Part shown: positions 1 to 32,391 of the stretch, in pieces
Layout of the letters: every line of letters starts with the position of its first letter
Position numbering within the stretch: position 1 is the first letter of the stretch
Source of the DNA: a virus
IMG/VR virus record: IMGVR_UViG_3300037502_001254
Location: 1-32,391 of that record
Length of the DNA: 32,391 nucleotides
Direction: 5' to 3' (one strand)
Program-made: the position numbers and the translations under genes
Notes under the pieces: model-generated
Database searches by the model: none
What the model was told of the DNA's origin: nothing
The model's input: the letters and a program-made list of their open reading frames with translations, nothing else

Positions 1-127
1 GCAAACAGAAATAGAAATAACAGCAATCGAAACTAGACTTGATAATGAATTATCGGGCTATGAATCACAGTATGAAGCCCAACAGAACGCATTACAAGAG
101 AGATTAAGCGCAATAGAAGCGTTTTAC
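1..127. repeat. Left copy of 127-bp terminal direct repeat
   Basis: Bases 1-127 are identical to bases 32265-32391. The repeat lies inside the tape measure reading frame and joins the two halves in frame. Its length of 127 matches a common maximum assembler k-mer, so I infer an overlap from assembling a circular or circularly permuted genome, not a biological terminal repeat. The unique genome length would be 32,264 bp. Confidence 0.95.
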
Positions 128-691
128 GAATCAGAGATACAAGCTACTAAAGAAAAATTTGAAAAGCTAATGACCGAAGAAGCGTTATTTGAAGAAGCGC
201 GGCAAATGGTCATTAAGGATAATCAGGATGAAATATTAAAGTTATTACAAACCTACAATCCAAAATGGCAGGATGCAGGACAGTCATTTGGTCAATCGTT
301 GTTAGATGGATTGAACAGCACTAAAGCCACAATCCAACAAACTGTAAAAGATATGCTAGGTATGTTAGACTTTATGGAGAATGAAAAAAAATATTTAAGC
401 GGATTAGTGCAAACAGGATTAAAAACAAACAATGCAGGACTAGTAAAATGGGCAAAGAAGCAAGCGGAATCGATGGGCATTCCAATGCTTGCAAAGGGTG
501 GACTAGTAAAAGGTCCTACATTAGCAATGATAGGCGAAAAAGGACCCGAAGCAGTCATTCCTCTTAATCGCATGAATGATTTCACAGGCGTACAGCCAAT
601 TAATGTCTATCTTGATGGTAGAAAGATAACAGGAACAATTGCACCGCAAATGGTAGATATGATACGAGGCAGAATAGGTTCAGCATATTAA
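2..691 (+). CDS. Tail tape measure protein, C-terminal part
   Basis: This is the last 229 residues of the tape measure protein that starts at 30142 and is cut by the ends of the window; through the 127-bp overlap the two parts join in frame into 937 residues. The protein sets tail length and is packed inside the tail tube before DNA ejection. The first part is a charged coiled coil rich in Glu, Gln and Lys. The end carries the typical tape-measure tail motif, KGGLVKGPT followed by GEKGPEAVIPL. The stop at 689-691 is followed at once by the ribosome binding site of the next gene. An internal ATG at 170 is not the start, because the frame is open and coding-like up to base 2. Confidence 0.93.
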   Translation, partial: QTEIEITAIETRLDNELSGYESQYEAQQNALQERLSAIEAFYESEIQATKEKFEKLMTEEALFEEARQMVIKDNQDEILKLLQTYNPKWQDAGQSFGQSLLDGLNSTKATIQQTVKDMLGMLDFMENEKKYLSGLVQTGLKTNNAGLVKWAKKQAESMGIPMLAKGGLVKGPTLAMIGEKGPEAVIPLNRMNDFTGVQPINVYLDGRKITGTIAPQMVDMIRGRIGSAY

Positions 692-704
692 AGGAGGAGT
701 TTTT

Positions 705-959
705 ATGGTGGTTTACAAAAACGGGATAAAGATAACAAGTATTGACTCATTTTTCGCAATTACACCAAGCAATAGCGTTAATTTGGCTAATGAAACAATT
801 GCGATTTACGTAGGCACTCCAGGCGATTTACGTATTGATGACATCAATGGGAATACAGTAACATTCAGTAATTTAGCTAACGGAATATTCCATCCGATAC
901 AAGCTAAAAAAGTATACGTTACAGGCACAAGCGCAACAAACATCATAGGCGGGTATTGA
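705..959 (+). CDS. Small tail-tip protein resembling the spike base family
   Basis: An 84-residue protein with a strong AGGAGG site 7 bases before the ATG. The pattern TPSNSVNLA, then IYVGTPGDL, GNTVTFSNL, GIFHPIQAKKVYVTGT and a short end resembles the small all-beta phage proteins annotated as spike base protein (RCAP_Rcc01079 family). These are usually found among tail-tip and adhesin genes, which fits the position directly after the tape measure and before a lectin-like protein. It probably anchors a spike or adhesin at the tail tip; that role is inferred. Family assignment is from memory of the pattern, not from a search. Confidence 0.6.
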   Translation: MVVYKNGIKITSIDSFFAITPSNSVNLANETIAIYVGTPGDLRIDDINGNTVTFSNLANGIFHPIQAKKVYVTGTSATNIIGGY

Positions 960-960
960 T

Positions 961-1719
961 ATGTTCGGGTGGCTAATCGGCAGAAATAAAGGATTTCAAC
1001 CAAACACAATACCTAATATGAGATTATGGCTAGATGCTACACGTATTAATCAAGCCAACAACACATCGGTAGCGACTTGGAGCGACCAAAGCGGCAACGG
1101 CTACGATGCGACTCAGGGCGGAAGTGCGGCGAGACCTACTTTTATCGCGAGTGGGCTTAACGGCTTGCCCGTGGTGAGGTTTGATGGTACGGATGATACA
1201 TTGACTTTAAGTGCAAGTTCGTTGGGGATGCTTCGGAATGTGGCAGGGGCAACGATTTTTAGTGTAATTAGATATTCCACAAATGCAACAACTGAAGGAC
1301 TTATTTTTATCGCAAACAATACTACTTCAAATTTTAGGGTCATGATGCGAAAAAATTCGACAAGTCGATTTGAAACATACGGCAGAAGGCTGGACAGCGA
1401 CACTTTTCAGAATGTCATTTCGTCATCAATCAATAATTCTAATTTTAGAATTCATTCGGCTTTATTTAATTTTCAAAACACACTTTTACAACAATTTATT
1501 AACGGCGCATTAGATGGACAAAAAACAGACTTTCAAACGTCAGGCAATACAAGTGACACCGATTCAAACAACATTAGGATTGGCAATGCTGTTACTGTTT
1601 CTAGCATTCTCAACGGCGACATAGCAGAAATCATCGTCTACAATCGTGCACTCAACACAAGCGAGCTAGCACAAGTCCATCGCTACCTCAGCCGAAAGTG
1701 GGGGATTCAGCTTGCGTAA
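961..1719 (+). CDS. LamG/concanavalin A-like lectin-fold tail protein
   Basis: A 252-residue protein. Residues from about 20 to the end show a jelly-roll LamG/ConA-like pattern: LRLWLDATRI, TWSDQSGNGYDATQ, VVRFDGTDDTL, then IAEIIVYNRALNTSEL and a final YLSRKWGI. This fold binds carbohydrate in many phage and bacterial adhesins, so the protein is a candidate for contact with cell-surface sugar. The start lies one base after the previous stop with only a weak GGCGGG upstream, suggesting translational coupling. The last 8 bases overlap the next gene. Which sugar it binds cannot be seen. Confidence 0.75.
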   Translation: MFGWLIGRNKGFQPNTIPNMRLWLDATRINQANNTSVATWSDQSGNGYDATQGGSAARPTFIASGLNGLPVVRFDGTDDTLTLSASSLGMLRNVAGATIFSVIRYSTNATTEGLIFIANNTTSNFRVMMRKNSTSRFETYGRRLDSDTFQNVISSSINNSNFRIHSALFNFQNTLLQQFINGALDGQKTDFQTSGNTSDTDSNNIRIGNAVTVSSILNGDIAEIIVYNRALNTSELAQVHRYLSRKWGIQLA

Positions 1720-1972
1720 AGTTATCGTTATACCGAAGGCAGAGAGGGACACAGCCAATACGTTCTGCAACTCCATAGGCGCAGAGGGCGAGACGTTCAG
1801 CGTTCCGTTATACAAAGGCAGAACACATACGCATTATATTTGTAATTGGCTAGTCAGCGATGCACAAGCGACGCAAATAGATGGATATTTTAGCATGATA
1901 TTTGATGATGCGGAATTCGCTATTAATACATTACGACTAAATAAAGGTGATGTTGATGCAGATATTTATTAG
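1712..1972 (+). CDS. Hypothetical small tail-module protein (TTG start)
   Basis: An 86-residue protein of unknown function. The only start that uses the frame's beginning is TTG at 1712, with GGGGGA at about 1700-1705 as a ribosome binding site 7 bases away. It overlaps the LamG gene by 8 bases and the hub gene by 17. It has no signal peptide, membrane segment or motif I recognise. Its place between a lectin-like protein and the tail hub suggests a tail-tip component. Confidence 0.7.
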   Translation: MRKVIVIPKAERDTANTFCNSIGAEGETFSVPLYKGRTHTHYICNWLVSDAQATQIDGYFSMIFDDAEFAINTLRLNKGDVDADIY

Positions 1973-3461
1973 CTCAATTGACCGCACTAATAAAGTTAGA
2001 ATAGGTAGTATCGAGATTGAGGACGCCATAAACGAGCGTTCAATGGCGCGGCTACAGTTGGTTGATACATCCATGACATTAGATTTAGTGGACGGGCAAC
2101 CTATACAAATTTATGATGATTCAGCGGTTTTAATTTTCGCTGGATTTTTGTTATATCCAAAAAAGTACGTGCCGATAACCGATAATGCTATATTCTTTGA
2201 CCTTGAGTGCGTGGACAATCACCTAATCGCCGATAGATTTTTGGTTGCGAAAACCTACCTAAACACCTCAGCTCAAGACATTGCCAACGATTTATATTAT
2301 ACTTATCTTGAGCCAGAAGGCGTAACGATAGGTGACATTGATGGAGTTTCATTGTTCCCTTCAAGCGGATTATTTCCGAGTGATACGTTATTTCCATTTT
2401 CGTCAACGGTAATCTTGGAGCAGGCAACATTCCCGCGTGTGGGTACCGTTTCCGATGCGATGAACGAGCTTGCAGAAATCACGGGATACCAATGGTATAT
2501 TGACTATGACAAGAAATTTTATTTCGCACCGAGAACATTTTTTAATGCTCCATTTTCAATCACAGATACATCCGAGATTATTAATGTTCAAGTGCGGCAA
2601 GATAAATCACAATACCGCAATCGGCAATATATAAGAGGCGGATTGAGCCAAACAGATTTAATAACGCTAGAAAAGCCAACACCAAATCCCGATGGAGTTT
2701 CGCGAACATTTATTTTACGCTTTCCCGTTGCAGATAAACCGCGAATCTTTATTAACAGCGCAGAAATCAATACAAATGATATAGGCATAAACGGCATAGA
2801 CACAAACAAAAAATATTATTACTTATACAACTCAAATACAATCATCCAAGATACCACAGAAACAACTCTTACATCAAGCGATGTTATAGAGGTTACATAT
2901 CGCGGGCTAGTGGCGTTATCTCTAGTTTCGGAGAATCCAGCGGCGATTGCAGAACGTGCAGGAATCGAAGGCGGCACAGGAGTTTACGAGCGAATAGACG
3001 TTGATGCGGCAATATCATCAAGGCAGGAAGCATTAGACATCGCAAACGGTAAACTTACAAAATACGCTAAAATTTTACGCGAAATAACCTATGATACTTA
3101 CACGCCTGGATTATCGGCAGGACAATTGCAAAACGTTAACCTTACCCAATACGGAATCAGCTCAACGGATTTTTTAATAGATAACATTAAAATATCCGAA
3201 ATCGAATCGAGCCAAAGCAATAAAACTTTTGTCTATACAGTGCATGCCATAGATGGAGAAACATTCGGCGGATGGCAGAAATTTTATAGGGATTTATTGC
3301 GACAAGATTTAAAAATGAGCATTCGAGAAAATGAATTATTGGTTATTTTATCCACAGTTGCGGAATCGCAGGGATGGAACGAGATAACAACAGTTAACGT
3401 TATAGCGTGTTCATTCCCAAGCGAAATGCTATTCCCGAGCGACACATTAATACCATGTTAG
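1956..3461 (+). CDS. Tail hub / tail-associated protein (minor tail protein)
   Basis: A 501-residue protein, chosen from the ATG at 1956 because AAAGGTG at 1943-1949 lies at a proper distance; GTG 1947 and ATG 1950 in the same frame are too close to it. The N-terminal 240 residues look like a siphovirus hub: beta strands with a GQPIQIYDD and AGFLLYPKKY region, then QDIANDLYYTYL. Hub proteins form the ring at the tail tip through which the tape measure and DNA leave and to which fibres attach. It follows the tape measure and adhesin genes, as expected. A motif LFPSDTLFP at residues 139-147 recurs as LFPSDTLIP at the C-terminus (492-500). Family assignment rests on position and general pattern. 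Confidence 0.65.
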   Translation: MQIFISSIDRTNKVRIGSIEIEDAINERSMARLQLVDTSMTLDLVDGQPIQIYDDSAVLIFAGFLLYPKKYVPITDNAIFFDLECVDNHLIADRFLVAKTYLNTSAQDIANDLYYTYLEPEGVTIGDIDGVSLFPSSGLFPSDTLFPFSSTVILEQATFPRVGTVSDAMNELAEITGYQWYIDYDKKFYFAPRTFFNAPFSITDTSEIINVQVRQDKSQYRNRQYIRGGLSQTDLITLEKPTPNPDGVSRTFILRFPVADKPRIFINSAEINTNDIGINGIDTNKKYYYLYNSNTIIQDTTETTLTSSDVIEVTYRGLVALSLVSENPAAIAERAGIEGGTGVYERIDVDAAISSRQEALDIANGKLTKYAKILREITYDTYTPGLSAGQLQNVNLTQYGISSTDFLIDNIKISEIESSQSNKTFVYTVHAIDGETFGGWQKFYRDLLRQDLKMSIRENELLVILSTVAESQGWNEITTVNVIACSFPSEMLFPSDTLIPC

Positions 3462-3472
3462 GAGGTTAAAAA

Positions 3473-3916
3473 GTGGATAATTTAGGATGGTTCGGAGAGT
3501 TTGAAGTTATCGATGGAGATGAAAGGTTTATCGTAAATAATCGAATCACGAATGCAGGATTAAACTTATTACGGGATGCACTTAATGGCGAAGTGACATC
3601 ATGCGAGATTAAATATTTAGCATTGGGTACAAGCTCCGCAACCGTAAGCGATACCGATACGCAGTTAGGAGCAGAAATATTTCGCACTACTTTTATAACC
3701 ACAACAAAGCCAGATATCGGACAGCTAGAGAAAACCGCGGTCATATTAGATAGTGAAGCGGTAGACGCAATCGAGGAAATTGGAATCTTTGCAGGAGTTA
3801 CCGCATCAAGCGCGACCAACAGCGGAATCATGATAAGCAGAGTACTTTACAGCCGCAATAAAACAAATTTAGAAAGTATTCAGATTGTAAGACGCGATTC
3901 TATCCAAAGGGGATGA
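3473..3916 (+). CDS. Tail fibre/baseplate protein (GTG start)
   Basis: A 147-residue protein beginning at GTG 3473 behind AGGAGG in the spacer after the hub gene. The segment ITNAGLNLLRDALNG, then IKYLALGTSSATVSDTDTQL and a later IEEIGIFAG, is typical of a widespread family of small phage tail or fibre proteins that carry the ALGTG...DTxL...E motif. It likely links a fibre to the tail tip. It lies directly upstream of the S74 fibre gene, which supports this. The exact partner is unknown. Confidence 0.65.
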   Translation: MDNLGWFGEFEVIDGDERFIVNNRITNAGLNLLRDALNGEVTSCEIKYLALGTSSATVSDTDTQLGAEIFRTTFITTTKPDIGQLEKTAVILDSEAVDAIEEIGIFAGVTASSATNSGIMISRVLYSRNKTNLESIQIVRRDSIQRG

Positions 3917-3920
3917 AGAT

Positions 3921-4901
3921 ATGCCACAGTACGTTAAAACAACATGGGTTAATGGTAGTTCGCCCGCGATAAATGCAACAAATTTAAACAAAATTGAGAA
4001 CGGTATATTTGCAACGATAACGCAAGACGGTAGCACTAGCATGTCAGGACAATTCGTCACGATTTCAGGCAGTGCGGCTACTCCGAGCATTGCGCCAACA
4101 GGGGATGCAAATACAGGCATATTTTTCAGCGGTGCAGATGTCATAAACATGACAAGCGGCGGAACGCCAATATTTACAGCGTCAACATCATCGGTTGCAC
4201 TCACAAATTCTCAAATATTTGTAAATGCAGGAACAGCAGGAACGCCGTCAATTAGTCCAACAGGCGATGGTAATACAGGGATTTTTTTTCCTGCCGCCGA
4301 AGAAATTTCGATATCAACAAACGGATTATCCAGAATAAGACAAAACACAACATCCATGATTGTAGGAACTGACATTGAACCGAATAATAGTTTTACGCTT
4401 TTAGCGCGAGAAACAAATTCTACTACTCGCTACCCATTCGGAGCGTATCCAGCACTTGCTAATACAACCGCCACGCCTGCGATGAGATTATTAAAATACG
4501 ACAATACAAATTCAACTGCTCAAATTTATATACAATTCTTGAACAATTTAGGTGGTACAGGTGGAGGGCAAATAAATGGAAATGGAGCGTCACAAGCGGC
4601 GTTTGGTTCATTTTCAGATGCAAGACTAAAAGAAAATATTGAAAATTTGCCGAATCAACTAGAAAATATAAACGATTTACGCCCCGTTGAGTTTGATTAT
4701 AAAGACGGAAGCGGACATCAAATTGGATTTATTGCTCAAGAAATTCAAATGATATATCCCGATGCGGTGAATGTGGGAGCAGACGAATATTTAACAGTCA
4801 CAGGATGGGGAAAGACTGAAGCGATACTAGTAAAAGCAATTCAGGAATTAACAGAAAAAGTTGAAAATCTTGAATCACGCATAACAGCGCTAGGAGGTTA
4901 A
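3921..4901 (+). CDS. Tail fibre with self-cleaving S74 intramolecular chaperone
   Basis: A 326-residue fibre. The N-terminus contains SPAINATNLNKIENGI, a common phage fibre attachment motif. Two beta repeats follow, TPSIAPTGDANTGIFF at residues 54-69 and TPSISPTGDGNTGIFF at 108-123, exactly 54 residues apart. The C-terminus is a peptidase S74 chaperone: SDARLKENI, GHQIGFIAQE and a coiled-coil end. In this family the chaperone trimerises the fibre and then cuts itself off just before the catalytic Ser, here S232 with K237 as dyad partner. The mature fibre would keep residues 1-231. It acts at the tail tip, probably in host recognition. Confidence 0.88.
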   Translation: MPQYVKTTWVNGSSPAINATNLNKIENGIFATITQDGSTSMSGQFVTISGSAATPSIAPTGDANTGIFFSGADVINMTSGGTPIFTASTSSVALTNSQIFVNAGTAGTPSISPTGDGNTGIFFPAAEEISISTNGLSRIRQNTTSMIVGTDIEPNNSFTLLARETNSTTRYPFGAYPALANTTATPAMRLLKYDNTNSTAQIYIQFLNNLGGTGGGQINGNGASQAAFGSFSDARLKENIENLPNQLENINDLRPVEFDYKDGSGHQIGFIAQEIQMIYPDAVNVGADEYLTVTGWGKTEAILVKAIQELTEKVENLESRITALGG

Positions 4902-4904
4902 GTG

Positions 4905-5291
4905 ATGAAACAAATAGCGGCAAATAGTGGATTTGCATTTTTTGGCTCAGCTATTGCATTTTTTTTCGGGGAGTGGAGCCAGATGCTCATGTTGTTTTTT
5001 TTCGTCATTATAATGGATTATCTAACAGGCGTTATGGCGGCAGTTGTTGAAAAAAATCTATCATCGGCGATAGGATATAAGGGATTGATTAAAAAGTTTG
5101 GGATGGTATTGGTTGTGGCGTTGGCGCATCAGCTTGACCAATTCACAGGGCAAAGCGTCATCATGACAGGAGCTATTTTCTTTTTTATAGCGAATGAGCT
5201 TGTTAGCATAACCGAAAATTATGGGCGAATTGGTTTACCATTACCGCCGCAGTTAAAAAATGTCATTAAGATATTGAGGGATAAACAATGA
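4905..5291 (+). CDS. Holin, phage holin family 4 (Cph1/TcdE type)
   Basis: A 128-residue membrane protein. ATG 4905 is preferred to GTG 4902 because AGGAGG at 4892-4897 is 7 bases from it. Hydrophobic segments include FAFFGSAIAFFFG, MLMLFFFVIIMDYLTG, GMVLVVALAHQLD and GAIFFFIANELVSI. Family hallmarks are DYLTG, the SAIGYKGLIKK segment, and NELVSITENYGRIGLPLP near the end. Holins gather in the inner membrane and form the lesions that let the lysin reach the wall. It overlaps the endolysin gene by 4 bases, forming a normal lysis cassette after the fibre gene. Confidence 0.92.
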   Translation: MKQIAANSGFAFFGSAIAFFFGEWSQMLMLFFFVIIMDYLTGVMAAVVEKNLSSAIGYKGLIKKFGMVLVVALAHQLDQFTGQSVIMTGAIFFFIANELVSITENYGRIGLPLPPQLKNVIKILRDKQ

Positions 5292-5851
5292 TATTTTCAG
5301 GATACCGCATCACTAGTCCATACGGCGACCGTATTCATCCGATTAAAAAAACTAAAATATTTCACCGTGGGATTGATTTGGTCATTGGTCATCAAAAGCC
5401 GATTCTATCTTTTACCGATGGTGAAGTCATCTTTGCAAAGGAAGGCAAGGAAGGTTCAGGATTCGGAAATTACGGCAATGTGGTTGCGGTGAGAGATTCC
5501 AACGGCGCATTGCATTGCTATGCTCATCTCCATACTATCGGCGTTAATGTGGGCAATTTGGTTAAGCGCGGCGACCCGATAGGCACTGAAGGCAACACAG
5601 GACAATCGGCAGGAAGTCATCTGCATTATGAGGTTCGGCTTAAGGATTCTCCTTCATTTGGATTCGGAACACATACTGACCCGACCGAATACCTAACAAA
5701 GTTTTATGCAGATGAATCAAAGGTAAGCGAATGGGCGAGGGATGCTGTAGCATGGGCAACACGCAATAAGTTTACAGATGATTCTAATCTAAAAGAGCCA
5801 ATGACCAAGGAACAAATAATCACAATCCTGCACAGAATTTGGCAGAAGTAA
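5288..5851 (+). CDS. Endolysin: M23 metallopeptidase with an SLH-like repeat
   Basis: A 187-residue lysin starting at an ATG overlapping the holin stop. Residues 1-135 form an M23 (LytM) zinc peptidase: H26 and D30 in HRGIDL, HLH around residues 80-82, and HLH at 111-113. M23 enzymes cut peptide bridges in peptidoglycan. Residues 147-187 read like a single S-layer-homology repeat (WARDAVAWATRN, then KEPMTKEQIITILHRIW), which usually binds secondary wall polymers. No signal peptide is seen, so release depends on the holin. It is the last gene of the late block, with a terminator overlapping its stop. Confidence 0.92.
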   Translation: MIFSGYRITSPYGDRIHPIKKTKIFHRGIDLVIGHQKPILSFTDGEVIFAKEGKEGSGFGNYGNVVAVRDSNGALHCYAHLHTIGVNVGNLVKRGDPIGTEGNTGQSAGSHLHYEVRLKDSPSFGFGTHTDPTEYLTKFYADESKVSEWARDAVAWATRNKFTDDSNLKEPMTKEQIITILHRIWQK

Positions 5852-5872
5852 GCCGCAAGGCTTATTTTTTTT
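5849..5872 (+). terminator. Intrinsic terminator after the lysis cassette
   Basis: TAAGCC at 5849-5854 pairs with GGCTTA at 5859-5864 around a GCAA loop (GNRA type), followed by eight T at 5865-5872. The stem starts in the stop codon of the endolysin. It closes the late operon and insulates it from promoter P1, 47 bases further on. Confidence 0.9.
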
Positions 5873-5918
5873 ACTCAAAAATAATTATAAAAAACATTGA
5901 AATATATAAAAATAATGC

Positions 5919-5948
5919 TTTACATATAAATATATATCATGTTATAAT
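5919..5948 (+). promoter_or_regulatory. Promoter P1 of the first small-gene cassette
   Basis: TTTACA at 5919-5924 and a perfect TATAAT at 5943-5948 are 18 bases apart, a sigma-70/sigma-A type promoter in a very AT-rich stretch. GGCATAGCC at 5951-5959 lies around the expected transcription start. The -35 box, its flank TGC, the 18-bp spacing, GGCATAGCC and the following AAAAAGGAGA leader are all repeated at P2 (12633-12662). Confidence 0.85.
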
Positions 5949-5980
5949 AAGGCATAGCCAAAAAAAAGGAGACGATGACA

Positions 5981-6181
5981 ATGTACAAAGCAATCGGAAA
6001 CACATTTTACGCAAAGGATTTTTTGAAGGAAGTAGGTTTTAAGTGGGACGCAGAACGCAAGGCATGGATTGGCAACGAGGAAGCAAAAGCAGAATTGGAA
6101 AAAGGTAGAAATAACATATTTTACGGAAGAAAAATACAAAACTTATTACACAAATTTAACATCCAAGCAGTAGACATTTAA
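5981..6181 (+). CDS. Hypothetical small protein, DUF5710-like
   Basis: A 66-residue protein and the first gene after P1. ATG 5981 is chosen because AGGAG at 5967-5971 is 9 bases away; the upstream in-frame ATG 5975 is only 3 bases from it. The pattern FYAKDFLKEVGFKWDAERK followed by AWIG resembles the small DUF5710 motif (aKxxLKxLGaxWDxxxKxW), found beside nucleic-acid enzymes and alone in phages. Function is unknown. A host-directed early role is inferred only from its place directly behind a strong promoter. Confidence 0.8.
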   Translation: MYKAIGNTFYAKDFLKEVGFKWDAERKAWIGNEEAKAELEKGRNNIFYGRKIQNLLHKFNIQAVDI

Positions 6182-6192
6182 TAGCAAGCCGA

Positions 6193-6212
6193 GGGCGGCG
6201 GTAATACCGCCC
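6193..6212 (+). promoter_or_regulatory. 5'-UTR hairpin element H1
   Basis: GGGCGG at 6193-6198 pairs with CCGCCC at 6207-6212 around the 8-base loop CGGTAATA. It is preceded by AAGCCGA and followed about 10 bases later by the AAAGGAG site of the gene at 6237. A second register (5-bp stem, TAATA loop) is possible. No T-run follows, so it is not an ordinary terminator. It belongs to a family of seven such elements. Confidence 0.75.
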
Positions 6213-6236
6213 AACAAACAAAAAGGAGCGAACAAA

Positions 6237-6449
6237 ATGACAAGACAAGAAGTAGTAGAAAAAAACGGAATGTATTATGCAGTTTACAAATCAAGCGGAT
6301 ATTACAAACTAGAAAAATTAAGACAAGACAGAAGAATCGATAGAAAAGCAAAAGCCATTTTGATAGATACCGAAGAAGAATTTGCAACATACAAATTATC
6401 AGGAGTTATGATTGCAGGATTATTTAAAATAGTTTCTCCATCAGTTTAA
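6237..6449 (+). CDS. Hypothetical small basic protein
   Basis: A 70-residue protein with AAAAGGAG 9 bases before the ATG. It is rich in Lys, Arg and Tyr (GYYKLEKLRQDRRIDRKAKA) in its first 50 residues and ends with a more hydrophobic stretch, YKLSGVMIAGLFKIVSPSV. I recognise no family. It lies between hairpins H1 and H2 in the P1 cassette and reads as a single independent translation unit. Confidence 0.75.
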   Translation: MTRQEVVEKNGMYYAVYKSSGYYKLEKLRQDRRIDRKAKAILIDTEEEFATYKLSGVMIAGLFKIVSPSV

Positions 6450-6459
6450 TCGAAGCCGA

Positions 6460-6479
6460 GGGCGGCGGCGAAACCGGGC
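6460..6479 (+). promoter_or_regulatory. 5'-UTR hairpin element H2 (degenerate)
   Basis: It has the same GCCGAGGGCGGCGG core as H1 and H3 and the loop CGGCGAAA, but the right arm is CCGGGC instead of CCGCCC, so only four of six stem pairs remain. It stands between the stop at 6449 and the AAAGGAG of the gene at 6498. It may be a damaged copy. Confidence 0.6.
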
Positions 6480-6497
6480 AATAAACAAAAGGAGTGA

Positions 6498-6755
6498 ATG
6501 AAGATAAACAATCTAAAAAGCAAAGTACTAAAATTTATGGCAAGTAACAAAGATGCAGACTTAATAGACAGAGAAGGAGTACAAAATCAAACAGCATTAA
6601 GAACAGCAAAGGCACTAAGATTAGAGCCACAAGAAGCGAAGAAGGTAATGGAAATATTAGTAGAAGACGGATTAGCGGAAAAGAGAAGCGGAAAGTACTG
6701 CGGAGCAACAAGATACTGGATAACAAGCAAAGGCAGAGAAGTAGCAGGATTGTAA
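6498..6755 (+). CDS. Small winged-helix DNA-binding protein
   Basis: An 85-residue protein. The segment NQTALRTAKAL, then EAKKVMEILVEDGLAEKR and TRYWITSKGREVAGL, has the order of a winged helix: recognition-type helices, a wing, and a final strand. It probably binds DNA and could regulate cassette or host genes; the target is unknown. The start is unusual because AGGAG ends only 3 bases before the ATG, and no better in-frame start exists, so translation may be weak. It lies between H2 and H3. Confidence 0.72.
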   Translation: MKINNLKSKVLKFMASNKDADLIDREGVQNQTALRTAKALRLEPQEAKKVMEILVEDGLAEKRSGKYCGATRYWITSKGREVAGL

Positions 6756-6765
6756 GAAAAGCCGA

Positions 6766-6785
6766 GGGCGGCGGCGAATCCGCCC
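6766..6785 (+). promoter_or_regulatory. 5'-UTR hairpin element H3
   Basis: GGGCGG at 6766-6771 pairs with CCGCCC at 6780-6785 around CGGCGAAT. GCCGA precedes it and AATAAATCAAAGGAG follows, leading to the ATG at 6810. It has the same architecture as H1, with loop changes only. Confidence 0.75.
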
Positions 6786-6809
6786 AATAAATCAAAGGAG
6801 AGACGACGA

Positions 6810-7127
6810 ATGACAACTTGGACACAAAAACACAACATTAAAAAATGGGTAGAAGAAAAGTTATATGATGCAGTTGAAAAGTTATTGCCCGAAGGATTTG
6901 AGCTTGGATTTGATGCAAGCCGAATAAGCGAAAGCTCATACCTTACAATCACACATCCGAACGGATTAGATGGATTTACAATCAGAATTAGCGCACATTT
7001 TAAAGGATACGGCGCGAGCGATGAAATTACAGTACTTATGGCCGATGGTGAAAGCATGAGAACCAAGACAGACATTAAAAAAGAAGTGATTGCAGAAGTT
7101 AAAAAGAATATTGCAATATATGCATAA
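6810..7127 (+). CDS. Hypothetical protein of the P1 cassette
   Basis: A 105-residue protein following hairpin H3, with AAAGGAG 10 bases before the ATG. The N-terminal 30 residues are predicted helical and amphipathic (IKKWVEEKLYDAVEKLL); the middle has beta strands (YLTITHPNGLDGFTIRISAHF); the end is a charged helix. No known motif is visible. It is the last cassette member with an upstream hairpin of this type. Confidence 0.75.
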   Translation: MTTWTQKHNIKKWVEEKLYDAVEKLLPEGFELGFDASRISESSYLTITHPNGLDGFTIRISAHFKGYGASDEITVLMADGESMRTKTDIKKEVIAEVKKNIAIYA

Positions 7128-7158
7128 AAATATTAAAATATTGAAAGGAGGTGATAAC

Positions 7159-7476
7159 ATGACCAAAGAACAGTTTGATAGAATCATCGATTTGCTTGAC
7201 GAGTCAATCATGCGGAAAGTAAAAAGAAATTATTCCATCAGCATCAACGAGGAAGAAGAAACCGAAAAGGCATGCGAGAAGGTATTGGGCAGAAAGCCAA
7301 CGGATGAAGAATTTAATCACGTTTTTATTTCAGATGAATTTACAAGCATCCTAGACGAGATTGATGACTTTATCAGATTCAGAGAAAGAGCCGAAAAAGG
7401 CAAAGGACATTTTGAAGATTTTACGCATGATAATCCATTTGGTTCGAGAGGAGGATTCCGTTATGACAAGCAGTAA
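7159..7476 (+). CDS. Hypothetical acidic protein
   Basis: A 105-residue protein. The start at ATG 7159 is set by AAAGGAGGTGA at 7145-7154; a longer reading from 7090 would begin inside the previous gene without a ribosome binding site. The sequence is acidic and helical (FTSILDEIDDFIRFRERAEK) with a Gly-rich end. No family is recognised. It overlaps the next gene by 14 bases, so the two are probably translated together. Confidence 0.78.
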   Translation: MTKEQFDRIIDLLDESIMRKVKRNYSISINEEEETEKACEKVLGRKPTDEEFNHVFISDEFTSILDEIDDFIRFRERAEKGKGHFEDFTHDNPFGSRGGFRYDKQ

Positions 7477-7645
7477 TGTTCGAGCCGCATTAGAGTTGCG
7501 AAAGAAAATGCGAGAACATCGCAGATTAAGTAAAGCTATTGATGCAGATTATCGAGAATTAGATTTACAGTATGAAGATTTAGTTCAGAATTTTAATGTA
7601 TCAGAACAGAAAGAATTTATTAAAATATTAGAGGAGGTAAATTGA
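7463..7645 (+). CDS. Hypothetical small helical protein
   Basis: A 60-residue protein. ATG 7463 follows GAGAGGAGGA by about 9 bases; an upstream ATG at 7361 in the same frame lies within the previous gene and has no such site. It is almost wholly helical and charged, probably a coiled coil (LELRKKMREHRRLSKAI). The stop at 7643-7645 overlaps the ATG of the recombination gene. It may be an accessory to that protein, but this is only positional. Confidence 0.75.
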   Translation: MTSSNVRAALELRKKMREHRRLSKAIDADYRELDLQYEDLVQNFNVSEQKEFIKILEEVN

Positions 7646-8148
7646 TGGAAAAAAAAGATATTTTGAAAGATTATATAACAGTTAATGAGCGAATACTTAA
7701 GTTTTATGAACAATATCCAGATGGGCGAATCATCACTAACATCGTATCATGGGCAGAAGGCAGAATCGTGATGCAGGCGACCATATACCGCGACCATGAC
7801 ACTGAAAAAGCATTATCCATCGGACACGCCTACGAACAGGAGGGAAGCACTTATATAAACAAAACATCCGCACTTGAGAATTGCGAAACATCGGCGGTTG
7901 GCAGAGCGTTGGCATTGGCAGGATTCGAGATTAAAAAGTCCATAGCAAGCCGCGAAGAAGTAGAAGCCGCACAAGCGAAGCAGGAACAGCTCAAGAAGGA
8001 AGAAGCCGCGGAGATACCTGAAATCATCAAAGCATTGTATGAGGAAAAGTTTGGGAATCTTGAAAACTTTGAATTGAACATTAACAAACTCAAGGAACGC
8101 GGATTTACTTATGAGGAAATATATCAAAGGTTGGAGGGCAAAAAATGA
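7645..8148 (+). CDS. Putative ssDNA-annealing/recombination protein
   Basis: A 167-residue protein with GGAGG 7 bases before ATG 7645. The conserved block YPDGRI, then SIGHAYEQEGS, INKTSALENCETSAVGRALA and IASREEVE, defines a widespread phage family that nearly always sits beside SSB and is thought to act in single-strand annealing or as an accessory of it (ERF/Sak3-like group). The C-terminus is a charged helix. It is directly followed by SSB with a 4-base overlap, which supports a role on single-stranded DNA. The exact biochemical activity is inferred. Confidence 0.6.
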   Translation: MEKKDILKDYITVNERILKFYEQYPDGRIITNIVSWAEGRIVMQATIYRDHDTEKALSIGHAYEQEGSTYINKTSALENCETSAVGRALALAGFEIKKSIASREEVEAAQAKQEQLKKEEAAEIPEIIKALYEEKFGNLENFELNINKLKERGFTYEEIYQRLEGKK

Positions 8149-8444
8149 ACAGATTCGAACTGAAAGGTGCAATTTACGGCGAGCCAAGGTTATACGGAAG
8201 CGGAGAGAAAACAGTTTGTAAGGCACTTATAAAGACAGAAAAAAGTTTCATCAATGTAACAGCTTTTGCGGAAATATCACGCATTTTACATTCACATGGC
8301 AAGGGCGAAGAAATCCATTGTGAAGGCTCCATTAAATCGGGAAGTTATGAGAAGGATGGGAAAAAAATTTATACGCAAGATTTGGTCATTGAAAAGATTT
8401 ACGGAATCACCAAAAAAAATGAAATTGACGACTGGATGAAGTGA
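8145..8444 (+). CDS. ssb: Single-stranded DNA-binding protein
   Basis: A 99-residue OB-fold protein: KGAIYGEPRLYGSG, then VCKALIKTEKSFINVTAF, GEEIHCEGSIKSGSYEKDGK and TQDLVIEKI, in the order of bacterial SSB strands. It is shorter than host SSB. Instead of a long acidic tail it ends in EIDDWMK, so contact with host repair proteins through a DDxPF tip looks absent. It protects and organises single strands during phage replication and recombination and sits next to the annealing protein. Confidence 0.85.
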   Translation: MNRFELKGAIYGEPRLYGSGEKTVCKALIKTEKSFINVTAFAEISRILHSHGKGEEIHCEGSIKSGSYEKDGKKIYTQDLVIEKIYGITKKNEIDDWMK

Positions 8445-8445
8445 G

Positions 8446-8769
8446 ATGGAGTACCAGACAATAGCAAAAGAAATTATCGAATGCGTCAAAAGACTGAAGG
8501 AACAAGAGAAAACCCTTGCGGATGCCGCGAGGGAACGCGCAACAATGGAATCATCATATCGTAAAGCGTTCGCTGTCGAAATTATGAAACTAAAGCAAAT
8601 GGGCATACAAGCAAGCATTATAAAGGAGGTTGCACACGCAAATATCGCCGATATCGTATTACAGCGCGAGTTACAAGATTCACTTTTTACCGCCAAACGT
8701 GAAAGCATACGAGCCATCGAAACCGAAATTTCCGCATGGCAAACGATAGCGAAATTCTATGAGCGGTGA
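8446..8769 (+). CDS. Conserved helical phage protein, function unknown
   Basis: A 107-residue protein starting one base after the SSB stop with only a weak ribosome binding site, so it is probably coupled. The pattern LADAARERATMESSYRKAF, LKQMG, then VAHANIADIVLQRELQDS and ETEISAWQTIA matches a small helical family often found with SSB and recombination genes in phages of Gram-positive bacteria. The role is unknown. It overlaps the HNH gene by 11 bases. Confidence 0.75.
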   Translation: MEYQTIAKEIIECVKRLKEQEKTLADAARERATMESSYRKAFAVEIMKLKQMGIQASIIKEVAHANIADIVLQRELQDSLFTAKRESIRAIETEISAWQTIAKFYER

Positions 8770-9049
8770 ATATTCTAAGCAGTTTCAAACGCGCGGGAAA
8801 CGAGTAAAACAAACGCAACGCCAGAAGGGCGACATAAGCGCACAGACGCGGCGAGAAGTGCAGGAACGTAGTAATGGAGCTTGTGAGATATGCGACAGTC
8901 AGAGAGCCACGCAGATGGCTCATATTACGAGCAGGAAAAGAATCGAGCATAAGACAACCGCAGAAGATTTATTGCACGTATGCGTATCATGTCATCAATG
9001 GCTTGACCAGACAGCAGAAGGCAGAAAATACAAGGAGATGCGGAAATGA
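8759..9049 (+). CDS. HNH endonuclease
   Basis: A 96-residue protein with a basic N-terminus. Residues 40-83 carry an HNH motif: C42-x2-C45 (ACEIC), H55 in MAHITSR, and LLHVCVSCHQWLD with C75-x2-C78 and H79. The two Cys pairs would hold a structural zinc, and H55 and H79 belong to the nuclease core. It lies in the replication block, not next to terminase as in many HK97-like phages, so it is more likely a free-standing homing or recombination nuclease than a packaging factor. Confidence 0.85.
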   Translation: MSGEYSKQFQTRGKRVKQTQRQKGDISAQTRREVQERSNGACEICDSQRATQMAHITSRKRIEHKTTAEDLLHVCVSCHQWLDQTAEGRKYKEMRK

Positions 9050-9195
9050 GATTATGGTTATACGGCAAGCTACTTAATAGTATGCTTAAAACAAATCGTT
9101 ACAACAGATTTTATTTAAGATTGTGGGAATTATGGCACATTGAGAAAAGGAGGGTAGACATGCGGAATCGCAACAATCTTATGAATGATATATGA
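9046..9195 (+). CDS. Very small basic protein / coupling reading frame
   Basis: A 49-residue frame whose ATG overlaps the HNH stop. It is rich in Arg, Leu and Asn with no recognised motif. Inside it, a strong AAGGAGGG at 9147-9154 precedes an in-frame ATG at 9160, which would give only 11 residues. The stop at 9193-9195 falls just after the start of the next gene (9185). Its main job may be to carry ribosomes to that start, which has no ribosome binding site of its own. Confidence 0.5.
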   Translation: MRLWLYGKLLNSMLKTNRYNRFYLRLWELWHIEKRRVDMRNRNNLMNDI

Positions 9196-9673
9196 CTTTA
9201 ACGAGCAGTTGCAGAAAGGCGAACGTTATGAAGATGAATTAGATATTTTTTTTAGTCAATTTTATAAAATTAAAAAAGTTACGATGGATGAACAGCGGCA
9301 GGGATTCGATAGGATTTTTGTAAGACCAGACGGAACGCAATTGAAAATCGAATACAAATCAGATGACAAAGCACGCACAACAGGAAACTTTTTTATCGAG
9401 CTTTATAGCATGTATCCCACTAAAAAAGGATGGGCATACACAAGCCAAAGCGATTATATCATTTATTTATTAGTTGATTGGCGGATTTATGTGATTGATA
9501 CTCCAGATATGCGGCGATGGGTGGAGAAATGGAAATGTGAGGAACGTATCAGGCGATGCCGCAACAAAGATTATGAATCACAAGGTATACTATTGCCACT
9601 TAAAAGAATCGAAGTTGTAACAAAAAAAATATATGAAAAGGATGCAGACCAATGGAAACTTATTACACCGTGA
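9185..9673 (+). CDS. PD-(D/E)XK-like nuclease
   Basis: A 162-residue protein. FDRIFV with D42, followed by LKIEYKSD with E56 and K58, matches the D...ExK core of restriction-endonuclease-fold nucleases, and later strands (DYIIYLLVDWRIYVIDT) fit that fold. Such phage proteins are often resolvases or nucleases acting in replication, but the substrate cannot be told. The start overlaps the upstream 49-residue frame, so translation is probably coupled. The end overlaps the helix-turn-helix gene by 22 bases. Confidence 0.65.
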   Translation: MIYDFNEQLQKGERYEDELDIFFSQFYKIKKVTMDEQRQGFDRIFVRPDGTQLKIEYKSDDKARTTGNFFIELYSMYPTKKGWAYTSQSDYIIYLLVDWRIYVIDTPDMRRWVEKWKCEERIRRCRNKDYESQGILLPLKRIEVVTKKIYEKDADQWKLITP

Positions 9674-9816
9674 AAGAAGTAGCTAAAATTTTAGGAATGG
9701 CGGAAATTACAATCCGGCAATGGATGGGCAGGGGACAACTACAGTTTACCAAGTTTGGCACAAAAGCCGTACGAATCAGCAAAACAGAAGTTGAACGAAT
9801 CATCAATAACAAGTAG
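9652..9816 (+). CDS. Excisionase-type helix-turn-helix protein (first of pair)
   Basis: A 54-residue protein starting at ATG 9652 inside the end of the nuclease gene. YYTVKEVAKILGMAEITIRQW is followed by TKFGTKAVRISKTEVERIINN. This is the winged MerR/excisionase-like DNA-binding fold (helix-turn-helix_17 type) in minimal form. A second, related protein follows at 9898. With no integrase in the genome, a role as a small transcription or replication regulator is more likely than excision. A stable hairpin follows the stop. Confidence 0.8.
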   Translation: METYYTVKEVAKILGMAEITIRQWMGRGQLQFTKFGTKAVRISKTEVERIINNK

Positions 9817-9821
9817 TAAGC

Positions 9822-9849
9822 AGGGCATTGCATTTCGGTGCAGTGCCTT
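9822..9849 (+). terminator. Stable hairpin, possible terminator or attenuator
   Basis: GGCATTGCA at 9824-9832 pairs with TGCAGTGCC at 9839-9847 with a single G-T wobble; A and G before it can add pairs with the following TT. The 6-base loop is TTTCGG. The following TTTGTAAGTTTT is a poor T-run, so termination may be partial. A weak promoter-like pair, TTGTAA at 9849-9854 and TAAAAT at 9872-9877 with 17 bases between, follows before the next gene. Confidence 0.55.
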
Positions 9850-9897
9850 TGTAAGTTTTATAAAAATATTATAAAATAAAAAAAAGGAGTGATTAAA

Positions 9898-10059
9898 ATG
9901 AAGGTTTATAAGGTTAGAGAAGTTGCGGAAAAGTTAGCGGTGCATGAATTGACAATCCGAAATCGAATCAAAGAAGGAAAGATTCAAATTATTAAATTAA
10001 ACGGTCATACTATCAGGATTCCGCAATCGGAGCTTGATAGGTTATTGGAGGTGAAGTAA
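9898..10059 (+). CDS. Excisionase-type helix-turn-helix protein (second of pair)
   Basis: A 53-residue protein with AAAAGGAG 9 bases before the ATG. KVYKVREVAEKLAVHELTIR, then KIQIIKLNGHTIRIPQSELDR, is the same minimal winged helix as at 9652, so the two are probably paralogues. Its stop overlaps the start of the replisome organizer (TAATG), placing it in the same operon. It may regulate the replication genes or assist at the iterons 350 bases downstream. That role is inferred. Confidence 0.8.
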   Translation: MKVYKVREVAEKLAVHELTIRNRIKEGKIQIIKLNGHTIRIPQSELDRLLEVK

Positions 10060-10853
10060 TGGCAGTTAAAAGAATGTTTTCATTAAAAGTTATTGATACT
10101 GATTTATTCTTAGAAATGCCGATTTCAGCGAGATTGCTATATTATGATTTAGGTATGCGAGCCGATGATGACGGGTTCGTTTCATCACCTAAAAAAATAT
10201 CTAAAATGATAGGATGTTCCGAAGATGATTTTAAGATTCTATTGGCAAAAGGTTTTATAATCCCGTTTGAAACAGGAGTATGCGTTATAACACATTGGAA
10301 AATGAACAATTATATTCAAAAAGACCGCTATACAGCAACAATTTATAAATCAGAATTTGCTATGTTAACCGATAATGAAGGTGAATATGTTAGTAAAATG
10401 GATAGAAAATGTATACAGAATGATAACAAAATGTATACACAGATTAGTATAGATAAGAGTAGTATAGATAAGGTTAGTAAAGATAAGAAAAAACATAGTC
10501 CAGAAACAGAAGAAATCTTATCCTACTTGAACCTAAAAAGCGGTTCAAATTATAGGTTGATAGATACTAATTTGAAATTGATTGATGCAATCCTAAAAAA
10601 AGGTTACACCAAGGAAGATTGCATGACCGTAATCGATAAAAAAATGCAGGAATGGAGCGGAACCGATATGCAACAGTATCTAAGGCCACTAACATTATTT
10701 AGCTCGAAATTTGATGCATATCTCAATCAGCCGATGACCAGAAAAAGAAGTAACTTTGAGCAGACGCAAGACAATCTCAAAAACTTATATGATAAATATG
10801 GAGGGGAGCAGGATGGAGAAGAAAGAAGTAGTAAAAATATTTTCGATATTTAG
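10059..10853 (+). CDS. Phage replisome organizer (replication initiator)
   Basis: A 264-residue protein with GGAGG 7 bases before the ATG. Residues 1-90 form a winged-helix initiator domain (DTDLFLEMPISARLLYYDLG, ADDDGFV, KMIGCSEDDF). Residues about 150-235 match the conserved phage C-terminal domain Phg_2220_C (SYLNLKSGSNYR, DKKMQEWSGT, YLRPLTLFSSKFDAYLN). Such proteins bind the origin and recruit the helicase loader. The linker between the domains is encoded by iterons, as in other organizers whose origin lies inside the gene. The helicase loader gene follows with a 41-base overlap. Confidence 0.85.
   Translation: MAVKRMFSLKVIDTDLFLEMPISARLLYYDLGMRADDDGFVSSPKKISKMIGCSEDDFKILLAKGFIIPFETGVCVITHWKMNNYIQKDRYTATIYKSEFAMLTDNEGEYVSKMDRKCIQNDNKMYTQISIDKSSIDKVSKDKKKHSPETEEILSYLNLKSGSNYRLIDTNLKLIDAILKKGYTKEDCMTVIDKKMQEWSGTDMQQYLRPLTLFSSKFDAYLNQPMTRKRSNFEQTQDNLKNLYDKYGGEQDGEERSSKNIFDI
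10406..10487. other. Iteron cluster, probable replication origin
   Basis: AAAATGTATACA occurs at 10406-10417 and 10428-10439 (22 bases apart) and contains the 8-bp palindrome TGTATACA. Directly after it, AGTATAGATAAG occurs at 10446-10457 and 10461-10472, with AGTAAAGATAAG at 10476-10487, exactly 15 bases apart. The stretch is AT-rich and lies in the linker of the replisome organizer gene. Repeats in this position are known origins in several phages of Gram-positive bacteria; origin function here is inferred. Confidence 0.65.
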
Positions 10854-11301
10854 TGTGGTTTATCCGAAGTTTATCGAATCAGGCAAAGAAGAATTAATGT
10901 TAGAAGTATGGCACTCATTACTAAAAAATTATCCTTATGAGCTTGTAAAACACGCCGCAGAAACTCATATTAAATCATCAAGATTCGCACCAACAATTCA
11001 TGACATTATTCATCATATAACCGAATTTGAAAACATTGGTAAGCTTGACGGCATGAGCGCATGGGGAAAGGTCCTTAAAGCTATAAGGGATTATGGATAT
11101 TACCGCGAAGCCGAAGCACTGCAGAGCATGCCGCCAGAAGTGGCAGGAGTAGTAAAAGCGATGGGATGGCAGACACTTTGCATGAGCGAAAACGAAATCG
11201 CCGACCGCGCACATTTTATCAAAGCTTATGACACGATGCAGAAGCGGGAACAGCAGGTTGCGCTCATGGGCGGAAATGATTATTTAAAATTAGGGAGATG
11301 A
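10813..11301 (+). CDS. Helicase loader (G40P-loader/inhibitor family)
   Basis: A 162-residue protein. ATG 10813 is chosen because AGGGGAGCAGG precedes it; an upstream in-frame start at 10756 lies deep in the organizer gene. The N-terminal 70 residues (VVYPKF, VWHSLLKNYPYELVKHA, RFAPTIHDII) match the loader-and-inhibitor-of-G40P domain, and the C-terminal half contains AWGKVLKAIRDYGYY, AMGWQTLCMSEN and DRAHFIKAYD, typical of the family. It loads the replicative helicase at the origin. No phage helicase gene is seen, so it probably acts on the host DnaB-type helicase. Confidence 0.85.
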   Translation: MEKKEVVKIFSIFSVVYPKFIESGKEELMLEVWHSLLKNYPYELVKHAAETHIKSSRFAPTIHDIIHHITEFENIGKLDGMSAWGKVLKAIRDYGYYREAEALQSMPPEVAGVVKAMGWQTLCMSENEIADRAHFIKAYDTMQKREQQVALMGGNDYLKLGR

Positions 11302-11305
11302 CAAA

Positions 11306-12235
11306 ATGGAAAAGAATGTTTTATGTATAAGCGGTGGAAAGGATTCAACGGCGTTGTGGATTTATGCAACAAAAGTTTTAAAAAAAGAAGTTATGCCGAT
11401 TTTTTGTGATACAGGAAATGAACATCCGATGACTTATGAATATTTAGATTATTTACAATCCAAGTTAGGTAATTTAAAAATTATTAAACCAGATTTTACT
11501 CAACAGATAATAAGAAAAAGAAAATACGTTCAAGAAAATTGGAAAGATGATTTTTTGAAAATGGGAAAAACTGAAGAAGAAGCTGAAGAAATTATTAAAA
11601 AAGTTATTGAGATTTTAGTTCCGACAGGCAATCCTTTCTTAGATTTATGCATTTGGAAAAGCCGCTTTCCAAGCAGTCAAGCACGTTTCTGTACAACAGA
11701 ATTAAAAGTTATTCCTACGATAGAACAGATTTATTTACCTTTACTAGAACAAGGTCATGAAGTATATTCGTGGGTTGGAGTAAGAGCCGATGAAAGTCAA
11801 GCAAGAGCAAAACTAGAAGAATATGAAGCATTGCCAGAAGGTTATACAGTTTATAGACCGCTTTTAAAATGGACTGTTCAAGATGTTTTTGAAATACACA
11901 AAAAATATGATATAGAACCAAATCCATTGTATAAACAAGGGATGAAGCGAGTTGGTTGTATGCCTTGCATACATGCAAACAAAGAGGAATTATTTGAAAT
12001 TTCATTAAGATTCAAGCAAGAAATAGAACGAATTGCGGAATGGGAAAAAATTGTAGGCAAAGCATCAAAACGGCAACGCTCATCTTTTTTTATCCACAGT
12101 GATGATGATGATAGAAGTGATATTCACAAGTGGGTTGAATGGTCAAAAACATCATACGGCGGAAAGCAATATGATTTATTCAAAAGTAGTTCAGAAGTCC
12201 TGCAATGTTCTTCAATTTATGGATTATGCGAATAG
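11306..12235 (+). CDS. PP-loop enzyme of the PAPS reductase family
   Basis: A 309-residue protein with a PP-loop ATP-binding motif SGGKDS at residues 9-14, followed by a PAPS-reductase-like layout: FCDTGNEHPMTYEYL, then WVGVRADESQAR and a Cys pair in VGCMPCIHA. The family includes APS/PAPS reductases and sulfurtransferases such as DndC. In phages these enzymes are common, but their substrate is mostly unknown. No dnd cluster genes are near, so a DNA sulfur modification role cannot be claimed. It sits between the helicase loader and the RusA resolvase. Confidence 0.82.
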   Translation: MEKNVLCISGGKDSTALWIYATKVLKKEVMPIFCDTGNEHPMTYEYLDYLQSKLGNLKIIKPDFTQQIIRKRKYVQENWKDDFLKMGKTEEEAEEIIKKVIEILVPTGNPFLDLCIWKSRFPSSQARFCTTELKVIPTIEQIYLPLLEQGHEVYSWVGVRADESQARAKLEEYEALPEGYTVYRPLLKWTVQDVFEIHKKYDIEPNPLYKQGMKRVGCMPCIHANKEELFEISLRFKQEIERIAEWEKIVGKASKRQRSSFFIHSDDDDRSDIHKWVEWSKTSYGGKQYDLFKSSSEVLQCSSIYGLCE

Positions 12236-12245
12236 GAGATGAAAA

Positions 12246-12623
12246 ATGAAACCATTAATACTTAAATTACCACCATCGGTCAATCATATGTACATTAACG
12301 CAAAGATACGCGGCAGGAACATGCGAATCCTAAACAAGTATGCAAATGATTGGTACAAGGATGCACTAGAAAAAACTATCGCTTATGTGGAAGAATCACG
12401 ATGGGAAACAGCAGACGAAAAGATTATTTTGGAATTGTATTTTTATTATCCCAATGCACGATTGAGAGATTCACATAATACATTAAAGATTCTTTTGGAT
12501 TTGTTGGAGCGTGGTAGGATTTACACCAATGACAAATACGCATTGCCGCGAGTTATGGACTTCACTCTAGATAAGGCGCATCCGCGAGTTGAAATCTTTT
12601 TAAAAAAGATGGCGAATAATTAA
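12246..12623 (+). CDS. RusA-type Holliday junction resolvase
   Basis: A 125-residue protein with AGGAGATG shortly before the ATG. It begins with LPPSVNHMY and carries RDSHNTLKILLDLLE and YTNDKYALPR. Against E. coli RusA, D75 and D96 stand for the catalytic D70 and D91 and K81 for K76, but the D72 position is His (H77). DxHN variants seem common in Bacillota phages, so activity is still likely. It resolves recombination or replication branches before packaging. It ends 10 bases before promoter P2. Confidence 0.85.
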   Translation: MKPLILKLPPSVNHMYINAKIRGRNMRILNKYANDWYKDALEKTIAYVEESRWETADEKIILELYFYYPNARLRDSHNTLKILLDLLERGRIYTNDKYALPRVMDFTLDKAHPRVEIFLKKMANN

Positions 12624-12632
12624 AAATAGTGC

Positions 12633-12662
12633 TTTACATATAATAACATAGTATGATAAAAT
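12633..12662 (+). promoter_or_regulatory. Promoter P2 of the second small-gene cassette
   Basis: TTTACA at 12633-12638 and TAAAAT at 12657-12662 are 18 bases apart, the same spacing as P1. GGCATAGCC at 12665-12673 again lies around the expected start, followed by AAAAAGGAGATGA. The shared blocks with P1 are clearly more than chance. The -10 box differs from P1 (TAAAAT against TATAAT), so P2 may be weaker. Confidence 0.82.
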
Positions 12663-12692
12663 TAGGCATAGCCGAAAAAGGAGATGAACACA

Positions 12693-12995
12693 ATGAACAA
12701 ATACGATGCATATTGGGCAGAGCAACAAAAGAAAGCAGAAGCCAAAAAAGAACAAGCAAGAATCAAAAAAGAAGAAGAAAAGAAAGCAATGATGAAAGAT
12801 GTAAAGCTAGAAGGCGAACACGAATTAACAGGAAAGACAAAAGCAGGAAAAGAAGTAAAATTTGAAAAGTGTTGGGGAGTAAGCAAGCAAAGTCGATGGG
12901 CAGGCACTTTATCAGTAAAGCAAGATGGAGAATGGGTTACAGTATTCACAAAAGGCTACGAAAGCAAAGCACTTCAATGGATGGCGAAAAACTAA
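12693..12995 (+). CDS. Hypothetical charged coiled-coil protein
   Basis: A 100-residue protein and the first gene behind P2. ATG 12693 is 9 bases from AGGAG (12679-12683); the in-frame ATG 12684 touches that site and cannot be used normally. Residues 1-40 are almost only Lys, Glu, Ala and Gln, a long charged helix. Residues 45-100 are a compact Trp- and Lys-rich region (CWGVSKQSRWAGTLSVKQDG, WVTVFTKGY). No family is recognised. The start arrangement mirrors that of the first gene after P1. Confidence 0.8.
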   Translation: MNKYDAYWAEQQKKAEAKKEQARIKKEEEKKAMMKDVKLEGEHELTGKTKAGKEVKFEKCWGVSKQSRWAGTLSVKQDGEWVTVFTKGYESKALQWMAKN

Positions 12996-13000
12996 AAGCG

Positions 13001-13020
13001 AGGCGGTGTAACAGCCGCCT
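13001..13020 (+). promoter_or_regulatory. 5'-UTR hairpin element H4
   Basis: AGGCGG at 13001-13006 pairs with CCGCCT at 13015-13020 around the 8-base loop TGTAACAG. Compared with H1, the outer G-C pair is A-T, so the stem is kept by a paired change. AATCAATAAAAGGAGG follows and leads to the ATG at 13045. Confidence 0.78.
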
Positions 13021-13044
13021 AATCAATAAAAGGAGGTGAACAAA

Positions 13045-13197
13045 ATGGAGAAATTAGAACAACAAATAGTAGATAGAATTGAATCATTAATTGATTTTTT
13101 GACAGAAGGTGAATTAGATACAGTAGAAAAGGCTAGAATCAAAGGAATGATACAAGGATTAGAAAATGTAATTGTGATGATGAACAGATTGAAATAA
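13045..13197 (+). CDS. Small helical protein, 50 residues
   Basis: An AAAAGGAGGTGA site precedes the ATG. The protein is two amphipathic helices (LEQQIVDRIESLIDFLTEGE and KARIKGMIQGLENVIVMMN) with a short turn, a helical-hairpin pattern that often dimerises. No family is recognised. It is too short for many gene finders but has its own hairpin (H4) and an excellent ribosome binding site. Confidence 0.75.
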   Translation: MEKLEQQIVDRIESLIDFLTEGELDTVEKARIKGMIQGLENVIVMMNRLK

Positions 13198-13208
13198 TCA
13201 AAGCATGC

Positions 13209-13222
13209 CGATGTAAATATCG
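13209..13222 (+). promoter_or_regulatory. 5'-UTR hairpin element H5 (degenerate)
   Basis: CGAT at 13209-13212 pairs with ATCG at 13219-13222. The loop region TGTAAATA resembles the TGTAAMAG loops of H4 and H6, and the flanks (GCATGCCGA before, CAATCAATCAAAGGAGG after) match the other elements, but the outer stem is lost. Confidence 0.55.
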
Positions 13223-13248
13223 TTCAATCAATCAAAGGAGGTGAGCAA

Positions 13249-13389
13249 ATGAAAAAGACATGGGATGAAATCACACTTGACGAAATCATCAACGGATTCG
13301 GAGAAACTGAATTAATGGATGAGGACATCGCAACAGGAATGACAGACGAAGACATCAGCGAATGGGTATATGGATGGATGCAAGGTTAA
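13249..13389 (+). CDS. Small acidic protein, 46 residues
   Basis: AAAGGAGGTGA precedes the ATG by a normal distance. The protein is strongly acidic (about 15 Asp and Glu in 46) with aromatic residues near the end (SEWVYGWMQG). Small acidic phage proteins often act by binding host factors or mimicking DNA, but nothing here proves that. It lies between H5 and H6. Confidence 0.72.
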   Translation: MKKTWDEITLDEIINGFGETELMDEDIATGMTDEDISEWVYGWMQG

Positions 13390-13397
13390 TCACAGCA

Positions 13398-13417
13398 GGG
13401 CGGTGTAAAAGCCGCCT
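13398..13417 (+). promoter_or_regulatory. 5'-UTR hairpin element H6
   Basis: GGGCGG at 13398-13403 pairs with CCGCCT at 13412-13417 (outer pair G-T) around the loop TGTAAAAG, one base different from H4. ACCAAATCAAAGGAG follows and leads to the start at 13441. Confidence 0.77.
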
Positions 13418-13440
13418 ACCAAATCAAAGGAGCGATGAAG

Positions 13441-13650
13441 ATGTTCACAACAGTATTACAAGCAACGTATACTAATCAAGATGGCGACAAACTAGAATTT
13501 CTTTTTACGGATTATGCAGAGTTCAAAGCAAAATTCAAACTGCACGATGAATTGATTGAAGAAGGTTTCGAGCTTGAATTTGAAGATGTTTTAAGCACCA
13601 GAGATTGCGAGTACGAAGATATTGAAGCATTGGAATACAAGGATTGCTAA
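13441..13650 (+). CDS. Hypothetical acidic protein
   Basis: A 69-residue protein. ATG 13441 is 8 bases from AGGAG (13428-13432), while the in-frame ATG 13435 is only 2 bases away, so 13441 is preferred. It starts with two beta strands (TVLQATYT, KLEFLFTDY) and ends in an acidic helical part (ELIEEGFELEFEDV). Two Cys near the end are 13 residues apart. No family is recognised. Confidence 0.77.
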   Translation: MFTTVLQATYTNQDGDKLEFLFTDYAEFKAKFKLHDELIEEGFELEFEDVLSTRDCEYEDIEALEYKDC

Positions 13651-13662
13651 TCACACAGCCGA

Positions 13663-13682
13663 GCGGAGCGGCAAAACTCCGC
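13663..13682 (+). promoter_or_regulatory. 5'-UTR hairpin element H7
   Basis: GCGGAG at 13663-13668 pairs with CTCCGC at 13677-13682 around the loop CGGCAAAA. The stem sequence differs from H1 while the 6-bp/8-nt form is kept, the clearest sign of covariation in the set. GCCGA precedes it and CACAAAGGAG follows. Confidence 0.8.
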
Positions 13683-13704
13683 AATATCACAAAGGAGTGA
13701 TAAA

Positions 13705-13878
13705 ATGTTCAGCAAAAAAATGAAAGAAGCAATTCACGATTATTGGAAAGATGATGACGGTTATTGGGTAATATTAAAAGAAGGATACGAAGCACAGCAC
13801 GATGGAGCAAGGACAGTAAATGGCGAAACTTATACGGATTTAATAAGAGAAATGAAACTAATAAAAAGGAGCGATTAA
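13705..13878 (+). CDS. Small conserved-looking phage protein, 57 residues
   Basis: AAAGGAG lies 7 bases before the ATG. The segment YWKDDDGYWVILKEGYEA, then HDGARTVNGETYTDLIREM, looks like a compact beta-rich domain seen in small Bacillota phage proteins of unknown role. The end of the gene (AAAAAGGAGCG) doubles as the ribosome binding site of the next gene, whose ATG follows 2 bases after the stop. Confidence 0.77.
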   Translation: MFSKKMKEAIHDYWKDDDGYWVILKEGYEAQHDGARTVNGETYTDLIREMKLIKRSD

Positions 13879-13880
13879 CA

Positions 13881-14087
13881 ATGATTAAATATCAAGGGAT
13901 TGTAATCGATAGGTTAAACGGGGAATCAGTCAAAACAAGGTATTATCCTACATGGGGACAAGCACAAGCCGCGGCGGAAAAACTCAGCGAAAAATATTAT
14001 CTTAAATGGCGTGGGAACATCACAGTTGTAAGTAAAATAAACACAAAGGACAAATTTTATAAAACGATTTGTAATGGTTTCGTATGA
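13881..14087 (+). CDS. Hypothetical small protein
   Basis: A 68-residue protein. The start at ATG 13881 follows AAAAGGAG by 9 bases; an earlier in-frame start at 13764 lies inside the previous gene. It contains beta strands and one helix (GIVIDRLNGESVKTRYYPTW, QAQAAAEKLSEKYY). No family is recognised. It has no upstream hairpin, so the hairpin series ends with the gene before it. It overlaps the next start by 4 bases. Confidence 0.75.
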   Translation: MIKYQGIVIDRLNGESVKTRYYPTWGQAQAAAEKLSEKYYLKWRGNITVVSKINTKDKFYKTICNGFV

Positions 14088-14197
14088 CGCAAGAAACCGC
14101 ACAGCTATTAATTTCAGTAACTGTTATCAGTGTTATAACTAATTTAGCAGTATTCACAACGATGGTGATTCTTATATGGATGGAGAACAGCCAATGA
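14084..14197 (+). CDS. Single-span membrane mini-protein, 37 residues
   Basis: The ATG overlaps the previous stop (ATGA). Residues 8-32 form one hydrophobic helix (LLISVTVISVITNLAVF and on to VILIWM), with a short polar N-terminus and a polar end. No family is recognised. The overlap with both neighbours supports real translation. It may act in the cell membrane, for example in superinfection exclusion, but that is speculation. Confidence 0.6.
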   Translation: MTQETAQLLISVTVISVITNLAVFTTMVILIWMENSQ

Positions 14198-14352
14198 AAA
14201 AAATCATATGCAAAGATTGCGCAGGTAGTGGATACATTAAAATTGAAGATGCAATTGAGTCATGCGTAACATGTCATGCGAATGGGTATCTCTTATATGT
14301 GGAAGAAAACGAAGCATATGGACAGGATTGTAAGAAAGGAGAATGTGAATAA
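14194..14352 (+). CDS. DnaJ-type zinc-motif mini-protein, 52 residues
   Basis: The ATG overlaps the previous stop by 4 bases. Two CxxCxGxG-like motifs, CKDCAGSG (C6, C9) and CVTCHANG (C24, C27), would bind one zinc, as in the DnaJ central domain. Two more Cys lie at residues 46 and 51. The protein ends in the start of the radical SAM gene (TAATG), so the two are probably made together. Function is unknown; zinc binding is inferred from the spacing. Confidence 0.72.
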   Translation: MKKIICKDCAGSGYIKIEDAIESCVTCHANGYLLYVEENEAYGQDCKKGECE

Positions 14353-15449
14353 TGAAAATCGGTATTTTGGATATCGACACTAAAAGAGAAACTAATAATC
14401 TTGGTAGACGTGAAAGATATCCAAATATCGCATGCGGTAAAATTTATGGATATCACAAACTGAATGGAGATGAGATTTTTTATCCTTACAACAACGAAAA
14501 AGTGGATAAATTGTACATTTCAACTATTTTTACAAACACAAGACCAATGATTAAGCGCATGATGCCACTATGGGAACAGCGAGCTAAAGAGATTTTAATC
14601 GGCGGAACAGGATGGGATGACTACACCAAAGCACCTTACACAGTCACAGAATTACCGCCAGAAATTGCCGCTATATCTCATGTTCCTTGGACTTATGAAA
14701 TGTATAACATTGATTATGGTATTGGATTTACTACCAGAGGTTGTCATGTAGGTTGTGCTTTCTGTGTGGTTCCGAAGAAAGAAGGACTTCAAGAATATAG
14801 AGAAATGCAAGTAAAGGATTTAATCAATCCAAGAAGCAATCATTTGATACTTATGAATAACAACTCATTTGCCCATCGAGATTTCATGAATGATGTTGAG
14901 CAAATAAAATTCCATAATCTTTCAATTCATTGGGACCAAGCGAATGACATCACATTAGTTACTCCAGAAATAGCAAAAGCATTAAAAAGTGTTAACTATC
15001 GCGGATACAATCCTAACAAAAAGCAATTATTCTTTGCATTTGATTTAATCACCAAAAAGAAGATTGACCCAGAAACAGGCGGAACAGTTACATATGATAT
15101 GATGAAAATCGTACCAGAAAAAGTTAAGTTATTGCAGGAGTATGGAATCCCGCCATATCATTTGAAATTTTATATGCTTATTGGATTTAATACGACAGAG
15201 GAAGAAGATTTAATGCGAGTGGATTGCTTAAGAGAATTGAATTGTGATATTTATCCGATGCTATTCAGAGATTTAAACGGAAAGGTTGGAGTAGATGGAA
15301 ACGGAAAACAGCAATCATTTCATGTAAGAGCGATGCGTGATTGGATTCATTCGGGATTGTATCGAAAAACTGATTTTAAAGACTTTACAAGACGTGAAGA
15401 ACATAGAATTCAAAGAGAGAAAAAAGAAAGTCAACTAACATTATTTTGA
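14352..15449 (+). CDS. Radical SAM enzyme
   Basis: A 365-residue protein with the cluster motif C131-x3-C135-x2-C138 (GCHVGCAFC), which binds the 4Fe-4S cluster that splits S-adenosylmethionine. Residues 1-110 resemble the Rossmann-like N-terminal part of B12-binding-type radical SAM proteins (MKIGILDID, KLYISTIFT, EILIGGTGWDD). The barrel continues with HLKFYMLIGFNTTEEED. The substrate is unknown: the layout is unlike QueE, and no other deazaguanine genes are visible. It follows a zinc mini-protein and precedes small genes. Confidence 0.85.
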   Translation: MKIGILDIDTKRETNNLGRRERYPNIACGKIYGYHKLNGDEIFYPYNNEKVDKLYISTIFTNTRPMIKRMMPLWEQRAKEILIGGTGWDDYTKAPYTVTELPPEIAAISHVPWTYEMYNIDYGIGFTTRGCHVGCAFCVVPKKEGLQEYREMQVKDLINPRSNHLILMNNNSFAHRDFMNDVEQIKFHNLSIHWDQANDITLVTPEIAKALKSVNYRGYNPNKKQLFFAFDLITKKKIDPETGGTVTYDMMKIVPEKVKLLQEYGIPPYHLKFYMLIGFNTTEEEDLMRVDCLRELNCDIYPMLFRDLNGKVGVDGNGKQQSFHVRAMRDWIHSGLYRKTDFKDFTRREEHRIQREKKESQLTLF

Positions 15450-15458
15450 GGTGATTAA

Positions 15459-15596
15459 ATGAACTGGAAGCAAGCAACTGATGAACAGTTAAAAGAAATC
15501 ATATTTAATGACAACGAATGCGAGCTTAAATATAAATGGCAAGCACTTCACGAAATGAGGCGCAGGAATGGACAAAATAAACCCAAATCATTATAA
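15459..15596 (+). CDS. Small hypothetical protein, 45 residues
   Basis: GAGGTGA lies 5 bases before the ATG. The protein is helical, with many Lys, Glu and Gln (NWKQATDEQLKEIIFNDNE and KWQALHEMRRRNGQ). It overlaps the DUF3310 gene by 29 bases in another frame. No family is recognised. Confidence 0.6.
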   Translation: MNWKQATDEQLKEIIFNDNECELKYKWQALHEMRRRNGQNKPKSL

Positions 15597-15795
15597 GTTT
15601 GGCGGAATTGAAACCATCGACTATATCGCGGCAAAGATGACACCAGAAGCTTTTGAAGGATACTTGCAAGGAAATGTTATCAAATATATAAGCCGATACA
15701 ATCAAAAGAATGGGATTGAAGATTTACACAAGGCGGAATGGTATCTATGTAGGTTAATAAACTTAAAAGAAAATTTAAGGGAGATAAAAAAATGA
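15568..15795 (+). CDS. DUF3310 family protein
   Basis: A 75-residue protein matching the DUF3310 (SaV-like) pattern: NPNHYKFGGIETIDYI, MTPEAFEGYLQGNVIKYI, SRYNQKNGIEDLHKAEWYL. The family is common in phages and has been loosely linked to nucleotide metabolism; its biochemical role is not settled. The start lies within the upstream small gene with only a weak site, so coupling is likely. It overlaps the next gene by 4 bases. Confidence 0.88.
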   Translation: MDKINPNHYKFGGIETIDYIAAKMTPEAFEGYLQGNVIKYISRYNQKNGIEDLHKAEWYLCRLINLKENLREIKK

Positions 15796-15980
15796 AATTC
15801 GTAAAATTCACTTTCTTTTTTATGGTAAGAATACCGTTCATTTTACCTGATTTTTTATATGAGCGAGAAATGAAAAGACGAGGATACGGTATGTGTGAAG
15901 AATGTGGCATTTTAATTATCAGACGAGGTGCAAATTTTTGCAGGTATTGCGGAACGAAAATAACTGTTAAACATGAGTAA
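15792..15980 (+). CDS. Small protein with a C-terminal zinc ribbon
   Basis: A 62-residue protein. Residues 1-22 are hydrophobic and aromatic (FVKFTFFFMVRIPFILPDFL), possibly a short membrane anchor. Residues 35-58 hold CEECG and CRYCG, two Cys pairs 16 residues apart, as in a zinc ribbon. Function is unknown; the layout suggests a membrane-attached zinc protein. Confidence 0.7.
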   Translation: MKFVKFTFFFMVRIPFILPDFLYEREMKRRGYGMCEECGILIIRRGANFCRYCGTKITVKHE

Positions 15981-15996
15981 ACACTAGGAGGAAAAA

Positions 15997-16089
15997 ATGA
16001 AAGATATATTAGAAAGTATTGTAGCAGGTATTAAATTAGGGATAATTTTTTCGCTTGCTTATATCATGTTAGATTATTTTTTAAAATAA
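15997..16089 (+). CDS. Membrane mini-protein, 30 residues (paralogue 1)
   Basis: AGGAGG lies 6 bases before the ATG. One hydrophobic helix (VAGIKLGIIFSLAYIMLDYF) fills most of the protein. It aligns with the 29-residue protein at 16333 at the positions M-x-D-I, I-x2-G, G-x2-FS-x-AY. The two appear to be duplicates flanking the gene at 16112. Function is unknown. Confidence 0.62.
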   Translation: MKDILESIVAGIKLGIIFSLAYIMLDYFLK

Positions 16090-16111
16090 CTATTTAAAAG
16101 GAGATTAAACA

Positions 16112-16336
16112 ATGACAGATTATCATATGCATTTTAGCATTATAGCCGAGCCGCTAGAAAGCCAATTGAATAAACAAGGTTACACACTGGGAGAAAATCC
16201 CGAACGTTATGACACGATGCTTAAGCACATATTCGCGTTTCACATGAATGGAATATTAACAAAGGGCGAAACCGATAGAGCATTGCAAAGATACAATAAA
16301 TTTATCAGAGGAATAGCAAAGGAGGTGAAACAATGA
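16112..16336 (+). CDS. Hypothetical protein between two membrane mini-proteins
   Basis: A 74-residue protein with AAAAGGAGAT 8 bases before the ATG. It is polar and mainly helical (SIIAEPLESQLNKQGYTLGE, MLKHIFAFHMNGILTKGE, RALQRYNKFIRGIAKE). No motif is recognised. Its end carries GGAGGTGA, the ribosome binding site of the next mini-protein, and it overlaps that gene by 4 bases. Confidence 0.72.
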   Translation: MTDYHMHFSIIAEPLESQLNKQGYTLGENPERYDTMLKHIFAFHMNGILTKGETDRALQRYNKFIRGIAKEVKQ

Positions 16337-16422
16337 ATGATATAGTAAAAGCAATCATATCAGGGCTTGGATTCGGTTTACTTTTTTCCGCGGCGTATTT
16401 TATAGGATGGTGGACATTGTGA
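16333..16422 (+). CDS. Membrane mini-protein, 29 residues (paralogue 2)
   Basis: GGAGGTGA precedes the ATG. One hydrophobic helix (IISGLGFGLLFSAAYFIGWW) takes up nearly the whole protein. It shares the sequence pattern of the 30-residue protein at 15997. Its stop overlaps the GTG start of the winged-helix gene. Confidence 0.62.
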   Translation: MNDIVKAIISGLGFGLLFSAAYFIGWWTL

Positions 16423-16814
16423 AAATATCCGATAGGCAAGCAAAAGTAGTTGAGCAATTCCGCAACACAACATCGGTTATAGAAGTCAAAAGGGCGTTTG
16501 ATTGGACCCACCGCGAAACCGATAATATTATTTATATGTTGTTTTTAAAGGGAATATTAAAAAGAATTAGAAAAGGACACTATATCGTTAGCAATGGAGA
16601 TATTAAAGACATCACAGTTAATTTTAAGCCGCTTGAAATCAAAGAGCTTGGAAAGCTTGACCAGATACCGCAAAAGCTGTTGGAGTATGTTTGGCAAAAT
16701 AGAAAAGCGAGGTGCTCACAATTAAAACAGATAACAGGGATACCGCGATTTTACATACGTCAATACATTTACGGCAGGATGTTGGAGGAGTTTCCGAGGC
16801 ACCGCGAGTATTAA
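16419..16814 (+). CDS. Winged-helix protein upstream of the exonuclease (GTG start)
   Basis: A 131-residue protein. GTG 16419 is preferred: it forms a GTGA overlap with the previous stop and lies 8 bases after GGATGG; the in-frame ATG 16407 has no ribosome binding site. Residues 1-58 look like a winged helix (SVIEVKRAFDWTHRETDNII, LKGILKRIRKGHYIV); residues 85-131 contain a second helix-turn-helix-like part (CSQLKQITGIPRFYIRQYIY). It probably binds DNA. The last 103 bases overlap the exonuclease frame. Confidence 0.7.
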   Translation: MKISDRQAKVVEQFRNTTSVIEVKRAFDWTHRETDNIIYMLFLKGILKRIRKGHYIVSNGDIKDITVNFKPLEIKELGKLDQIPQKLLEYVWQNRKARCSQLKQITGIPRFYIRQYIYGRMLEEFPRHREY

Positions 16815-17365
16815 ACGGGGAGTATCTTGGAGCAAGTGAAGTAAATGTCATCATGACAGAACGCAACCGTTCAGCTTATAACCTTGCGCAGGAGAAAGTT
16901 GGAATCATCCCACGCAAAGAAGTTGACAACATCTACACCAGATACGGCACCGAGATGGAGCCGCTCATCATTAACGAGATTGAAAAGCAAGGATATAGCT
17001 TCATGACAGCTAAACAGCGATGCCATGACTACAAGTTAAGCGGCGTACTGGATGGGATTGACTATGACAAACAAATCATCTTGGAGGTGAAAACCTTTAC
17101 TTATATTCCAGATATGCAAAGCTACTTGAATCAGATTCATGTTTATTTTCACATTTTTAAGATGGAAAAGGCGATACTTGCACTATATCAACGTAATGAG
17201 CATTTTGACCCAAGAGCAATAGAATTGTATAATATAAGTATCGATAAGGAACGCCTGCATGATATTTTAACCGCGGTTCGAGCATTTTGGAGCAAAGCCG
17301 AAATTTTACGTAAAAATCCCGAAATGAAAAAGAAGCAGTTTGATGCATTGGAGGTGGAAGAATGA
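16712..17365 (+). CDS. YqaJ/lambda-type 5'-3' exonuclease
   Basis: A 217-residue protein. The family core is clear: YLGASEVNVIM with S42, GTEMEPLI with E83, SGVLDGIDYD with D114, ILEVKTF with E125 and K127, and NQIHVYFHIF with Q141. These residues form the two-metal site that digests one strand of duplex DNA and prepares ends for annealing. The only normal start before the core is GTG 16712, deep inside the upstream gene, giving 30 poorly conserved N-terminal residues. The likely partners, the annealing protein and SSB, lie 9 kb upstream. Confidence 0.85.
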   Translation: MLTIKTDNRDTAILHTSIHLRQDVGGVSEAPRVLNGEYLGASEVNVIMTERNRSAYNLAQEKVGIIPRKEVDNIYTRYGTEMEPLIINEIEKQGYSFMTAKQRCHDYKLSGVLDGIDYDKQIILEVKTFTYIPDMQSYLNQIHVYFHIFKMEKAILALYQRNEHFDPRAIELYNISIDKERLHDILTAVRAFWSKAEILRKNPEMKKKQFDALEVEE

Positions 17366-17574
17366 AACCTTATGAGCAATTAGCCAATGAAATCATCATC
17401 ATGGCGACAGATGAATATAAATCATGCTTAAAAGCACTAAAAAAAGATAAAGATAACAAACAGCTCCAAAACTTTCGAATCAAAACAGAACAATTTTTTT
17501 ATAGCGAATGGTTCAATCATTTAACTAACGTAAATCCTACATATTTAATAAAAAAGATTAAGGAGAAAATATGA
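17362..17574 (+). CDS. Conserved small phage protein, function unknown
   Basis: A 70-residue protein with GGAGGTGGA before an ATG that overlaps the exonuclease stop. The pattern EIIIMATDEYKSCLKALKK, then EQFFYSEWFNHLTNVNPTYL, matches a small family common in phages of Gram-positive bacteria (Ala-rich first helix, FFxSxWF core). No activity is known. Four-base overlaps on both sides place it in one operon with the exonuclease and MazG-like genes. Confidence 0.75.
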   Translation: MKPYEQLANEIIIMATDEYKSCLKALKKDKDNKQLQNFRIKTEQFFYSEWFNHLTNVNPTYLIKKIKEKI

Positions 17575-17948
17575 TACTATTAGATAAAAAAATGTTAATC
17601 AACTTTTTAAGAGATTTGCAGGAAAATGGATATGACATAAATACGATACATAAAGTATTAAAAGAAATTTACGATGGTACATTCGATGAACATGACCCGA
17701 GAATGATTAATAAGCGGATGCAGATATTCGAGCGAATCTCCATCGAACGCGAACGGCAGGATGAATTGCACGAGTTTCCGCATCATATAAGATTAGCGGT
17801 ATTGATGGAGGAAGTAGGCGAAATTGCGAAGGAATTGCAAGATGGTAAAAGTTATGAAAATGTTATGAACTTATATATTGAGCTTATTCAAACGGCGGCA
17901 GTATGTGTGAGATGGATTGAAGAATTAGGCAAGGAGTTGAAACAATGA
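17571..17948 (+). CDS. MazG-like nucleotide pyrophosphohydrolase
   Basis: A 125-residue protein. The C-terminal 75 residues show the MazG-like pattern: IFERISIERERQDELH, then LAVLMEEVGEIAKELQDG with the EExxE metal-binding helix, and a final helix LYIELIQTAAVCVRWIEEL. The family hydrolyses dNTPs or other NTPs to monophosphates and pyrophosphate; in phages it may adjust nucleotide pools or alarmone levels. The N-terminal 50 residues are an added helical part. It ends shortly before the terminase small subunit gene. Confidence 0.78.
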   Translation: MILLDKKMLINFLRDLQENGYDINTIHKVLKEIYDGTFDEHDPRMINKRMQIFERISIERERQDELHEFPHHIRLAVLMEEVGEIAKELQDGKSYENVMNLYIELIQTAAVCVRWIEELGKELKQ

Positions 17949-17966
17949 AAATAGTAGGTGATAATA

Positions 17967-18311
17967 ATGGCTAAAATGGGAAGACCGAAAAAAGAAATAG
18001 ACTTTGAAGCATTGGAAAAACTTTGCATGATACAATGTACCGAGGAAGAAATAGCGGCTTATTTCGGAATATCTATAGATACATTAGAGAGAAGAATCAA
18101 CGAACAATACAATCAAACATTTGCGGAGTATTTCGCCCAAAATAGGGGAAAAGGTAAAATGAGCTTAAGACGCGCACAATATACAGCGGCAATGGCAGGC
18201 AATACTACTATGCTAGTATGGCTAGGTAAGAATTGGCTCAGCCAGACAGATAAGCAGGAAATAAGTCATCAAGGCGACAACATTATAAAAGTGAGAATTA
18301 CAGATGATTGA
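17967..18311 (+). CDS. terS: Terminase small subunit
   Basis: A 114-residue protein. ATG 17967 is preferred to GTG 17958, which lies within the AGGTG ribosome binding site. MGRPKKEIDFEALEKLC, then CTEEEIAAYFGISIDTLERR, is the N-terminal helix-turn-helix typical of small terminases, which bind the packaging site on viral DNA and load the large subunit. The middle (RAQYTAAMAGNTTMLVWLGK) fits the oligomerisation region. It overlaps the large subunit gene by 8 bases. Confidence 0.85.
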   Translation: MAKMGRPKKEIDFEALEKLCMIQCTEEEIAAYFGISIDTLERRINEQYNQTFAEYFAQNRGKGKMSLRRAQYTAAMAGNTTMLVWLGKNWLSQTDKQEISHQGDNIIKVRITDD

Positions 18312-19521
18312 ATATGAGATTAGCCGCGGAAAGTTTAATGCGGCTTATTTACCTTATATAGAGGATACTACACCACTACAAATATTTTTCGGTGGGAGTG
18401 CATCAGGCAAAAGCTATTTTCTCGCACAACGCACCATAATAGACGTGGTAGCTAATCAGCGCAATTATCTCATATGCCGAAAGACCGCCAGAACAATAAA
18501 GCGAAGCGTGATGAATGAATTGCTTAAAGCAATCGACAATCTCAAAATGAACAATCTATTTGAGCTTAACAAATCAGATAATTCACTGACCTGCAAAAAC
18601 GGGTGCCAGATACTCACCGCGGGACTAGATGACACAGAAAAAATAAAGTCAATCACACCATCGCAAGGAGTCATTACTGACATTTGGATAGAGGAAGCAA
18701 CCGAAGTTGACTATGAGGATGTTCAGCAGTTAAAGAAACGATTGCGCGGAGAATCAAAGTTAACAAAAAGGTTAATCATGTCATTCAATCCGATTTATCA
18801 GACACATTGGTTATACAAGGAATATTTCGCAGAGTTCAGCGGCTCGCAATACAAAAGCGATGATAAGCTCATCATAAAAACAACCTATAAAGATAATCGT
18901 TTTTTAACACAGCAGGACATCGAGAACATGGAAAACGAAAAGGATGATTATTATTACAATGTTTACACATTAGGAAATTGGGGAGTATTGGGCAAAACAA
19001 TCTTCAAAAACTTCACCGTACAGGAGTTTGATTCTTCCACATTCGATAATTATTATAATGGCTTGGACTTTGGTTTCGCCAGCGACCCAGCCGCATTCAT
19101 ACGGTTACACTATGACAAAAGGCGCAAAATAGTTTATATTATAGAGGAGTTCGCAGAGCTTGAGATGACCAATGACATACTAGCGCAACGGATTAAATCA
19201 ATCATCGGCAATGAGTACATTACCTGCGATAGCGCCGAGCCAAAAAGCATAAGGGAATTGCAGTTGCTTGGAGTAAAGGCAAAGCCAGCAAAAAAGGGCA
19301 AGGATTCCGTAAACTTTGGAATAGATTGGCTAAAGCGTCAACAAATCATCATACATCCCAGATGTATAAACTTTAAAAGAGAAATAGAAATATATCAGTA
19401 TACCAGCGACAAGAACGGAATCTATGTTAACAAGCCACTCGATAAAGACAACCATTTGATAGATGCGCTCCGTTATGCGATGGAAGAATGTTTTATAGAG
19501 GAAGCGGCAATATTTTTTTAA
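18304..19521 (+). CDS. terL: Terminase large subunit (Terminase_3/PBSX-like)
   Basis: A 405-residue packaging motor. Walker A is GGSASGKS at residues 30-37 and Walker B is ITDIWIEEATE with E130/E131. The C-terminal RNase H-like nuclease domain shows GLDFGFASDP (D255), ITCDSAEPKS (D309) and NHLIDALRYA (D387), the expected metal ligands. It pumps DNA into the prohead and cuts it. The Terminase_3/SPP1-like type often works by headful packaging, which agrees with the circular assembly. It lies directly before the portal gene. Confidence 0.93.
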   Translation: MIEYEISRGKFNAAYLPYIEDTTPLQIFFGGSASGKSYFLAQRTIIDVVANQRNYLICRKTARTIKRSVMNELLKAIDNLKMNNLFELNKSDNSLTCKNGCQILTAGLDDTEKIKSITPSQGVITDIWIEEATEVDYEDVQQLKKRLRGESKLTKRLIMSFNPIYQTHWLYKEYFAEFSGSQYKSDDKLIIKTTYKDNRFLTQQDIENMENEKDDYYYNVYTLGNWGVLGKTIFKNFTVQEFDSSTFDNYYNGLDFGFASDPAAFIRLHYDKRRKIVYIIEEFAELEMTNDILAQRIKSIIGNEYITCDSAEPKSIRELQLLGVKAKPAKKGKDSVNFGIDWLKRQQIIIHPRCINFKREIEIYQYTSDKNGIYVNKPLDKDNHLIDALRYAMEECFIEEAAIFF

Positions 19522-19532
19522 GGGGTGATTAT

Positions 19533-20819
19533 GTGGCTTTTTGGGACAGATTTTTAAAGAAGCAAAAGTATCAATATGTAAGCGAAGGAAACTACGGTCA
19601 ACCTTATTGGACGATTCAGAAGGATAAACAATTTTTAACAGAAGCTTATAATAAGGTTGTATGGGTTTACTCGTGTGTAACTCAAATAGCTTCAGCCACT
19701 TCATCGGTGCCATGGTTACTATATAGGCGTGGGCGCGGTGGAAGGCATATTGAGATAGAACAGCATCCTATACTTGATATGCTTAATCTAAAAGCAAATA
19801 GTTTCATGAGTGGGCGCGACTTTATCGATTTATGGGCAACGTATCTAGCAACTGAAGGTAAATTTTATGCCGAATATATCAATCCTTCTATGCCTACTCA
19901 AATGGTTCCGCTATATCCTCACTACATGAAGCCGATTCCAAGCAAAGAATTATTTGTTAGTGGTTATCAATATGATATTTACAAGCCGATTTATTATAAC
20001 CGTGAGGAAATATTATGGAGCAAGTTCAATGACCCGTTGGAGATTTACGACGGGCTTTCGCCTATTCGCGCATTGAGCCGTACTATCGATACCGAAAATG
20101 AAGCAGTAAACTGGAATAAATCCACACTTCAAAACAGCGGCGTTCCGGCAGGAATATTTACAATTCAAAATCCATCGCCCGAGCTTATAGATAATTTACG
20201 TGATGAATGGCGCAAAAGATACGGTGGCGGCACGAATGCACGTTTACCGCTTGTACTCAACGCAGACAGGGCAACATACCAGCCGATAGGATTATCTAGC
20301 GTTGATATGGACTTTTTAAACCAACGTAAATTGAACAGAACAGAAATTTGTAGCGCTTTCGGCGTTCCATCTCAGTTGGTAGGCGACCCGGAAGGACAAA
20401 CGTATTCTAACTTCACCGAAGCGGTTAAAAGCTTTTGGGAGAACACCATCATCCCGCGATATTTGGAAACAATCAAAGACAAGTTAGCAAGCGACCTATT
20501 ACCACGATATGCTGATAACCTTATTTTGAATTATGACTTGTCAGGCGTATCAGGGCTAAGAGAATCGCAAGATTCGCTTGTGAAGCGCACGGTGGAATTG
20601 TGGAAGAATGGACTCATAAAAAGAAATGAAGCACGTTTCGCGCTTGAGTATGAAGACGTTGAAGGCGGCGATTTATTTTTTAATGATTTGGGATTTGGTG
20701 CCATGCCGATGCCAGAGCCAACAACCGAGCCGCAGGAAACTGAGCAGAAAGACCTAAACGCAAAAAAAAACTCTTCAAACAGTTTGAGAGAATCCGAAAT
20801 CCATTTTATAGTAAAGTAA
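19533..20819 (+). CDS. Portal protein, HK97-like (zero-frame product)
   Basis: A 428-residue portal. GTG 19533 is the start because AAGGGGTGA at 19520-19528 precedes it; a longer in-frame reading from 19488 would begin inside the terminase. Typical segments are VVWVYSCVTQIASATSSVPW, YGGGTNARLPLVL, TEICSAFGVPSQLVG and TYSNFTEAVKSFW. Twelve copies form the ring through which DNA passes. At 20762-20770 nine A cross the frame: zero-frame reading adds only 16 more residues after Lys412, while a -1 shift continues into the MuF-like protein to give a 662-residue fusion. Confidence 0.9.
   Translation: MAFWDRFLKKQKYQYVSEGNYGQPYWTIQKDKQFLTEAYNKVVWVYSCVTQIASATSSVPWLLYRRGRGGRHIEIEQHPILDMLNLKANSFMSGRDFIDLWATYLATEGKFYAEYINPSMPTQMVPLYPHYMKPIPSKELFVSGYQYDIYKPIYYNREEILWSKFNDPLEIYDGLSPIRALSRTIDTENEAVNWNKSTLQNSGVPAGIFTIQNPSPELIDNLRDEWRKRYGGGTNARLPLVLNADRATYQPIGLSSVDMDFLNQRKLNRTEICSAFGVPSQLVGDPEGQTYSNFTEAVKSFWENTIIPRYLETIKDKLASDLLPRYADNLILNYDLSGVSGLRESQDSLVKRTVELWKNGLIKRNEARFALEYEDVEGGDLFFNDLGFGAMPMPEPTTEPQETEQKDLNAKKNSSNSLRESEIHFIVK
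20762..20770 (+). promoter_or_regulatory. A9 slippery site, likely -1 frameshift from portal to MuF
   Basis: The zero frame reads GCA AAA AAA AAC; the A AAA AAA heptamer lets both tRNA-Lys slip back one base with full pairing. A small stem with one bulged T can form from CTCTTCAA at 20771-20778 and TTGAGAG at 20784-20790. A missing or extra A from sequencing would give the same picture, so homopolymer error must be excluded. Confidence 0.6.
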
Positions 20820-21520
20820 GGCAAGAGATTGCGAAGGCCTTTGAGGAGCAACGCAAGAAAATCATCAATAAAAAATATAGTAGCGATAATTTTAACAATG
20901 AAGTACTTGCAATCATTGATAATGATTATGATAAGTTCGTGAAACTCTTTCAAAAATTTTACCGCGAAATAATTCGAGACTTTGGAACGCGCACTTTCAA
21001 CGACATTCAGCGACAAGCCCGAAGCATGGAGCCAACCGAAACTAAACGTTTCGACTTTGCGAGTGACACGATATTAAACTACATCACAAACACGAGTGCG
21101 GAAAAAGTAGTACTCATAACCGAAACAACAAAAGTTAAAATTAAAAATATCATCATCGAATCAGTTTCAGAAGGCGCAAGCATACTAACAATGACAGAAG
21201 CGATAGATAAACTATATTTAGACCAGATTATCCCGAATCGAAGCCGCACCATCGCACGCACTGAAGTTGTCAGCACTTCGAATTTCGGGAGCATGGAAGG
21301 CGCACGACAAACAACACCGCGAATTAGAAAAGTGTGGATACCAACTTTCGATGATAGTACGCGAGAATCACATTTAGATATGGCGAATCATCCGCCGATT
21401 AGATTAAATGAAATGTTCGATGTTGGGGATAGTAGGGGTGAATATCCTGGCGACTTTAACCTACCGCCAGAAGAAGTTATAAACTGCCGTTGCGCAATCG
21501 GCTACGAGTATGAGGAGTGA
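20771..21520 (+). CDS. MuF-like minor head protein, apparently fused to portal by frameshift
   Basis: The frame is coding-like from the A9 run: LFKQFERIRNPFYSKVRQEI, then a long charged helix, up to the MuF/SPP1 gp7 core IARTEVVSTSNFGSMEGARQ, and a C-terminal cysteine motif INCRCAIGYE. The first normal start codon is GTG 20939 with no ribosome binding site, 168 bases into the helical part, so an independent start is unlikely. MuF proteins are minor capsid proteins that may enter the cell with the DNA or aid portal incorporation. Counting from the slip, this part adds 250 residues to the portal. Confidence 0.82.
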   Translation, partial: LFKQFERIRNPFYSKVRQEIAKAFEEQRKKIINKKYSSDNFNNEVLAIIDNDYDKFVKLFQKFYREIIRDFGTRTFNDIQRQARSMEPTETKRFDFASDTILNYITNTSAEKVVLITETTKVKIKNIIIESVSEGASILTMTEAIDKLYLDQIIPNRSRTIARTEVVSTSNFGSMEGARQTTPRIRKVWIPTFDDSTRESHLDMANHPPIRLNEMFDVGDSRGEYPGDFNLPPEEVINCRCAIGYEYEE

Positions 21521-21523
21521 GTC

Positions 21524-22303
21524 ATGAAGATAATCAGGAGTGATGCGGAATTAGAGTTAATCACACTTTACCCGTTGGGCGATTGGCATTTAGGCTCCGA
21601 GCATTGCGATGTTAAATTGATTAATAAACAAATTGATGAAATAAAAAACGATAAAACAGCAAGAATCATATTAATGGGCGATTTAGCTGAAACCGCTACA
21701 AAAGAAAGCGTTGGAGCGGGAGTTTACGAGCAGGAGCAAAACGCACAACAACAGATGATGCGGATTAAGAATCTATTATATGATGTTCGTCATCTTATTG
21801 ATGGAGTAGTGACAGGAAATCACGAGGAACGTATATATAAAACTAGTGGCTTTGATTTATCGTTATATCTTTGCCAGATGCTCGAAATCGAAAAGAAGTA
21901 CATGAGGTATCAGGGAGTAGTAGGTTATGTAATCGGTCAACGCTCATATCTAGTTAACGTATGGCATGGTGCAGGTGGCGGCGGAAGTGCAGGTGCTTCA
22001 TTAAACCGATTGCAGAAACAAAGCGAATACGTATTAGCGGATATCTATCTGATGGGACATGTGCATAAAAGGCAGGTTCACACAAAGCAGATGATTATTC
22101 CAAATCCGAGATACGAAAAAAAAGAAATTATCATGCAATACTTTATTGCAACAGGTTCTTCGCTTGACTATGAAAACTCATATGCAGAAAGCGCAGGCAT
22201 GACACCAAGCCAAAAAGGATTCACTAAAATAAAAATGTGGACAGAAAAAAAATATACGGACTTTGGGAGAGAGCGACAGAAAAGAATAGAAGTTATTATA
22301 TGA
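21524..22303 (+). CDS. Calcineurin-like metallophosphoesterase
   Basis: A 259-residue enzyme with the complete metal-binding signature: LGDWHLGS (D20, H22), LMGDLAE (D53), TGNHEERI (N99, H100), VWHGAGG and LMGHVHKRQ. Such enzymes hydrolyse phosphoesters in nucleic acids, nucleotides or proteins. It lies in the head operon between the MuF-like protein and capsid genes, with GAGGAGTGAG before the ATG, so it should be made late together with virion proteins. The substrate is unknown. DNA end processing at packaging or entry would be one possibility. Confidence 0.9.
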   Translation: MKIIRSDAELELITLYPLGDWHLGSEHCDVKLINKQIDEIKNDKTARIILMGDLAETATKESVGAGVYEQEQNAQQQMMRIKNLLYDVRHLIDGVVTGNHEERIYKTSGFDLSLYLCQMLEIEKKYMRYQGVVGYVIGQRSYLVNVWHGAGGGGSAGASLNRLQKQSEYVLADIYLMGHVHKRQVHTKQMIIPNPRYEKKEIIMQYFIATGSSLDYENSYAESAGMTPSQKGFTKIKMWTEKKYTDFGRERQKRIEVII

Positions 22304-22312
22304 GGTGATTTT

Positions 22313-22861
22313 ATGGCATCTGAAACGATGAATAATAGCATTCAGACAAGAGGATTTGCGCGGAAAACCATGCAATTAGAACACTCTAAAATTCATGACC
22401 AACGCGGCTATGATGTGGATATTGAATTTACACTAACAGGCACAGCATCAACCTATTATCATCTTGAAACAGGACAATATAATATACATCTTAAAGACTT
22501 TGAAATCATCACAGATAAAAACGAGGTTAAAGCATGGTTATTCATTGATTCAGTAGTTGCCAAAAGCTCATCTCCATTAGCAGTAACAATTTTTAACAGC
22601 GACCATAATTCTGCAAATGTTTGCAGTATGAATCTATATACAAATAGCGTTATAACATCAGAAGGCACGACAAGAAAAGTTTATTATATTGCGGGAACAA
22701 CAGATGTTGGACAGACGGCAAACGGTTCTTCGAATTTAGCAGATACATGGGAGTTTATCACAAAAAAGAATGAAGATTATTTGATTAAAATTCAACGAAT
22801 TGTAGCAGATGGCAATACGAAAGGGAATTTAAGATTAAGATTATACGAGGAAACACCATAG
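22313..22861 (+). CDS. Hypothetical beta-rich head-module protein
   Basis: A 182-residue protein with GAGGTGA before the ATG. It is rich in Thr, Ser and Asn, with alternating hydrophobic strands (YHLETGQYNIHLKDFEI, VKAWLFIDSVV, KGNLRLRLYEE). It has no signal peptide or cysteine motif. It looks like a structural jelly-roll or Ig-like protein, and its place before the prohead protease suggests a head fibre or decoration protein. Family not recognised. Confidence 0.72.
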   Translation: MASETMNNSIQTRGFARKTMQLEHSKIHDQRGYDVDIEFTLTGTASTYYHLETGQYNIHLKDFEIITDKNEVKAWLFIDSVVAKSSSPLAVTIFNSDHNSANVCSMNLYTNSVITSEGTTRKVYYIAGTTDVGQTANGSSNLADTWEFITKKNEDYLIKIQRIVADGNTKGNLRLRLYEETP

Positions 22862-22872
22862 GAGGTAAAGCG

Positions 22873-23466
22873 ATGCCGCTACCGAAACCAGAAATGAATG
22901 AAGATGAAGAATTATTTTTAACCAGATGCATGAGTGATTCGGTCATGATAGAGGAATTTACTAAGTTAGAACAACGCTTCGCAGTTTGTAGGTTACAATG
23001 GGACAATTATGAAGAAGAAACCGAAGAAGATGAAATGACGGAAGAATCACAGCTAAAAGAAATAATAGAACGAATAAGAAAGATGACAAATTTTCCACAA
23101 CAAGGCGATGATGAAACGGTCAGTCTACAGAATAGCAAATATGAGTTATTTCCGATAGACTTTGCCGCAAGAATAAAGCAGAAGTATCCAGAAGTATGGA
23201 AGTTGGGCGGGAATATTTTGGGCAATGAGCAATACCGTCATCTATTAGAGATTAGAACCAACGACATAGCAACAGAAGATTTAACTCCAAGGCAAGAAGA
23301 AGCGATAAGACTACGGGAAGCGTGGAGCGCACGACACTTTGAAGACTTCAGGCCTGCGGGCGTGATGGCGCAAATCAAATGGCACATGGTAGGTTCACGC
23401 GGATTGGAGTATATGAAAAAGCTAATGAATGAGGAAATCAAAAAACGATACGGAGATGATGCATGA
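22873..23466 (+). CDS. Hypothetical head-module protein with a PLPKP motif
   Basis: A 197-residue protein with GGAGG 8 bases before the ATG. The first 45 residues (PLPKPEMNEDEELFLTRCMS and then QRFAVCRLQWD) match a short conserved motif, PLPxP...E...RCM...QRxAVC, found next to prohead proteases in many phages. The middle is acidic. The role is unknown; assembly or scaffolding is suggested by context. It overlaps the protease gene by 4 bases. Confidence 0.75.
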   Translation: MPLPKPEMNEDEELFLTRCMSDSVMIEEFTKLEQRFAVCRLQWDNYEEETEEDEMTEESQLKEIIERIRKMTNFPQQGDDETVSLQNSKYELFPIDFAARIKQKYPEVWKLGGNILGNEQYRHLLEIRTNDIATEDLTPRQEEAIRLREAWSARHFEDFRPAGVMAQIKWHMVGSRGLEYMKKLMNEEIKKRYGDDA

Positions 23467-24056
23467 TGGATTTCAAAGCCATTAAATTTGAAACCAAGGC
23501 GTTGAACGACAATGAATTCGAAGGTTATGCGAGCTTTTTTAATAACATTGACGCCTATGATGACATTATCGAGCGTGGCGCATTTAAGAAAACCATTGCA
23601 GAAAACCGCGGAAGGATTAAAGTGTTATGGCAACATGATGCCGCGGAGCCGATAGGAATCCCTAAAGAAATGATTGAAGATGACAATGGTTTATATGTCA
23701 AAGCCAAAATAAGCATGACCGATACAGGCAAGAAAGCAATGACACTTATAAAAGATGGAGTCATTACTGAAATGTCGATAGGTTATGATGTGGTCAAAGA
23801 TGATTATAAAATGATGGGCAATCGCAGAGTTAGGATGCTTAAAGAAGTAAGACTATGGGAGTTCAGTCCCGTAACATTCGCCGCAAATGACAAAGCAAAG
23901 ATTATGAAAATGCGGTCATTGCTAGAGAACGTTAAAAATGCTAATATGGATATGGTTATTGAATATATCAAATCACTTGACAATCAGCCGCCAATAGGCA
24001 CTGAGGATATCGAGCCGAATACGATAATGGAAATCATAAAAAAGTTGAAAGGTTGA
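23463..24056 (+). CDS. Prohead maturation protease (S78, HK97 type)
   Basis: A 197-residue serine protease. The N-terminal EGYASFFNNIDAYDDII and RGAFKKTI, the catalytic H58 in WQHD, and S105 in ITEMSIGYDV are the marks of family S78, with LWEFSPVTFAAN completing the core. It cleaves the delta domain of the capsid protein and itself inside the prohead. Two start codons stand side by side (23463 and 23466). The capsid gene follows 8 bases later. Confidence 0.92.
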   Translation: MMDFKAIKFETKALNDNEFEGYASFFNNIDAYDDIIERGAFKKTIAENRGRIKVLWQHDAAEPIGIPKEMIEDDNGLYVKAKISMTDTGKKAMTLIKDGVITEMSIGYDVVKDDYKMMGNRRVRMLKEVRLWEFSPVTFAANDKAKIMKMRSLLENVKNANMDMVIEYIKSLDNQPPIGTEDIEPNTIMEIIKKLKG

Positions 24057-24063
24057 TGCTAAA

Positions 24064-25293
24064 ATGACTATCAATGAAGTCCAAAAAGCCATTCAGGATG
24101 CAATTCAAAATGGCGTCAGCAAGGAAGATTTGAAATCTCTTGAAGTGAAATTTATGGAGATGCTAGATGCACGCAACAACGACCAAAAAGACGTTGATGC
24201 AATGTTCTCAAAGTATCAAACCGAAGTTGAAACAAAACTAGCAAACTTGCAAGCTAGTCAAGCTAAAGCAGGATTTGCAAGCCAAAAGACTAAAGAATCA
24301 TTTGGAGATTTTTTGGTTAAAGTTCGACATGGCGACCCAGAATTAAAAGCCTTCACACGTAAAAATTTAGTTGAAAACACTGGTGATTTAGGTGGTTATC
24401 TTGTACCAGATGAATTTATGAATGAAGTTCTTAGAGTGCAATTAGAAGAAACTGTAGTTCGCCGGAACGGTGCGCGAGTCATTCCAATGAACAGCCCAAT
24501 CATGAAAATTCCTGCTTTGAACATGGCGAGCAACGCAAGTGGCTCATTGTTTGGAGGAGTCACAGCATATTGGACAGGCGAAGCGGCAGAAAAAACAGAA
24601 AGCAATCCTAAATTCAAACAAATCACTCTTGAAGCAAAGAAGCTTATCGGTTATGTCGAAAGCTCCGATGAATTAATTGATGATTCTATTGTTTCGATGG
24701 GACAGCTTTTGGCAGATGTATTTAGCCAGACAATCGCATTTGAGGAAGATGTATCATTTTTAACAGGCAATGGAGTTAATAAGCCGTTAGGTATCATCAA
24801 TGCAGGTGCAACAGTCACAGTACCACGCGGAACAACAGGAAGCGTTACAACCGTTGACCTTGTCAACATGCTTGCTAGATTCTACCGCCGCGGTGGAAGT
24901 CCAGTATGGGTTATTAATCAGAGTGTATTGCCAGATATTTATAAGTTAAAAGATGAAAACAGCAATTATATTTTATTGCCTGGGTTTAATGGTAACATTA
25001 GCACAGCATTGCCCACAACAATTTATGGCATCCCAGTGGTAGTAACTGAAAAAGTACCTGCTAAGGGTTCTATCGGCGATATTATGCTTGCAGATATGCG
25101 TTATTATCTAATCGGCGACCGTCAAAGATTGACAATCGAAGAAAGTATGCACGTTAAATTTAAATACGATGAAAAAGCATGGCGTTTCGTTCAGCGCGTT
25201 GATGGAATGCCGTGGCTTGACAGTGCAATTACACCGCGAGCAGGCGGAAGCACTATTTCACCGTTTGTTATTCTCGGCGATTATAGCGCCTAA
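24064..25293 (+). CDS. Major capsid protein, HK97 fold
   Basis: A 409-residue protein. Residues 1-100 form a charged helical delta domain (QKAIQDAIQNGVSKEDLKSL), which acts as built-in scaffold. The mature fold begins near NTGDLGGYLVPDEF, followed by VTAYWTGEAAEK, SSDELIDDS, FLTGNGVNKPLGII and a P-domain end, all typical of HK97-type capsids. Cleavage by the preceding protease probably occurs shortly before the GGYLVP segment. It is the shell protein of the head. Confidence 0.95.
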   Translation: MTINEVQKAIQDAIQNGVSKEDLKSLEVKFMEMLDARNNDQKDVDAMFSKYQTEVETKLANLQASQAKAGFASQKTKESFGDFLVKVRHGDPELKAFTRKNLVENTGDLGGYLVPDEFMNEVLRVQLEETVVRRNGARVIPMNSPIMKIPALNMASNASGSLFGGVTAYWTGEAAEKTESNPKFKQITLEAKKLIGYVESSDELIDDSIVSMGQLLADVFSQTIAFEEDVSFLTGNGVNKPLGIINAGATVTVPRGTTGSVTTVDLVNMLARFYRRGGSPVWVINQSVLPDIYKLKDENSNYILLPGFNGNISTALPTTIYGIPVVVTEKVPAKGSIGDIMLADMRYYLIGDRQRLTIEESMHVKFKYDEKAWRFVQRVDGMPWLDSAITPRAGGSTISPFVILGDYSA

Positions 25294-25311
25294 GAAAGGG
25301 GAAAATTGACA

Positions 25312-25698
25312 ATGGAAAGAATTAATGAGCGCATTTCGTTTACATCAGCTATTGCCGCAACAGCTTCCCTTGTAACAGCTTCATCTAGCGAGCTTGTTGA
25401 CATGAAGGATTTCACCGAGTACCTTGCAATCATTAACCAAGGTGTAGCAACAACAGCAGGAGTTATCACAGTATCAGTTTGGGAGTCAACAGCTTCGACA
25501 TGGTCGGGAGCAGTTGCAGTAAAACTAAAAGAAATTACAGGTGCATCGCAAACAGGTAGCAGATTTTTAAGCGTATCGGTAATTGAGTCTGAAATCACAG
25601 ACGGCAGACGATACCTTGGAGTTTATGTAGCCAAAGCGGATACAGCATCGGGAATTTCCGCAACAATCGCACGAGATGGCGACCGTTATTTAGATTAA
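25312..25698 (+). CDS. Probable head decoration or accessory protein
   Basis: A 128-residue protein. ATG 25312 lies about 10 bases after GGGG; TTG 25306 in frame is too close. It is rich in Ser, Thr, Ala and Val with regular strands (YLAIINQGVATTAGVITVSV, AVAVKLKEITG, YLGVYVAKADT), fitting a small beta sandwich. It follows the capsid gene directly, as decoration proteins often do. Its many Ser and Thr make it one possible acceptor for the glycosyltransferases that follow; that is speculation. Confidence 0.7.
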   Translation: MERINERISFTSAIAATASLVTASSSELVDMKDFTEYLAIINQGVATTAGVITVSVWESTASTWSGAVAVKLKEITGASQTGSRFLSVSVIESEITDGRRYLGVYVAKADTASGISATIARDGDRYLD

Positions 25699-25704
25699 TT
25701 AGTT

Positions 25705-25757
25705 AGGCGTGGATAGATTGCGCAATCGAAAGCGGTTTCCCTGCCGTTTCCACGCCT
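25705..25757 (+). promoter_or_regulatory. Structured intergenic element, possible branched RNA
   Basis: AGGCGTGGA at 25705-25713 pairs perfectly with TCCACGCCT at 25749-25757. Inside are the 12-bp palindrome GATTGCGCAATC (25716-25727) and GAAA-GCGG-TTTC (25728-25739), giving a three-way-junction-like fold. No T-run follows, so it is not a standard terminator. It is more GC-rich than its surroundings. Confidence 0.6.
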
Positions 25758-25765
25758 CATAAGGG

Positions 25766-25787
25766 ATAACATTAAGGGAGATGTTAT
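25766..25787 (+). promoter_or_regulatory. Hairpin carrying the ribosome binding site in its loop
   Basis: ATAACAT at 25766-25772 pairs with ATGTTAT at 25781-25787 around the loop TAAGGGAG. The loop holds the Shine-Dalgarno sequence of the glycosyltransferase gene, and its ATG (25789) follows directly. This may adjust or protect the initiation site, for example through a protein or the upstream structure. Confidence 0.6.
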
Positions 25788-25788
25788 A

Positions 25789-26424
25789 ATGACAAAAGTT
25801 TTAATAGGCATTCCGATTCATCGACCGATTGAATTTAAAGTGTTTGAAAGTTTCATCAGAGCCACAAACTTAAAGCGGGAACATGAATTTAGCTTTTGCA
25901 TGGTCAGTAATTCGCTTATCTATGATGCACGTGAATATATTGCAACCGAATTTATGAAAAGCGATTGCGAGTTCCTTATGTTCATTGACAGCGATATGAC
26001 ATTTCACCCGCAGTCAGTTGATTTTTTATTGCGTCATAACTTGGAATTTGTGACAGCAAAGGCATTTAAGCGAGTTAAGCCATATCAACCATGCTTTTAT
26101 ACTAAATTTGAGTATAAAGATGGCGTACCAGAGCTTGAAGCACCTGCACAGTATGGCGAGGGCTTATTACCGATAGAAGGCGCAGGGTTAGCATGCGCAC
26201 TCATAAAGCGTTCAGCATTCGAAAAGATTCAACAACCTTATTTTTTTCCGTTGCCGAATGTGGGGGAAGATTTAACTTTTTGCTTAAAGCTAAAAGAAGC
26301 AGGAGTTAAAATGTATTGTGATACTACTTTGCAATTTGGTCATCTAGGGTATACGGAAATATTCGAACAACATTTTGTTGAGGAATATACAAAATTGGTG
26401 CAAGCTCAAAAGGTGGAATCATGA
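25789..26424 (+). CDS. Glycosyltransferase-like protein (GT-A), first of pair
   Basis: A 211-residue protein. KVLIGIPIHRPIEF, a later LMFIDSDMTFHP with D67-x-D69 and a VGEDLTFCLKLKEAG segment are typical of GT-A glycosyltransferases: the DxD holds the metal and the sugar nucleotide, and the ED region is near the acceptor site. It has no membrane segment. It lies between the capsid block and connectors and overlaps a second, related gene by 4 bases. The likely job is to add sugar to a virion or host component; the acceptor is unknown. Confidence 0.78.
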   Translation: MTKVLIGIPIHRPIEFKVFESFIRATNLKREHEFSFCMVSNSLIYDAREYIATEFMKSDCEFLMFIDSDMTFHPQSVDFLLRHNLEFVTAKAFKRVKPYQPCFYTKFEYKDGVPELEAPAQYGEGLLPIEGAGLACALIKRSAFEKIQQPYFFPLPNVGEDLTFCLKLKEAGVKMYCDTTLQFGHLGYTEIFEQHFVEEYTKLVQAQKVES

Positions 26425-27158
26425 GAATACTCATAGGCTCACCCGTAAAACAAGATGAAACAATTTTCAAATATTATTTGGAATCACTAGCAAATTTGAA
26501 ATGTGAACATGAAATAGATTGGTTCTTTATTCTGCACAATTCGCCCGAGTTTAAAAAATATTTAAAGCCCGAACAATATGAGGAATTTACGAATCAAACA
26601 CAGTATGAAGTAAATAGCACTCACCATTGGAAAAAAGAAAACCTAAAAGATGTAACAAACATGAAAAATTATTTATTACATAAAACACTAAAGGAAGGTT
26701 ATGACTACTTTTTTTTGGTTGATTCCGATATTATTTTACATCCAAAAACTTTAAATCATTTGGTTATGCAGAATCAGCCGATTATATCCGAGATTTTTTG
26801 GACATCGTGGAATCCAGGCGAAGAACCGATGCCGAACGCGTGGGATTATGATTTTTACGGTTATGGCAAAGATAAGGATTGGCGCAAATACAAGCAAAAG
26901 GAAATATGGAAAGTTGGCTATAGCGGAGCTTGCATATTAATCCGCCGCGATGTGATTGAGTCAGGCGTTAACTATAATCCGATTCATAACGTATCATTCA
27001 GCATGTGGGAAGATAGAGCATTTTGCATAAGAGCCGCCGTGCATGGTTATCAAGTTACGATGGATACACATTATCCCGCTACTCATTTATATCGCAAGGA
27101 GGATGTTCAAAAGTATGAAATACATCGTCAAGCACAGATTCCACAGCAAAACAGATGA
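26421..27158 (+). CDS. Glycosyltransferase-like protein (GT-A), second of pair
   Basis: A 245-residue protein. The N-terminus RILIGSPVKQDE and later CEHEIDW parallel the preceding gene (KVLIGIPIHRP, REHEFSF). FFLVDSDIILHP with D101-x-D103 is the metal and sugar-nucleotide motif, and MWEDRAFCIRAAVHGYQV matches the acceptor-side region. The two genes are probably an old duplication and may act in sequence or on different sugars. It overlaps the next gene by 44 bases. Confidence 0.78.
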   Translation: MRILIGSPVKQDETIFKYYLESLANLKCEHEIDWFFILHNSPEFKKYLKPEQYEEFTNQTQYEVNSTHHWKKENLKDVTNMKNYLLHKTLKEGYDYFFLVDSDIILHPKTLNHLVMQNQPIISEIFWTSWNPGEEPMPNAWDYDFYGYGKDKDWRKYKQKEIWKVGYSGACILIRRDVIESGVNYNPIHNVSFSMWEDRAFCIRAAVHGYQVTMDTHYPATHLYRKEDVQKYEIHRQAQIPQQNR

Positions 27159-27309
27159 TAAAAACTATTTAGCAGGCGAAGAATATGAAACCAATGACAT
27201 CGAGCGGGCAAAATATTTAGCTACTCTAGGATTATTAGAATATGAAACCGATGAAATCGAATATGAAACCAAAGTCATAAAAACAAGGGGGAGGAAACGT
27301 GCTAACTGA
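27115..27309 (+). CDS. Small head-tail region protein
   Basis: A 64-residue protein. AAGGAGG at 27096-27102 precedes it; ATG 27103 touches that site, so ATG 27115 (12 bases away) is preferred though not ideal. The N-terminus YIVKHRFHSKTDDKNYLAGE and DIERAKYLATLGLL resembles the small beta proteins found just before the gp6-like connector in many siphoviruses. It ends in basic residues. The role is unknown. Confidence 0.68.
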   Translation: MKYIVKHRFHSKTDDKNYLAGEEYETNDIERAKYLATLGLLEYETDEIEYETKVIKTRGRKRAN

Positions 27310-27916
27310 TACGTGGGTAAGTCAATTTGTTACAGTCTCCGAAACCGAGCCAACATATGAGCCCGTAACAGTAAACGAAGCTAAAAATTATTTTAAAGTA
27401 GATGATGTTACTGACGATGCACTAATTGCGCAGATTATCAAGACTGCAAGGAAGATGATTGAAACGCATGCATCATTAGCTTTTCACCGTAGAACAGTCA
27501 CGCAGAAACAAACAGGTGGAATTGAAACATTGGATGCATTGCGAATCCCTGTTTTTTCCGTAACATCGTTGCAATATGCAGAAAATTTCGATAGCTCATA
27601 TGAAACCATTGATACAGATGAATATAGACTTGCGGGGAACAAGTTATTTCATGATGATTATAAATTCAAGCGCGGCAGGGATGCCGATGGTTATGTGATA
27701 ACCTATGTGGCAGGAATGGTTGCAGACACGACACCAAGCACCTTAAACAATGATATGAAAACAGCCATATTAAGAGTAGCGGCTTTTCTTTACGAGAATC
27801 GCCAAGAATATGCAACGGGATGGAATGAACAAGGATTTTCCGTAAATTATGACATATTAAAAAGTGAAATTAATCGCATTGTTAATCCTTATGCAAGTGC
27901 GAAGGGGATTTTTTAA
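27299..27916 (+). CDS. Head-tail connector (gp6/gp15-like), GTG start
   Basis: A 205-residue protein beginning at GTG 27299 behind GGGGGAGG. EPVTVNEAKNYFKVDDVTDD, then LIAQIIKTARKMIETHASLA, and the repeated helices near the end (MKTAILRVAAFLYENRQEY) match the HK97 gp6/SPP1 gp15 adaptor family that forms a ring under the portal. Its order before the head closure gene is standard. It overlaps the previous gene by 11 bases. Confidence 0.85.
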   Translation: MLTDTWVSQFVTVSETEPTYEPVTVNEAKNYFKVDDVTDDALIAQIIKTARKMIETHASLAFHRRTVTQKQTGGIETLDALRIPVFSVTSLQYAENFDSSYETIDTDEYRLAGNKLFHDDYKFKRGRDADGYVITYVAGMVADTTPSTLNNDMKTAILRVAAFLYENRQEYATGWNEQGFSVNYDILKSEINRIVNPYASAKGIF

Positions 27917-28224
27917 TGCTTACAATATTGCGAAACCGTGTAACCATACAATCACTAACAACAACAGCAAGCGGCGGCGGAACATTTATAGAAACATGGT
28001 CAACCGTTTCAACAGTATGGGCAAATGTGCAAGGAATGGCAAAAGAAGAAACGCGCTTTGACAAAATACAACAAATTGACCAATATACCATACGCATGAG
28101 GAAAAGAACATTGACCAATGAAAATCGTTTAATTTACAAAGGAGAAGTTTTAGAGATTGAATCAGTATTAGACGAAACACAACAAAGCAAGATGATGACA
28201 ATTAAAGCGAGGGCGGAAATATGA
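27916..28224 (+). CDS. Head closure protein (head-tail joining, gp16-like)
   Basis: A 102-residue protein whose ATG overlaps the connector stop (TAATG). ILRNRVTIQSLTTTASGGG, then TWSTVSTVWANVQGMAKEE, and the beta strands YTIRMRKRTLTN and RLIYKGEVLEIESV match the phage head-tail joining family (PF05521 type). It seals the connector after packaging and offers the surface to which the tail binds. Confidence 0.87.
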   Translation: MLTILRNRVTIQSLTTTASGGGTFIETWSTVSTVWANVQGMAKEETRFDKIQQIDQYTIRMRKRTLTNENRLIYKGEVLEIESVLDETQQSKMMTIKARAEI

Positions 28225-28688
28225 GCATTCAAATGACCGTCACAAACTTAAATGATTTACAAAATGAATTAAATAATCTTGAAGATAAATTAAAAAAAGA
28301 AGTATATGAAACTATCATTGCAATGAGTAGGGTTGAGATTGAAACCGTGGCAAAACGAGCTGTACCAGTTGACACAGGCAGATTGAAATCAAGTATCATG
28401 ACACTAACAGAAAAAAGAAAAACTTACACATACACCGATAGACAAGGAAACAGTTATGACGGAAAACTAAAAACTGAACAACCTATTGGATATGAAGTAT
28501 TGGTTGGAACGAATGTTGAATATGCGATGAAGATTCATGAGCGCGGCGGTGGGGGAGCGGGAAGCAATCGAACAGTGCGAGGACAGAAACGACCTAAAGG
28601 ATACGGAAGATATTTTTTAAAGAATGCGTATGATGCCGCAATACCAAAAATGATAACAGCAATTCGAAAGATAAAGGGGATAGAATAA
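28221..28688 (+). CDS. HK97 gp10-like neck/tail completion protein
   Basis: A 155-residue protein with a 4-base overlap on the upstream side and 1 base downstream. NLNDLQNELNNLEDKLKKE, then AKRAVPVDTGRLKSSI, YEVLVGTNVEYAMKIHERGG and YFLKNAYDAAIPKMI are the hallmarks of the HK97 gp10 family, with the VDTGRLxxSI motif. It acts in the neck where head and tail join. Confidence 0.9.
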   Translation: MSIQMTVTNLNDLQNELNNLEDKLKKEVYETIIAMSRVEIETVAKRAVPVDTGRLKSSIMTLTEKRKTYTYTDRQGNSYDGKLKTEQPIGYEVLVGTNVEYAMKIHERGGGGAGSNRTVRGQKRPKGYGRYFLKNAYDAAIPKMITAIRKIKGIE

Positions 28689-29083
28689 TGTCGGCGATGT
28701 GGTCAGTACAAAAAAGTTTATATACCGCATTGGCTTCAAACTCAACCTTTATGACTAAGATAAGTAATAATCTATATGACGAGCCGCCGACAAATCAGCA
28801 ATATCCTTATGTGACAATTGGAAGCATGACCGAAGCAAATCAGAATAGATTGAATAAATCGGGTTTTTTTGTTACATTAGAAATGATGATATTCACAAAA
28901 AACGGACGCGGTGGTTTCAAACTAGCAAAAGAGATATTAGAATTAGCCAATGATGTAATAAATCTCAAAAAATTCACTACAGACAATTTTACGATGGTGC
29001 AGGTTTACTACACTTACAGCAGTACAGAACGGGATGAAGATAAACATATTATAAGCGCAAATTATGACGTAATTTGCCACTAA
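28688..29083 (+). CDS. Tail completion protein (DUF3168/gp17-like)
   Basis: A 131-residue protein whose ATG overlaps the previous stop. SVQKSLYTALASNSTFMTKI, then PPTNQQYPYVTIGSMTEA, and FVTLEMMIFTKNGRGGFK fit the DUF3168 tail completion family, the usual gene between gp10 and the tail tube. It caps the tail end that docks to the head. Confidence 0.85.
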   Translation: MSAMWSVQKSLYTALASNSTFMTKISNNLYDEPPTNQQYPYVTIGSMTEANQNRLNKSGFFVTLEMMIFTKNGRGGFKLAKEILELANDVINLKKFTTDNFTMVQVYYTYSSTERDEDKHIISANYDVICH

Positions 29084-29098
29084 AGGAGAGGTTAAGCA

Positions 29099-29500
29099 AT
29101 GGCAGGTACTTTTGCAAATGGAGCGATATTTAAGCTCAACACAACAACAATTACGGAAATTACAAGCATTTCCGCGCCGAATCTTACGGCAGAAACAATT
29201 GATGTTACAACGCATTCTTCTGCAAACTCTTATCGAGAGTTTATTAAGGGATTGCGTGACGGCGGAGAAATCAGCATTGAGGGTAATTTTACAACAGCTT
29301 CAGCGAGCGCGACAATCATCCAGATGGAAACAGCAAGCACAACAACAGTAACTATCGATTATCCTACAAGCCCAAGCGTGACCAGATTCACCGCAACGGT
29401 ATTGACAACAGGCTTCACAATGGAAGCACCAGTAGATGGAGTTATTCCATTTACAGCTACATTTAAGGTTACGGGTAAGCCGAGTTTAGGACAAATTTAA
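29099..29500 (+). CDS. Major tail (tube) protein
   Basis: A 133-residue protein with AAAGGAGAGG before the ATG. NGAIFKLNTTTITEITSISA, then AETIDVTTHSSAN, FIKGLRDGGEISIEGNFTT and VPF-like strands at the end (GVIPFTATFKVTGKP) match lambda gpV-like tube proteins. Hexamers stack to form the tail tube around the tape measure. It has no added Ig-like domain. The chaperone genes follow, as in other siphoviruses. Confidence 0.92.
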   Translation: MAGTFANGAIFKLNTTTITEITSISAPNLTAETIDVTTHSSANSYREFIKGLRDGGEISIEGNFTTASASATIIQMETASTTTVTIDYPTSPSVTRFTATVLTTGFTMEAPVDGVIPFTATFKVTGKPSLGQI

Positions 29501-29512
29501 TAAAGGAGAATC

Positions 29513-29836
29513 ATGATGCCGCGGAACAAACAAAGAAACAATGAGGTCATTATAGATTTAGATAAACCAAGGTCATTAAGATTTGATTTAAACGCAATGG
29601 CGGCATACGAGGAAACAACAGGAAAAAGCGCGTTTGCGATAGGCGATAATATATCAGCTACATCAATCCGCGCTTTACTGTGGGCATGTTTGATACATGA
29701 GGATGATACATTGACAATCGAGCAAGTGGGCAGGTTAATCCATACGGGCAACATGCAGGAGATAACCACTAAAATTAACAAACTAGTACAAACATCAACT
29801 GACACAGGCGAGGAAGCAGAAGAAAACCCAAACTAA
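29513..29836 (+). CDS. Tail assembly chaperone gpG (zero-frame product)
   Basis: A 107-residue protein. ATG 29513 and ATG 29516 are both possible; 29516 is 7 bases from AGGAG. DLDKPRSLRFDLNAMAAYEE, then IGDNISATSIRALLWACLIH and DDTLTIEQVGRLIHTGN, matches the gpG-like family. The protein coats the tape measure during tail assembly and is absent from finished virions. The AAACCCA slippery sequence near its end allows the longer gpGT product. Confidence 0.88.
   Translation: MMPRNKQRNNEVIIDLDKPRSLRFDLNAMAAYEETTGKSAFAIGDNISATSIRALLWACLIHEDDTLTIEQVGRLIHTGNMQEITTKINKLVQTSTDTGEEAEENPN
29824..29830 (+). promoter_or_regulatory. AAACCCA slippery heptamer for gpG/gpGT -1 frameshift
   Basis: In the gpG frame this reads GAA AAC CCA with the stop at 29834-29836 close behind. 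Slipping back one base puts both tRNAs on AAA CCC, and the new frame is open from here to 30141 and joins a typical gpT sequence. The heptamer fits the X XXY YYZ rule exactly. Confidence 0.9.
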
Positions 29837-30141
29837 AACCGCCGCGCATTATTGAGCTTTGGGCAAATGGAGTAACTAACATTGGCTTAAGTCCAGATGA
29901 TGCGTGGCGTTTAACGTTAAAAGAGTATATTTTTTTGGTCAAATCATACGAACAGAATGCCAAGCGCGAGCATTATAGATTTGCGTTAGTTTGTTCGGTC
30001 ATTGCAAACGCGAACAGAAGCAAAGGAAAACCATTTAAACCAGAGGACTTTATGCCGCGAGAGCCAAGAAAAAAGCAAACATGGCAACAGCAATTACAAT
30101 TCCTGCAAGCTTTCGTATCGTCTTATGAGAGTGGTGAGTAA
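29830..30141 (+). CDS. gpT part of the frameshifted tail chaperone gpGT
   Basis: After the -1 shift, 103 residues follow (KLKPPRIIELWANG, then GLSPDDAWRLTLKEYIFLVK, RKKQTWQQQLQFL). Together with the first 106 residues of gpG this yields a 209-residue gpGT. The T part binds tail tube subunits and brings them to the tape measure. Its frame has no usable start before GTC/ATG codons deep inside, and the coding pattern begins at the slip. It stops directly before the tape measure ATG. Confidence 0.88.
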   Translation, partial: KLKPPRIIELWANGVTNIGLSPDDAWRLTLKEYIFLVKSYEQNAKREHYRFALVCSVIANANRSKGKPFKPEDFMPREPRKKQTWQQQLQFLQAFVSSYESGE

Positions 30142-32391
30142 ATGTTATCAGAATTATTCGTTAAAATATCAGCAGATTTTAAAGGATTAGAAGAAGGGAT
30201 TGCAAAATCTCAGGAAAAGTTAACTAAATTCGGCGAAGGAATGGCGAATGTAGGCAGTAAAATGTCTATGTTTATCACTTTACCAATTTTAGCGGCGGCA
30301 GGTGCATCATTTAAACTTGCGAGCGATATGGAAGAAACCACCAACAAAATCAATGTTGCATTCGGAAACTCAGCAGAACAAGTAATGCAATGGAGTCAAA
30401 CATCGATTGAATCAATGGGATTGGCGAGCCAAAGCGCACTTGATGCGGCGGCATTGTTCGGCGATATGGCAACATCGATGGGATTTACTCAGGAAAAAGC
30501 CGCAGACATGTCGATAAACTTGACGCAATTAGGCGCGGATTTATCATCATTTAAGAACATTCCAATTGAACAAGCTATGAACGCATTAAATGGCGTATTT
30601 ACAGGCGAAACCGAAAGCATGAAGATGTTAGGCGTAGTCATGACAGAAACTAATCTTGAAGCCTTCGCACTATCTCAAGGCATTGAAAAAAATATTGCAG
30701 ACATGACGCAAGCAGAAAAAATAAGTTTAAGATACGCATATGTACTTGATGCAACAAAAAATGCGCAAGGCGATTTCGCGCGAACATCTGAAGGCGCCGC
30801 GAATCAAATGCGGATGTTTCAGGAGAATTTAAAAGAATTAGGAGTGCAGTTTGGTCAAATCATTTTACCTTTTATAACCAAAATGATAAACGGATTAAAT
30901 GGGATGTTGCAAGGATTTGGTAATTTATCGCCGGGAGTAAAAAAGTTAATCATTGGCTTTGCGGCATTTTTAGCAGTTTTAGGTCCTTTGTTGTTAATTG
31001 GCGGTAAAATTTTAATTTGGCTACCTATGTTAAAGGCAGGATTCTTAATGGTGCTTCCTGCAATTAAAGCTCTAGGTATTGCATTAAAAGGGCTTGCGCT
31101 TAATCCGATGGGATTAATCATTATGGCAATAGGTGCCGTTGTCATTGCGGCTTTATATATGTGGAAGAATTGGGACACCGTAAAGATACAATTAATGATG
31201 ATTGTTAACGCTATATCATATGGCTTTCAGCAAGGATTATCGTATCTTAAGACGATAATTTTTAAGTATGTTGATTTGTATTTAGCGGCATTCCAAAAGC
31301 TATTAGGTTGGATACCTGGACTAGGTGACAAAATAGACCAAGCCAGAGAAAAAATGTCATCGCTTATAGATGAACAGAAACTTAAAAGAGAAACAAACAC
31401 ATTTAATTATCAAACTGAACAAGCCGCATTAGGGGCAGAATTAGCCGCGGCGCAGATGGAAAAAGCTAAAAAGAAAACAGGCGAATTGGGCGATGAAATT
31501 TCGAATACTACGGATAAGACATTTGAATATAACGATGGCTTGCAAGACTTGAAAGAAAACATAACCGCAACAACAGAAGAAACAGATGATGCGAAAAATA
31601 AAGAAAAAGACTATAACAAGGCGGTTAATGATACATCAAAAGGATTAGATGCATTGGCACAGGCTCAAAAAGAAGCAGATGAAGCCAGAAAGCAAATGTA
31701 TGACAACACAGAAAAAGGATTAAATAATTTAGGTGATGCATTAACAAAAGCACTTAAAAAACAATATCAGGAGCAAGAAGCCGCGCAATTATCAGCACTT
31801 GAGCAAAGACGAGATAATGAAACGGATGCGCTAAAGGAATCGCTTAAGACACTTAAAACAAACTACGATAGGCAAGTTAAGGCACTAAAAGATAAAGCAA
31901 AGCAAGAAATACAAGTATTGACCGATGCACAAAAAAACAAGTTACAAATAATCGATGCCGAAACTCTTGACCAAGTAAATGCATTGCAAAGACAGATTGA
32001 TGCTATAAATGGATTAACAGACCAAGAGGAAAAACAGCTTGAGGAACAGGCATATAATACACGAATCGCAGAATTGCAGAAGGAAATAGCAACAGCAGAT
32101 AGCGCAGAAGAACGATTAAAAGCACAGCAGAAACTGAATGAAGAAATTGCAAAGCGTCAAAGAGAATTGTTGTTAGAAGAAAGAAAGAATCAAATTGAAT
32201 CACTTAAAACTCAAATTGAAAATATCCAAGACAATGCACAGCTAAGAAAAGATGAAATAGAAAAGCAAACAGAAATAGAAATAACAGCAATCGAAACTAG
32301 ACTTGATAATGAATTATCGGGCTATGAATCACAGTATGAAGCCCAACAGAACGCATTACAAGAGAGATTAAGCGCAATAGAAGCGTTTTAC
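30142..32391 (+). CDS. Tail tape measure protein, N-terminal part
   Basis: The first 750 residues of the tape measure gene, open to the window's end and continued at base 128 after the 127-bp overlap (937 residues in all). Residues 1-220 form the TP901-type core (SADFKGLEEGIAKSQEKL, FGDMATSMGFTQEKAADMS, NGVFTGETESMKMLG). Two hydrophobic segments follow, LIIGFAAFLAVLGPLLLIGG and LIIMAIGAVVIAALYMW, which can enter the host membrane during DNA ejection. The remainder is a long coiled coil. At about 0.15 nm per residue, the tail should be near 140 nm long. Confidence 0.93.
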   Translation, partial: MLSELFVKISADFKGLEEGIAKSQEKLTKFGEGMANVGSKMSMFITLPILAAAGASFKLASDMEETTNKINVAFGNSAEQVMQWSQTSIESMGLASQSALDAAALFGDMATSMGFTQEKAADMSINLTQLGADLSSFKNIPIEQAMNALNGVFTGETESMKMLGVVMTETNLEAFALSQGIEKNIADMTQAEKISLRYAYVLDATKNAQGDFARTSEGAANQMRMFQENLKELGVQFGQIILPFITKMINGLNGMLQGFGNLSPGVKKLIIGFAAFLAVLGPLLLIGGKILIWLPMLKAGFLMVLPAIKALGIALKGLALNPMGLIIMAIGAVVIAALYMWKNWDTVKIQLMMIVNAISYGFQQGLSYLKTIIFKYVDLYLAAFQKLLGWIPGLGDKIDQAREKMSSLIDEQKLKRETNTFNYQTEQAALGAELAAAQMEKAKKKTGELGDEISNTTDKTFEYNDGLQDLKENITATTEETDDAKNKEKDYNKAVNDTSKGLDALAQAQKEADEARKQMYDNTEKGLNNLGDALTKALKKQYQEQEAAQLSALEQRRDNETDALKESLKTLKTNYDRQVKALKDKAKQEIQVLTDAQKNKLQIIDAETLDQVNALQRQIDAINGLTDQEEKQLEEQAYNTRIAELQKEIATADSAEERLKAQQKLNEEIAKRQRELLLEERKNQIESLKTQIENIQDNAQLRKDEIEKQTEIEITAIETRLDNELSGYESQYEAQQNALQERLSAIEAFY
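32265..32391. repeat. Right copy of 127-bp terminal direct repeat
   Basis: Identical to bases 1-127. It encodes the same tape measure residues in the same frame; base 32391 is the last base of a codon, and base 128 starts the next one. This shows the window is a linear copy of a circular assembly. Confidence 0.95.

Follow-up and report, generated by a model that had tools for sequence, protein, structure and literature searches.

The window, the whole 32,391-nt stretch of viral DNA that was analysed, contains two cassettes of small genes, and the top two promoter matches of the region are the heads of these two cassettes. Across 65 nt the promoter sequences of the two cassettes are 82% alike. 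The leader of cassette 1 carries GGC-ATA-GCC immediately 5' of the first Shine-Dalgarno (SD) sequence, without a pseudoknot. None of the cassette-gene proteins matched Pfam at the curated cut-off, w6498 was the only one with a likeness (to a winged-helix regulator), and the cassette region had no DNA similarity to GenBank phages. A sequence-only reading had reported seven repeats confined to these promoter-led cassettes, and all seven were located. Every gap longer than 40 nt inside the two cassettes is filled by one element, and no such element was found in the remaining intergenic gaps of the window. The features are as follows.

5919..5948, + strand: promoter of cassette 1, TTTACA-18-TATAAT, TG-extended, 11/12 consensus matches
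6188..6212, + strand: copy 1, predicted H-type pseudoknot; S1 GCCG (6188-6191)/CGGU (6199-6202), L1 A, S2 GGGCGG (6193-6198)/CCGCCC (6207-6212), L3 AAUA; covariance model 39.4 bits, E 4e-8, training-set member
6455..6479, + strand: copy 2, predicted chimeric pseudoknot; S1 GCCG/CGGC intact, S2 GGGCGG/CCGGGC pairing 4/6, 3' half that of relative L594; 22.2 bits, E 9e-4, outside the training set
6761..6785, + strand: copy 3, predicted H-type pseudoknot; S1 GCCG/CGGC, L1 A, S2 GGGCGG/CCGCCC, L3 GAAU; 45.9 bits, training-set member
12633..12662, + strand: promoter of cassette 2, TTTACA-18-TAAAAT, TG-extended, 10/12 consensus matches; leader GGCATAGCC
13001..13020, + strand: copy 4, type-2 hairpin AGGCGG-UGUAACAG-CCGCCU, in which a U-G closes a GUAACA loop; folding z -2.2; outside the pseudoknot model
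13203..13224, + strand: copy 5, degenerate type-2 element GCA U GCCGA UGUAAAUA UCGUU with a broken stem, its sequence retained in relative L308
13398..13417, + strand: copy 6, type-2 hairpin GGGCGG-UGUAAAAG-CCGCCU; folding z -2.2
13658..13682, + strand: copy 7, predicted H-type pseudoknot; S1 GCCG/CGGC, L1 A, S2 GCGGAG/CUCCGC, L3 AAAA; 40.6 bits, training-set member; folding z -4.3

The copies with full stems (1, 3, 4, 6 and 7) are the five that had been counted as complete, and the paired stem changes noted among them were confirmed as compensatory. The two loop types described earlier are also present but mark two distinct elements, a pseudoknot type (copies 1, 2, 3 and 7) and a type-2 hairpin (copies 4-6). 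A covariance model built from type 1, with copies 1, 3 and 7 in its training set, recovered copies 3, 7, 1 and 2 (E 1e-9 to 9e-4) and left copies 4-6 unmatched at E<=5. The GC(C)GA described as flanking each hairpin does precede the stem, but in the type with the CGGYRAWW loop its GCCG pairs with the start of the loop (CGGC; CGGU in copy 1). The predicted fold is a compact H-type pseudoknot with a 4-bp S1, a 1-nt L1 (A), a 6-bp S2 and an A-rich 4-nt L3. The description as hairpins therefore held for the type-2 copies 4-6, of which copy 5 is broken, and not for the other four. Folding energy of single copies was significant for 4, 6 and 7 and unremarkable for 1-3 and 5, and the case for structure is comparative.

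Viral contigs, many of them fragments, were scanned with one stem held fixed and the other left free, and the resulting counts are lower bounds among the matches listed. In the first scan, which fixed S1 and the loop and left S2 open, at least 11 distinct matches paired 6/6, none paired 5/6 and the others paired at 4 or fewer positions. Complete Watson-Crick pairing of S2 was seen in 29/41 intercistronic matches versus 13/184 elsewhere, among the matches listed. When S2 was held as GCCCGG and S1 left free, S1 paired 4/4 in 13/16 intercistronic matches versus 2/74 elsewhere, and with S2 held as GCCGGG the figures were 18/24 versus 16/82, in both cases among the matches listed. Pooled over location, 4/4 pairing of S1 occurred in 15/88 of the listed GCCCGG matches (shuffle mean 1.9, maximum 7) and in 34/106 of the listed GCCGGG matches (shuffle mean 8.2, maximum 17). 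S1 variants beyond GCCG/CGGC comprised CCCG/CGGG, ACCG/CGGU, CGGG/CCCG, CCCU/AGGG and ACUC/GAGU, together with UCCG/CGGA in a member of the same phage family (L117), and a model search of bacterial genomes in which S1 pairing was unscored found ACCG-A-GCAGGG-CGGU-AUAU-CCCUGC. A complement-without-reversal control was uninformative for GCCG, which reads identically backwards, so that only the non-GCCG S1 types discriminate. In a table of pairs both sides change at 9/10 pairs, with 68 cells versus 19.7 in shuffles, and this table is illustrative only because its rows were selected as paired.

Together these comparisons show copies 1, 2, 3 and 7 as one predicted family of compact H-type RNA pseudoknots, in which a hairpin loop pairs with its flank and compensatory changes support both stems. 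A plain hairpin for type 1 was ruled out by the covariation of the S1 pairs. The sequence-only reading had named a lack of excess paired changes in relatives as grounds for refutation, and the element survived this check. The family consensus is N-CCG-A-G-NNNN-G-CGG-N'-NAAW-C-N'N'N'N'-C. The inner S1 pairs (CCG/CGG), L1 and L3 are conserved in sequence, some of which stems from the search patterns, and the sequence of S2 is free.

The element is not confined to this phage and is widespread in uncultivated phages among the matches listed. The same knot architecture, with compensatory changes in both stems, is found in at least dozens of them and in a few Bacillota phage-like loci. An independent phage (L573) has six knots whose sequences differ; carriers are mostly single-copy among the matches listed, and most have few or no proteins in common with the window. 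Placement between a stop codon and the next ribosome binding site was correct in that the element is intercistronic, but its anchor is the preceding stop codon, not the next start. In 59/69 elements the knot starts no more than 12 nt past the preceding stop (quartiles 7, 8 and 10). For the distance to the next start the quartiles are 14, 17.5 and 29, and 8/69 have no start within 60 nt, all among the matches listed. The spacer between stop and knot is A/C-rich (9% G), and an unstructured A-rich stretch runs from the knot to the SD, which is not sequestered. The genes after knots are small and of many kinds, across many phages. Promoter-proximal homologues of w13045 (in L038 and L041) and of w13249 (in L005) are without the element, and one junction has lost its element in L289 and L308.

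Type-2 hairpins (loop UGUAAMAG) are common in phages and occupy the same slot, standing in for knots at equivalent junctions. They often have a T-run behind them elsewhere and have none in the window. Pairing of GCR with UGU would make the type-2 loop a possible second pseudoknot in several copies. This pairing depends on G-U pairs and breaks down in L030, where a type-2 5' half is fused to a type-1-like 3' half.

That the elements take part in the exchange of genes, as the earlier reading had suggested, is borne out by traces in relatives. Copy 2 and relative L594 have CGGCGAAACCGGGCAAUAAA in common, and the w6498 homologue of L594 (68% identity) sits in cassette 2. As the 3' half of copy 2 is that of L594 and the homologous gene lies in the other cassette, crossovers occur inside elements. 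In L038 two genes are absent and a single element remains at the join. Genes are also gained and lost at element-free junctions, as with a 43-aa gene before w13881.

Structured punctuation between phage genes or behind stops is familiar from the RNase III hairpins of T7 early mRNA and from REP-like 3' stabilising hairpins. Those are long irregular hairpins or palindromes, whereas the elements here are 25-nt predicted pseudoknots, and stems of 4 and 6 bp fall short of the RNase III requirement. The pseudoknot of gene 32 mRNA in T4, T2 and RB69 is a translational operator for gp32, and a 2010 review named it as possibly the sole viral example in translational autoregulation (PMC3014915). Like the knots here it is an H-type pseudoknot of phage mRNA that precedes a ribosome binding site and has an unstructured stretch rich in A or in A+U behind it, but it occurs as one copy at one gene, lies 67 nt before the start and has a protein ligand that is known (PMC3014915). 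The knots here have many copies and genes, are positioned by the preceding stop and yielded no regulator; they precede varied small genes at variable start distances rather than a single-stranded DNA-binding protein gene at a fixed one. The comparison drawn earlier with cluster K mycobacteriophages failed. Their start-associated sequence (SAS) is linear, a motif of 13 bp (GGGATAGGAGCCC) located at the SD, and the ESAS consist of imperfect inverted repeats of 17 bp whose arms are 4-13 bp apart (PMC3203893). Like the knots they recur between small genes of differing families, in one phage group, but they are anchored to the start and no pseudoknot is described for them (PMC3203893); the elements here have neither a 13-bp SAS-like motif nor 17-bp inverted repeats. 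ToxI of type III toxin-antitoxin systems and pseudo-ToxI of phage PhiTE are RNA pseudoknots of about 36 nt, with ToxI in 5.5 head-to-tail repeats before toxN (PMC3475682), whereas genes separate the units here. Rfam 15 gave no family at the gathering threshold or at E<=10 over the window copies and six carrier loci, a short-query BLAST with the core matched GenBank phages at chance level only, and the main texts of the papers on T4, on SAS, on ToxI and on an RNA screen across microbiomes do not describe the element.

We propose, with about even confidence, that the knot serves as mRNA punctuation that shields and insulates each cistron. At 5-12 nt past the stop it would lie just where the front of a terminating ribosome comes to rest, roughly beyond the footprint of an initiating one, and would form a barrier at each cistron's end in the polycistronic mRNA. 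It would block 3'-to-5' exonucleases once the A-rich linker is cleaved and hold back ribosomes that would otherwise continue along the mRNA after termination, and each small gene may thereby be preserved and translated separately. Type-2 hairpins occupying that slot would play an equivalent part, less specifically. Because the units' borders have the same 25 nt, crossover inside elements could add, lose or move small genes, and such shuffling is most likely a by-product. Since copies 4-6 carry no knot and S2 is weakened in copy 2, a strict knot appears dispensable at some junctions.

The conservation of CCG/CGG, the L1 A and L3 NAAW is strong, exceeds what a mere roadblock needs and would fit a bound factor. 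The binding site for a phage regulator suggested earlier is kept, as an unlikely alternative, in the form of an operator at which a protein of phage or host origin, or else a small molecule, would bind the knot and control translation of the next gene, as gp32 does in T4. The unstructured A-rich sequence that leads from the knot to the SD and the service to small genes of many phages are consistent with this. However, the knot is fixed to the stop and about one in eight of the listed matches is far from any start, S2 is free in sequence, the SD is left accessible and type-2 hairpins substitute at equivalent junctions. No factor gene common to the carriers was found, most of which have few or no window proteins.

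That the repeat was selected as a recombination joint, existing for the swapping of small genes as units, is rather improbable, although it would explain the copy 2 chimera with a gene moved between cassettes, the L038 loss between elements and the fused halves in L030. Most carriers among the matches listed have one copy and therefore no recombination partner within the genome, paired substitutions in S1 and S2 erase DNA homology while keeping RNA structure, and the 43-aa gene came or went without an element. A switch in which S1 and S2 hairpins alternate, tuning attenuation or translation, would conserve both pairings equally well, which counts against punctuation, and pseudoknot-free folds of single copies have S2 or a competing short hairpin as the minimum. 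We regard it as very doubtful, as the geometry (a 1-nt L1 across a 6-7 bp S2, with an A-rich L3) is standard for stems that form simultaneously, and no third pairing partner or terminator lies downstream.

Stimulation of stop-codon readthrough or frameshifting, by analogy with viral recoding signals, would have a spacer of the right length (5-9 nt) but is extremely unlikely and was rejected for want of an open-frame excess: the frame past the stop is not more open than the other two (25/58 close before the next start), the stop is UAA in 48/58, and in copy 1 another stop follows in the same frame. Ordinary intrinsic terminators, or GC-rich hairpins arising by chance, to which GC-rich stems and the T-runs often following type-2 hairpins elsewhere might point, have next to no probability and for type 1 are already refuted by the covariation tests, given paired changes in two stems and the filling of all in-cassette gaps over 40 nt; as had been noted earlier, no T-run stands behind any of the seven copies, and no copy is among the + strand terminators listed.

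With punctuation as the preferred reading, we tentatively describe, at somewhat less than even confidence, a new phage RNA family of 25-nt knots, single or serial, that would sit where the front of a terminating ribosome lies, border exchangeable small genes and act as both cistron barriers and crossover sites in many unrelated lineages. Pseudoknots in phage mRNA have so far been known mainly from gene 32 of T4-type phages, and here a recurrent predicted knot is found in at least dozens of uncultivated phages. If confirmed, it would provide an annotation mark for tiny phage genes missed by gene finders, a test case for how neighbouring cistrons are kept separate in dense operons and a visible joint for accessory-gene exchange.

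Seven repeated elements (copies 1-7) were confirmed at positions 6193, 6460, 6766, 13001, 13209, 13398 and 13663, all within two runs of small genes:

5975-7127, cassette 1, promoter-led run of small genes
12684-13878, cassette 2, promoter-led run of small genes

Every internal cassette gap longer than 40 nt is occupied by an element and no other gap in the window contains one. The region's two best promoter matches stand at the cassette heads and are 82% alike over 65 nt, in agreement with the sequence-only reading, and no T-run follows any window copy, bearing out its view that these are not plain terminators. A GGC-AUA-GCC mini-hairpin follows both promoters (5948-5965 and 12662-12680), directly 5' of an A-rich SD, in the position where internal genes carry the pseudoknot described below, and is kept in several relatives. 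The window spans a complete IMG/VR virus record of 32,391 bases. The nearest named phages by terminase infect Marinitoga and Thermoanaerobacterium (42-52% identity); the close relatives (71-99%) are metagenomic contigs, and the cassette region had no DNA match among GenBank phages. A gene at 11306-12235, by eye resembling PAPS reductase/DndC and bearing the PP-loop motif SGGKDS, is missing from the same place in three relatives (L008, L005 and L038); this presence and absence points to recent insertion or loss.

The seven copies had been read as one hairpin element. The recurrence held but two kinds are present. The loop opens with CGGC in copies 2, 3 and 7 and with CGGU in copy 1, four bases complementary to the 5' flank GCCG. 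The order in these four copies (type 1) is flank, a single A, 5' arm, loop start, A-rich loop remainder and 3' arm, that of a predicted H-type pseudoknot with stem S1 of 4 bp, loop L1 of 1 nt, stem S2 of 6 bp and loop L3 of 4 nt. Flank-loop pairing is missing in copies 4 and 6 (type 2, loop UGUAAMAG) and in copy 5, whose stem is broken. A covariance model had been proposed for all seven copies; built for type 1 with S2 pairs only and S1 pairing unscored, it recovered copies 3, 7, 1 and 2 and none of copies 4-6.

Comparison of viral contigs supported the pseudoknot by covariation in S1 as well as S2, and the paired stem changes first noted in the hairpin arms were upheld above non-intercistronic background. 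With AGCCGAG and CGGCAAAA held constant and S2 free, 11 of the distinct matches listed had 6/6 pairs (one, in L069, probably chance by appearance), none had five and the remainder had four or fewer. A second scan requiring AAGGAG downstream found additional S2 stems. Across all loci examined, S2 was fully Watson-Crick paired in 29/41 intercistronic matches versus 13/184 outside such context, with variants including GGGCGG, GCGGAG, GCGGGG, GCGCGG, GCCGGG, GCCCGG and GCACCG. S1 was assessed with S2 held constant, S1 free and shuffled flanks as control. Among the distinct matches listed, S1 was 4/4 paired in 15/88 for S2 GCCCGG (shuffles: mean 1.9, maximum 7 in 2000) and in 34/106 for GCCGGG (mean 8.2, maximum 17). 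In intercistronic position, with a stop codon before and an SD plus start behind, this rose to 13/16 and 18/24, several of the remaining matches there showing three S1 pairs or a longer L1 (2-3 nt). The excess was weaker for GGGCGG (4/17) because this stem is also frequent in ordinary hairpins. At the first position of S1 the pairs GC, CG, AU and UA are all represented, and complete replacements were found in L168 (CGGG/CCCG), L573 (CCCU/AGGG and ACUC/GAGU) and the window's own family (UCCG/CGGA, L117). A bacterial genome search with the S2-only model, blind to S1 pairing, recovered ACCG-A-GCAGGG-CGGU-AUAU-CCCUGC.

Exact-pattern scans of viral contigs gave at least 69 distinct elements, a lower bound, and placement was calculated on 69. 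The pseudoknot begins no more than 12 nt downstream of a stop codon in 59/69 (quartiles 7, 8 and 10), at 13-25 nt in seven and beyond in two, and one has no recognised stop; the spacer is 42% A, 31% C and 9% G. Spacing to the following start varies more (quartiles 14, 17.5 and 29; no start within 60 nt for 8/69), and the element is therefore positioned by the stop codon. Homologues of two cassette 2 genes (those at 13045, in L038/L041, and 13249, in L005) lack the element when promoter-proximal and have it inside a cassette, which places it with the junction rather than the translation start as such. The pseudoknot is likewise situated between small genes in unrelated phages. L573, with different stem sequences, has six at successive junctions (reverse strand 5092-6851), where S2 reaches 7 bp and a T-rich tail follows about 4 nt behind.

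In bacteria one strict pattern matched once among 84,980 species genomes, in an Oscillospiraceae MAG, and the model search matched 3/95 genomes of its order and 8/398 of its phylum; a few weaker phylum-level matches showed no recognisable element on reading. Several bacterial loci contain small genes and phage-like regulators. The pseudoknot is thus rare in bacteria and seems to belong to phages or mobile DNA. Over 120 viral contigs contain the type-2 sequence GGCGGTGTAANANCCGCC, an intercistronic hairpin common among phages; many of these copies have a T-run behind them, and others are sited before an SD. Viral contigs very often carry the hairpin GGCGG-UGUAAMAG-CCGCC (13001-13020, 13398-13417 and L384-L495), with or without a T-run, and phages may favour its U-G closed GUAAMA loop. 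Rfam gave no match to the elements. No description matching the pseudoknot was found among the nearest published elements; it may have been sighted earlier, unnamed, in supplementary lists of candidate RNAs. The gene 32 pseudoknot and ToxI each have at least one defining feature absent here, as do the start-associated sequences (SAS/ESAS), to which the elements had been likened.

A role as recombination joint, also suggested earlier, was supported in part. Copy 2 has mismatched arms (5' GGGCGG, 3' CCGGGC), and it shares its 3' half, CGGCGAAACCGGGCAAUAAA, with a fully paired element in L594 (5' arm GCCCGG) standing before a homologue (68% identical) of the same gene, there in cassette 2. A crossover inside the element during the move of this gene accounts for the broken stem, the one clear internal crossover in these sequences. 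The gene itself (6498-6755) encodes a winged-helix-like small protein (phrog_11046, E 2e-4) and, by its differing cassette in L594, is a mobile regulator gene. In L038 the gene at 5975 is followed directly by that at 6810, a single element separating them; in the window a further two genes and a further two elements lie in between. Relatives also show gene gain and loss at junctions without elements, so the element aids exchange but is not required. In cassette 1 of L289 and L308 one junction lacks the pseudoknot and retains the tail AAUAAAUCAAAGGAG, which suggests that elements can be lost.

Type 2 and the pseudoknot occupy the same slot in the window's family, and one L030 junction combines a pseudoknot-type flank with a type-2 loop. 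That plain hairpins can stand in for the pseudoknot speaks for a barrier of a generic kind, and the role we infer, held with about as much doubt as confidence, is punctuation of the polycistronic message by such a barrier. The conserved CCG-A...CGG and NAA argue for a more specific role; that the pseudoknot serves as an operator is unlikely. Recoding was disfavoured. As punctuation, the barrier would be sited exactly where a terminating ribosome ends, and the A-rich linker behind it could be a cleavage site. Copies 3 and 7 lie 22-24 nt ahead of the next start, so the pseudoknot would be about clear of the initiating ribosome.
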